From a virus: a DNA stretch of 42,163 nt. Positions 1 to 42,163 of this stretch are shown in pieces (position 1 is the stretch's first letter; each line of letters starts with the position of its first letter). The notes under the pieces were generated by a model. It had not been told where the DNA came from. It searched no databases and saw only the letters and a program-made list of their open reading frames with translations. Both the position numbers and the translations under genes were made by a program. The stretch spans positions 1 through 42,163 of the IMG/VR virus record IMGVR_UViG_3300046791_000578, one strand, 5' to 3'.

Positions 1-60
1 GTCTTTCGGCGATGTGCTCCAGAGATTTACACCCCCCTACCCCCAGGCGCGCGCGCGTGC

Positions 61-255
61 TCATCGCCCCCTCCTCGCCAGGACGAACGCCATGCGCACG
101 AAGACGTAGGGTGCGAGCCACCACGGGACCATGCCGGCCGCCATCCAAGCGAGTGAGAAAGGAGCCCACCACTGGCGCACGAACGTCACCTCGAGGCCGT
201 CAGCGGTGCGGCGCCCAACCACAACACGGTGGCCAGCGACCGTTGGCATCTTCAC
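61..255 (-). CDS. Small membrane protein, unknown function
   Basis: 64-residue protein. Residues about 28-56 are rich in Trp, Ala, Val and Phe and look like one or two short membrane segments, and the C-terminus is basic. Its ATG overlaps the stop of the gene at 252-719 (ATGA), so it is the last gene of the left operon before the window edge. The 60 bases beyond it hold C-runs and a CG-repeat but no gene that I can support. A membrane location is inferred from composition only and I recognise no family. Confidence 0.6.
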   Translation of the reverse strand: MKMPTVAGHRVVVGRRTADGLEVTFVRQWWAPFSLAWMAAGMVPWWLAPYVFVRMAFVLARRGR

Positions 256-719
256 GGCGCCCTCGTGAACAACACGCGCGTCACCAGTCCGTCGTGTGTA
301 CGCAGGCGCAGGGACATCTCCGTATCGCCGCTGTAACGGGATGGGTCGTCAGCCCCAATGCCCGCCGCATCCAGCAGCTTCGACCATTCAGCAATGCGCA
401 GCTCGATGCGGGCTTCCGCCTCGCCCGGCTGAACTCCGTCGCTGGGGACCGTGTCGACTCCGAGGGACGACTGCTCGGCATCGCGAATGGCGAGTTGCAA
501 GGCGGACTGGCCGTGCAGCAGCGCCGACATGAGCTGGTTCAGCGAGCAGGAGCACGCTCGCAGTGCGTCGAAGGGGTCGTTCTTCCCACCGCAGTGTTCG
601 GGGTGGCGCTCGTGCAGGTACTTGAGCGCCGCTCGCAGCGATGTATGGCTGTGCGAGCGGTGCGAGGTACACGCCTCGACCATCTTCTCGGCGGCGTCGA
701 GCAGAGTCAGTTCAGCCAT
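252..719 (-). CDS. Hypothetical phage protein
   Basis: 155 residues, mostly helical in character, with several Cys and His in the first 60 residues that do not form a clear zinc motif. Starts at ATG 719, overlapping the HNH gene upstream by 8 bases, and ends in an ATGA overlap with the next gene. On a circular map it lies between the HNH nuclease and the terminase genes. No family recognised and no function proposed. Confidence 0.7.
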   Translation of the reverse strand: MAELTLLDAAEKMVEACTSHRSHSHTSLRAALKYLHERHPEHCGGKNDPFDALRACSCSLNQLMSALLHGQSALQLAIRDAEQSSLGVDTVPSDGVQPGEAEARIELRIAEWSKLLDAAGIGADDPSRYSGDTEMSLRLRTHDGLVTRVLFTRAP

Positions 720-1083
720 GTGTGCTTCTCCCGAAGTCGCCCTCGTCGACGCGGGCGTCGTGGCAGGGCTTGCAGCTGGGCTGCCAGTTGGCCTGGTCCC
801 AGAACAGCGTTTCGTCGCCCTTGTGGGCGGTGATGTGGTCGACCACCGTGGCGGCGGTGATCCGGCCGGCAGTGGAGCAGGGGCGGCACAGCGGGTTCAG
901 GGAAAGGAAGAGCTTTCGGGCGCGCTGCCAGCGCGCGTCATACCCGCGGGCAGCGGCGGTACCGCGGTCGGCCTGCATCTTGCGCTCATGCTCGGCACAC
1001 CGAGCGCGACCGCGTTCCACCAGCGCGCCGCAACCGGGTGATCCACAGGGGTGGGGGGCTGAAACGGGCATGGTCGAGATCAT
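712..1083 (-). CDS. HNH endonuclease
   Basis: 123-residue HNH nuclease. The core is visible at about residues 81-111: a DHI motif, then an NWQ segment, then C-x2-CH, the normal HNH order of metal-binding and catalytic residues. The N-terminus carries an extra zinc knuckle, C-x4-C-x10-C-x2-H, at about residues 13-31. Small HNH proteins of this type are encoded next to terminase genes in many HK97-like phages and assist DNA packaging. Here TerS lies at the opposite window edge, so the pair would be close on a circular map. The ATG overlaps the upstream stop (ATGA). Confidence 0.9.
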   Translation of the reverse strand: MISTMPVSAPHPCGSPGCGALVERGRARCAEHERKMQADRGTAAARGYDARWQRARKLFLSLNPLCRPCSTAGRITAATVVDHITAHKGDETLFWDQANWQPSCKPCHDARVDEGDFGRSTHG

Positions 1084-1559
1084 CCGGTCATCCGTGGACG
1101 GCCCCGTCTTTCGGAAAGTAGGCCTTTCCGAAGAAGCCGCTCGTAGACGCTGGAAATGGCCAGCCGGAGGAACCGCGCCGTCATGGTCACGCTACCGTTG
1201 GCCACGGTGAACGCGTGCAGCAGTTCCTCATCAGTCACCTTCGGCGGGCGGCCGATGCGAACCCCACGGGCACGTGCGTCGGCGAGCCCCACCTTGATCG
1301 CCTCGACCACCGCGGCTCGGCCCAAGTTCTTCGCCTGGAGGATGAACGCCCGCTCTGCCCGGTCGTACTCGTCATCGTCGTCGCTGGCGTTGAGCCAGGC
1401 GTCGCCGGCCTCGAGCACCCGCTCACGAGGGGTGAGCTTCTCGGCGATGGGCGCGGTCTTTCCGGTCCGCTGAAGCTGCTTCAGGTGGGTTGAGCATTTT
1501 CCGCGGCCGTGGCCGGCCACCGGGCGATCGCAGTCGGGCTCGTCGCAGTAGAGCTCCAT
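1080..1559 (-). CDS. Zinc-knuckle protein with resolvase-like HTH C-terminus
   Basis: 159 residues. The N-terminus has a C-x4-C-x11-C-x2-H knuckle (about residues 5-24), followed by an acidic D/E stretch in the middle. The last 60 residues contain GVRIGRPPKVTDEEL followed by a helix-turn-helix, very like the DNA-binding tail of serine recombinases of the Hin type. No serine-recombinase catalytic domain is present, so this is more likely a DNA-binding or regulatory protein than a recombinase. Starts at ATG 1559, overlapping the preceding stop by one base. The same knuckle occurs in the next gene (HNH) and in the gene at 41872-42117. Confidence 0.75.
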   Translation of the reverse strand: MELYCDEPDCDRPVAGHGRGKCSTHLKQLQRTGKTAPIAEKLTPRERVLEAGDAWLNASDDDDEYDRAERAFILQAKNLGRAAVVEAIKVGLADARARGVRIGRPPKVTDEELLHAFTVANGSVTMTARFLRLAISSVYERLLRKGLLSERRGRPRMTG

Positions 1560-1855
1560 CAGGTGCCCGCCGTTCCATTCACGCCACTGGTGACCGGCAC
1601 CGCGCCGGCGGCCGTCATCGAGTCGCGAATGCGCTCAAGCTCGAGTCGCACCTCGACCAGGAACCGCCGCACATCGTCGGTGATCGCGGCCAATGCTTCG
1701 AGCTTGTCGGACCGCGGGCTCCCGAGGATCGGCAAGAGGTCGTTGAGACGATTCACTGCCCTGTCGATGCACTGACGTTCGTGGGCGAGGGCTGCCTTCA
1801 GCTGGAAATGCTCGCGAAGCAGACCATCAAGGGCGCTCTCTTCCGATGGGCTCAA
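1559..1855 (-). CDS. Hypothetical helical protein
   Basis: 98 residues, predicted largely helical from heptad-like Leu spacing across residues 5-80, with a Gly/Thr-rich tail. Overlaps the RusA-like gene upstream by ATGA and the HTH gene downstream by one base, so it is translationally coupled to both. No recognised family. Confidence 0.65.
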   Translation of the reverse strand: MSPSEESALDGLLREHFQLKAALAHERQCIDRAVNRLNDLLPILGSPRSDKLEALAAITDDVRRFLVEVRLELERIRDSMTAAGAVPVTSGVNGTAGT

Positions 1856-2310
1856 GGCCGCGCCTCCTCGAGCTCTGCGACGCGCGCGACCAGCTGCGGC
1901 TTCGTCATCGGCTCCAGTGTCACCCGCACCGCGTACGTCTTCGGTGTGCGCCGCTGTACGTAGAGCCAGCGCAGCTTCGGGTCGCGGTCGTTCAGCTCAA
2001 GCGCGTCGGCGAGCCCGTCCCTGAGGGGCTTGAAGCCAGCGGCGAGGTTGTCGTCGTCGAGCTCGCCCGGGCCGAAGCGGGTGAGGGTTACGGCCAGGCG
2101 CTCGGCGGCCTCGACCACCGCGCGGAGGCTCACCAGGGGTACGCGGGACCGCAGCGCCGCGAATGCGGCAAAGCGAATCCGCTTCGATTTGCCGGTGAGG
2201 GCGAACTTTCGGCGCCGCAGCGCTGCGAGTGTCGTTCGGCGGCCGATGCCGAGGCGCTGATCTCGGTTCGTGCCCTCGATGCGCATGTGCTCGAAGTCGA
2301 GGGCGATCAC
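1852..2310 (-). CDS. RusA-like Holliday junction resolvase
   Basis: About 152 residues when started at GTG 2310, which overlaps the upstream stop (GTGA). The central segment has ELDDDNLAAGFKPLRDGLAD, matching the D-x-DN-x(3)-K-x(2)-D-x-L signature of RusA endodeoxyribonucleases, whose aspartates bind the catalytic magnesium. RusA enzymes resolve Holliday junctions and in phages act in recombination or in clearing branches before packaging. The frame stays open upstream to 2496, but that extension overlaps two other genes and lacks RusA character, so the GTG start is preferred. Confidence 0.8.
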   Translation of the reverse strand: MIALDFEHMRIEGTNRDQRLGIGRRTTLAALRRRKFALTGKSKRIRFAAFAALRSRVPLVSLRAVVEAAERLAVTLTRFGPGELDDDNLAAGFKPLRDGLADALELNDRDPKLRWLYVQRRTPKTYAVRVTLEPMTKPQLVARVAELEEARP

Positions 2311-2435
2311 GAGTACACCTCGAAAGGCGTCGCGTTGCCGGTGCGCAGGTTGATGACGCAGTGTTGGTTGCCGACCTTCACCCAGCACGTCGCCGCGGCG
2401 GCCCGCGCCCGAATGGCCTTCACGTCGGGCCTCAT
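2307..2435 (-). CDS. Small unknown protein (42 aa)
   Basis: 42-residue reading frame. Its ATG at 2435 overlaps the stop of the upstream gene (ATGA) and its stop overlaps the RusA GTG start, exactly the coupling used throughout this operon. The sequence begins with a basic helix-like stretch and ends in a beta-like segment that includes two Cys. No family recognised. It is supported mainly by the operon spacing on both sides. Confidence 0.55.
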   Translation of the reverse strand: MRPDVKAIRARAAAATCWVKVGNQHCVINLRTGNATPFEVYS

Positions 2436-3301
2436 CGAGCGGCCTCCTGCCTACCCTCGGCAATGGTGCGCGCGACCAATGCCCAGGCGGGAACATCGGC
2501 CTTCCACGGCTCCCGGGGGTTCTGCTGCTCAGCCCATCGTTGGGCTTCAGGCAGGCAGCCGTAGCAGAGCTTCACCTGATAGCCGTCGTTGCCGATGGCG
2601 GCGGAGGCTCCAGAGCCGCACGCCGCACACGCGGCGAGCTCGAGCACGCGGCCGGTCCCCGCGTCGGGCTTCGGCTGGTGGCGACACGGCTGCCGCTTGC
2701 AGGTGCAGGCCTTTGATTCAGCCCCCCTCGCAGAGGGGGGTAAGGGGGGAGTCGTAGACTCTGCGTCTGCGTCTGTGTCTGGACGCCGGATCTCCGGCGG
2801 AGTTCCGGCGGAGTTCCGGCGGACATCCGGCGGAGTCGTTGTTTTCGGTGGGTTGATGCGCTTCCAGTCCGTCCAAGCCTCTTTGTTCCGCTCGCCCCAC
2901 GCCGGGTCGTAGCGGTTGAGCCCGCGGAAGCGGACGCCTTCGGGGACCGTCTCGACGGTGGGGTAGGCGAGCCCCGCAGCGGCCTCCACGTAGGTGTTCG
3001 GGTCGAGGCCGTAGCCGGCGGCCCGCGCGACCTGGCGCGCCGCGGTGGGGCCCTTCACGACCGCGTTGGCGCTGGGTGGCTGGTGATCGGGGCATCGTGC
3101 GAGGCCCCACTTGATCGCCTCGACCACGCCCCAACCGGCGAGCGCGGTGCGCATCTTGTCGGGACTGGTGCCCCAAGCGGCGCAGATCCGCTGCAGCGCC
3201 GCCTCGAGCTCAGGCTTCAATTCCGGGTAGAGCTTGTCGCCGAGTTCCGGCGCGCTGACCTCGATGACCTCCATTGCGATCTGCTGCCACGGCAGTCTCA
3301 T
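2432..3301 (-). CDS. Hypothetical protein with two cysteine clusters
   Basis: 289 residues from ATG 3301, which overlaps the methyltransferase stop (ATGA); the frame is open further upstream but that part overlaps the methyltransferase. The N-terminal half is helical. A low-complexity linker rich in Pro, Arg, Asp and Thr follows (about 165-205), encoded by 11-bp tandem repeats. The C-terminus has CTCKRQPCRHQ and then C-x2-C ... C-x2-C, resembling zinc binding. The position next to RusA suggests a DNA-metabolism role, but I cannot name the family. Confidence 0.7.
   Translation of the reverse strand: MRLPWQQIAMEVIEVSAPELGDKLYPELKPELEAALQRICAAWGTSPDKMRTALAGWGVVEAIKWGLARCPDHQPPSANAVVKGPTAARQVARAAGYGLDPNTYVEAAAGLAYPTVETVPEGVRFRGLNRYDPAWGERNKEAWTDWKRINPPKTTTPPDVRRNSAGTPPEIRRPDTDADAESTTPPLPPSARGAESKACTCKRQPCRHQPKPDAGTGRVLELAACAACGSGASAAIGNDGYQVKLCYGCLPEAQRWAEQQNPREPWKADVPAWALVARTIAEGRQEAAR
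2790..2833. repeat. Four 11-bp tandem repeats inside a gene
   Basis: Four adjacent 11-bp units with consensus AGTTCCGGCGG at 2790-2800, 2801-2811, 2812-2822 and 2823-2833; the two middle units are identical. They lie within the linker-coding part of the gene at 2432-3301. Because 11 is not a multiple of three, gain or loss of one unit would shift the reading frame ahead of the C-terminal cysteine clusters. Confidence 0.85.
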
Positions 3302-4065
3302 GCGGCACCCCTCCCGGGTGGTTCGTCGTCCAGCTGCAGCGCGGTTTGGCCCTGCTTCCACGAGGCGAGGCTTGAGCCCTGGCATTCCGCGGTCATGCGT
3401 TCGGCCGCGAGGCGCGCCCAGTGGGCGTCAACCTCAACGCCGATGAAACGGCACCGGCGGCGGAGCGCCCCGACCCCAGTCGAAGCCGAACCGCAGAACG
3501 GGTCGAGAATCACACCGCCCGGAATGCACAGCCGGGCGATCTCGGCCATCACCTCAACCGGTTTGCCAGCGATGTGCAGCCGCTCGTCGGCCCGCATCAT
3601 CGCCGTGATCAGACCGGGGAGTACTCCAACCTCTTTGCGCTCCCCAAGTGCTCCGGCGCTGCCCCAGACCACGTATTCGCATTGCGAGCGAGGCCGACCC
3701 ATCTGGGGCCGGGAACCCTCAGTCTTGTCCCACGGCACGATGCCCCGCCACACCCACCCGCCGGCCTGCAGGGCGTCCGTGGTCGATGGGAGCTGCCGCC
3801 AGTCTGTGAAGACTGCCGCCACTGAGCCGGGCTTGGCGATGCGCAGGCACTCGGCCAGCCATAGCGCGCACCAGTACTCGAAGCTGCGCTGGTCTCGGTT
3901 GTCGCCGGCGAAGTCGGGGCGCCGTCCCTCACGCTCGGACTGAACGTATTTCGCGTTCGTGTCAGCCATGCGGTCGCCTCGGAAGGCACCGCCGGACGAG
4001 TAGGGCGGATCGCAGATGATCGCGTCGACCGAGGCCGACGGGAGCGCCCGGAGCACGGCGAGCAT
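3298..4065 (-). CDS. DNA methyltransferase (N4/N6, DPPY ... FCG order)
   Basis: 255 residues from ATG 4065. DPPY (residues 19-22) is the catalytic motif IV and DPFCGSASTG near residue 190 is the SAM-binding motif I. This order (IV before I) is that of beta-class adenine-N6 or cytosine-N4 methyltransferases, which mark phage or host DNA. From the ATG, only 18 residues precede DPPY. The same frame continues upstream with WAVVHGE, which resembles the usual first strand of the fold, then enters an 11-G run. A GTG at 4132 that overlaps the preceding stop would supply the start if the G-run were one base shorter. The present frame may therefore be a truncated or switched-off form. Confidence 0.9.
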   Translation of the reverse strand: MLAVLRALPSASVDAIICDPPYSSGGAFRGDRMADTNAKYVQSEREGRRPDFAGDNRDQRSFEYWCALWLAECLRIAKPGSVAAVFTDWRQLPSTTDALQAGGWVWRGIVPWDKTEGSRPQMGRPRSQCEYVVWGSAGALGERKEVGVLPGLITAMMRADERLHIAGKPVEVMAEIARLCIPGGVILDPFCGSASTGVGALRRRCRFIGVEVDAHWARLAAERMTAECQGSSLASWKQGQTALQLDDEPPGRGAA

Positions 4066-4092
4066 TTCGCCGTGAACGACCGCCCACGTTCG

Positions 4093-4103
4093 CCCCCCCC
4101 CCC
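4093..4103 (-). repeat. 11-G homopolymer at the 5' end of the methyltransferase
   Basis: Eleven G residues on the coding strand. They lie between a GTG start candidate at 4132, which overlaps the upstream stop (GTGA) as elsewhere in the operon, and the methyltransferase frame. With 11 G the GTG frame runs out of register; with 10 or 13 G it joins the methyltransferase frame and adds about 22 residues, including the missing first strand. This is either a slippage switch or a homopolymer length error. Confidence 0.75.
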
Positions 4104-4128
4104 AGAACCTCGGTTGCGGCTTCGAGGC

Positions 4129-4671
4129 TCACGCGGCCACCCGACGCGCCCGAAACGGCACAAGCTTCGAGGTGTATGGCAGGCGTGACGGGTGTGCCGG
4201 CGACCCGTCAGCCGTCAGCGCAAGAGCATGGACGTCGCGCCGCGCTGTGAGCAGCATCGTCGTGTGCACGGCTGCCGCCCTGACCCATGACGGGTGGGCC
4301 TTCAGCGAGCCCCACGCCGCGATGACCGTGTCGGCCTCGGCGAGGACGGCACCGATGTGCCGAAGGTTGTCGGGGCCGACCGGGTCGAGCTTGCCCTGCA
4401 GTCCAGCCGGGTCGGTCGAGACCAGGCCGAACATGTTCACGACGTCGAAGCGCACGAGGCGCGTTGGCGTCTCAATGATGCGCCACAGCCGGTAGCGGTA
4501 GACGCCGTCGGACGAGAAGACGGCCCCGCCGTCACGTACCTGGATTGGCTCGAACGATCCGCCGATGCTGGAGATGCGCGCCGCGAAGCCGCACAGCTTC
4601 GTGACCGTCATGTCGGGCTCGGGCCAGCCGGCGGAGCTCGGGTTCAGCATGCAGATGAGCAGGCGCCTCAA
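4129..4671 (-). CDS. DUF1643 family protein
   Basis: About 180 residues from TTG 4671, which overlaps the upstream stop (TTGA). DUF1643 features are MLNPSSA near the start, VVNMFGLVSTDPAGL, DPVGPDN, IAAWG, and a C-terminal GSPAHPSRLPY block. In the usual family order the FS-x-DG-x-YRYRL motif precedes MLNPS-x-A. Here it appears after it, at about residues 58-70, so the domain looks rearranged or has an inserted segment. The function of the family is unknown; members are common in phages and prophages. Confidence 0.8.
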   Translation of the reverse strand: MRRLLICMLNPSSAGWPEPDMTVTKLCGFAARISSIGGSFEPIQVRDGGAVFSSDGVYRYRLWRIIETPTRLVRFDVVNMFGLVSTDPAGLQGKLDPVGPDNLRHIGAVLAEADTVIAAWGSLKAHPSWVRAAAVHTTMLLTARRDVHALALTADGSPAHPSRLPYTSKLVPFRARRVAA

Positions 4672-5018
4672 GCGGCCGCCTTTCGCCCAGCCATCGCGTC
4701 GAGCATCGGCTGCCAGCGGGCGGCGCTCTCCGGCTCCTCGGCGATGCAGTGCCAAAGAGCTTCGCGGAAGTAGGTCGGAAGCGGATTGAACTCATCGTCG
4801 TGCGCTTCGCTGAAGGTGTCGCGATCAGCGTCGCAGGCTGAGCAGCACTTCTGGCTCTCCGCCTTGCCGCCGCGCTCAGCTACGAACGATTCAACGAAGT
4901 AGCGCTCACCCGCAGCGATGCGCCCATCGCATGAATCGCAGATATGGGCCTTTCGAGCGCACCGCGCCGTTCGCTCGTAGAAAGCCGGCCCATCGCTGTC
5001 GCCGTAGAGTTCGCACAT
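4668..5018 (-). CDS. Zinc-binding small phage protein
   Basis: 116 residues with C-x6-C-x2-C in the first 30 residues and a CC-x2-C cluster around residues 58-62, consistent with a zinc site, followed by an acidic middle and an Ala/Lys tail. The stop overlaps the DUF1643 TTG start. Three bases separate it from the gene upstream. Probably a cytoplasmic accessory protein; no specific function can be read. Confidence 0.7.
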   Translation of the reverse strand: MCELYGDSDGPAFYERTARCARKAHICDSCDGRIAAGERYFVESFVAERGGKAESQKCCSACDADRDTFSEAHDDEFNPLPTYFREALWHCIAEEPESAARWQPMLDAMAGRKAAA

Positions 5019-5021
5019 GGC

Positions 5022-5309
5022 TCAGCGACCCCCCAGCACGGCGATCGCGGCCAGCACGACGGGGTTCGCCTCGCCGACGAGCTCGCGCACGGCCTGCTCG
5101 AGCGGCACCGCGAGGTCACCGTCGCGGCGCTTCGAAATCTCGAGGGCCTTCGACTCTGGATAGGTGCCGGCGGCCGCGAGCGACGCGGTGTAACCCGCCT
5201 CGTTCGGGCGCCACCAACCCTCGGGGCACTCGATGACGTAGAGCTTCGGCAGCTCGTTCTCGTCGTAGACGACGTGCAGGTCAGGCTTCGGTGCGGGCTT
5301 GGGCTTCAC
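5022..5309 (-). CDS. Hypothetical phage protein
   Basis: 95 residues from GTG 5309, which has a strong ribosome binding site (GGAGGAA) and overlaps the upstream stop (GTGA). A lysine/proline-rich N-terminus is followed by a compact mixed fold with a PEGWW motif, and the C-terminus is hydrophobic. No family recognised. Confidence 0.65.
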   Translation of the reverse strand: MKPKPAPKPDLHVVYDENELPKLYVIECPEGWWRPNEAGYTASLAAAGTYPESKALEISKRRDGDLAVPLEQAVRELVGEANPVVLAAIAVLGGR

Positions 5310-5647
5310 GGTTCCTCCGAGACGGCGACGACTTCGTAGAGAGAGGCGCGGCGCGGCTTGAGGCGCAGCACCTGGCAGCAGCCCAGCTTCTCGAGCTCGC
5401 TCATCACGCGGCGCGGGGAGTCGGGCGCGCATGGCGCCAGGCCGTCGGCCGCTCGGCGAGCGTTCACGAACTCGAGCAGCTCGCTCATGTGGAAGCAGCG
5501 GGCCCCGCCGATGCGCTTCCGCAGAAACTCTATGATGTGCCGCTCGAGCGCGCTCAGCACCCGGGCGAGCTCGGCGGCCTGGTCGGGCTCATCGCGCTTT
5601 GGTGGCGCCGGCGGCGGCGTCGAAAACAGGGGTCCGAGGTCGGTCAT
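5306..5647 (-). CDS. Winged-helix-like protein
   Basis: 113 residues. After a proline-rich N-terminus, residues about 30-108 alternate helices with a final strand pair (SELEKLGCCQVLRLKPRRASLY). This is the pattern of small winged-helix domains in phage accessory regions. It probably binds DNA, inferred from pattern rather than a firm family match. It overlaps neighbours by four bases on both sides. Confidence 0.6.
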   Translation of the reverse strand: MTDLGPLFSTPPPAPPKRDEPDQAAELARVLSALERHIIEFLRKRIGGARCFHMSELLEFVNARRAADGLAPCAPDSPRRVMSELEKLGCCQVLRLKPRRASLYEVVAVSEEP

Positions 5648-5838
5648 CGAACTGGCGCCCCCATCAGCGGCGGGGTGAGCGTGATGCGCGGCCGCTGAAG
5701 GTGCGCCCAGAGGACCCCGTCGCGAGCCAGCTCCTCCACCACCTCGCGCAGAGCATCGGGCGCCGTCATGTGCGGCGCGAGGGCGCGTAGTTGGGCTTCG
5801 AGCACGTGGCGCGCCTGGCTCTTGCGGAAGCTGGTCAC
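5644..5838 (-). CDS. Small hypothetical protein (64 aa)
   Basis: 64 residues from GTG 5838, overlapping the LexA-like gene's stop (GTGA). Mostly helical with a short C-terminal strand. The frame is open upstream, but that part covers the LexA-like gene. The translational coupling is the main support and no family is recognised. Confidence 0.55.
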   Translation of the reverse strand: MTSFRKSQARHVLEAQLRALAPHMTAPDALREVVEELARDGVLWAHLQRPRITLTPPLMGAPVR

Positions 5839-6080
5839 GCTGCCCTCCGCGCGACGCTGGCCCGCCCGGCGCTCGTGAGGCTCAGCGCCCTTGCTCGGTT
5901 GGGTATCCGGTCGAGGTAGCCCTTCTTGATGAGCGCCGCGATGTGGCAGGCGGCCGAATGGGTACTGGCGAAGCCGAGGGCCTCGCACAGCTCACGGTTG
6001 GTGGGGGGTAGGCCGCCCTCGATGCCCTTGGCGATGAGCCGGAGCACCTCGAGCTGGCGCAGCGTGGGGGCTTCACGCAT
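5835..6080 (-). CDS. LexA-type winged-helix DNA-binding protein, no protease domain
   Basis: 81 residues from ATG 6080. LRQLEVLRLIAKGIEGGLPP, then a recognition-helix segment, then KKGYLDRIPNRARALSLT, follow the N-terminal wHTH of LexA almost position by position. The C-terminal autocleavage (S24) domain is absent, so it cannot self-cleave. It may compete at SOS-type boxes or regulate the phage's own promoters. It overlaps the zinc-ribbon gene upstream by eight bases. Confidence 0.75.
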   Translation of the reverse strand: MREAPTLRQLEVLRLIAKGIEGGLPPTNRELCEALGFASTHSAACHIAALIKKGYLDRIPNRARALSLTSAGRASVARRAA

Positions 6081-6330
6081 CGCGCGGCCTCCTGTGCTGG
6101 GCAGCGTTCGGGCAGGTCGCGAAGTGCGACGTGTACCGGTTGCGGGCTGGCTGTTCGTGCGGCGGCGCGACGGTCGCGACGGTCTGGCCTCCCGGCTTGC
6201 GCGCGAGCCACCAACCGCCTTCCGGGTTGGGCTTCGCGTCGAACGGCGCCGACTTCCCGAGGGCGGTCGCCGCCCAGTAGATCGGCGCCTTGCAGGTGCG
6301 GCATTCGCCGGGGCGAGGAGCGTCAGCCAT
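6073..6330 (-). CDS. Zinc-ribbon phage protein
   Basis: About 85 residues from ATG 6330 (a GTG at 6336 is an alternative). C-x2-C near residue 10 followed by FDAKPNPEGGWW and later H...C gives a small zinc-ribbon fold commonly found in phage accessory operons. The gene overlaps both neighbours. Function unknown. Confidence 0.65.
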   Translation of the reverse strand: MADAPRPGECRTCKAPIYWAATALGKSAPFDAKPNPEGGWWLARKPGGQTVATVAPPHEQPARNRYTSHFATCPNAAQHRRPRDA

Positions 6331-6553
6331 GGGCACAGTCCTTTTGATTCCGACCGCACCGCGCGCAGGTGTGCCACTGCTCAGCTGGCACGAGGTACGC
6401 GATGCGATCGTCCTCGTAGTCGTCGGTGATGCCGATCACGTACCGCGCACTGCACCGCGGGCACACGTACGGGTCGCCCTCCCAGAAGCGACCGCTTCCG
6501 ACCGCACCCTTGATCTTCCCACTGCAGCCAGCTTCGAGGCATTCAAGCGCCAT
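6323..6553 (-). CDS. Zinc-ribbon phage protein
   Basis: 76 residues from ATG 6553. Cysteines occur as C-x3-C, C-x2-C (YVCPRCSARY) and C-x2-C (HTCARCGRN), suggesting one or two zinc sites. The start overlaps the end of the ASCH-like gene and the stop overlaps the next gene. Probably a small nucleic-acid or protein-binding adaptor; no named family. Confidence 0.65.
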   Translation of the reverse strand: MALECLEAGCSGKIKGAVGSGRFWEGDPYVCPRCSARYVIGITDDYEDDRIAYLVPAEQWHTCARCGRNQKDCAHG

Positions 6554-7337
6554 GGGCCACCCGCTTGAACTCGACGACCCATACCCACGGGTTCTTCGAC
6601 GCAGCACCCGGGCCGTTGATCGAATCCCAAAGGATCATGTAGCGATCGGCCGCGGTCGCGATCACCTTCGGGCCGATGTGACGCACGTCCTGGTAGCCGT
6701 GCCGCGCAATGTCTTCGGGGGTCGGCTCAACCATCAGCGAGACGGTCGCCTCGCAGGTCGGCTCCCACACCGACCAGCACTCGTGCACCATGGGCTCGAC
6801 GCCCTCGGCGAGCGAGTCGGTCTCGCTGATGTCCTTCAGCCGCTCGACTCGCACGCCAGTCACCTCGAGCGTGATGCGCGAGGCCCATCGCGGCATGAAG
6901 ATGCTTGGCGTTGCCTTCAGGCCCCAGCCGTTTGCGCCTTCACGGTCCGGCGCGGTGGCGAGGTACTGCACGGCTCGCATGTCGCCGTCGCCGTCGACCT
7001 TGCGACTTTCTTTGTCGAACAGCGCCCAGTCGTCGGTCCAGCGCTTGGGCGTAGTGATGAACGTCTCGCGCACCCAGAGGCGGTCGCCGGGCGCCCCGAA
7101 TGGGCACGGAAGCCAGCGGTCGACGCGCTTGCCGCCTTCGTTGAATGCCGCGTGCACGTGAAACCGCTGCTGGGGGTCGAGGTGCTCGCGCAGCACGCCT
7201 TGGCCCCAGATCGGTGACACGCCGAACGTCTCGGGGTTGTCTGGCTGAGGCTTCACCACCCTGCGCGTCTGGGTCTTCGTGCCGGCGAGCAGCGCTCGCA
7301 CCATCGGCGCGGAGAAGAGGATCGGCCGCTCAGCCAC
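6543..7337 (-). CDS. ASCH/PUA-like phage 'morphogenetic' family protein
   Basis: 264 residues. The start FSAPMVRALLAGTKTQTRRV, the middle GDRLWVRETF, MPRWASRITLEVTGVRVERL with DISETDSLAEGV, and the C-terminal LWDSINGP ... NPWVWVVEFKR are the hallmark blocks of a very widespread phage and prophage family. It is often annotated as a phage morphogenetic protein and has an ASCH-like fold expected to bind nucleic acid. The biochemical role is not established. Full length compared with relatives. Confidence 0.9.
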   Translation of the reverse strand: MAERPILFSAPMVRALLAGTKTQTRRVVKPQPDNPETFGVSPIWGQGVLREHLDPQQRFHVHAAFNEGGKRVDRWLPCPFGAPGDRLWVRETFITTPKRWTDDWALFDKESRKVDGDGDMRAVQYLATAPDREGANGWGLKATPSIFMPRWASRITLEVTGVRVERLKDISETDSLAEGVEPMVHECWSVWEPTCEATVSLMVEPTPEDIARHGYQDVRHIGPKVIATAADRYMILWDSINGPGAASKNPWVWVVEFKRVAHGA

Positions 7338-7575
7338 CGATCACCTCGAGGTGGGTCAGCGCCGCGGCCTTGACGGTCGTGCGACCCGGGCGGCCGGTGT
7401 CAGCGCCATAGGCCGGCTCCATCGAGCACAGGTGCGTGACCCACGTGCCTTGGCCGAGCTGCCACGGCTCTTCAGCCACGAGCCCGACGTATTTCGGGCC
7501 GCCGAGCGTGGGCTGGTAGCGGACCATCAGGCCCGGCTTGACCTCGACCGGTGCGACGCCGCGCGGGTCAGCCAT
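7330..7575 (-). CDS. Hypothetical phage protein
   Basis: 81 residues from ATG 7575, overlapping the HNH gene upstream by eight bases and the ASCH-like gene downstream by eight. The sequence alternates short strands and includes MVRYQPTLGGPKYVG, suggesting a small beta-barrel-like fold. No family assigned. Confidence 0.65.
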   Translation of the reverse strand: MADPRGVAPVEVKPGLMVRYQPTLGGPKYVGLVAEEPWQLGQGTWVTHLCSMEPAYGADTGRPGRTTVKAAALTHLEVIGG

Positions 7576-7987
7576 TGGCGCCCGCCTTCCGAAGCGCCGC
7601 GACCGTGTCAGCCTTGCAGCGACGACAATGGCGGCACCGATACCCCTCTCCATCGACGAAGTAGTAGGTGTTCGCCGAGGTGAAGGCGTGGCCGCGCTTG
7701 CAGTGGGTCTGTCGCGCTCCTCGTCGACGCGAGTTCTCGCCGTGCGTGACGACCTCCATGTGCTGAGGGTTGACGCACATCGTGATGCAGCACAGGTGAT
7801 CGATCGTCAGCCCGCTGGGGATCGGACCGACGGCGGCCTCGTACGCCATGCGATGGGCGGGCCGGGATCGACGGGCAATGCCGATGACCGGGTAACCGGC
7901 GCCGGTCGCGGCCCCGGTCCAAAGCCAACAGCCGGTGTTCGGCTCAGGCGTCGCCCGAGCCTCGAACTCCTCGATAGCCGGCGTCAC
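7568..7987 (-). CDS. HNH (His-Me finger) endonuclease
   Basis: 139 residues. CWLWTGA near residue 20, then PAHRMAYEAAVGPIPSGL, then IDHLC-x5-CVNPQHME. This is the standard arrangement of free-standing phage HNH nucleases, with the catalytic His in the IDHLC block and a C-terminal Cys-rich tail. Such genes often home into phage genomes. It lies directly downstream of int, overlapping its end by four bases. Confidence 0.85.
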   Translation of the reverse strand: MTPAIEEFEARATPEPNTGCWLWTGAATGAGYPVIGIARRSRPAHRMAYEAAVGPIPSGLTIDHLCCITMCVNPQHMEVVTHGENSRRRGARQTHCKRGHAFTSANTYYFVDGEGYRCRHCRRCKADTVAALRKAGANG

Positions 7988-9513
7988 TGATGGCCCGCCT
8001 CTGCCTGCTCGCGGGCGGCCCGCGCCCGCTCGAAGTCGGCGAGCCGAAGAGGTGTAGTAGATTTACAACACTCGGCAGTCTCTCCACGACCCTCGGTGCC
8101 CGATGCGCTCTCCGAAGTGCCCGATTCGTCATGCGGCGAGAGGCCACTGGGCCTCTTGCGTGCGAGTTCGAATCTCGCCCTGGGCAAATCGTAAATGACG
8201 TCGCTTTCAACGCTTTCCATCGCTGAACCGCCTCCTGTAGGAAGAATTGTAGTAGCCGGGCCCGAAGCCTGGTTCGAACCGGTTCGCGAACCACCCGAAC
8301 CAGCGCCGACAGCCGACGCCAGTGGCAACAGGACCGCAGCGCCGCGCAGCTGGGCCTTGATGCACAGCACCTCCCGGCAGAGCGTCTCCCAGGGGGGCGT
8401 GCTGTACGTGTCCTGCATCTCGCCCTTCGTCGGCCCGTGGCTGACCCAGCGCAGGAAGCCCCCCGCGCCGGAGGCGCGCGCCAGGGTGACGAACGTGCGC
8501 TTCGTATCGTGGAACCGCCGGCGACGCAGGCCCAGCGCTTCGAGGTCCCGCGGGAAGTTGTCGCCGAGGTTGAGATCGGTCACGTAGGTGCCCGCCCGGT
8601 TGGGCACGAGCAGGTCAGTCTCGGTCGGCTGCCGGCCGAACAGCCTCGCCCAGCCGGAGAGCCGCCACTCGCCGAGCAGCGCCGCGGTCAGCGGGTGCAC
8701 GGGCACCGCGCGGGGCAGCTTGTTCTTGGGCGACTTCTCCCGCTTGTTCTTCCGGGTGTAGCTGGCGTGCACGTGCAGCGAACCGAGCGGCAGCCGCGTG
8801 CCGTCATAGGCGCGCCACCGCAGTGCGGCGATTTCACCCTCCCGGCAGCCCCCCAGGAAGGCGATCGCGTAGAACACCCGGCGATCCAGCGGCACCACCG
8901 GGTCCGAGACTAGGCGCTCGAGCTCGGCCAGGCCGAAGACGGCTCCCTCGCGCCAGCTGATGTCCTTGTCGACCGGCTGGGGCCACTCCCCGCGCTCGAG
9001 CTGGCAGGGGCTCTTCGCGATGAGCTCTTCGCGCTCCGCGTCTTTGAAGACGCGGTTCACCAGGCTGTAGATGCTCCGCCGGGTGCGGGGGGCGAGGTGA
9101 TCGGGCTGCTCGTCGGTGCCGATGTTCTTCAGCTCCAGGTGCTCGAGCAGGGCCCTGACGTGCACCAGCCGCACCTCGGCGAGATCCATGTCGCCGAACA
9201 CCAGCCGGCGGCCACCCGCGTCGAGCTCGGCCGGCAGAACGTGGCTCTCGATAGCCCGGGCGTCGAGCTTGGCATTCGTCGCCTTGCCCTTCTTCAGCCG
9301 CTTCTCGTTCCAGCGCCCGGCGAACTCGCGCACGCTGCAGCCCTCCAGGCCGTTCGCCGCCCCGCGCTTCACGCGGTCCTCGATCAGCGCGAGCAGCTCC
9401 TTGGCGAGCAGCTCCTGGCCGACCAGGTAGCCGCTGGACTTGTAGTGCCACTTCCCGTCGGCTCCGAGCCAGCCGACCCACAATTTCTTTCCGCGACGGT
9501 AGACGGTGCCCAT
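7984..9513 (-). CDS. int: Tyrosine recombinase (phage integrase)
   Basis: 509 residues. Catalytic landmarks: Arg I in GGCREGEIAALRW (R224), Lys near 265, the box HDTKRTF (H335), SHG (H359) and nucleophile Tyr370. In relatives the box reads HDTRRTF; here the conserved second Arg position is Lys338, with Arg339 beside it. An N-terminal SAM-like core-binding domain precedes. After Tyr370 comes an unusually long tail of about 130 residues, and the codons for residues 443-451 coincide with a tRNA T-arm/acceptor sequence, the probable attP core. Integration would therefore replace the C-terminal tail. Starts at ATG 9513, overlapping the upstream stop by one base. Confidence 0.92.
   Translation of the reverse strand: MGTVYRRGKKLWVGWLGADGKWHYKSSGYLVGQELLAKELLALIEDRVKRGAANGLEGCSVREFAGRWNEKRLKKGKATNAKLDARAIESHVLPAELDAGGRRLVFGDMDLAEVRLVHVRALLEHLELKNIGTDEQPDHLAPRTRRSIYSLVNRVFKDAEREELIAKSPCQLERGEWPQPVDKDISWREGAVFGLAELERLVSDPVVPLDRRVFYAIAFLGGCREGEIAALRWRAYDGTRLPLGSLHVHASYTRKNKREKSPKNKLPRAVPVHPLTAALLGEWRLSGWARLFGRQPTETDLLVPNRAGTYVTDLNLGDNFPRDLEALGLRRRRFHDTKRTFVTLARASGAGGFLRWVSHGPTKGEMQDTYSTPPWETLCREVLCIKAQLRGAAVLLPLASAVGAGSGGSRTGSNQASGPATTILPTGGGSAMESVESDVIYDLPRARFELARKRPSGLSPHDESGTSESASGTEGRGETAECCKSTTPLRLADFERARAAREQAEAGHQ
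8136..8188 (+). other. attP: Putative attP core: tRNA 3'-end-like sequence inside int
   Basis: On the plus strand, 8162-8178 forms a perfect tRNA T-arm (stem GCGAG/CTCGC, loop TTCGAAT). It is followed by CCTGGGC (8179-8185), as an acceptor 3' strand, and A at 8186. Immediately upstream, 8136-8159 forms a 10-bp stem with a four-base loop. No matching 5' half of a tRNA exists upstream, so this is not a tRNA gene. Tyrosine integrases commonly use tRNA 3' ends as attB, hence the attP call. The exact crossover interval cannot be set from one sequence. Confidence 0.7.
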
Positions 9514-9794
9514 CAGAGACCGTGCCTCCGCTTCATCTCTTCGAAGAAGGCCTTCGCCTCTCGATTGATGCCGTCGAGCACCTGGGTCGCGTGCACCTCA
9601 GGCAGTGAAGAGGCGATGTCGGTGAAGATCTTGAAGCACTCGACGAAGCCCGCATAGAACGCCCGCCGCATGTCTTCACGCTGGCCTTGCGACGCTCCCA
9701 CGGGCAGTACCGCGCCGGCGAAGATCACCCAGAGGTGCGCGATGTTGATGTCCTCCGGCCTCATCACGTCGGTGTATTTGAGCTCGGCGGTCAT
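9513..9794 (-). CDS. Conserved hypothetical phage protein
   Basis: 93 residues, helical, with DMRRAFYAGFVECFKI in the middle. Similar small proteins with an MR-x-AFYAG block are common in phage early regions, but their function is unknown. It lies between the excisionase-like gene and int, with one-base stop/start overlaps (TGATG) on both sides, so the three are co-translated. Confidence 0.7.
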   Translation of the reverse strand: MTAELKYTDVMRPEDINIAHLWVIFAGAVLPVGASQGQREDMRRAFYAGFVECFKIFTDIASSLPEVHATQVLDGINREAKAFFEEMKRRHGL

Positions 9795-10120
9795 CAGCGT
9801 CTTCCTCCCGTTACCGCTGCCAAAATCCGATCAGCTTGCGACGACGGTGACGGCGCCGAGACGGGCCCCGCGCGCCGCGCCAGCAGCGCGCGAACGTCGT
9901 CGAGCCTCACCCGGGCAAGCCTCCCGCGGCCGTACTTGGCGAGCTCGCCGGATGCGATGCGGGCCTTGAGCCAGCTCGGAGAAACCTCGATGTGCCGCCG
10001 CACGTGGGCGACGCTCACCAGGTCCGGCTCAGGCTCTCTGGCGTGCAGCATCTTGGCCTCGGCGAGGGCGTCAGCGACCGCGCGCCGTACGAGGCGGTAG
10101 AGGGCGTCGTCGGTGCTCAT
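9794..10120 (-). CDS. Excisionase-like HTH protein (candidate recombination directionality factor)
   Basis: 108 residues. Residues about 35-85 (SVAHVRRHIEVSPSWLKARI followed by YGRGRLARVRLDDVRALL) have the layout of the MerR/excisionase winged-helix family (HTH_17): helix-turn-helix, wing, final helix. It sits two genes upstream of int in the same operon, a common place for Xis. The excisionase role is inferred from fold and position. Confidence 0.6.
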   Translation of the reverse strand: MSTDDALYRLVRRAVADALAEAKMLHAREPEPDLVSVAHVRRHIEVSPSWLKARIASGELAKYGRGRLARVRLDDVRALLARRAGPVSAPSPSSQADRILAAVTGGRR

Positions 10121-10386
10121 CGCCCGAGAGCCTCTCTGAGCAACAGATGCGCCAAGCGCACGCCGCTCTTTCCGACACCGAGGTCGTAGTCGTCGGTCAC
10201 CAACTCATCGATCGCCTGGAAAGCCCGTTCGACCAGGTCGCGCGACACGCAGGCAACGGCAGCCATCTCCATGCCCGCCATCGCCGCGGCGCGCTCCTCG
10301 AGCAGCGCGAGCACCTGAGCCCGCTGATCGCCGATCCACGGCTCAGCCTCGATGAGCTCGCGGTTGAGTGGGTTCGAGGTACTCAC
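10117..10386 (-). CDS. Hypothetical protein, first gene of the left operon
   Basis: 89 residues, helical, from GTG 10386 with a GGGAG ribosome binding site eight bases upstream. The next gene overlaps by four bases. It is divergent from the lipoprotein gene; the 53-bp gap holds an 11-bp palindrome GCGAGTCTCGC (10417-10427) that could be an operator. No family recognised. Confidence 0.65.
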   Translation of the reverse strand: MSTSNPLNRELIEAEPWIGDQRAQVLALLEERAAAMAGMEMAAVACVSRDLVERAFQAIDELVTDDYDLGVGKSGVRLAHLLLREALGR

Positions 10387-10439
10387 GCGCGAACTCCCGA
10401 AACCCGAGATAGGCTGGCGAGTCTCGCAACGGAGTGGAC

Positions 10440-11297
10440 ATGCTCAGGATCGCGCTTCTCGCGCTCGCACTTTCGAGTTGCTCGCTGATTGGCACCCGAA
10501 GGCCTGACCCCCCGCCCTACGCGGAGCGCCCGACCTGCAACGCCAGCTACGCCCGCCCGGCATGGGATACCGTCTTCGCGGTCGGAGCGGCCGGGCTCGC
10601 GGGCGTCGGGGTTGTCTCGGTCGCGCAGGGGAATGACCCCCAGGCCAATAACCTTGGGCCGGCCGTGGCAAGCATTGTGGTCGGTGGCGCGCTGGCCGCC
10701 CTCTTCACGACCTCGGCGGTGATCGGCTACCCGCGGGTCGCCACCTGCAGCGAAGCGCTGGCGGATTGGCGCGGGCGGCACCCTGAAGAAGAGATCATCC
10801 CGGAGCGGGGACAGCCTGAACATCGGATCGCCAAAGCAGCGCGCGAGATGCTTCCATGCCCCGTCGGAGAACTCGCGGTCGAGAACCTCAGCTTCAGCCG
10901 CAACGATGGCCGGTGTGACCCCTATCGTTGGGCGTCGGTCGAGGTCCGAGGTTGTGGCCTGGCAATCTGGTGCGGTGAGCCCGACGACCGCGTGAAGTGC
11001 GGCGCGACGCCGGATCTCGATCTCGTGATGCGTAGGGTGGCCGCAGAGACGGGCTGCCCGCAGGACAAGATCACTGCACTGGCCCGCGTGGCTGAGGTCC
11101 AGATGGGCCGACGCGGTGCCGACGGTCTCGTGACGCACCGCCTCGATGCCTGCGGACAGGTCTACGCCTGTAGCGTACCGATGACCGTCGGCGACAAGAA
11201 CGACACGCTGTTCCCAGATCTCAGCCCCAGCGCGAACTTCAGCTGTCGCGCGGTGCAGATCGCGGCACCACCGCCGCCGCCACCACCACTTCAGTGA
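10440..11297 (+). CDS. Lipoprotein, probable lysogenic-conversion moron
   Basis: 285 residues from ATG 10440, preceded by GGAG five bases away. Lipobox LSSC with Cys14 predicts signal peptidase II processing and membrane anchoring. A hydrophobic stretch lies at about residues 45-65 and another at 78-95. Two related Cys-paired segments follow: one with LPCPVGEL ... VEVRGCG ... IWC, a second with TGCPQDKI ... DACGQVYAC. This paired-Cys style is familiar from myxobacterial lipoproteins (general impression, not a search). A Pro run closes the protein. It is transcribed alone, against the flanking operon. Superinfection exclusion or surface alteration is a reasonable but unproven role. Confidence 0.8.
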   Translation: MLRIALLALALSSCSLIGTRRPDPPPYAERPTCNASYARPAWDTVFAVGAAGLAGVGVVSVAQGNDPQANNLGPAVASIVVGGALAALFTTSAVIGYPRVATCSEALADWRGRHPEEEIIPERGQPEHRIAKAAREMLPCPVGELAVENLSFSRNDGRCDPYRWASVEVRGCGLAIWCGEPDDRVKCGATPDLDLVMRRVAAETGCPQDKITALARVAEVQMGRRGADGLVTHRLDACGQVYACSVPMTVGDKNDTLFPDLSPSANFSCRAVQIAAPPPPPPPLQ

Positions 11298-11455
11298 CGC
11301 TTCATCGGGCGCGGTGTCATCTCCGGCGGCCTTAGATGGATGCGAGGGGAGACGGGCCGCACTACCCGGCGCTGGTCCCTGTTCGTCGCCTCGATCAGCC
11401 GATCGAGCGAGACCGCCCACTCGACAGAGACCATCACCTTCGCCGTTTTCCCCAC
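11291..11455 (-). CDS. Possible small protein downstream of the leftward promoter
   Basis: 54 residues from GTG 11455, which has GGAG seven bases upstream; in-frame upstream starts would lie before the predicted transcription start. The sequence is basic with a short helical core (MVSVEWAVSLDRLIEATNRD). It ends seven bases inside the convergent lipoprotein gene. The 305-bp stretch 11298-11602 otherwise contains only the operator/promoter at 11505-11534. The coding call is tentative. Confidence 0.4.
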   Translation of the reverse strand: MGKTAKVMVSVEWAVSLDRLIEATNRDQRRVVRPVSPRIHLRPPEMTPRPMKRH

Positions 11456-11504
11456 GCTGCTCTCCCACCAGGAGCCGAGGCGCAAGAACGCGACCCGTGC
11501 TCCC

Positions 11505-11534
11505 GTCATGCACTGAACCAAGGTTCAGTGTCAA
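11505..11534 (-). promoter_or_regulatory. Leftward promoter with operator in its spacer (PL-like)
   Basis: Read on the minus strand: TTGACA (11534-11529), a perfect -35. After an 18-bp spacer comes CATGAC (11510-11505), a 3/6 match to -10. The spacer is filled by the inverted repeat at 11511-11530. A transcript would start near 11498 and run left, antisense to the lipoprotein gene, towards the int operon. The -10 is weak, so the call rests on the -35, the spacing and the shared design with 12018-12046. Confidence 0.5.
11511..11530. promoter_or_regulatory. Operator-like inverted repeat CACTGAACC-AA-GGTTCAGTG
   Basis: Perfect 9-bp arms around a two-base centre. The inner half-site TGAACC/GGTTCA is the same as in the repeat at 12024-12042. 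It occupies the -35/-10 spacer of the leftward promoter, so a bound protein would block transcription. The likely binder is the ribbon-helix-helix-like protein encoded at 11603-11914. Confidence 0.65.
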
Positions 11535-11602
11535 ATCCCGGAACTTCGGTGAAAACGGCGTAAGCCGCATCTCCACTCAACTCCCGCTCAAGAACCGCCC
11601 GA

Positions 11603-11914
11603 TTACTTCTTCTGCCCCGCCTCGCCGCTGGCGACCTTCACGCGCGCCTTGAGCGCACGGATGATCGCGTCGCGGTCCGTCATCTTCTCGGGCTTTGGCC
11701 CGTTTTCCTTCCAGTACTGCTCGACCGCCCACTTCATCAGCTGCTGCGCCAGGTCGTTCTGGGAAAACCGCCCAGTAACCTTCGCCGCGCGGCGGAGCCC
11801 CTTCTCGAACTCGAGGCACTCCGCGATCTCTTTCCAGAGCTCCAAGGTCAGGCGGATAGTCTTGCCGATCCGCGGCTCCTCGTCTCCGAACGAAACAACG
11901 CCATTCCCCATCAT
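11603..11914 (-). CDS. Ribbon-helix-helix-like regulator, candidate phage repressor
   Basis: 103 residues from ATG 11914, chosen because GGGAGG lies just upstream; an ATG at 11974 in the same frame gives a 123-residue alternative. GKTIRLTLELWKEI forms a strand-helix start typical of ribbon-helix-helix proteins. It is followed by GRFSQNDLAQQLMKWAVEQYW as a helix, then a basic Lys/Arg-rich tail. The gene lies between two promoter-like sequences sharing TGAACC inverted repeats and is divergent from the right early operon, the position of a CI-type repressor. The repressor role is inferred from context. Confidence 0.6.
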   Translation of the reverse strand: MMGNGVVSFGDEEPRIGKTIRLTLELWKEIAECLEFEKGLRRAAKVTGRFSQNDLAQQLMKWAVEQYWKENGPKPEKMTDRDAIIRALKARVKVASGEAGQKK

Positions 11915-11981
11915 GAGCCTCCCAGCGTTTGCAACCAGCTGTGTAGCCCAGGACGTGGCGCCGTCGAAACTCATGTCTGGA

Positions 11982-12011
11982 GATGTACCGCACCAATGGT
12001 TGGTTCGTCAA
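11982..12011 (-). promoter_or_regulatory. Possible promoter for the regulator gene
   Basis: On the minus strand TTGACG (12011-12006), an 18-bp spacer, then TACATC (11987-11982), a 3/6 -10 match. An imperfect ACCAA/TTGGT inverted repeat lies in the spacer. It would start transcription near 11975, just upstream of either start of the regulator, and it lies back to back with the rightward promoter. Weak, but well placed. Confidence 0.35.
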
Positions 12012-12017
12012 CTGGTG

Positions 12018-12046
12018 TTGATATGAACCACTAAATGGTTCATTAT
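12018..12046 (+). promoter_or_regulatory. Rightward early promoter with operator in its spacer (PR-like)
   Basis: TTGATA (12018-12023, 5/6 match to -35), exactly 17 bp, then CATTAT (12041-12046, 4/6 match to -10). The spacer begins with TGAACCA and the repeat partner TGGTTCA runs into the -10. Predicted start near 12053, at or just before the ATG at 12056, so the first early message may be leaderless. This is the best promoter match I found in the window. Confidence 0.65.
12024..12042. promoter_or_regulatory. Operator-like inverted repeat TGAACCA-CTAAA-TGGTTCA
   Basis: Seven-base arms with a five-base centre, lying between -35 and -10 of the rightward promoter. It shares the TGAACC half-site with 11511-11530 but with wider spacing. 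Likely bound by the same regulator. Confidence 0.65.
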
Positions 12047-12047
12047 G

Positions 12048-12062
12048 GGTCCATCATGGACC
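12048..12062. promoter_or_regulatory. Palindrome GGTCCAT-C-ATGGACC across the early transcription start
   Basis: Perfect 7-bp arms around one base. It covers the predicted transcription start and the ATG of the first right-operon gene. It could be a second operator or a small hairpin at the extreme 5' end of the message. Confidence 0.5.
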
Positions 12063-12268
12063 AAGGGAAGAGCGACGTTGTCGAGACGATGCGGCAATCA
12101 AAAGATGAGGCCTGGGCCGCATGGTGGGCGCAGGTCAACGGGCCCGCCAAATGCGACGCCAAGGAGACGGAGCGGCTCTGGGAAGCCTACGAGAGAGCGG
12201 CCATCGTCTTCTGTGGAGAGATCGAGGCGCGGGAGCGGCTCGGGGGCTTCGTGCGGGTGACGGCTTGA
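12056..12268 (+). CDS. Small hypothetical protein, first gene of right early operon
   Basis: 70 residues from ATG 12056; an in-frame start at 12035 lies inside the promoter and is rejected. Helical, acidic and tryptophan-rich at the N-terminus (DEAWAAWWAQV). The predicted transcription start is almost at the ATG, suggesting leaderless translation. The stop overlaps the next start (TTGA). The position suggests an early regulator, but no DNA-binding motif is visible. Confidence 0.6.
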   Translation: MDQGKSDVVETMRQSKDEAWAAWWAQVNGPAKCDAKETERLWEAYERAAIVFCGEIEARERLGGFVRVTA

Positions 12269-12516
12269 TCGCCACCTGCCCGAAATGTACGCATCTCTAT
12301 GAAGCCGCCTCCGAGGAACAGGCAAACGATCCGGTGCGGCTCTGCCGCCGCTGCGCCGCGCTCGCCGAACTCCTTGGCGTAGTCGACGAGTTCGTAATGT
12401 GGCGCAGGGCGACCGAGGTGATCGCTGGCTCCGCCGGGGCCGACCGCCTTTCGGCACTGCTCGACAAGCTCATCGAGCGCGCGGACCGCGTCAGCGGCGA
12501 ACTGAGGGCGCCATGA
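12265..12516 (+). CDS. Small zinc-binding protein
   Basis: 83 residues from TTG 12265 (TTGA overlap). An N-terminal CPKC and a CRRC about 25 residues later form a probable four-Cys zinc site, and a helical C-terminus follows. The stop overlaps the next ATG. No named family. Confidence 0.6.
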   Translation: MIATCPKCTHLYEAASEEQANDPVRLCRRCAALAELLGVVDEFVMWRRATEVIAGSAGADRLSALLDKLIERADRVSGELRAP

Positions 12517-12647
12517 TCGCCCCGCGTGTGAAGTACCCCACGGCGCGGGTCGCCCTGGTCGGCTGCGGAGCAAAGAAGGCCCAGCACCGATGCGCAGCCA
12601 GCGACATCGCCTGGCTGAAGAAGCATGCTCGGAGGTCGGCAGCGTGA
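12513..12647 (+). CDS. Very short DUF6884-like fragment (44 aa)
   Basis: 44 residues from ATG 12513 (ATGA overlap). ARVALVGCGAKKA resembles the first strand and loop of DUF6884-type proteins (VALVGCGKAK), which are normally several times longer. It ends in a GTGA overlap with the methyltransferase fusion. Either a reduced stand-alone peptide or the remnant of a larger gene. Confidence 0.5.
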   Translation: MIAPRVKYPTARVALVGCGAKKAQHRCAASDIAWLKKHARRSAA

Positions 12648-13990
12648 AGCCAAACAGCGTTCGCCTGAAGGTTCACCCGGCTGCAGAGCTGTTTCCCATG
12701 ATGACCGACGGCGAGCTCGACGAGCTGGCGGCCGACATCAAGACACATGGACAGTCGCACCCGATCATCGTCACCAGCGGGAACCTGGTGCTCGACGGCC
12801 GCAACCGCCTCGAGGCCTGCCGCCGGGCCGGAGTTGAGCCGGAGGTCCTCATGTGGGACCGCGAAGACGACGGCGTGAGCCCGGCCGAATGGGTGCTCAG
12901 CGAGAACATGCACCGGCGCCACCTCACGCCCGATCAGCGCGCCTCGATTGTGGTGGAGGCGATGGCGCTCGTCGAGGCGGAGCTCGAAACAGCCAAGGCC
13001 GCAGCGAAAGAACGAATGCGAGAGGGCGGCAAGAGGAAGGGTAGCGCCCCGGGCGCTACCCTCAACGTACCGAAAGGAAAGGCCTCAGCGGCTGCGGCGA
13101 AGAAGTACGGAATGGCCACCCGCACCGTCGAGCGCGCAAAGCGGGTGAAGAGCGAGCGGCCGGAACTTTTCGCCCAGGTCCGAGCCGGCGACGTCACGCT
13201 GAAGCAGGCCGAGAAGACGATCGTTCGCGAGCATCAGATCGCGAAGGTGCGCGCCCACGTGCCCCCCGTCGGCGAATTCGGCGTGATCGTGGTCGACCCC
13301 CCATGGTCCTACGAAGACAAGCTCGACGGAAGCGATGCGGTGAGGGGCGCCACGCCCTACCCGACGATGAGCATCGAAGAGATCCGCATGCTCGAGCTGC
13401 CAGTGGCGAAAGACTGCTGCGTCTTTTTGTGGGTGACGAACAGCCACTTGGTCGACCCGATGGCCTACGCCATCGTCGCAAACACCTGGCAGACCCGATA
13501 CGGCCTCGTGCCGAAGCAGATCCGCACCTGGGTGAAGACGCGCATGGGCCTCGGCCGCGGCTGGCGCAACATCACCGAGCACCTGGTGCGCCTCGAGCGA
13601 GGCTCTCCGGTGCTCACCGGCGCGACTCAGACGACGATGCTGGCCGCCTCGCCCGGCGCGCATAGCGAAAAGCCGGCGGAGGCCTACCGCGACATCGAGG
13701 CACTGTGCGCGTCGACTTCGCGGCTGGAAATGTTCGCCCGTGCCGAGCGGGCCGGGTGGGTGACGAACGGCGCCGAGGCCCCGAAGGCGCGGGTTCCTGT
13801 GCGGGCGTCGGCGGTTGAGCCGGGGTTCGAGCTGGTCGACGACGGCACGCTCTGCGGCGTCCGGCCGTCGAAGACCGGCGACGGCTGCATTCACAAGCAG
13901 GGGCACGAAGGCATTCACTCCAATAGGCGCATCACGTGGCGCTCGCCGAAGAAGAAGTTGACGATCGTCGATGTCGAGGACTCGGCATGA
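12644..13990 (+). CDS. ParB-like domain fused to MT-A70 adenine methyltransferase
   Basis: 448 residues from GTG 12644 (GTGA overlap). Residues 1-100 are a ParB/Srx-type domain: HPAAELFPMM, then IVTSGNLVLDGRNRLEACR, then SENMHRRHLTPDQRA. A basic helical linker follows. The MT-A70 domain starts near 210: VIVVDPPWSY (DPPW 218-221), TMSIEEI, FLWVTNSHL, WVKTRMGLGRGWRNITEHL, and a C-terminal HSEKPAEAYRDIE. It should methylate adenine N6 in DNA, with the ParB part probably guiding DNA contact. The last 60 residues add a Cys/His-containing tail. Likely protects phage DNA from host restriction or alters expression early. Confidence 0.88.
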   Translation: MKPNSVRLKVHPAAELFPMMTDGELDELAADIKTHGQSHPIIVTSGNLVLDGRNRLEACRRAGVEPEVLMWDREDDGVSPAEWVLSENMHRRHLTPDQRASIVVEAMALVEAELETAKAAAKERMREGGKRKGSAPGATLNVPKGKASAAAAKKYGMATRTVERAKRVKSERPELFAQVRAGDVTLKQAEKTIVREHQIAKVRAHVPPVGEFGVIVVDPPWSYEDKLDGSDAVRGATPYPTMSIEEIRMLELPVAKDCCVFLWVTNSHLVDPMAYAIVANTWQTRYGLVPKQIRTWVKTRMGLGRGWRNITEHLVRLERGSPVLTGATQTTMLAASPGAHSEKPAEAYRDIEALCASTSRLEMFARAERAGWVTNGAEAPKARVPVRASAVEPGFELVDDGTLCGVRPSKTGDGCIHKQGHEGIHSNRRITWRSPKKKLTIVDVEDSA

Positions 13991-14130
13991 TCGCGCGCCT
14001 ACTGTGCTGGCTCGGCGTGCATGCGCCGCTTCGGGGTGTCGACCCGGCGTGGAGCATCTACTGGTGCTGTACCCGCTGCGGAACGCTCGTGCCTGGCAGG
14101 CTCGGGGTTAAGGGAGGCAAGAGGCGATGA
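13987..14130 (+). CDS. Small zinc-ribbon protein (47 aa)
   Basis: 47 residues from ATG 13987 (ATGA overlap with the methyltransferase stop). IYWCCTRCGTLV gives C-x2-C; an upstream LLCWLGVH may complete a zinc site. The stop overlaps the ATPase start. Kept because both junctions are coupled. Confidence 0.5.
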   Translation: MIARLLCWLGVHAPLRGVDPAWSIYWCCTRCGTLVPGRLGVKGGKRR

Positions 14131-15824
14131 AGGATCTGCGGATCTCGAAAGAGGTGGCGGTGCCGGTCGACGCGGTGACCGAGCGGCTGGCGTTCGTCGG
14201 GCAGAGCGGCTCCGGCAAGACATATGCCGCGATGCGCCTCGCCGAACTCATGCTCGAGGCGGGCGCGCAGATCATCGCGCTCGACCCGATGAGCGTTTGG
14301 TGGGGGCTGCTCAGTGCCGCCGACGGCAAGGCGAGCGGGTTCCCAGTGCACGTCTTCGGCGGCGAGCACGCTCATGTGCCGATCGTCCCCGAGGCCGGCG
14401 CGCTCGTCGCCGACGTCATCGTCTCGAAGGGTATCAGCGCGGTGCTCGACATTGCCGACTTCACGATCAGCGACCAGGTGATGTTCGCCAGCGCCTTCGC
14501 AGAGCGCTTCTACGATCTGCAGCGCAAGGGCAAGACGCCCGTGCACCTGTTCTTCGAGGAGGCCCACAACTTCCTGCCGCAGAACCTGCCCGCGGACGGG
14601 CGCGGTGGCGACCCGCGGCGCAATCCGGCGGTGATGCTGAACCGCATGGAGCGCATCGTTCGGCAGGGGCGCAGCCACGGCATCGGCTGCTCGATGATCA
14701 CCCAGCAGCCCCAAGCGGTGAACAAGAAGGCCCTGAACCAGGCGGGCACCCTCTTCGCGATGCGCACGATGGGTAAGCACGAGCGCAAGGCGATCAGCGA
14801 ATGGATGGCCGACAAGGCCACCGACGCTGAGCAGCTCGATGTCGACGGGCTACTGCCCAAGCTCGCCACCGGGCAGGCGTGGCTTGCGAGCCCCCACCTG
14901 CTCAACGTCTTCCGGCGGGTGCACGTCACGAAGAAGACGACCTTCGACAGTTCGGCCACGCCGAAGTTCGGAGTGAAGCTCGAGGCTCCGAAGGTGCTCG
15001 CCGAGGTCGACGTCGAGGCGTTGCGCGAGGCGATGAAGACCGTGGTGGTCGAGGCGGAGCAGGACGACGCCGGCGCGCTACGGCGGCGCATAGCGCAGCT
15101 CGAGCGGGAACTCGCCGATCGACCGGCACCCGCCCCCGAGAGGGTCATCGTACCGATCATCGGCCCCGATGTGGCGGTGGGGCTCAAGGCGCTCGTCACT
15201 GCGATCGGCGAGCTGTTCCAGAAGTACCCGACCGACGCAGGCAATGCCGCTCCGGCACCGGCGCCCAGGCCACCGCTCGAATGGCCGCATGGCGCGGCGG
15301 TTGTTCTTGCGGCACGCCAGGCCGGCAAGGCGCCCAAGCTCGAGGGCACCGGACTGAAGAAGGGGGCCCGGGAGATGCTGCGCGAACTCGCCGCGCTCCA
15401 CCCGCGCAGCCTTACGCGCCGCCAGCTCGCGACCAGGGTGGTGATGGCCCACGCCGGCGGATCGACCGGCGACTACATCAGCGCGCTCCGTTCGACCGGT
15501 TTCGTCGAGGACGACGAGAACGGCGACCTGCGGGCGACCGCTGAGGGGCTCAAGGCTGCCGGACCGGTTGCCCCGAAGAGCCCGACCGAGATCGTTTCGC
15601 TGTGGAAGAGCCGACCCAACTTCAAGCGCGGGGCGAGGCAGATGCTCGACGCGATCATGTCCGCCTCGAGCCCTCTGTCGCGCGAGCAGCTGGCCGAGGC
15701 CGCCAACATGGAGGCGAGCGGCGGCAGCACCGGCGACTACATCTCGGCGCTGGTCTCCTCCGGGTGCGTCAACAAGAACGGGAAGGGCTACATCGCTGGC
15801 CATGCGCTGTTCCTCCGGCGATGA
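14127..15824 (+). CDS. HerA/FtsK-like ATPase with duplicated C-terminal winged helices
   Basis: 565 residues. Walker A GQSGSGKT (25-32), Walker B HLFFEEAH (about 140-147), and MITQQPQAVNKKAL with an Arg-rich RIVRQGRSHG as sensor region match the HerA/DUF87 branch of P-loop ATPases (DNA translocases and helicases). A coiled-coil-like Ala/Glu linker follows. Two related modules close the protein, at about 410-480 and 500-565. Each has (L/F)K-x-GAR-x-ML, a short HTH and GGSTGDYISAL, which looks like an internal duplication. Probably a DNA translocase acting with the neighbouring methyltransferase or in replication; it is the only helicase candidate in the window. Confidence 0.82.
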   Translation: MKDLRISKEVAVPVDAVTERLAFVGQSGSGKTYAAMRLAELMLEAGAQIIALDPMSVWWGLLSAADGKASGFPVHVFGGEHAHVPIVPEAGALVADVIVSKGISAVLDIADFTISDQVMFASAFAERFYDLQRKGKTPVHLFFEEAHNFLPQNLPADGRGGDPRRNPAVMLNRMERIVRQGRSHGIGCSMITQQPQAVNKKALNQAGTLFAMRTMGKHERKAISEWMADKATDAEQLDVDGLLPKLATGQAWLASPHLLNVFRRVHVTKKTTFDSSATPKFGVKLEAPKVLAEVDVEALREAMKTVVVEAEQDDAGALRRRIAQLERELADRPAPAPERVIVPIIGPDVAVGLKALVTAIGELFQKYPTDAGNAAPAPAPRPPLEWPHGAAVVLAARQAGKAPKLEGTGLKKGAREMLRELAALHPRSLTRRQLATRVVMAHAGGSTGDYISALRSTGFVEDDENGDLRATAEGLKAAGPVAPKSPTEIVSLWKSRPNFKRGARQMLDAIMSASSPLSREQLAEAANMEASGGSTGDYISALVSSGCVNKNGKGYIAGHALFLRR

Positions 15825-16186
15825 GCACCGACCGCCTCGAGTTCCCGCTACTGAACCAGGATGAAGGCACGATCGAACAGATCGCGCAGCGCCTTGCCGC
15901 GCATGCCATTGCCTATGAGGTGAACCGCATCGAGGACGCCGAGCGGGCATCGGGCTGGGAGCTCTTGCAGCGCGACCGTGCCCTCGAAGTCGCCAGCCAG
16001 ATGCGACAGGTCGCCGAGCAGCTCTATTCCGCCGGCTGCCGCGGTTTCGAGGGACGCGTGCAGCACGAGCTCGCGCGCATGCGTGGCTTTCCCTGCGAAC
16101 GCTGCGGCCATCGTCATGAGGGGGTCCGGTTCAGCTATCGGTGCTTTCACTGTATGTGCCACGAGCAACCGAAGGGCCCCCGATGA
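15821..16186 (+). CDS. Hypothetical protein with C-terminal zinc finger
   Basis: 121 residues from ATG 15821 (ATGA overlap). The N-terminal two thirds are helical. The end has CERCGHRHEG and CFHC, a four-Cys zinc site. The stop overlaps the next ATG. No family name. Confidence 0.65.
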   Translation: MSTDRLEFPLLNQDEGTIEQIAQRLAAHAIAYEVNRIEDAERASGWELLQRDRALEVASQMRQVAEQLYSAGCRGFEGRVQHELARMRGFPCERCGHRHEGVRFSYRCFHCMCHEQPKGPR

Positions 16187-16329
16187 TCCCGGCGCATGCC
16201 TCGATGCTGCTCGAGGATCTCGAGCGACTGTTGTGCCGCGAGATCGGGCATGCCGCAGTGCGCGAGGACCGGGGCGCCCCGGTGACCGATTTCTGGCTCT
16301 GCTTGCGATGCCGCAAGTTCTGGCGCTGA
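16183..16329 (+). CDS. Small zinc-ribbon protein (48 aa), last gene of right operon
   Basis: 48 residues from ATG 16183 (ATGA overlap). LLCREIGHAAVR with WLCLRCRKFW gives a C...H...C-x2-C set. The stop TGA abuts the stop of the convergent gene, forming TGATCA (16327-16332) with no spacer, so no terminator fits between the two operons. Confidence 0.55.
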   Translation: MIPAHASMLLEDLERLLCREIGHAAVREDRGAPVTDFWLCLRCRKFWR

Positions 16330-16725
16330 TCAGCGGAACAGGCCCCGAAGCTCCCAGCCGAAATAGACGCCGCCGATCAGCCCGATGGCGAAGAGTGCCC
16401 AGCCGAACACCTGGCTGGCCCCCGACAGCACGGGCGCCGCCGACTCGAGCCCGCGCCGACGGTCGTTGCAGGTCACCAGCAGGCAGGCGAGGCGCGAGGC
16501 TCGTGCGGGGGAGAGCTTCCAGGCGCCCTCAGCGAGCTGCTCGGGTGGCGGGGCGACCGGGCAGCCCGCATAGAGCGGGTCAACCCACCCTGCATCGGAA
16601 AGACCGCCGTCCTGCGCGCGCGCCGGCGCCGAGACGACGAGCGCGAGGACGACGGAGCCGAACGTTCGCCGCGCCCCTAGTATGGAGTGCAGCATCTTCA
16701 CCGGCACGTTCGGTGGCCGGAACAC
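16330..16725 (-). CDS. Exported membrane protein, possible spanin-like lysis protein
   Basis: 131 residues from GTG 16725, which has GGAGG eight bases upstream. Residues about 11-38 look like a signal peptide ending in ARAQ. A short periplasmic-type segment with three Cys follows, and a C-terminal membrane segment (VFGWALFAIGLIGGVYFGW) ends the protein. A signal sequence plus C-terminal anchor is the layout of a unimolecular spanin, but there is no lipobox, so this is only a suggestion. It lies at the end of the lysis block. Confidence 0.6.
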   Translation of the reverse strand: MFRPPNVPVKMLHSILGARRTFGSVVLALVVSAPARAQDGGLSDAGWVDPLYAGCPVAPPPEQLAEGAWKLSPARASRLACLLVTCNDRRRGLESAAPVLSGASQVFGWALFAIGLIGGVYFGWELRGLFR

Positions 16726-16728
16726 CCG

Positions 16729-16971
16729 TCAGTCCTCCGCGGGCGTCAGATCTACGAAGTAAGCCTGCCCGAGCTTGAACTGCTCGTAGGCGGCCGGGTT
16801 GGTGATGGTCATCTGCAGCTGACCGCTCGGGGTCCACTTCGACCACTCGGAGTTCTTGCCGTCGTCGTAGACCGGCTGCAGCGTGACGTTCACCTGCGTG
16901 ACGCCCTCGCCTTTCGACACGCCGGTCAACTCGCTGCGACCCGTGCAACGCATCTTCGCTCTCACTGCCAT
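16729..16971 (-). CDS. Conserved hypothetical phage protein
   Basis: 80 residues. MAVRAKMRCT, VTLQPVYDDGKNSEW, WTPSGQLQMTITNPAAYEQF and AYFVDLTPAED follow a small beta-rich protein found in many siphophages, usually without assigned function. Possibly virion-associated or a small OB-like protein. Full length for the family. Confidence 0.75.
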   Translation of the reverse strand: MAVRAKMRCTGRSELTGVSKGEGVTQVNVTLQPVYDDGKNSEWSKWTPSGQLQMTITNPAAYEQFKLGQAYFVDLTPAED

Positions 16972-17034
16972 GGTGCCGCCTCGTTGGTTGAGGCCCGCTG
17001 AACCGCTCGGCCCTCGTTCACCGCCTGGAATGGC

Positions 17035-17613
17035 TCAGGCCCCGAGCGTGGGCCCAGGAGTCTTCGCGGCCTCGGCGCCGGCGGCCTGGGCGGGCGCGGG
17101 AGACAGCTGCTCTCCGGCCTTCTTGAGGCCCACGTAGGCGGTGATCGCCGTCCCGGCGACCTTCAGAGCGGCCAGCAGCGCCGGGCCGATGGGCATTCCG
17201 GTGGCGAGGGCCGAGAACAGACCGGTGAGCCCCGACAGCGCGATGGGCAGGAGGAACGCCACGAACGGTTGATTCAAGAACCGATCGATGACTGGGCCCG
17301 CTTTCGGAATGAGCAGGTCCCACTTGCGCAAGCCCCACACGGTCATAGTCAGCGCGGGCCCCGCCGCGAGCCACCAGTTGCCGTTCTGGACACCGTTGAG
17401 GATGACCTTGAGCAGTCCAACCCAGTCGACATCGGCCGCACCGGGTGAGCCGGGCGCCTGGGCAAAGGCGGCACCAGCGGCGAGGGCGATCACCCAGAGG
17501 TTGCCCATCGCGAGCAGCTGTAGGAACAGACGGCCGCGCCGAGGGGGAGGGGGGGGACCCCGGCGCGGCCTCAAATCCAACTCTGATGTGTTGGGGATGC
17601 TCGAATGGTGCAT
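17035..17613 (-). CDS. Multi-pass membrane protein, holin candidate
   Basis: 192 residues from ATG 17613, which has GGAG nine bases upstream; an in-frame ATG at 17508 gives a 157-residue form without a visible ribosome site. A basic RRGRR region precedes a long hydrophobic stretch ending AAFAQA. Further membrane segments lie near WWLAAGPALTMTVWG, FVAFLLPIALSGLTGLF and LLAALKVAGTAITAYVGL. It sits just downstream of the endolysin, where holins are expected. It is long for a holin, so the assignment is tentative. Confidence 0.55.
   Translation of the reverse strand: MHHSSIPNTSELDLRPRRGPPPPPRRGRLFLQLLAMGNLWVIALAAGAAFAQAPGSPGAADVDWVGLLKVILNGVQNGNWWLAAGPALTMTVWGLRKWDLLIPKAGPVIDRFLNQPFVAFLLPIALSGLTGLFSALATGMPIGPALLAALKVAGTAITAYVGLKKAGEQLSPAPAQAAGAEAAKTPGPTLGA
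17532..17570. repeat. GC-rich hairpin between the two possible starts of the holin candidate
   Basis: Nine-base inverted repeat GGCCGCGCC (17532-17540) / GGCGCGGCC (17562-17570) around a G/C-run loop. No U-tract follows on either strand, so it is not a standard terminator. It lies between ATG 17613 and ATG 17508 and could affect start choice. Confidence 0.45.
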
Positions 17614-17656
17614 GTGGGAAGTCTCCGTCCGCGCGTGGACCGTTCGACACTGACGC

Positions 17657-18151
17657 TCAGCTGAGCGCTTGACGATCGAGGACGGCCCAGGCCGCGGTTA
17701 GGCCGCCCGTGGAGAAGGCCTCACGAAGCGGATACAGGTCGACGGCCGTCACCCAGTTCGGCAGTTGGACGTGAGGGTAATCCTTGAGCCCCGCCCAACC
17801 GCCGCCCCAGACGAGCCCATGCTTGGGGGCCAGCGCACGCAGTGGCTCGTAGGAGTCTGGACGGTAGTCGGGCTGGAGCCCAGCGCGCTCCAGATACCCA
17901 TCGAGCACCAGGTCAGCGGCGATCCCGAAGTTGTGAGCCGACTGCCCAGCTCGGGCGCGGGTCACGACCGGGCCCTGCTTCGAACGGCCCTGGGCATACA
18001 ACTCTTCGGAGCGCGTATAGCTGCGGTAGCCCTCTACGACCCAGAAGGCATGCCCTTGGCCCATCGCGTCGTCGAGCAGGGCCTGCAGCTTGGCCAGGAA
18101 CGGTGCATAGAGCAGATCCGTGTCGATGCGGGACAGCATCATCGCGCTCAC
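17657..18151 (-). CDS. Endolysin: M15 family peptidase (L-Ala-D-Glu / D,D type)
   Basis: 164 residues. VVEGYRSYTRSEELYAQGRS, then SAHNFGIAADLV (H73, D80), then DYPHVQL (H127) give the His/Asp/His zinc triad of VanY-like M15 peptidases used as phage endolysins to cut peptidoglycan cross-bridges. There is no signal peptide, so a holin is needed for release; the membrane protein just downstream may serve. ATGA overlap with the upstream gene. Confidence 0.88.
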   Translation of the reverse strand: MSAMMLSRIDTDLLYAPFLAKLQALLDDAMGQGHAFWVVEGYRSYTRSEELYAQGRSKQGPVVTRARAGQSAHNFGIAADLVLDGYLERAGLQPDYRPDSYEPLRALAPKHGLVWGGGWAGLKDYPHVQLPNWVTAVDLYPLREAFSTGGLTAAWAVLDRQALS

Positions 18152-18597
18152 CGTCCGCCGTCCTTGGGCGCGGGGGCCGGGTTGGGGATGTCGAAGCGGT
18201 AAAGCAATCGGTCGACCTTCTGCTCTGTGCGGTTGCCGGCCTGTTCGACGCCGGTCAGACGATTGCTGACCTCCACCTGGAAGCGCTCGAGCTCGCGCTG
18301 GGTCGCATCGGCCTGCCGCTTCACATCGGTGGCGGCAGACGTTCCGGCGTCACGGGCCTCCTGGGCGGCCGCGCGGTACGCCCAAAGCGTACCGGCCACC
18401 AAGGCGGCGGCGGTGGCGAGCAGCGCCCAGGCTGTCTTGAAGAGCCCGCTCTTGCTCACCTCACGTACGAAGTCGCGCGTCGCGGGGTGCACGCCTGTGA
18501 TGACCGAGTCGGGGTCCGCGTTGTCGAGCTCGTGCTCTGAGAACTCTGGCGCGTCAGGGCGCGGCGAGGCCTTGAGCGTCGGCGGCTTGGTGCTCAT
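18148..18597 (-). CDS. Membrane-anchored coiled-coil protein of the lysis block
   Basis: 149 residues from ATG 18597 (ATGA overlap). A soluble acidic N-terminus is followed by one membrane segment (about 52-72) and a helical, Gln/Arg/Glu-rich coiled-coil region to the end. It is upstream of, and coupled to, the endolysin. The layout recalls holin accessory proteins or inner-membrane spanins, but the identity is uncertain. Confidence 0.6.
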   Translation of the reverse strand: MSTKPPTLKASPRPDAPEFSEHELDNADPDSVITGVHPATRDFVREVSKSGLFKTAWALLATAAALVAGTLWAYRAAAQEARDAGTSAATDVKRQADATQRELERFQVEVSNRLTGVEQAGNRTEQKVDRLLYRFDIPNPAPAPKDGGR

Positions 18598-18818
18598 GCC
18601 GCCACCTTCCGCTTGCGGCGCGCCTTCTTCTCGAGGACGAGCCACTCGAGGGCCTCGCCGCTCGCCTTGACGAGCGTGGAGAGATGGTCGACCTTGCCGC
18701 ACAGCTCCACGATGACGCCGCGCAGCTCGCGGACTTCGGACCTCAGCGAGCGCTGCTCGGCCTCGCCGAGGCTGACGCGATGCTCGAGGGCCGCGTGCCC
18801 GTTGCCGTCGCTCGTCAT
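18594..18818 (-). CDS. Small coiled-coil protein with basic tail
   Basis: 74 residues from ATG 18818 (ATGA overlap with the LamG gene). Heptad-like EHRVSLGEAEQRSLRSEVRE and VDHLSTLV suggest a coiled coil, and the C-terminus is KKARRKRK. Similar short coiled coils occur in phage lysis cassettes. No firm family. Confidence 0.55.
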   Translation of the reverse strand: MTSDGNGHAALEHRVSLGEAEQRSLRSEVRELRGVIVELCGKVDHLSTLVKASGEALEWLVLEKKARRKRKVAA

Positions 18819-20167
18819 CAGCCCTCTGCCAGGGCCATGATTTCGGCGTCGGCGAGCAGCCGGTCGTAGACGCGCATGTCCTGAAGCTGCCCCGAGAGGC
18901 CGCCGTCGGGGCTCGTCGGGTTGCCGGCGCCGAGCTGCCAGTAAGCCCCTGGCTGGTCCGCGCTCGGCGGCGCCCATCCGGTCTCCTCGAGCACCTTCGC
19001 GCCGTCCTGATAGAGGCGAAACGTGCCGTCCGAGGGCCCGTTCGGCTCGTAGGTCGCCGCGAGGTGCGTCCAGACGCCGTCGGTCAGCGCACCCGCCTGA
19101 GCCGTTCCGCCCGGCGAGTTGCCGGTGACGAACGTGGCGAACTGGGAGTTGTACACGACGAACCACAGCCCGCCGTCGGCCGTGCTCGCGCTCACGCAGA
19201 GCAGGTTCTGAAAGGCGTCCTCGACACCCGAGCGGTTGACCGGCCGGAACCACGTCGCCCAGCTGAACGCGCCGCCGAGGAACGTCTGCCGCTGCGCGCT
19301 CGAGATGGTGGCCAGCCCGTAGCCGAACGGCGCCCCTCCCGAGTTTCCGTCGGGCACGAAGTCTCTCGAGAGCGGGGCCGCCGCGCCGCCGCGCCCTTCC
19401 GCGAGAGGGGGCGGGATGCCCTGCACCGACAGCGGGTTCTGCCCTGTCTCGTCCTTGAAGACCGTGACGTCGTCGGCGTCGTTCATCAGCCACAGGGCCA
19501 TCAGCCCGGAGGGCGGACGAAGCGAGCGCGAAAGGCCGGCGCGAATCTCGACGAGGTAGAAGCCCGTCGCCGGCAACGTGCGCGGGACGGCCTCGTCGCC
19601 GCTGCCCGCGTCGGTCACCGAGAACTCGGCCTCGTAGAGCCCGGCGAAGTCCGTGTCGCCCACGGCCCAGGCGTACTTGACCCGACCTCGAGGGCCGTTC
19701 ACCACGGTGGCGACCTCGTCGACCTGCAGCACGACGCCGCCGAGGGGCCGCATCCTGAACTGGACGACCGCGTCGGCGGCCAGTACGAGCCTCGCGCCTC
19801 GCTCGTCGCGCAGCACGACCTCGAACGCGGGGCCGAGGTCTCCCTGCCGCACGGAGAGGTCGACGAACGTCGAGTCGACCTCGACCGACTGTGAGAGAGG
19901 GGCGCCGGCGCTGGCCTCTCCGTCGTAGTAGCGCGCGCTGGCGTCGGCGCCGGCGTCGATTATCCACTTGACGGTCGTGCCTGGGAGCAGCAGCGAGTCG
20001 TCGACGTCGGCGTGATACTGCCCGTCGGCATCGTTGAGCATCGACGGAACCGTCAGCGCGAAGGACGAGCCGTCGACCTCGATGCGCTTGAGCGCGACGA
20101 TGGTCGGCGTCGCGTCGTCGAGCGGCGTCCCGTCGGAAATCTTGTAGAGGGTCAGGTCGATGCGCAC
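18818..20167 (-). CDS. Baseplate/tail fibre protein with BppU-like N-terminus and LamG domain
   Basis: 449 residues from GTG 20167, with GAGGAG upstream. Residues about 95-210 resemble the phage baseplate upper protein (BppU-type) immunoglobulin-like domain (LSVRQGDLGPAFEVVLRDERG ... VQFRMRP). Residues about 225-445 form a concanavalin/LamG-like lectin domain (FSWATWFRP, WTHLAATYEP, FRLYQDGAKV, GQLQDMRVYDRLL). This is the usual design of a receptor-binding component at the tail tip, so it probably contacts host surface sugars. Confidence 0.78.
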   Translation of the reverse strand: MRIDLTLYKISDGTPLDDATPTIVALKRIEVDGSSFALTVPSMLNDADGQYHADVDDSLLLPGTTVKWIIDAGADASARYYDGEASAGAPLSQSVEVDSTFVDLSVRQGDLGPAFEVVLRDERGARLVLAADAVVQFRMRPLGGVVLQVDEVATVVNGPRGRVKYAWAVGDTDFAGLYEAEFSVTDAGSGDEAVPRTLPATGFYLVEIRAGLSRSLRPPSGLMALWLMNDADDVTVFKDETGQNPLSVQGIPPPLAEGRGGAAAPLSRDFVPDGNSGGAPFGYGLATISSAQRQTFLGGAFSWATWFRPVNRSGVEDAFQNLLCVSASTADGGLWFVVYNSQFATFVTGNSPGGTAQAGALTDGVWTHLAATYEPNGPSDGTFRLYQDGAKVLEETGWAPPSADQPGAYWQLGAGNPTSPDGGLSGQLQDMRVYDRLLADAEIMALAEG

Positions 20168-20177
20168 GGTCTTCTCC

Positions 20178-20336
20178 TCAGGGACAAGGCTTCGGCGGCG
20201 CGTCGGGCGAGAGGCAGACGCGCCCGTTCGGGACCAGCATCGGCAGCGCCTGCTTGGCGGGGCGTCCGTTCAGCAGGGCAACGGCTCCGCCTATCAGCGC
20301 CGCGACGGCCACGGCGGCCGCGGCCTTCTTGGTCAC
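20178..20336 (-). CDS. Small exported or membrane protein (52 aa)
   Basis: 52 residues from GTG 20336 (GTGA overlap). KK followed by an Ala/Val-rich hydrophobic stretch forms a signal anchor, then a short tail with two Cys. Possibly a small membrane factor linked to the fibre genes; no family. Confidence 0.5.
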   Translation of the reverse strand: MTKKAAAAVAVAALIGGAVALLNGRPAKQALPMLVPNGRVCLSPDAPPKPCP

Positions 20337-22069
20337 TGCCACGCGGCCTCCGGCGTGACGTTGCCCGTGATGCTGCCGGGTCCGGTGCAGTTGCCGACCG
20401 CGCTGATGGACCACACGATGGTGTCGTTGGCCACCACGTTGCAGCCCGAGCCCGAGCCCGTCAGACGCTTCGCCCCGGGGGCCGCATCGCACGCCATCGA
20501 AAAGTCGCACGCCCCTCCGGCGCTCGTGCCCGTGAAGACGACGTTCGTCGAGCCCCCGGTGCCCGAGGCGCTCCAGTAGAAGCTCAGAGCCTTGAGGGTG
20601 GTGCCCTGCGGCGGCGTGAGAAGCGCTCCGAACGTGGCGGCACTGACGGTCGTGTTGACCAAGATGCTCGGCATGTAGAAAAGCGTCGTGTTGGTGAGCA
20701 CCCGCTCGGCCCCGCCGTCCAGGGCGCAGCTGTTCGCGGTCTGCAGCATGATTGCCCCCACGTCCTGGTCGTAGCCGTAGCCGCCCGGGCCCTTCCACTG
20801 CCCGTCCCACACTGGCGTCGACGGGCACGCGATGCGGTCAGCCGTCTTGATGGCCTGAAAAATCATCCCGTCTCTGATGATGACGTTCCCGAAGTCGTCG
20901 ACCCCGAAGGTCGTGCCCCGGAAGGTGGTGCTCTGCGCGTTCGACTTGCCCGTGCCGAAGACCTGAATCGCGAGCCCGCCGTCCTGGTAGTTGATGCCGC
21001 CGTCCTCTTCCTTGGGAAAGTTTCCAAGCGTGAGGTAGCCGTGGAACGCCGAGGCGTTGTTCATGCTCATCCGCGAGCGCAGGGTGATGAAGCAGCCGCC
21101 GACGTCGCCGGCCCCTGGCGAGCAGGACAGCGTCGCGTGGCCGTCGGACGCGCTGCCGTCGATGAAGCTCGCCTCGCTGTCCTGGTTGATGCCGCCGATG
21201 ACTTCGCCGCGTGCCAGCACCTGGAACACGGCTGCGCCGTTCGGATTCTGTACGTCCATCAGGGTGACCCCGACCGGGCGCGTGATGCCCGACTTCACCT
21301 GAAACTGATGGTCCGTCGAGCCGTCGCCGATGAGCCGCGCCGACCTGTAGGTGACTCCGGCCGCCGCGGTCATCAGCCCGCCGTTGAGCGTCAGCGTGTT
21401 CAGAGCCAGGGAGCCGAACGTGTCCATGGTTGCATAGGGCGTTCCGTTGTTTTTCCACTGCTGCGTGTAGCCGTTCGTGCGCTCGACACCCGGAGAGTCG
21501 ATGACCACGGTCGGCTGATTTGCTCCGGGGTCCAGGTTGCTCGAGAGCAGCAGGGGTACGTTGGACGCGTAGCCAACAACTCCAGGCGCAGCGACGTAGG
21601 CGGCCGTAGAGATTCCATCGGGGAAAGTCTTCACGCCGCTGAAGGTCTGGGCGCCAGCGGTCACGATGCCCGCGTCTCCAACCCCGGCAGGCAGCGCGCT
21701 TATCGAGGGCGAGGCTCCTCCGCTCGAGACGACGGGCTTTATCGCGGCGACGGTCGACACGCCGCTGCCGCCGGCGCCGAAGAGAACGGACCACCCTCCG
21801 TGCTGGCACGAGAACCATCCCGCGTCGGCCACGCATTGAAGCCCGCCGCCGACCGGGCAGCCTCCGAGGTCCTCGACGCGGGGGAGGCAGGTCGACGCGT
21901 AGGCTACGCCGGAGTCCGCCGCGACCGTGAGCTTGTCGCTGAAGGTCTTACCTCGAAGCTGCTGGGCGGGGTCCGCGTTCACCGCGCCCCGGAGCGTGGG
22001 CGTCGCGTCGGGGAACGGCTGTGGCTGAGACGTCGTGGCCAGCAGCAGCATCGAGAGAAGTCGTCTCAT
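20333..22069 (-). CDS. Tail fibre-like protein with N-terminal signal sequence
   Basis: 578 residues. The first 15 residues (MRRLLSMLLLATTSQ) look like a signal peptide, unusual for a tail protein. The body is glycine/asparagine-rich, repetitive and beta-like. It includes segments such as GAQTFSGVKTFPDGI and GSLALNTLTLNGG, typical of phage fibre shafts. The last 100 residues form a Cys-rich beta domain. It is coupled to the next gene. It is either a fibre or an exported surface protein of the lysogen. Confidence 0.65.
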   Translation of the reverse strand: MRRLLSMLLLATTSQPQPFPDATPTLRGAVNADPAQQLRGKTFSDKLTVAADSGVAYASTCLPRVEDLGGCPVGGGLQCVADAGWFSCQHGGWSVLFGAGGSGVSTVAAIKPVVSSGGASPSISALPAGVGDAGIVTAGAQTFSGVKTFPDGISTAAYVAAPGVVGYASNVPLLLSSNLDPGANQPTVVIDSPGVERTNGYTQQWKNNGTPYATMDTFGSLALNTLTLNGGLMTAAAGVTYRSARLIGDGSTDHQFQVKSGITRPVGVTLMDVQNPNGAAVFQVLARGEVIGGINQDSEASFIDGSASDGHATLSCSPGAGDVGGCFITLRSRMSMNNASAFHGYLTLGNFPKEEDGGINYQDGGLAIQVFGTGKSNAQSTTFRGTTFGVDDFGNVIIRDGMIFQAIKTADRIACPSTPVWDGQWKGPGGYGYDQDVGAIMLQTANSCALDGGAERVLTNTTLFYMPSILVNTTVSAATFGALLTPPQGTTLKALSFYWSASGTGGSTNVVFTGTSAGGACDFSMACDAAPGAKRLTGSGSGCNVVANDTIVWSISAVGNCTGPGSITGNVTPEAAWQ

Positions 22070-22094
22070 CGCGCCGCCTCCTCGTTCGTCGACA

Positions 22095-22850
22095 TCACCA
22101 AAGCCCGTAACGCGAAGAGAGATAGGAAAGAACCTGAGCGTCTTCGCTTGGCGTTGCGGGCAACACCGTCCCGTCGTTCGACGTGGTCACGATGACTTCC
22201 GAAAGGTCTGCGTCCATCGAGCCGAGCAAATCCATATTGGTGGCCAGGGTGCCGGCCGTGCCGAGGCTTGAGCTGAAGGCGCCGTTGTCGACGCGAACGA
22301 GAACCTCGTTTGCATGTTCGAATGACGTGCTCACGCCATACGCATCGATGGTGATGAGATGGTTGCCGGTCACGGCGGAGGCGGTCACGCTGAACCCGAG
22401 GCCAGGCTTTCCGTTCAACCGATCGGTCGCGATTCCGACGTTCGCGTCGAGAAGGCCCTCGTAGGCACCGGTTCCGCTCCACGCTCCTACGAAGTACATG
22501 CGAAAACCGATTTGCTGGTTCACCGCGGTCGACACGCTCATGATGTCGCCGCGGGAAGTGTCAAAACGGATCGTCGGCAGCCCGTTGATTCCGCTCGCGA
22601 CGAGCAGCGGTTGGTGCCCTGCCGTCGACTGGGAAGCGTTGTGGCCGTTCGTGGATTGGTCCGCCCACGCGCTGACCCGACTCGCGACGGACGTTACGCC
22701 CACGTCAGCGCGAATCCACATCTTCAGATTCGCCAACGACGCTGGCGTGAACGGGGCCGAAGGCGCTCGATTCGTCCTTTGAGCCGAGCTCGAAAGAAAG
22801 GGCGAATCGCCCATCAGCTGCGAGAGCAGGATCAGGACGAGAGCGCGCAC
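22095..22850 (-). CDS. Lectin-like (ConA fold) protein with signal-like N-terminus
   Basis: 251 residues. MRALVLILLSQLMG is hydrophobic and signal-like. From residue 36, LANLKMWIRADVGVT, VSAWADQST, HQPLLVASGINGLPTIRFD, YFVGAWSG, and the ending VLSYLSSRYGLW follow the concanavalin-like domains that occur in phage tail and surface proteins. Likely a carbohydrate-binding component. Confidence 0.65.
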   Translation of the reverse strand: MRALVLILLSQLMGDSPFLSSSAQRTNRAPSAPFTPASLANLKMWIRADVGVTSVASRVSAWADQSTNGHNASQSTAGHQPLLVASGINGLPTIRFDTSRGDIMSVSTAVNQQIGFRMYFVGAWSGTGAYEGLLDANVGIATDRLNGKPGLGFSVTASAVTGNHLITIDAYGVSTSFEHANEVLVRVDNGAFSSSLGTAGTLATNMDLLGSMDADLSEVIVTTSNDGTVLPATPSEDAQVLSYLSSRYGLW

Positions 22851-22862
22851 GTTGAAGCTCCT

Positions 22863-23225
22863 TCAGTGGGTGCCGGTGAGGTACACGGCGCCGCCGTCGA
22901 CCGCGCTCTGGCAGGCCAGGAGCGTCCCGCCGTCCGCCGCGTAGAATGATTCGAGGTAGGCGAGGTTCGCCGGCATCGGACGATTGTTCGCGGTCCCGCC
23001 GTCGTAGCTCGTGTCGAAGACGAGGTTGACGTCGGCGCCCATCACGCGAACCATGTACTTCCCGTTGGTGACGATCTGCATGGCCGATCCCGCGGCCGCA
23101 CAGCTGAAGGCGTAGTTCTTCGATTGGTCGAGCCACACGCCCGTCGCGGTGGGAGGCGGGCCGGCCCAAGCCGCGGCCGCGAGGACGACGACCAAAAGAA
23201 GCGAGGCGAGAGAGGTCTTTCGCAT
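22863..23225 (-). CDS. Exported small beta-rich protein
   Basis: 120 residues. A textbook signal peptide (MRKTSLASLLLVVVLAAAAWA, cleavage after AWA) is followed by a compact beta-type domain with VWLDQSKNYAFSCAA and two further Cys. The body resembles small phage neck/tail accessory proteins, but the signal peptide indicates export. It is divergent from the lipoprotein gene at 23406, with 180 bp between them and no clear promoter visible. Confidence 0.65.
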   Translation of the reverse strand: MRKTSLASLLLVVVLAAAAWAGPPPTATGVWLDQSKNYAFSCAAAGSAMQIVTNGKYMVRVMGADVNLVFDTSYDGGTANNRPMPANLAYLESFYAADGGTLLACQSAVDGGAVYLTGTH

Positions 23226-23405
23226 GAGCCAATCTTCTCTCGTCGCGTGGACAGCAAACTTCAGGGCGTGAGCTTGGAGTCGGAGAGATTGACGATCTGA
23301 CCTTCGGTCACGTACCCGTGCCAGAGGCAGCTCGGCGGAGTCACCGACCTGATGCTCGGCTTGACGGGTTGGCTCGGCTCATCGCGAGAAGCCAGGATGG
23401 GAACC

Positions 23406-23651
23406 ATGAAAATGACCCTCGTCGCCGTGATGATTCTGCTGCTGTCTGGATGCGGTCCGAGCACGTGCCATCAGTTCGCAGGTGACCCGGTTTCGTTCTC
23501 GCGGTGCTCGTACGCCGAACGCGGCTGCGAAGAGCGCTGGGGCGAGCGCATCCAGGCGTTCTATTGCCTCCCGGCGTCTGACAATCAGTCATCGATGACG
23601 TGCACGTGCATCGGCCAGCCAGCGCCATCGTCGTCGCGGAACCTCGACTAA
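23406..23651 (+). CDS. Lipoprotein moron inside the late operon
   Basis: 81 residues from ATG 23406 (an ATG at 23397 is an alternative), on the strand opposite all its neighbours. MKMTLVAVMILLLSGC is a lipoprotein signal with Cys16 in the lipobox. The mature part has six more Cys. Its stop is immediately followed by the end of the tail tip gene. Strand, size and export signal fit a moron expressed in the lysogen. Confidence 0.7.
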   Translation: MKMTLVAVMILLLSGCGPSTCHQFAGDPVSFSRCSYAERGCEERWGERIQAFYCLPASDNQSSMTCTCIGQPAPSSSRNLD

Positions 23652-26462
23652 TCACTTGACGACAAACGAACAGGAATCGTTGGCGTCGGTGGTGATTGTT
23701 CCGCTGCCGGTGAAACGCGACCAGCGCATTTTAACGTTAATTTGCGCACCGCCGAAGCTGGCCAGCTGCGGGCGAGTGAGATTCCAAACGCCCGAGAATT
23801 GATGGTGGGTGTTGGCCGCGTTGAAATAGAAGCGCAGCGGCGTGCCGTCGAAGGTGTTGCCGTCGATGTCCGTCAAGCGCGGGAAGAACTCGACGCCCGT
23901 GGCCGCCGTGTCGCTGAAGCACGTGGTGGTGAACAAAACCACGATGTCGTTTTCATTCGGCTGGAAGCTTCCAACCTCGGCAGAATCAAGGTTGACGTTC
24001 GCCTCGCTTCCGAAGTCGGCCGGGGTGCCAGAGGCGATGGTTTTCGAGCCGATCGATTGCGTCTGCTCTCCCACAACGAGCATGTCTTGCGGCTTGATCT
24101 CGATGGAGTCGAAGAGAAAGTCTGTCGAGGTGGGGGAGCTGAACGATGCCTTGCGCACACCGATTCTGGCCCATCGGTCGTTCGTCGAGGTGATGAAGAC
24201 GATCGTCCCTCGGCGCTGCCACAGCTGGTTGAGAATCGAGGGGTCGGACGTGCTGTGCACCAGGTCGAGCGAGAGGTCTTGAACCTGCGTGACCCCGTCG
24301 TCAGAATACGTCTTCATGTACAGCTCGACCGAGCCGGTGCCGCCGTCGTTGTCTTTGAAAAACCACGAAACGTTGTAGTAGCGACCCTGCTCGATTTGGA
24401 ACGTCTCCCCGCGGATGTCGGCGGACGAGGCCGAGGGGTCGATCGTGAGGCAGCGCTCGCCGGAGCGAACGTCGGAGCCGGTGACCTCGTCTATTTCCGT
24501 GCCCCAATCGCCGGAGATCATCTCCCAGTGGTCGGGCGGACCGACGGGGTTCAGCATGCTTTCGAAGCCGCCGTTTAGCGGCTGCCGGCCCCACCACGCC
24601 CCCATCTCGAGGTGCTGTGGAGACGCCTGGCCGGCGACGAACGAAGCCTCGGCAGACGGCTGCCCGCGCACGAGCTTCGATGCGTTGAACCCGCGCTGAA
24701 TGGTCTTCCCGTAGTAGGTCGCCCCGGGCAAGAGGTCGCTCACCTCGAGCGTGGTCGACTTGGTGAGCCCCTTCAGCGTCGTGTCGTCCGGGGTGAAGCC
24801 GGGCGAGGGCGAGAGGTGGACCTCGTACTCGCCGAGCAGCGCGCGCTTGTCGGTCGACAGGTCGAGCTGCACCCGGGTGCCACCGACCGTGTCGAGGAAG
24901 TTCATCTTGGGCGTTTTGACGCCCTGGAAGAGCGAGAGCTGATGCCCGGACGTCCCCTTGGGAGCGTGCTCTCGATGGATAGTCTTCGCGATGTGGACCT
25001 TCGCCCCGATGGTCGGCAGCCCGCGCAGCTCGAGCTTCGTTTTGAGCTTCCCGCCCTCGAAGCTTTGCGTCCACCCAGTGACGGCGAGCGTCTGGTCGGC
25101 GTCGAAGTGCAGGCCGTTCGCCGTGAACTTTATCATGTCATTCAGCTCGACCCACGGGAACCCGCGCCGCAGCTCGGTGGACAGGTGCGCCGTGGGCTCC
25201 TTGCAGTCGGAGAGGGCCGCGTTCGCGAACGCCGTCGCCTCGGTCGAGCTGTCGATGTTGCTGTTCTCGTCCTCCTGAATCTCCGCCCACAGCTCGCCGT
25301 ACTTCGCGATGGACGTCGAGTCGGCGACGTTCACCTCCTTGCGCTTCGGCGTTCCGTCCGGCCAGAGGTCCGCGCGGTCCGCGTAGACGACCCGCCACGA
25401 GTTCCGAATCTCCGCGATGTCCACCGAGAGCGCGTCGGGGTCCGAGTAGTCCGACGCGTCGAACGAAAAATCGGGCGCGTCCATCCCGACGACGAAGGCC
25501 CGGTTCGGCTCGTAGAGCGTGAACTGAAAGTCCGTCGATCGCCACTTGTATCGGACGTCCCAGCCGATCTGATGGGCGAGCGCGACGACGGCGTCGAGCG
25601 TGAACGTTCGCGCCTGAAGAAACTGACGAATCTCCCACCCGGGGCTCGCCGGAACGTAGAGCGTGACCGTCGGGTCGCCGCTCAGCTTGTTGTCGTCGAG
25701 GATGTTCTGCATGATCTGCTCGACGTCGTTCCCGGCGGTCGTCGTCGCGCCGACGTAGTCCCACTTCGCCGTGCCGTCGGTCTGGTTCGCCCCGGTCGTC
25801 CAGACCGGCTCCGTCGAGCCCGTCGTTCCGGCCTGGCTGCAGACGAGGAACTTGTTGAGCCCGGGGTCGGCGTCGCCTCGCGTCGCCGGCAGCACGTAGA
25901 AGACAGGCGACGTCGTCACGACGAGGCCAGGCTCCCAGACGCGCAGCGGCACGGCCGTGCCCGCGACCGCGGCGAAGCTGTAGACGAGCTCCGTCTTCAC
26001 GTACTGCTGCGCGAGGCGGCCGGCGAGGCCGCGGCAGGAAAGCTCGACGTCCCGCCCCTTGCCCGCGTCGATCGTGTCGATGCGCCCGCGGAAGATCTCG
26101 AACCAGTCTCCAGACGCGGGCTGCCTGTCCATCGGCACGATGGCCGTCTCCACCTTCACCTCGCGGGTGAGGGCGAGCAGCGGAACGTAGCTGGCGCTCG
26201 GGGCGAACCCGCGGTTGAGCCCGGAGGCCTGCATCAGCGGGGCGAGGCTCAGCTTCCCAAGCTCGCGCAACAGAGCGATGCTGCAGGTCATGTGCGGCTG
26301 GTCGACCTTCTCTTGGATCTGAACGGTCTTGACGGCGTTGTAGCCCGGGTAACTCGTCAGGTCGCGGAAGGTCCCGCCGCCGTCCTTCACCGAAACGCGG
26401 ACGTGCTCGCCCTGAACGCCCGAGTCGAGCACGACCTGCTGTGCCGCGGAGATGGTTCTCAT
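23652..26462 (-). CDS. Tail tip/hub protein (Tal- or gpJ-like)
   Basis: 936 residues from ATG 26462 (ATGA overlap); the frame runs on upstream but covers the previous gene. The N-terminal 350 residues have the strand-rich character of tail hub proteins (EIFRGRIDTIDAG, VELSCRGLAGRLAQQ, ILDDNKLSGD). A long central part follows, then a fibronectin-like stretch near 570-630. A carbohydrate-binding-like domain starts near NGGFESMLN (about 660), and a beta-rich C-terminus closes it. It follows the tape measure and Dit-like genes, the normal place of the tip protein that contacts the cell. Confidence 0.75.
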   Translation of the reverse strand: MRTISAAQQVVLDSGVQGEHVRVSVKDGGGTFRDLTSYPGYNAVKTVQIQEKVDQPHMTCSIALLRELGKLSLAPLMQASGLNRGFAPSASYVPLLALTREVKVETAIVPMDRQPASGDWFEIFRGRIDTIDAGKGRDVELSCRGLAGRLAQQYVKTELVYSFAAVAGTAVPLRVWEPGLVVTTSPVFYVLPATRGDADPGLNKFLVCSQAGTTGSTEPVWTTGANQTDGTAKWDYVGATTTAGNDVEQIMQNILDDNKLSGDPTVTLYVPASPGWEIRQFLQARTFTLDAVVALAHQIGWDVRYKWRSTDFQFTLYEPNRAFVVGMDAPDFSFDASDYSDPDALSVDIAEIRNSWRVVYADRADLWPDGTPKRKEVNVADSTSIAKYGELWAEIQEDENSNIDSSTEATAFANAALSDCKEPTAHLSTELRRGFPWVELNDMIKFTANGLHFDADQTLAVTGWTQSFEGGKLKTKLELRGLPTIGAKVHIAKTIHREHAPKGTSGHQLSLFQGVKTPKMNFLDTVGGTRVQLDLSTDKRALLGEYEVHLSPSPGFTPDDTTLKGLTKSTTLEVSDLLPGATYYGKTIQRGFNASKLVRGQPSAEASFVAGQASPQHLEMGAWWGRQPLNGGFESMLNPVGPPDHWEMISGDWGTEIDEVTGSDVRSGERCLTIDPSASSADIRGETFQIEQGRYYNVSWFFKDNDGGTGSVELYMKTYSDDGVTQVQDLSLDLVHSTSDPSILNQLWQRRGTIVFITSTNDRWARIGVRKASFSSPTSTDFLFDSIEIKPQDMLVVGEQTQSIGSKTIASGTPADFGSEANVNLDSAEVGSFQPNENDIVVLFTTTCFSDTAATGVEFFPRLTDIDGNTFDGTPLRFYFNAANTHHQFSGVWNLTRPQLASFGGAQINVKMRWSRFTGSGTITTDANDSCSFVVK

Positions 26463-27241
26463 TTGGCCTTCAGGTCGACGTCGAGAATGTCTCTCGGCCC
26501 CGTGGCGGTCTTCACGGTCGTCGCCTTGACCTGCCCGTACGCTCGGCGCGAGCCCTGCTCGGGAATCAGGTCGCCGCGAAGGTCCACGAACGGCGTCGGG
26601 CCGAAGGCTGCGTCGGCCGCGTGGACGGCGGCAGGCCAAGAGTCCTGCCAGAGGTACGGGCAGACGACGAGGTCGTCGAACGCGCTCCCAATGCTGCCGG
26701 AGCCCGCGAGCACGACGTCGCCGCTCGAGATGGAGAAGATGGTGGAGAAGTTGGCCCCGTCGTTGCGAACGCCGTCGACCCACTTCGCGCCGTCCGAGCG
26801 CAGCACGTAATGCGTCCAGTCGCCGGAATCTATCAGGTTCCACGTCGCGACCGTGTACGGCGCGGCGAGCCCGAGGCCGGTCGTGCTCCAGCTGGAGCCC
26901 GTCGCGATGAGGAGCGACGCGGCCCCGTACTTCTTCACCGAGGTCGAGATGCTTATGGAGCCGCTCGTCGGGCTCCCGGGCCACCCCTTCGAGCTGTAGA
27001 CGTGCGCGTCGAACGACCACACGTCGCCTGCGCCGATGAGAAGCTGCTCCCAGCTGAACGACGCGCCGACGACCAGCGGCACGCTCTTGAAGCCGAGGTC
27101 GTATTTTCGCGTCTGGCGCGTGATGCGCGTCGTGCCGTCGACGGCCTCGCCGACGTCGCCGACGTCCCTGCGCTCGCCCTTCACGTCAGCCGTGGCGACG
27201 ATGGACGAGATGGCGATGCCGTTGAGCGTCAGGATGGTCAT
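26459..27241 (-). CDS. Distal tail (Dit-like) protein with LamG-like insert
   Basis: 260 residues. The N-terminal MTILTLNGIAISSIVATADV with TTRITRQTRKYDLGFKSVPL resembles the first strands of distal tail proteins. The middle (about 75-200) reads like a lectin/LamG insert (YGAASLLIATGSSW, PYTVATWNLIDSGDWTHYVL). The position right after the tape measure gene supports a Dit or baseplate hub role. Confidence 0.65.
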   Translation of the reverse strand: MTILTLNGIAISSIVATADVKGERRDVGDVGEAVDGTTRITRQTRKYDLGFKSVPLVVGASFSWEQLLIGAGDVWSFDAHVYSSKGWPGSPTSGSISISTSVKKYGAASLLIATGSSWSTTGLGLAAPYTVATWNLIDSGDWTHYVLRSDGAKWVDGVRNDGANFSTIFSISSGDVVLAGSGSIGSAFDDLVVCPYLWQDSWPAAVHAADAAFGPTPFVDLRGDLIPEQGSRRAYGQVKATTVKTATGPRDILDVDLKAK

Positions 27242-27244
27242 GGC

Positions 27245-29794
27245 TTAGGGGGTCGGGGTGCCGTGCTTCTGGAACCTCTCGCGCTTTCGGAGGTTCTCGA
27301 TCAGCTCGTGAAGCTTCGCTTCGGTGAGCAGGCTTCCCTGAACGGTGACGCTGACGTTTCCTCCTCCGCCCCCGGGCACCGTCTGAGTCGCGTTGAATCG
27401 CGCCTGGTCGATGCGGAAGCCGGAGGGAACGTTCGTCAGCTGGGCGTTCAGCTTGCTCATCGAGGTGGCCGTCTTCGCGGTCGCCTCGCCTAGGTCTTTC
27501 ACATTTGCAGTGGCCTGCTCGGCGACGTCGGTCTTGATCTCCGTGTCCTTCTTGCTCGGGTCGTCGTCGAAGAAGTGCGTGAACGTGTCGCCGAGCCCGG
27601 CCCACATCGCCTTCACCTTGTCCTGAGCCTGCTGGGCGCCCCTCTGAAACGAATTCTCGATCTTGGAGATCGCCAGCGCGGCGTCGTTGAGACCGACCTG
27701 CGCCAAAAGGTTTCTGATGGCCTCGAACACCCAGGCGAGGAACGTCTGAATTCCGTTCGACACCTCGAGCAGGGCGATCCCGACGATGGTGAACAGGGCG
27801 CCGAGGAGCTTCAGCACGAATCGCATCGGGTCGAGCACGCTGATGAGGCTCTGGAACGCGCCCAGAATCTCGCCGAGCGACTCGATGGCCGGGCCGATCC
27901 CGTCGAAGAGCTTCGTCAGGAAGTCTCCGATGTGGCTGAGCATCCGGCCGACCTCGCGGAGGGGGCCGTTGAGGACGGCGCCGATCACCTTCACGAGACC
28001 GTCGATGCCTTGCATGAACGAGTCGAGCCCGGAGACCAGCGCGTTGAGCCCCGGCTTCAGCGCATCGATCAGATCGACCAGCACCTTGTTGCTGATGTCG
28101 GTAATCTCCGCGAATCGCTTGAAGTGCCCTAAGATTTCGATGAGGACGGCGGCGATGGCGCCCCACCATCCGCCCTGCTGGAAGCCCTGGATGCCGGCCT
28201 GCACCACCTGGCCAAACTCGCCGAGCTTGCTCACGAAGCTACCGACGAGGGAGCCTATCTCAGAGATTGAGTTCTGCAGCAGCTGGGCCGCCTTCGTCGC
28301 CTCATCCGTCCTGATGTTCTTGAACCCTTCGACCGCCTTTTCCGCCTGCTTGGCCATCTCCTCCTGCGCAGCCAGCGCCTGCATGGCGAAGTCGTAGCCC
28401 TCGACGTCGAGGTTCTTCTTGGCGTCCGCCGCCGCGGCCTGCTCGTTGATGATTCCGAGCTGCGCCTGCGTGTACTGCTCCTGGGCGTCGTAGTAATCCT
28501 TGAAGCCCTTCGTTGCCTGCGCCCAGATGTCCTTTGGCGCGGCGCCGATGTTCGCGAAGCTGTTCTGCGCCTCGACCCCCTGGTTCGTGACTCCGGCGAT
28601 CTTGTGCGCCGTGTCCGTCTCGGCGAAGTGTTCTTGGGTGAGCTTCTCGGCCAGGGCCTTCGCGGCGCGAAACTCTTCCTCCATCTTCTGCGCCGCGCCC
28701 TTCATGCGCTCGATGTCAGCGACGACCTTGTCGGCCATCTTGTTGTGCGCTTTGCCCGCCTCTTCGAACGACTTCGAGTTGTTCGACCAGACGGTTTGAA
28801 TTCTCTCGCCGGCGTTCGCCACCACCGTCGTCAGCTCTTCCTGCATGCTCTCCAAGGCTTTGCCGGCGGCGGAGAAATCGCCGGTCGCGGCGCTGACGAC
28901 GGCGCTCGCCACTCCGGCGAGAAGTGTTCCCACGAACTCGAAGGTGGCGCCGATGATGAGCCCGGCCGTGACAAGGCCCTTCATCACGGCGGTGAGCACG
29001 GTGACGGCGTCGTTCAACGCCTCCGCGCCCGCCTTGCTGTGAAGGAATTTCTCGGCGAGGTCAGCCATCGCGGGGGCGAGCTGGCCGGCCACTCGCGTGG
29101 CCACGCCCTCGACCGCCGCCTTGATGCGATCGACGTTCTCGTTGAACTCGGTCGCCGCGCGGACGGTCTTCGTGTCCATCGTCACGCCGAGACGATCCGC
29201 CTCTTCCCCGAGCGCGCGAATCCCGTCGCGACCCTCGTTGAGGAACGGAATCATCTGCTTTCCGGCCTTGCCGAAAAGGTCGACCGCGAGCGTCGTCTTC
29301 GACGCGCCGTCGCTCATCTTCGAGAACTTCTCGGCCAGGTCGCCCAGGACGTCGCCGCCGCTCCGCGTGGCGCCCGTCGCGTCTTTCACGCTCACGCCCA
29401 AAGCGTGGAACAGGTTCACCTGCTCCTTGCCACCGGCTGCGGCCGCGGCGAGCTTCTGGTCGAGCTTTCCGAGCGACTGCGCGAACTCCTCGGTCGAAAG
29501 CTTGGAAATCTTCGCCGCGTAGGCCAGCCGGCTGAACTCCTCGACGGGGAGGCCCGTCTGCTGGGCGAGCTTACCCATCTTGTCGGCGGCCTCGGCGCCC
29601 TGAAGCACGAACTCGCCGAGCTTCTCGGCTGCCTCAAATGCGAGGTGGCCGATCTCCTTGAACACCTCGAAGTTAAGGAGGCCTTCAGTCGCATCCCCGG
29701 CTTCCTTCAGCTTGTGCTTGATGTCATCCAAGCCCTTCTTCAGCTCGGCCGTCTCGAGCTGCATGTCTACGATGAGAGATTCTAGCTTGGCCAT
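27245..29794 (-). CDS. Tail tape measure protein
   Basis: 849 residues, the longest helical protein of the window. The Lys/Ala/Glu-rich N-terminus resembles tape measures (IVDMQLETAELKKGLDDI). Hydrophobic patches near 255-310 and 640-680 alternate with amphipathic helices, and a C-terminal Gly-rich turn (VPGGGGGNVSVTVQG) matches many relatives. It sets tail length and is ejected with DNA. At about 0.15 nm per residue the tail would be near 125 nm, an estimate. Confidence 0.88.
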   Translation of the reverse strand: MAKLESLIVDMQLETAELKKGLDDIKHKLKEAGDATEGLLNFEVFKEIGHLAFEAAEKLGEFVLQGAEAADKMGKLAQQTGLPVEEFSRLAYAAKISKLSTEEFAQSLGKLDQKLAAAAAGGKEQVNLFHALGVSVKDATGATRSGGDVLGDLAEKFSKMSDGASKTTLAVDLFGKAGKQMIPFLNEGRDGIRALGEEADRLGVTMDTKTVRAATEFNENVDRIKAAVEGVATRVAGQLAPAMADLAEKFLHSKAGAEALNDAVTVLTAVMKGLVTAGLIIGATFEFVGTLLAGVASAVVSAATGDFSAAGKALESMQEELTTVVANAGERIQTVWSNNSKSFEEAGKAHNKMADKVVADIERMKGAAQKMEEEFRAAKALAEKLTQEHFAETDTAHKIAGVTNQGVEAQNSFANIGAAPKDIWAQATKGFKDYYDAQEQYTQAQLGIINEQAAAADAKKNLDVEGYDFAMQALAAQEEMAKQAEKAVEGFKNIRTDEATKAAQLLQNSISEIGSLVGSFVSKLGEFGQVVQAGIQGFQQGGWWGAIAAVLIEILGHFKRFAEITDISNKVLVDLIDALKPGLNALVSGLDSFMQGIDGLVKVIGAVLNGPLREVGRMLSHIGDFLTKLFDGIGPAIESLGEILGAFQSLISVLDPMRFVLKLLGALFTIVGIALLEVSNGIQTFLAWVFEAIRNLLAQVGLNDAALAISKIENSFQRGAQQAQDKVKAMWAGLGDTFTHFFDDDPSKKDTEIKTDVAEQATANVKDLGEATAKTATSMSKLNAQLTNVPSGFRIDQARFNATQTVPGGGGGNVSVTVQGSLLTEAKLHELIENLRKRERFQKHGTPTP

Positions 29795-29795
29795 C

Positions 29796-30544
29796 TCAGT
29801 TCACCGTTTCCTGGGCCTCATCCGCGGCCACGCCGAACAGCGAATCGAGTTTCGCCTCGACGCCGCCGCCGTCAGCCTCGACCCTGCCCCTACGCGAATC
29901 GACGGCGGCTCGCACGGTGAGGGGAAACGGGTCAAAGTTCTTTGCGCCTGCGGCCGACGCCGTCACGAGGTTGTGCATCGCCGCCCTGTAGTCGTCTGCC
30001 TCGAGGCCCCAGGGCTCGACCTCGTAGTAGAGCATCCACTCCGCGAACTGGTGCGGAGTGAGCTGCCTTAGGAGAAGGTCGGGGAAGGGGCAGCCGAGGG
30101 CGAGGCTCAGACGGAAGGCGAAGCGTCGCTCGGGGCTGCCTTCGAAGGGTTTGGCAAGGGCGCCTCTGGCTCGGTCGCGCCGTTCGAGGCCTGCTCGAGC
30201 TGCTTGCCGGCCTCCTTCGAGATGCCCTTGGTCTTCGCGGTAAGCGACATCACCTCACCGATGATGAAGCGAAGCGTGACCACGGAGATGGTGTCGATCC
30301 ATTTGCTCGCCTCCTCCTCGTCGAACAAAGGCTCGTTCTTCTCGTTCACGATGGAACTTGCGAAGACGACGAGAGCCAGCTTCTTGGAGGCGGCCCCGAT
30401 CTCGACGCCCATCTCCTTGAGTTGAAGGGCCGCGCCAGCGGAGAGGCTGCCGAGTCGCAGGTCGCCGCCAAGCTCCTCGACGAAGACCTCCTTGAAGAGC
30501 CGGCCCTCGACGCGGAGGGCCTGCGCTTTGGTTAGCAGCGGCAT
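29796..30544 (-). CDS. Tail assembly chaperone fusion (gpG-T type) made by -1 frameshift
   Basis: Predicted 249-residue product: 133 codons of the upstream frame, a -1 slip on A-AAC-CCT at 30152-30146, then 116 codons ending at 29796. The second frame is open from the slip onward and reads RRFAFRLSLALGCPFPDLLL, then LTPHQFAEWMLYYEVEPWG, which is the signature of the T part. It has no ribosome site of its own at the right place. Both chaperone forms coat the tape measure during tail assembly. Confidence 0.75.
30107..30544 (-). CDS. Tail assembly chaperone, short form (gpG type)
   Basis: 145 residues. A helical protein with MSLTAKTKGISKEAGKQLEQ near its end and a Pro/Ser/Ala-rich tail that spans the slippery site. 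It lies between the tail tube region and the tape measure gene, as in lambda-like phages. Most ribosomes would stop here and a minority shift into the T frame. Confidence 0.8.
   Translation of the reverse strand: MPLLTKAQALRVEGRLFKEVFVEELGGDLRLGSLSAGAALQLKEMGVEIGAASKKLALVVFASSIVNEKNEPLFDEEEASKWIDTISVVTLRFIIGEVMSLTAKTKGISKEAGKQLEQASNGATEPEAPLPNPSKAAPSDASPSV
30146..30152 (-). other. Slippery heptamer AAACCCT (-1 frameshift site)
   Basis: In the zero frame it reads A-AAC-CCT, fitting X-XXY-YYZ with X=A, Y=C and Z=T. It lies 12 codons before the zero-frame stop, and the -1 frame is open from here to 29796. The frame register of the two coding parts differs by exactly -1. Confidence 0.7.
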
Positions 30545-30547
30545 GGG

Positions 30548-30883
30548 TCAGCTCCCGGGGTTGAGCTGCAGCACGCGCACGGCGACGCTGGTCACACTCT
30601 CGTAGCTAACGTTGACCTCAGAGCCGTACGTCGCAAGCGGGAACGGGCCGATGGTGGTGGGGTCGGAGTCGGCGACCGCGACCACAAGGTCGGCGACCGC
30701 CTGGCCATCGACCGTTACCGTCGACTCGACGGTAACGTTGATCGGGCCGCCGGAGGTGTTGCTCACCTCGAGGACCTCTTTGCCTGTGTTGGTGAAGCGA
30801 TCTCCGCCTGCCGTCGCGGCCGTCGTGATTTCGCTCGCCGACGTGCCTTCGCGCGAGAAAGATTCTACTTCGAGGAGCGCCAT
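30548..30883 (-). CDS. Tail-region structural protein, paralogue A
   Basis: 111 residues, beta-rich and Thr/Val-rich. FTNTGKEVLEVSNTSGGPINVTV, then TIGPFPLATYGSEV, then VAVRVLQL. It matches the next gene upstream block by block. It sits between tail tube and chaperone genes, suggesting a tail or virion surface component; the function is not known. Confidence 0.65.
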   Translation of the reverse strand: MALLEVESFSREGTSASEITTAATAGGDRFTNTGKEVLEVSNTSGGPINVTVESTVTVDGQAVADLVVAVADSDPTTIGPFPLATYGSEVNVSYESVTSVAVRVLQLNPGS

Positions 30884-30901
30884 GTGCGTTTGCCTTTCTT
30901 C

Positions 30902-31243
30902 TTACGTCAATGGAATGCGAACGACCTGGACCTTCATGCTGGTCGTGGCCGCGTAGACGATCTGCGCGTAACCGCCGACGTCGTTGTACACGTTGATCGG
31001 AAACGGCCCGATAATCTTGGTCGTCGCGTTCACCACGGAGACCTGCCGCTCGGTGACTTCCAAGTCGTCGGGCTCGGCCTGCACCGTGACGGACACATTG
31101 TGCGGTGTCGCGTCTCCGTTGGTGATGACCAGAACCTCGTGGCCCGTGTTCAGCCATTGGTCGCCCGCGGCCGCCGCGGTCCCGCCAGACAGGGCGAGAG
31201 CCAGTCCGGTCCTTGCACACTCCGTGATGGTGAGAGTCGACAT
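30902..31243 (-). CDS. Tail-region structural protein, paralogue B
   Basis: 113 residues. LNTGHEVLVITNGDATPHNVSV, then IIGPFPINVYNDV, then MKVQVVRI, parallel to the gene at 30548-30883, so the two look like a tandem duplication that has diverged. GDQWLNTGHEVL corresponds to GDRFTNTGKEVL. The role is probably virion-structural. Confidence 0.65.
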   Translation of the reverse strand: MSTLTITECARTGLALALSGGTAAAAGDQWLNTGHEVLVITNGDATPHNVSVTVQAEPDDLEVTERQVSVVNATTKIIGPFPINVYNDVGGYAQIVYAATTSMKVQVVRIPLT

Positions 31244-31286
31244 GGTCGTTCGTTTCCTTTCAAAGGCTTAGGTTGAGGGGTCCTCT

Positions 31287-31730
31287 TCAGCTCGGGCGGT
31301 AGGTCTTCGTGACCGACCCGGAGATTTTCAACGTGGCCTTGGCCTCGTAGGCTCCATTGGTCGCGCCCGAGAGGCTGAACGCGGTGACCGAGGCGAGGAA
31401 CGTGTATGTGGTGGGGCTCGTCGCGTGGTCGGCAAGCTCGAGCCGGTAGTAGCGCACCGTGCCGTCGACGCGGTCCTGGTCGACCTGCTGCTGCTGCGCG
31501 TCGCTTCCCACGAAGTTCATCGCCATCTGCAGCTCGCCGGGCATCGACAAACCTGGGATGAATTCCGCCTCGGGGCTGTCGAAGTTGCTGACGTCGATGG
31601 TCGGCGCGGTTCCGTTCGGACCATCGAACGATTTCACCTCGCCGATCTTTTGGAAGCCCGCGGGAGCATTGGTCAGCCCGAGGTACAGCTTCGTGAACTT
31701 GGTGCTCTTTGCCTTGGTGGGGGTGCCCAT
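31287..31730 (-). CDS. Major tail tube protein
   Basis: 147 residues. FQKIGEVKSFDGPNGTAPTIDVSN, then AEFIPGLSMPGELQMAMNF, then VRYYRLEL, and a C-terminal SGATNGAYEAKATLKISG correspond to the tube-protein fold of siphophages (gpV/gp6 type). It would polymerise into stacked hexameric rings. It lies between the tail terminator and chaperone genes, the standard location. Confidence 0.85.
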   Translation of the reverse strand: MGTPTKAKSTKFTKLYLGLTNAPAGFQKIGEVKSFDGPNGTAPTIDVSNFDSPEAEFIPGLSMPGELQMAMNFVGSDAQQQQVDQDRVDGTVRYYRLELADHATSPTTYTFLASVTAFSLSGATNGAYEAKATLKISGSVTKTYRPS

Positions 31731-31798
31731 CGTGCGTGTGCCTCCGTCCGAACGTCGGAACTGCGAAGGTGAAAAGGCTCACACCCTTCGTGGACAGC

Positions 31799-32179
31799 TC
31801 AGCGACCGCGCCACACGCTGAAGTCGGTGGAGACACGGTGGAGCAGCAGCTCGTCGTCGAACAGGTCTCGGCTGTCGAGGCGCACCACACGCAGCAGCTG
31901 ATCGTCGAGTTCGGTCAGGGCGTCGTCTACGGCCTCGGCGAGCTTCTGTGCGTCATCGTATGACTTCGCGTAGCAGTCGATTTGAACCCGGGAGTCGACC
32001 AGCGCTGTGGCGGCGGTGCCCTCGAATGTCTCCTCAGGCACCTGCGAGACGACGGTGAAGACGATGGCCGGGAACGCGGCGCGGGGCGGAATCAGCCCCG
32101 GGTAGACCCGTCCGGCGACCAGGCCGGCGACAGTCGGGTCGGCGACCAGAACGTCCCTCACGGCCTGCCCGGGGCTCAC
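31799..32179 (-). CDS. Tail completion/terminator protein (DUF3168)
   Basis: 126 residues. GRVYPGLIPPRAAFPAIVFTVVS, then VDSRVQIDCYAKSYDDAQKLAEAVDDAL are the DUF3168 hallmarks (tail terminator proteins related to lambda gpU). It closes the tail tube and joins it to the head completion proteins. Four-base overlap with the gene upstream. Confidence 0.85.
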   Translation of the reverse strand: MSPGQAVRDVLVADPTVAGLVAGRVYPGLIPPRAAFPAIVFTVVSQVPEETFEGTAATALVDSRVQIDCYAKSYDDAQKLAEAVDDALTELDDQLLRVVRLDSRDLFDDELLLHRVSTDFSVWRGR

Positions 32180-32637
32180 CTGGCCACCTTCTTGATGGCG
32201 GCGTCGAGCTCCACCCTGAGGATGTCGAGGACTGCTGAGGCGTTGTGGTCGAGGGCGGGCCTCAGGTAGGGGTGCGCGGCCTGGTGCGCGGTGCCGAGCT
32301 CGACGAAGTGCCAGCGCCGCGCCGGTGGCAGTTCAGTCGACTGGGCCTCCCCAAAGGCGGCCGCGGCGACCTGGGCCTGTTTCGCCAGACGGCTCGAGCC
32401 GATCATCAGCCCGACCCGCACCACCGTGTCGCCGGCGCTGGGCCTCTCCACCCTCAGCTTGATGGCATCAGCCAGGGCTCCGCTGTGGCGGGGCACCATG
32501 GCCTTTGCCGCATCGAGCACCGGCTTGAACGCCTTCCGCGCGGCGGTGGCGAGCGCCTTCACCGCGAGCTCGGCCTCGAGCTCCTTGAGTTGGGCCAGCA
32601 GCTTGTCCATGCCGCGTATTTGAAACGCGACGGTCAA
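32176..32637 (-). CDS. HK97 gp10-like head-tail joining protein
   Basis: 153 residues from TTG 32637 (TTGA overlap). GMDKLLAQLKELEAELAVKALATA, then VLDAAKAMVPRHSGALADAI, then HFVELGTAHQAAHPYLRPAL match the HK97 gp10 family, which links tail terminator and neck. Full length. Confidence 0.88.
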   Translation of the reverse strand: MTVAFQIRGMDKLLAQLKELEAELAVKALATAARKAFKPVLDAAKAMVPRHSGALADAIKLRVERPSAGDTVVRVGLMIGSSRLAKQAQVAAAAFGEAQSTELPPARRWHFVELGTAHQAAHPYLRPALDHNASAVLDILRVELDAAIKKVAR

Positions 32638-32966
32638 GGGCTCTCCCCGATGCGCTCGAGCGTGGTGATGCGCATGTCGGTCTTCGTCCCATCTGGGTCG
32701 ACGGCCGAGACGATGTCGAAGAGCCGCTGGCCGAACCTCAGCCGCATCGAAGGAAGAACCCCGGCGATGTAGCGGGTTCTCCACACGGTCGGCACACGGG
32801 CGACCTGCTGCTGTGGGGCGAACTTCTCGAGGCCTGGCAGCGCCTCAATGGCGGCGCGGCGCGAGGCGAAGAGGGTCCACACGTCGACCGGCTGCCCGCT
32901 GGGCTCCTGGGTATCGCTCTGCCGCTCGATGAGGACGCGGAAGCGCATTTTCCCGGCGTTCGTCAT
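32634..32966 (-). CDS. Head closure/head-tail adaptor protein
   Basis: 110 residues from ATG 32966. MRFRVLIERQSDTQ, then VDVWTLFASRRAAIEALPG, then TRYIAGVLPSMRLRFGQRLFDI are typical of the phage head-tail joining protein (SPP1 gp16 / HK97 gp9-like). It sits between connector and gp10-like genes as expected. Confidence 0.85.
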   Translation of the reverse strand: MTNAGKMRFRVLIERQSDTQEPSGQPVDVWTLFASRRAAIEALPGLEKFAPQQQVARVPTVWRTRYIAGVLPSMRLRFGQRLFDIVSAVDPDGTKTDMRITTLERIGESP

Positions 32967-33631
32967 CAGAAGTGAAGGAGTCGGTATGGGCTGAGCAGCG
33001 CCTCGTAGGAGAAGAGCACCGGGGTGATGGCCCGCGACTCGACCTCTGGCGTGCGGTGCTCGTACATCTGCGAGACCAGCAGAACGATGGCCTGTTTGAT
33101 GGGCTCCGGCACGTAGTCGATACCCCACCCCACCACGTAGGAGATTTTCACAGCGTCCCACTGCCGGCGGGTTGCGGGCCACTGTTTGTTCGGCGCGCGG
33201 TGGATGCGGCCGGGCACGTTCACCGAGTCGATGACGTACTCACTGGTCGCCAGGGTCTGGGTATTCCCGTTGACGTCGACGTAGGTGACGGAGCTCACCG
33301 ACGGGTCAGAATCGAGCGTGGCGAGCTGGCCGTGCGGCAGCTCAATGAAGAGCTCACAGGCCCGGCACGGCAGCACCGGGAACCCGCCGTACAGGCCGCA
33401 GGTATGTCGCTGATACAGGTGGTGGCCGTGGTGAGGGAACCCATCGAGCACCGCCTCCCACGTCTGCTGCATGATGCCGCGGTTGCAGTGCGACTCGACG
33501 TGACGGCGGGCGGCCGAGATGAGCCGAGAGACGAAGTCGTCGTCCTCGGTACCCTCGAGGGCCATCTGCTCCTTGGCCTCTTCGAGGCTCACCGGCTCCT
33601 CGTTGGGCTCGTCGGTGACGTGCTCGACCAC
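32966..33631 (-). CDS. Head-tail connector (gp6-like)
   Basis: 221 residues. PVSLEEAKEQMALEG with FVSRLISAARRHVESHCNRG is the start of gp6-like connectors, and KQAIVLLVSQMYEHRTPEV with LLSPYRLLHF is their end. The middle (about 75-150) is longer than in the shortest family members and includes several Cys. It forms the ring below the portal. Confidence 0.88.
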   Translation of the reverse strand: MVEHVTDEPNEEPVSLEEAKEQMALEGTEDDDFVSRLISAARRHVESHCNRGIMQQTWEAVLDGFPHHGHHLYQRHTCGLYGGFPVLPCRACELFIELPHGQLATLDSDPSVSSVTYVDVNGNTQTLATSEYVIDSVNVPGRIHRAPNKQWPATRRQWDAVKISYVVGWGIDYVPEPIKQAIVLLVSQMYEHRTPEVESRAITPVLFSYEALLSPYRLLHF

Positions 33632-33640
33632 GGCCGCCCG

Positions 33641-34147
33641 TTACTCCGAGTCCTTCGTGGGCTTCTGGGTGTCAGCGTCGGCCGCCGGCAGAATGATGAC
33701 GTCGGAAGAACCTTCTGGCCTCTTCCTACGAGCCGACTTCTCTTCCGCTTTGGCCTTCTTCTTGGCCTCGTAGGCCTGCTTTTTCATCGTCGCGTCGAGC
33801 CTCTTCTTCGCCTCGGCAGCGGCCAGGGCTTCAGCTTTTGCTTTGTCTTCTGCGGTCACGAGTGCCTCCGCTGCCGCCTTTGCCGCGGCGTGCGCCACCG
33901 CCGCCGCCTCCGCATCGGCTTTCGCCTTTGCGGCGATGGCGGCTTTCGTCTCGGAGATCTTTTTCTCTTGGGCGGTCGCCTCTTCGTCGGTCAGCTCGAC
34001 GGCCGCGCCCATCTTTAAGAACGTCGCGGCGAGCTCCTCCGCGCGCCCGGACGCGCTGGTGAGGTCATAGAGTTCTCCCTCGACGTAGTTCATTGAGTGA
34101 ACGCCGTCGGCCGCGCCCTTAACCGTTCTCAGCATAATCACTCTCAT
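33641..34147 (-). CDS. Ala/Lys-rich coiled-coil protein of the head region
   Basis: 168 residues. The N-terminal 55 residues (MRVIMLRTVKGAADGVHSMNY ... LYDLTSASG ... ATFLKMGAAVEL) form the small beta-motif seen in short capsid-linked phage proteins. The remaining 110 residues are an Ala/Lys/Glu-rich coiled coil. The domain pairing is unusual. Probably a head accessory protein; it lies between the capsid-linked genes and the connector. The 110 bases upstream hold nothing I can call. Confidence 0.6.
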   Translation of the reverse strand: MRVIMLRTVKGAADGVHSMNYVEGELYDLTSASGRAEELAATFLKMGAAVELTDEEATAQEKKISETKAAIAAKAKADAEAAAVAHAAAKAAAEALVTAEDKAKAEALAAAEAKKRLDATMKKQAYEAKKKAKAEEKSARRKRPEGSSDVIILPAADADTQKPTKDSE

Positions 34148-34258
34148 GGGTCGGTCTCCTTGGTTAGCTGTGATGAAACAACGAAATGGGAGCTTCGACG
34201 TCGAATCACGCGCGCGCTGTCGGACGTCCCCGAGACTTCGCCGCGAGCCCCCGCCGGG

Positions 34259-34648
34259 CTATGCCGGGTTGTTTCGCGCGTCGCTGAGAACGGCGACGCC
34301 GCTCTTCACGACGATGTTGGCCGAACTGGCCGAGGTCATGCGAAGGCGCTGGTAGCGCTTGTTCGTCTTGGCCTCGACTTTCTTCGCCGTGTTCGAGGCG
34401 GTCACGGTCTCTTGAACCGTGTACGAGGCAACCTCGGCGGCGCCTGTGGTGCCGTCGGCGTTGTCCGTCTCGGTGATTTTCAGGGTGATCGTTCCGGCCG
34501 TCACCGTGCCCACGTGGAGCAGGTATCCGGCTTTCTCGAAGCCCTGGGTGTCGATGGTGATTCCGCCGCTGGTGTCGGTGTCGGTGTTGATGGTCCCGCC
34601 GGCGTAGGCCGGCGTCACCTTGTGGTTCTGCATCGAGTCTGCGAGCAT
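34259..34648 (-). CDS. Capsid-adjacent virion protein, paralogue A
   Basis: 129 residues. DTQGFEKAGYLLHVGTVTAG, then LKITETDNADG, and the C-terminal NKRYQRLRMTSAS with ARNNPA follow small proteins encoded after the capsid gene in many siphophages. They are probably decoration or head-tail accessory proteins. Shares its layout with the next gene upstream. Confidence 0.7.
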   Translation of the reverse strand: MLADSMQNHKVTPAYAGGTINTDTDTSGGITIDTQGFEKAGYLLHVGTVTAGTITLKITETDNADGTTGAAEVASYTVQETVTASNTAKKVEAKTNKRYQRLRMTSASSANIVVKSGVAVLSDARNNPA

Positions 34649-34682
34649 TGTTTGTGTCTCCTGATTTTCGTGGGTGGCCCGA

Positions 34683-35135
34683 TCACTCGACCGGGGCGTT
34701 GCGCGCGGACGACTGAGCGACGGTCCCGCTGATGATGCCGCCGTCTGTCGTTCCGGTCGAAGCGACGTCGAGCCGCAGGTAGCGCTTGCCGCCCTTGTAG
34801 CCGAACTTTTTGGTCAGGCCGCTGTCGTCGATCAACGTTTCGTCCGCGCCGGTGTTCTGCAAAACCGGCAGGTCGCCGAACAAGTCGTCGGCGCCTTCCA
34901 CGGCGTTGACCAAGGCCTCGTCCACGAGATCTCCGCTCTCGTCGATTTCGTCGGCCTCCGAGAGAACCGCCGTGAAGACCCCGTCGGCAAGCTCGCCGGC
35001 GGCGACGAAGAACTCGGTCGACTCGAACCCTTGGGTGTCGATGACCTCGCCTGTCGTGGTCGTGTCGGAGTCGATGAGCTGCGCCTCGAGCGCGGTCGAC
35101 CCCTTGACGTTGTGATGTATGTCTTTGGTGTGCAT
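34683..35135 (-). CDS. Capsid-adjacent virion protein, paralogue B
   Basis: 150 residues from ATG 35135, with AAGGA upstream. DTQGFESTEFFVAAGELADG, then FTAVLSEADEIDES, then GYKGGKRYLRLDVAS and a final SARNAPVE match the neighbouring gene at 34259 but with a longer acidic middle. Likely a divergent duplicate. It directly follows the capsid gene. Confidence 0.7.
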   Translation of the reverse strand: MHTKDIHHNVKGSTALEAQLIDSDTTTTGEVIDTQGFESTEFFVAAGELADGVFTAVLSEADEIDESGDLVDEALVNAVEGADDLFGDLPVLQNTGADETLIDDSGLTKKFGYKGGKRYLRLDVASTGTTDGGIISGTVAQSSARNAPVE

Positions 35136-35206
35136 GTGTCGGTCCTTTTCAGTTTCGTGGATGAAGAAAGGGCGACCCGCGAGGACCGCCCCCTCCTCAG
35201 ACTTCG

Positions 35207-36517
35207 TCAGCTGACCGAGCACTTCAGCAGGCGGATCGCCTCGCCGAGAACGACCTGTCCGCCGACGCGGCGCCGGGCGAAGAACTTCACCTGGCCCACG
35301 TTCGCGACGGTGAACGGGTCGCGCACGATGCTCATCTCGACTCGGTCGACGATGGTGTACGCCTGTTTCCAGTCGCCGAAGGCAATCGGGAACGCACCCG
35401 CACCTTCGTCAGGCATGTCCGGCATCTCGGTATACGGCGAGCCGAGGATGCTGGGCGGAGTGGTGCCGAGGCCGATGCCCGGGTCCCAGAGGTAGCGACC
35501 GGTGGTGTCCTTCAGCCCGCGCACCTTGCCGAGCGAGCCGCGGTTGAGCAGCCACCGGCCGTTCGCGGCGTACCCGCTCTTGACCGAGTGATACAGGTCA
35601 ATCAGCCCGTCGCCCTCGCTGCCAGATGCCCCGGCAATGGTCGCCGAGCTGCCCGAGGGGGTAAAGGCGATGGGCGTGCTAGGCCCGGCGGCGTTCGCGT
35701 CGAGGAAGCCGAGAGGCTTGCCCACGCCGTTGCCGCTGACCACGGCCGCGCCCTCGGACACGCCGAACTGCTTGGCGAACTGGGCCGAGATAATGGCCTC
35801 GAGGTTGAACGCCGAGTCCTCCAGGTTCTGCTGCGAGATTCGCGTCTCGGCCATCAGTTCGTGGACGGGAATCTTCATCAGGCCCCAGGCCGGGTTTGTG
35901 GTTTCGGAGCGGTTCGCGATTTCGCCGATCCACGCCGCGGCCGCGGTCTGGGTGAGCTTCGGCTGCAGCAGCTCGTTCGTGCCGATCTGAACCACGTTCG
36001 CGATGCCGCGGAACTGCGAGACCAGAACAATGGCCTCGATGATGCTCTGCGCGTACGTCGGAGGGGCGAGGTAGCCGCCCGTCGAGTCGTTCGCCTCGAC
36101 CAGAACCTTGCGCTCGTCAGGCTGCAGCGCGTGGTCCCCCTTGCGCAGGAATCGGTCGTACACCTTGCGTTCCATGACCGAGTGGCCCTTCGCTTCGTCG
36201 GCGCCGCCGAGACCGAGCACGAAGCGATTCATTCGGGCTTCGAGCTTGCGGTCCGTCTCCTGCTGTTGCTGCTTCCAGGCGAGCTCCTCGGCGGCGCGCT
36301 GAGCCGCGAGCGCGTCCTGCTGCTTCTGCCAGTCGCGCTGAATCTTCTCCTGCTTCGACATGGCGTCGTTCATCTTCTCGATCTTCTCGTCGAAGTCGCC
36401 GGTCGAGCGCTGGTGCTTGAGCGCCTCGAGCCTGGCGTCGTTCGTCTTCTTGAATTCGTCGAACGCCCGGTTGATTTCGTCGAAACCTTCCTTCACTTCC
36501 TTCAGCTCGATAGCCAC
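35207..36517 (-). CDS. Major capsid protein (HK97 fold)
   Basis: 436 residues from GTG 36517, with AAGGAG upstream. The first 120 residues form a charged coiled coil (delta domain) that serves as internal scaffold and is normally removed by the protease. After that, EANDSTGGYLAPPTY, IIEAIVLVSQFRGIANVV, AWGLMKIPVHELMAETRIS, DSAFNLEAIISAQFAKQFG, and AIAFGDWKQAYTIVDRVEMSIVRDPF are the HK97-type capsid blocks. The order portal, protease, capsid is retained. Confidence 0.93.
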   Translation of the reverse strand: MAIELKEVKEGFDEINRAFDEFKKTNDARLEALKHQRSTGDFDEKIEKMNDAMSKQEKIQRDWQKQQDALAAQRAAEELAWKQQQQETDRKLEARMNRFVLGLGGADEAKGHSVMERKVYDRFLRKGDHALQPDERKVLVEANDSTGGYLAPPTYAQSIIEAIVLVSQFRGIANVVQIGTNELLQPKLTQTAAAAWIGEIANRSETTNPAWGLMKIPVHELMAETRISQQNLEDSAFNLEAIISAQFAKQFGVSEGAAVVSGNGVGKPLGFLDANAAGPSTPIAFTPSGSSATIAGASGSEGDGLIDLYHSVKSGYAANGRWLLNRGSLGKVRGLKDTTGRYLWDPGIGLGTTPPSILGSPYTEMPDMPDEGAGAFPIAFGDWKQAYTIVDRVEMSIVRDPFTVANVGQVKFFARRRVGGQVVLGEAIRLLKCSVS

Positions 36518-36528
36518 GGTGTGCTCCT

Positions 36529-37959
36529 TCAGGTGCTGCGAATTTTCTTCGCCAAGTCCCGAATGGACTCGACGACGTTGCCGCCAGCATCCCGCTGGTC
36601 CCGCGAGCCAGCGTCCCGCTGGTCCTGCATAGAATTCTTGAGCCGGACGACCAGATCGCCGAGCGTCTCGGCCGGGTCGCCCGCGGCCTTCTTGGAGCCG
36701 TCGGGGCCCTCGGTTGAGTCGTCCGCGCCGCTGTCGCCCGCGTCCTCGAGCAGCTTCTTGGCCTTGGTGGTCAGCTTGTCCTTGACGCCCTGGGGCAGGT
36801 CGCTCTGAGGGATTCGGGCTAGTGCGTTGCGGAGGTGGGGAAGGTCGAGCTTTCCGCCGGCGTCCTTGTATGGGAAGTGCCGCAGCGCCCGCGGGGTGGT
36901 CTTCCCGTCGGAGTCCTTCTTGCCGCCGGTCTCCACATGAAGAAACGCCGAGTCTGGAAGATCGTCGATGTAGGCTGTGGTCCACGCGGCCAGCTTCTCG
37001 GCCGGATCGCCGGCTGCCATGCAGGCGGGTCCGTACGAGCTCAGCGCGCTCATCGCACTCTTGTGGACGTCGGCCATTGCGGCGTGCTCGGTGGCTGCGG
37101 CGTCGTGCATAGCGGCCATGTCCGGGTCACCGCGGAGTGTCGCTTGCTTCGCCGCCACCGTTCGGTCGTGACCTGCTGTGACGTGGGCGGTCATGGCTGC
37201 AGCGTGAGCGACGCGCGCCTTGCCGTGCGCCTCGTCGGCCGCATTGGTGGCCTCGTCAGCCGCTGCCGAACTGTCGATCGCCGTCTTGGCGACCTTCGTC
37301 ATGCCCAGCTTCTCGACGGCCGGATAGCCGCCAGAAACGACCGCCTTGGCCTCGTTCGCGGAGAGTCCGCCGGCCATGCGTAGGAGTCGCTCGATCTCGC
37401 GTGGGGTGCGCTTCACGTCGGTGATGCGCGCCGTCGAGGCCCCGGGGATATCGACGATTGAAACCTCGCCGAGGTCGACGCTCAGAATGTCGCGGACCTT
37501 TTTCTCTTCGTCAAGCACCACCTTCTTGGGGGTGAAGCCGATGGAGAGCCCGGTCATGGCGCCCATCTTCATGAGCTCGAGCAGGGGCACGCCCGACGGG
37601 GTAACGGCGCTCGGCGACACCTTGCCGGAGAGCTGGAGTGCGCCCTTGCCCTCCTGCATCGACGTCCACACGCCCGGCACGTTCCCGCGCTCGTGCATGT
37701 AGAGCATCATCGGCATGGTGCCGGCGGCCTTGTGCGCGGCGAGCGTGTCGGCGAACGCGCCGGGCCGCACGCGGTCCTTCCACTCCGGCCCGAGCTGCCA
37801 GCTGCTAGTCGGGTGGAGCGAGTCGAACACCATGCCCTTGCCGGAGAAGGTGCCGTCGCTCTCGCTCAGCTTCTCGACAGAGAAGGGCTGATCGAGCCGC
37901 TTGAACTCCAAGGTCTCGGTGGCCGCGGCCTTGGTCTCGAAGGTGGCGTTCTTCTTCAT
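36529..37959 (-). CDS. Prohead protease (HK97 family) with long C-terminal extension
   Basis: 476 residues from ATG 37959. The protease part is residues 1-180: GMVFDS, RPGAFADTL, LYMHER (catalytic His about 89) and MGAMTGLSIGF (Ser about 139). The following 300 residues are not protease. They contain an Ala/His-rich helical stretch, then DSAFLHVETGGKKDSDGK with RALRHFPYKDAGGK and HLRNALARI, a conserved block seen in other phage proteins. The end has a short tandem repeat. The extension could act as scaffold, adding to the capsid delta domain. Confidence 0.88.
   Translation of the reverse strand: MKKNATFETKAAATETLEFKRLDQPFSVEKLSESDGTFSGKGMVFDSLHPTSSWQLGPEWKDRVRPGAFADTLAAHKAAGTMPMMLYMHERGNVPGVWTSMQEGKGALQLSGKVSPSAVTPSGVPLLELMKMGAMTGLSIGFTPKKVVLDEEKKVRDILSVDLGEVSIVDIPGASTARITDVKRTPREIERLLRMAGGLSANEAKAVVSGGYPAVEKLGMTKVAKTAIDSSAAADEATNAADEAHGKARVAHAAAMTAHVTAGHDRTVAAKQATLRGDPDMAAMHDAAATEHAAMADVHKSAMSALSSYGPACMAAGDPAEKLAAWTTAYIDDLPDSAFLHVETGGKKDSDGKTTPRALRHFPYKDAGGKLDLPHLRNALARIPQSDLPQGVKDKLTTKAKKLLEDAGDSGADDSTEGPDGSKKAAGDPAETLGDLVVRLKNSMQDQRDAGSRDQRDAGGNVVESIRDLAKKIRST
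36583..36628. repeat. Two 22-24-bp tandem repeats in the protease C-terminus
   Basis: Units at 36583-36606 and 36607-36628 are nearly identical and encode DQRDAGSRDQRDAGG. They lie at the end of the prohead protease extension. 24 is a multiple of three, so copy changes keep the frame. Confidence 0.8.
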
Positions 37960-37996
37960 GAGGACGGCTCCGACGATAGGGCCTTGAGTGGACAGC

Positions 37997-39229
37997 TCAC
38001 TTCGGAGGCTCAGGCGCTGGGGGAGCCGGCTGCGCACCTGGCCCCTGCATGTTCAGAGGAGTGAGGATGTTGTCGAGGCCCGAGATGGGGTTCAGGTCCT
38101 CGAGTCGGCGCGCCTCGTTCCGCGTCATCCATCCGCCTCGGGCCGGGTTGATGGCACTCTCGTAGAAGGCTGCGCGCTGCTCGGCAGAGCCGCGCAGTAG
38201 CGCCTGTATCTGGAACTTCGCCTCGTAGCCCGCGTTCACCTCGGCCTCGGTGAACAGGTCGCGGAGCATGGCCTGCTCCCACAGCGTCACCCACGGCATC
38301 AGGGTGTGAATGACGTGGGCGCCGAAGAACGACTCGGCGCTTGCGTAGGTCGGTGTGGCGCTGGCGGCGCCGATCATCTGAGGAAAGACGCGGAACATGC
38401 GGCAGATTTCCTCGACCTGGTGCTTCCGGGTCTCGAGATGCTGGCCGTCGACGCCGGTCATCATCCACGGCTCGAACTTGAGGCCGTTGTCGAGCACCAG
38501 CGTTCGAAAGGCGTTCTGCACGCCGGAGTAGCTCGCCGCGAACTGTTCCTTGATGCGATCGATTTGGTCCTTCGTCAGCACCGCCGTTGTCGAGAGCAGG
38601 CCCCCGGGCTTCGCGCCGTTGCTGTGCATGCGCGCTTGCGTCTCTTCGGTGGCCATCGCCAGGCCGATGGCCTCTCGGCCCTGCACGACTAGGTCGAGCG
38701 CGGTGAAGCCGTTCCACGACAGCCCATGCAGGACATGCACCTGGTCGCGCTGCAGGGTGACAATCTTTCCCTTGGCGTCGGTGACGTCGTAGGTGACGTT
38801 CCAGTTGATGTCCTGCCGCGGGATGACCGTGTGCGGCAGCAGCGGGATGAGCTCGAGCACCTCGCCGGTCGCGCTGCGGTTGATGAGCGAGTAGCCGCCT
38901 CGCCCGAGCAGGGCGTGCAGCGCCATCGTCATCCGCCACTCCATGGACGTCTGCCACTCGTTCGGGCGGCGGTAGAGCACCCGATACAGGGGGTGCTCGT
39001 AGGCGGTCCGCTTCTCGCCGTTCTTGGTTTCGACCTGCACCTTGAGCGGGAGTTTGCCGAGGTCCTCGGTGATGACCCGACAGCAGGCGTAGACCGCGGA
39101 GACGCGCAGCGCCGTCAGCTCGCTCACGGTGAGCCCGGTCTTTGAGGTCGGGCCGTTCAGCAAGGCCGTGTAGGTCAGCGCACTGGCATCGGCGACCTTC
39201 TTCTCGAACAGCCTCGCAAGGAAGCTCAC
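37997..39229 (-). CDS. Portal protein (HK97 family)
   Basis: 410 residues. LTALRVSAVYACCRVITEDLGKLPL, HPLYRVLYRRPNEWQTSMEW, PLLPHTVIPR, VHVLHGLSWNGFTALDLV, ARMHSNGAKPGGLL, and RKHQVEEICRMFRVFPQMIG are diagnostic portal blocks. It forms the dodecameric DNA channel at one capsid vertex. Full length; follows terminase and a small membrane protein. Confidence 0.93.
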   Translation of the reverse strand: MSFLARLFEKKVADASALTYTALLNGPTSKTGLTVSELTALRVSAVYACCRVITEDLGKLPLKVQVETKNGEKRTAYEHPLYRVLYRRPNEWQTSMEWRMTMALHALLGRGGYSLINRSATGEVLELIPLLPHTVIPRQDINWNVTYDVTDAKGKIVTLQRDQVHVLHGLSWNGFTALDLVVQGREAIGLAMATEETQARMHSNGAKPGGLLSTTAVLTKDQIDRIKEQFAASYSGVQNAFRTLVLDNGLKFEPWMMTGVDGQHLETRKHQVEEICRMFRVFPQMIGAASATPTYASAESFFGAHVIHTLMPWVTLWEQAMLRDLFTEAEVNAGYEAKFQIQALLRGSAEQRAAFYESAINPARGGWMTRNEARRLEDLNPISGLDNILTPLNMQGPGAQPAPPAPEPPK

Positions 39230-39381
39230 CGGCGGGCCCCGAGCACGCCGGCGACCAGCAGCAACACACCTCCGACGACGAAGGCGGCCGGTGGGTAAAT
39301 GCTCCAGGTTCCGTAGGAGATGCCGCCGAAGCCGACGACAATCATGAGGTCTGTCGTCAAGCTCTTGATGGTGCTCGTCAC
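39226..39381 (-). CDS. Small membrane protein between terminase and portal
   Basis: 51 residues from GTG 39381 (the frame is open to 39453, giving a 75-residue alternative). Two hydrophobic stretches, LMIVVGFGGISYGTW and AAFVVGGVLLLVAGVLGA, indicate a two-pass membrane protein. Small membrane genes occasionally lie here in siphophages. Coupled to the portal start by ATGA. Confidence 0.5.
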   Translation of the reverse strand: MTSTIKSLTTDLMIVVGFGGISYGTWSIYPPAAFVVGGVLLLVAGVLGARR

Positions 39382-39412
39382 GTCGCCAAAGTAGTCCCGC
39401 GCGTGGACGTGC

Positions 39413-41095
39413 TCAGAGCAGAAGTCCGCCGGACTCCAGCAGTAGGGACCCACGCTTCTCGCCGACTGCGATGAGCCGGCTGAGGGCCATCACCGTGGCC
39501 ACGACGCCGTCGATGCGGTCCGAGGCCTTTTCTTTGTCCGGTTTGATGTTGCCGGCGCTGTCGGTTGTAACAACCGCGTTCGATGCGCAGAAGCGCAGGA
39601 CCGGGTTGTTCATATGTCGGAGCTTCTTCGAAACTACGCGCGCCTCGAGGTCCTTTGACGGTTCCGACAGCGACTTGTAGCCCTGCCTCGTTTCCACCAT
39701 CTTGACCCCATCGCCCATGATTCGGGTGGCCAGATCGGTGGCTCCCCACGGGTCAAAGGCGAGTTCCTGCAGCGAGAAGCGCTTCGAGAGCGCGAGCACC
39801 TCTGAGCGAATGAACTCGTAATCGATGACGTCGCCGGGCGTGACGGTGAGCCAACCCTCGCGTTCCCAGGTGTCGTAATGCCGTTGGCCCTTCTTCGAAT
39901 ATGCGGCCACGGTCGCCTCGGGGAGCCAGAACCGACACAGCACGTCAATGGTGCCGTCGGGGCCCCCGAACACCAGTGCAAGGGCCGAGAGGTCAAGCTT
40001 CGATGATAGGTCGAGCCCCCCGAAACAGGCCTTGCCCTCCAGGCTCTTTTCGCGCTCGAGCGATGCGGCGCGCACGTCTGGCGCGGGCAGCTCGCATTCA
40101 CCCCAGCGCTCGAGCGAGAGCCAGCGCGTGACGCTGCGTGTCCAGACGTTGAGGTGCAGCTGCAGGTATGCGTTGTAGAAGCTGGGCTGGCTCTTCGCCT
40201 TCTCGGCCTGCTTCGCGAGGTAGTCAGCCTTCGGGCTCACGCCGTAGCCGGGGTTCGCCTGCCGCTGAGCCGCCTCGGTGAAGTAGTAATCGGGCTGGTC
40301 CGCCGGCGGATCGTCAGCGGCGGCGATGAAGGCGAAGAAGCTGTCGTCTTCGACAATGCCCTCGAGCACTTTCGTGGCGTAGTCGTGAATCTGCCAGCCG
40401 ATGGCCTCGGCGTCATAGACGCCGGCGGTGGTGATCGCCAGCGTCAGCGGCTGCCGGCGCGCGCCCATCGCGGTGTCGAGCACGTCCCACACGCCGCGGT
40501 CTTTGTGGGCGTGCAGTTCGTCGACGATGTTGCCGTGCGGGTTGAGCCCGTCCATCGTCGAGCTGTCTGCGCCGAGCGGTTCGAACTTCGAACCCATACG
40601 CTCGCAGTTGATGTTGCCACGCATCACCTTCACGAAGCGCTTGAGCTCGGGCGAGGCCTTGACCATCGCGGCTGCGTCTTTCCAGCAGATCGCCGCCTGG
40701 TCTTTCTTCGTCGCTGAGCTGTACACCTCGGCGCCCTTCTCGCCATCCGCGACCGTCAGGTAGAGCCCCAGGCCGCCTGCGACGGTGCTCTTGCCGAATT
40801 TGCGCGGCACCTCGATGTACGCGGTGCGGTATCGCCGCGTGCCGTCGGGGCGGAGCCAGCCGAAGATCTGGCTGATGATGTCGCGCTGAAGGTCGGTCAG
40901 CAGCAGCGGCTTACCGGCCCACTCGCCCTTGTGGTGCTTGCAGAGCTTCTCGATGAAGTGCACTGCGCGGTCGCCCGTCGCCTGGTCGAAACGCAGCCCC
41001 TTCGGGTGACCACCTGGTCGGCGGCACAACTCCAGGTCGCGCTCGTGGCGCACGCGCCAAAGGCGTTCGTACTTGCCGGGAACGCGATCAGCCAC
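39413..41095 (-). CDS. terL: Large terminase subunit (TerL)
   Basis: 560 residues from GTG 41095 (an ATG or GTG eight codons upstream is possible). Walker A PRKFGKST (about 97-104), Walker B GNIVDEL (about 188-194), motif III LAITTAG. The nuclease domain shows LDLSSKLDL, AFDPWGAT and a final SDRIDGVVA Asp. It belongs to the HK97-like terminase 1 family. It packages DNA with TerS (41381-41872); a cos-type mechanism is likely for this family but not shown here. Confidence 0.93.
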   Translation of the reverse strand: MADRVPGKYERLWRVRHERDLELCRRPGGHPKGLRFDQATGDRAVHFIEKLCKHHKGEWAGKPLLLTDLQRDIISQIFGWLRPDGTRRYRTAYIEVPRKFGKSTVAGGLGLYLTVADGEKGAEVYSSATKKDQAAICWKDAAAMVKASPELKRFVKVMRGNINCERMGSKFEPLGADSSTMDGLNPHGNIVDELHAHKDRGVWDVLDTAMGARRQPLTLAITTAGVYDAEAIGWQIHDYATKVLEGIVEDDSFFAFIAAADDPPADQPDYYFTEAAQRQANPGYGVSPKADYLAKQAEKAKSQPSFYNAYLQLHLNVWTRSVTRWLSLERWGECELPAPDVRAASLEREKSLEGKACFGGLDLSSKLDLSALALVFGGPDGTIDVLCRFWLPEATVAAYSKKGQRHYDTWEREGWLTVTPGDVIDYEFIRSEVLALSKRFSLQELAFDPWGATDLATRIMGDGVKMVETRQGYKSLSEPSKDLEARVVSKKLRHMNNPVLRFCASNAVVTTDSAGNIKPDKEKASDRIDGVVATVMALSRLIAVGEKRGSLLLESGGLLL

Positions 41096-41384
41096 GACGG
41101 CGACGCCGGCGCTCGACACGCTCGGTCCCCAAGAGCGCGTAGCCCTGAATGTCGCGCCAGGGTGACTCCCCGAGGGCGTCGCGGTCGGTCGCGATGCGGA
41201 ACAACTTGTCGACGATGCGAGTGACGGTCAGCGCATCGTCGAGCTGCTGCAGTGAAATGCCATTCGGGTAGAGCGCCCGCATCACATCGCCGGACCGCCC
41301 AAAGCTGTCGCCATAGGCGGCCTGCTTCTGCTCGACGAGCTCCGCCACGCTCTGAGCGATCGCCCGGTAGTCGCGCTTGTTCAA
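41088..41384 (-). CDS. DUF1599-like phage protein
   Basis: 98 residues. LVEQKQAAYGDSFGRSGDVMR, then ALYPNGISLQQLDDALTVTRIVDKLFRIATD, then GESPWRDIQGYALLG. This conserved phage block is related to the nucleotide-modification-associated DUF1599 group, so a MazG-like or nucleotide role is conceivable. It lies between TerS and TerL with four- and eight-base overlaps. Confidence 0.65.
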   Translation of the reverse strand: MNKRDYRAIAQSVAELVEQKQAAYGDSFGRSGDVMRALYPNGISLQQLDDALTVTRIVDKLFRIATDRDALGESPWRDIQGYALLGTERVERRRRRRG

Positions 41385-41872
41385 GCCTTGCCTCCCTCGA
41401 TCACCTTCGGTGCGAATAGGAAATCTTCAGTGGTGTCCGTCGCCGGCGGCTTGTCGGGTGTCTTCACCCGCGAGCGTGCGCTGGGTGAGAGGCCGAGCTC
41501 GCCGGCGAGGAGCCGCGCGGCCGCGCGTTCATCCTGGGCGAGCTTGATCGCCGGGTTCTTCTGCGGTCCGAAGGGGGTCTTCACCATCGGTCCGTGCTTC
41601 TGCACGTCGCGCTGCGCCCGCACCCAGTTGGAGTGCGCGACGCAATAGCGCTCGAGCGCTCCGCCATCGAGGCCGGTCAGCACGCCGAGCTGCACCAGCT
41701 GCGGCACGACGCGGTCCCACTCGGCACAAGCCTCCTTGTCGAGCCACTTCGGGCGCGCGGGCATCCCCGGCGGCGGCTCGAGCGCGGTACCGCCTGCGTC
41801 GCGATCCTTCCGGTAGGTGCCTGCGAGCTTCTTCAGCTTCGTGGGCTTCGGTGGCGGGCCGCGGCGGCCCAT
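41381..41872 (-). CDS. terS: Small terminase subunit (P27 family)
   Basis: 163 residues. MGRRGPPPKPTKLKKLAGTY, then PPPGMPARPKWLDKEACAEWDRVVPQL, then LDGGALERYCVAHSNWVRAQRDV, and LAQDERAAARLLAGELGLSPSARSRV follow the P27 TerS family step by step. It recognises phage DNA and starts packaging with TerL. One-base overlap with the upstream gene. Confidence 0.92.
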   Translation of the reverse strand: MGRRGPPPKPTKLKKLAGTYRKDRDAGGTALEPPPGMPARPKWLDKEACAEWDRVVPQLVQLGVLTGLDGGALERYCVAHSNWVRAQRDVQKHGPMVKTPFGPQKNPAIKLAQDERAAARLLAGELGLSPSARSRVKTPDKPPATDTTEDFLFAPKVIEGGKA

Positions 41873-42117
41873 CAGTGGTTTCTCCGCACGTAGCGACTTG
41901 CCGCCCTGCAGAGGCCGTCGATTGAGATCTCGCCAGCGGCGAATGCTTCGGCGGCCGCGGCAAGCCGCTCTCTCCGGCGAACTCGCCTCGGACGCGTCCG
42001 CAGAGGGGCCTCAAGCGGCTTCTGGCGCGAACGCCGCCGCACGTGAGCCCAGCAGAGGCCTGCGCGCCGCGCCGGGTTCCTGCAGCGGCCGATCGCGCAC
42101 CTGAATGGCGGGTTCAC
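41872..42117 (-). CDS. Zinc-knuckle small protein at the window edge
   Basis: 81 residues from GTG 42117, with a G-rich leader. The N-terminus has C-x4-C-x9-C-x2-H (about residues 7-25). The rest is Arg-rich with a helical RRERLAAAAEAFAAG. First gene of the late operon as seen here. The same knuckle pattern begins the HNH protein and the HTH protein at the other window edge, so these genes may form one cassette around the packaging site. The 46 bases beyond it hold a C-run and no gene. Confidence 0.6.
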   Translation of the reverse strand: MNPPFRCAIGRCRNPARRAGLCWAHVRRRSRQKPLEAPLRTRPRRVRRRERLAAAAEAFAAGEISIDGLCRAASRYVRRNH

Positions 42118-42163
42118 CTGCTACCCCCCCACGGGCCAAAACCTGCCGGCGTGTTGCGAAGGC

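Follow-up and report, generated by a model that had tools for sequence, protein, structure and literature searches.

The region at positions 11505-12062 of the IMG/VR virus record IMGVR_UViG_3300046791_000578 is probably a lambda-like, autoregulated immunity region, in which the candidate repressor is an orphan protein. Its layout is best read as that of an ordinary phage switch and not as a categorically new one. This reading is based on a pair of palindromes unique in the record, each located beside a near-unique -35 box, and a third site with an identical spacer; on the integrase and excisionase-like genes nearby, together with the lack of an HTH_3 gene and of any better repressor candidate; and on the same architecture found at the loci L300, L309, L325, L329 and L288 of other phages.

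The window analysed here is the entire record (42,163 bases; 67% GC). It encodes a terminase, a portal protein and a long leftward structural block; an integrase (phrog_1 match, 1e-26) and an excisionase-like HTH_17 protein, the genes of which lie 1.5-4 kb from the candidate repressor region; and a RusA-like resolvase, along with HNH and methyltransferase genes. A short rightward block encodes a ParB-like/MT-A70 protein and a HerA-like ATPase. Judged by this gene content, the window is a temperate tailed phage. In cellular genomes, the terminase relatives detected come from many phyla and do not exceed 48% identity, and thus point to no particular host. HTH_3 (PF01381) had no match across the entire record up to E=10, with 14 of 14 control genomes positive, and no match came from the Rfam and tRNA scans.

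Two genes flanking the region are of separate interest. Between the integrase operon and the candidate repressor gene, in the orientation opposite to that of the operon, a rightward gene (10434-11297, +) encodes a protein of 287 aa that has a lipoprotein-like signal (LALSSC) and a proline-rich end and resembles the products of lysogenic-conversion or exclusion genes. On the other side, the product of 12590-13990 (+) consists of a ParB-like N-terminal part (phrog_4715, 5e-16) fused to an MT-A70-type methyltransferase, and the HerA-like ATPase gene comes next. Two perfect palindromes with 12-bp arms are the longest in the window: one is located within this MT-A70 gene (13038-13062, AGGGTAGCGCCC-C-GGGCGCTACCCT), the other within a gene of the structural block (30713-30737, CGTTACCGTCGA-C-TCGACGGTAACG).

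The pattern TGAACC-N(2-7)-GGTTCA occurs twice in the 42-kb record, at 11514-11527 (the core of site 1, TGAACCAAGGTTCA) and at 12024-12042 (TGAACCA-CTAAA-TGGTTCA, the inner 19 bp of site 2), with 0.01 matches expected from shuffled sequences. A mismatch-tolerant search identified site 3, which has the same spacer of 5 as site 2 and lies 35 bp to the left of it; matches of this type have a shuffle mean of 0.62 per record, which amounts to about 0.003 expected in the surrounding 200 bp. Site 3 is upstream of the leftward gene, in the position expected of an autoregulatory site. The features of the region are listed in the table.

Table. Features of the candidate immunity region, in window coordinates
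Feature	Position	Strand	Description
Site 1 (left palindrome)	11511-11530		CACTGAACC-AA-GGTTCAGTG; perfect, 20 bp, 9-bp arms
Leftward -35-like TTGACA	11529-11534	-	Exact; abuts site 1; one of two TTGACA in the record
Candidate repressor gene	11603-11911	-	Orphan 102-aa protein; P0001 minus its first 21 residues
Site 3	11989-12007		CGCACCA-ATGGT-TGGTTCG; 3 mismatches; upstream of the candidate repressor gene
Leftward -35-like TTGACG	12006-12011	-	Overlaps site 3; best -10 TACATC, N18, 3/6
Rightward promoter	12018-12046	+	TTGATA-N17-CATTAT
Site 2 (right palindrome)	12023-12043		ATGAACCA-CTAAA-TGGTTCAT; 21 bp, 8-bp arms; fills the -35/-10 spacer
Extra short palindrome	12048-12062		GGTCCAT-C-ATGGACC; spans the start codon of the first rightward gene
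First rightward gene	12056-12268	+	70 aa; no family match

Among 400 simulated second-order Markov sequences, none contained a pair of long palindromes that both adjoined TTGA[CT]A, whereas two palindromes sharing a 6-mer (arms of at least 8, at most 1 kb apart) occurred in 43 and are thus not rare alone. It is the association with -35 boxes, more than the common half-site, that argues for the palindromes being functional. The initial annotation had taken sites 1 and 2 for the same operator with differing half-site spacing (2 versus 7 bases); this difference argues against the same use by a rigid dimer. Site 1 has 7 bp between its heptad centres, compared to 12 bp in sites 2 and 3, and the half-site spacings of sites 1 and 2 differ by half a helical turn, so that one rigid dimer should not read site 1 and sites 2 and 3 alike. 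Because of this difference, and because site 1 contains the sole GAAC-N4-GTTC of the window, sites 1 and 2 may be read by different proteins. The exact 20-bp palindrome of site 1 was not found elsewhere in the viral contigs. An intrinsic terminator at site 1 was considered and ruled out, there being no T-run.

The rightward promoter was annotated initially as TTGATA-N17-CATTAT with TGAACCA-CTAAA-TGGTTCA in its spacer, and this is what the record contains (12024-12042 within 12018-12046). It is the sole promoter-like match in positions 9000-17000, where 0.6 would be expected by chance, and is located in an AT-rich dip (48-49% GC compared to 67%). Counting both strands of the whole record, there are two copies of TTGACA and a single TTGATA. 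The first rightward gene has its start codon about 10 bases beyond the -10 CATTAT, so it is possibly leaderless. On the left, where a promoter with an operator in its spacer had been proposed as well, the exact TTGACA abutting the palindrome is present but has no good -10 (the best, CATGAC at N18, matches 3 of 6 positions). The leftward ORF downstream (11291-11521) shows codon usage no better than non-coding sequence, and the next leftward genes, the excisionase and integrase operon, start 1.1 kb on, beyond the opposite-facing lipoprotein gene. The lack of a good -10 does not exclude a leftward promoter, given that the -10s at the comparable operators of the GC-rich prophages L300 and L309 are weak too (3/6 and 2/6, respectively). 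The TTGACG overlapping site 3 is a weak candidate promoter for the repressor gene.

The candidate repressor gene was originally delimited as P0001, of which residues 22-123 have favoured codon usage (0.40 per codon) and residues 1-21 do not (-0.02). Since, in addition, GGGAGG precedes the ATG at 11911, the protein probably has 102 aa and starts there. No significant match to P0001 was found in Pfam, NCBIfam, PADLOC, PHROGs or PDB, and no HTH match, C1/Cro-type domains included. Relatives were likewise missing from the collections of viral contigs, genome contigs, phages and plasmids, and from 75 whole genomes or records with related terminases or similar sites; the lone weak match, in G003, covers 46 residues (E=0.004) inside a 603-aa frame. 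No better repressor candidate emerged among the window proteins scanned. It is the position of the gene that suggests DNA binding by its product.

To compare the layout with those of other phages, IMG/VR was scanned for TTGAYA-N0,1-TGAACC-N2..7-GGTTCA, which matched 45 stretches, the majority inside coding sequence, with L307 and L326 assigned to neither class. Four are plainly regulatory (L300, L309, L325 and L329), each located between divergent regulator genes, and in three of these (L300, L309, L329) further near-copies of the operator occur 14-80 bp away. The leftward proteins contain a C1/Cro-type HTH in L300, L309 and L325, and belong to an HTH DNA-binding/repressor family (phrog_16278) in L329. 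In all four, TTGACA abuts TGAACC-N6-GGTTCA, compared to N7, counted alike, at site 2 of the window. A scan of viral contigs for TGAACCA-N5-TGGTTCA matched 119 stretches, most of them attributable to chance within AT-rich coding sequence; among them, L288 contains a divergent HTH gene pair and an operator with exactly this pattern, as at site 2, and identical arms (ATGAACCA-N5-TGGTTCAT). Like the window, these five loci have operators between divergent genes, often clustered, whereas their repressors are recognisable (HTH or repressor-family) and that of the window is an orphan. The window layout is thus a common phage switch layout, the recognisable repressors of which are HTH proteins. The divergent HTH genes of the prophages L300, L309, L288 and L329 enclose 2-4 related operators at intervals of some tens of bases, which makes these loci readily usable for studying operator-repressor covariation.

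No close relatives of the phage were identified through the MT-A70, HerA-like and integrase proteins. A close one by terminase (L003/L085, 84%) is represented by a contig that ends at the equivalent of window position 22.8 kb, and the region is absent from this contig; the searches yielded no relative of the region. In another related phage (L088, from G004), near-identical 26-bp perfect palindromes are present at 7681-7706 and 15548-15573 (TAGAGACGTTGCA and TGCAACGTCTCTA, differing by one base per arm), and three palindromes of the CCCCTGGG type occur elsewhere in the contig.

The sites, the -35 boxes, the right promoter, the gene and the gene order are directly seen in the record. From these, we infer a circuit in which the leftward gene would encode the DNA-binding repressor of a temperate tailed phage. 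Bound to the 19-bp operator of site 2, inside the rightward promoter, the repressor would block RNA polymerase and keep the rightward operon silent (proteins of 70 aa and 83 aa, the ParB/MT-A70 methyltransferase and the HerA-like ATPase); bound also to the weaker site 3, over the putative promoter of its own gene, it would control its own level. Site 1, over the leftward -35, could act in the same circuit as a further point of control, facing the int/xis side on the left; its reader would be the repressor itself or another protein, such as host LexA.

The likeness to lambda OL/PL-cI-OR/PR proposed in the initial annotation holds in the operator order, with a leftward repressor-type gene between the left and right operators; in the operator within the -35/-10 spacer of the right promoter; in an additional site covering the putative promoter of that gene; and in the nearby integrase and excisionase. 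On the left it is partial, a palindrome and a -35 being present without a good -10, which leaves that promoter incomplete. Unlike lambda, the window has unequal half-site spacing, and neither a CI/HTH protein nor a recognisable cro was found in it. Counting against the immunity reading are the candidate protein, which has no detectable relative or fold, the leftward promoter, which lacks a -10 or a clear gene, and the deviating half-site spacing of site 1.

The gene between the operators had been described as encoding a ribbon-helix-helix (RHH)-like protein, and the locus as a new type of immunity switch. In the strongest form of this proposal, an RHH protein would be the master immunity repressor acting on both operators, its dimers binding TGAACCA heptads 7 or 12 bp apart. 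More broadly, the product might represent a new family of small master repressors, RHH-like with a lengthened first helix or of an undescribed fold, reading heptads at two spacings and doing the job of CI without an HTH. We consider each of these versions unlikely, if conceivable. The short half-sites bound by RHH dimers, such as Omega, can be arranged in various ways, and the TGAACCA heptad itself is partly symmetric (TG...CA). A strand and two successive helices can be traced by eye in P0001 (KTIRLTLELWKEI...RFSQNDLAQQLMKWAVEQYW), with about 9 extra residues. Against this, no RHH profile in Pfam, NCBIfam or PHROGs matched P0001 (weak PHROGs matches all had E>=0.12), and deletion of the apparent 9-residue insertion from the sequence still produced no RHH match. 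Nor did RHH_1 (PF01402) match anything in the record at E values up to 10, with all 14 control genomes positive. The single-sequence AlphaFold models of P0001 are of low confidence (pLDDT 55 and 65), all helix without a strand, and Foldseek with these models found no PDB match. Furthermore, HTH proteins serve the phages with the same layout. The initial annotation had suggested searching for the operator pattern beside RHH genes; at all four regulatory IMG/VR loci with a -35, the leftward proteins were instead HTH or repressor-family proteins. In L325, an HTH_3 repressor gene (3121-3360, -) and the divergent rightward gene in the cro position (3420-3887, +), encoding an Arc-like RHH protein (phrog_3431, 1.8e-11), flank the TTGACA-TGAACC-N6-GGTTCA operator. 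L325 appears to be a better-supported case of an RHH protein in a switch than the window, and P0001 has no similarity to its Arc-like protein. The RHH identity of the 11603-11911 product is a guess that the searches did not support, and so is the novelty of the switch: RHH repressors of phage immunity are already known, namely, Mnt and Arc of P22 (PMC10516654), so that another would be no new principle. P22 Mnt/Arc and SPbeta YosL are small DNA-binding immunity regulators that would resemble P0001 only if the RHH reading is right, and neither sequence nor fold links them to it.

Other alternatives concern the protein that reads the sites. A serious rival, although rather improbable in our assessment, involves two regulators: host LexA would bind site 1 as an SOS box at the leftward promoter, and the phage protein would bind only sites 2 and 3. 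Under this version, damage to the DNA would switch on leftward transcription, as at the LexA-controlled promoters of other temperate phages. The GAAC-N4-GTTC of site 1 (11515-11526), which abuts the TTGACA that lacks a good -10, corresponds to the core of the Gram-positive Cheo/LexA box (PMC2248561), which is given as CGAAC-N4-GTTCG in the paper on phage GIL01 (PMC4551915). Read leftward, site 1 agrees at 14 of 17 positions, by our count, with the Myxococcus box CTRHAMRYBYGTTCAGS (PMC9705874). The involvement of LexA would also account for the half-turn difference in spacing between site 1 and the other two sites, which have equal spacers. GIL01 and the window share GAAC-N4-GTTC at a phage promoter, only a putative one at site 1, but the window has a single box, a single occurrence in a record of this size is about what chance would give, and no SOS gene is evident downstream. 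The two-regulator version is ranked below a single circuit because the TGAACC common to sites 1 and 2 would then be a coincidence. Slightly less probable is that site 1 is non-regulatory, either a chance palindrome or an RNA hairpin downstream of the small gene, so that only sites 2 and 3 matter. The frequency of nearby palindrome pairs sharing a 6-mer in the simulations (43 of 400), the missing -10, the weak downstream ORF and the stable hairpin predicted by folding are compatible with this explanation; the TTGACA that adjoins site 1, however, has only one other copy in 42 kb, and the hairpin has no Rfam match. Finally, it is very unlikely that a different phage protein, such as the ParB-like/MT-A70 product or an unseen regulator, binds the palindromes and that the small gene is unrelated. 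Some ParB-type proteins are promoter repressors, and the 12590-13990 product has a ParB-like region, but the sites lie in promoter spacers flanking the small gene and not at the methyltransferase gene, and their unequal spacing is awkward for ParB-type dimers too. Because the immunity reading leaves the reader of site 1 open, its likelihood overlaps with those of the LexA, RHH and chance versions, each of which refines it as much as it competes with it.

In many environmental temperate phages, no repressor can be recognised. Genes that are pointed out by their own operators offer a practical route to new repressor families from DNA alone, and the window locus is a clean test case for such operator-guided repressor finding. 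The unique GAAC-N4-GTTC at the left site also poses a simple testable question, namely, whether the region is governed by one repressor, or by a repressor and host LexA.
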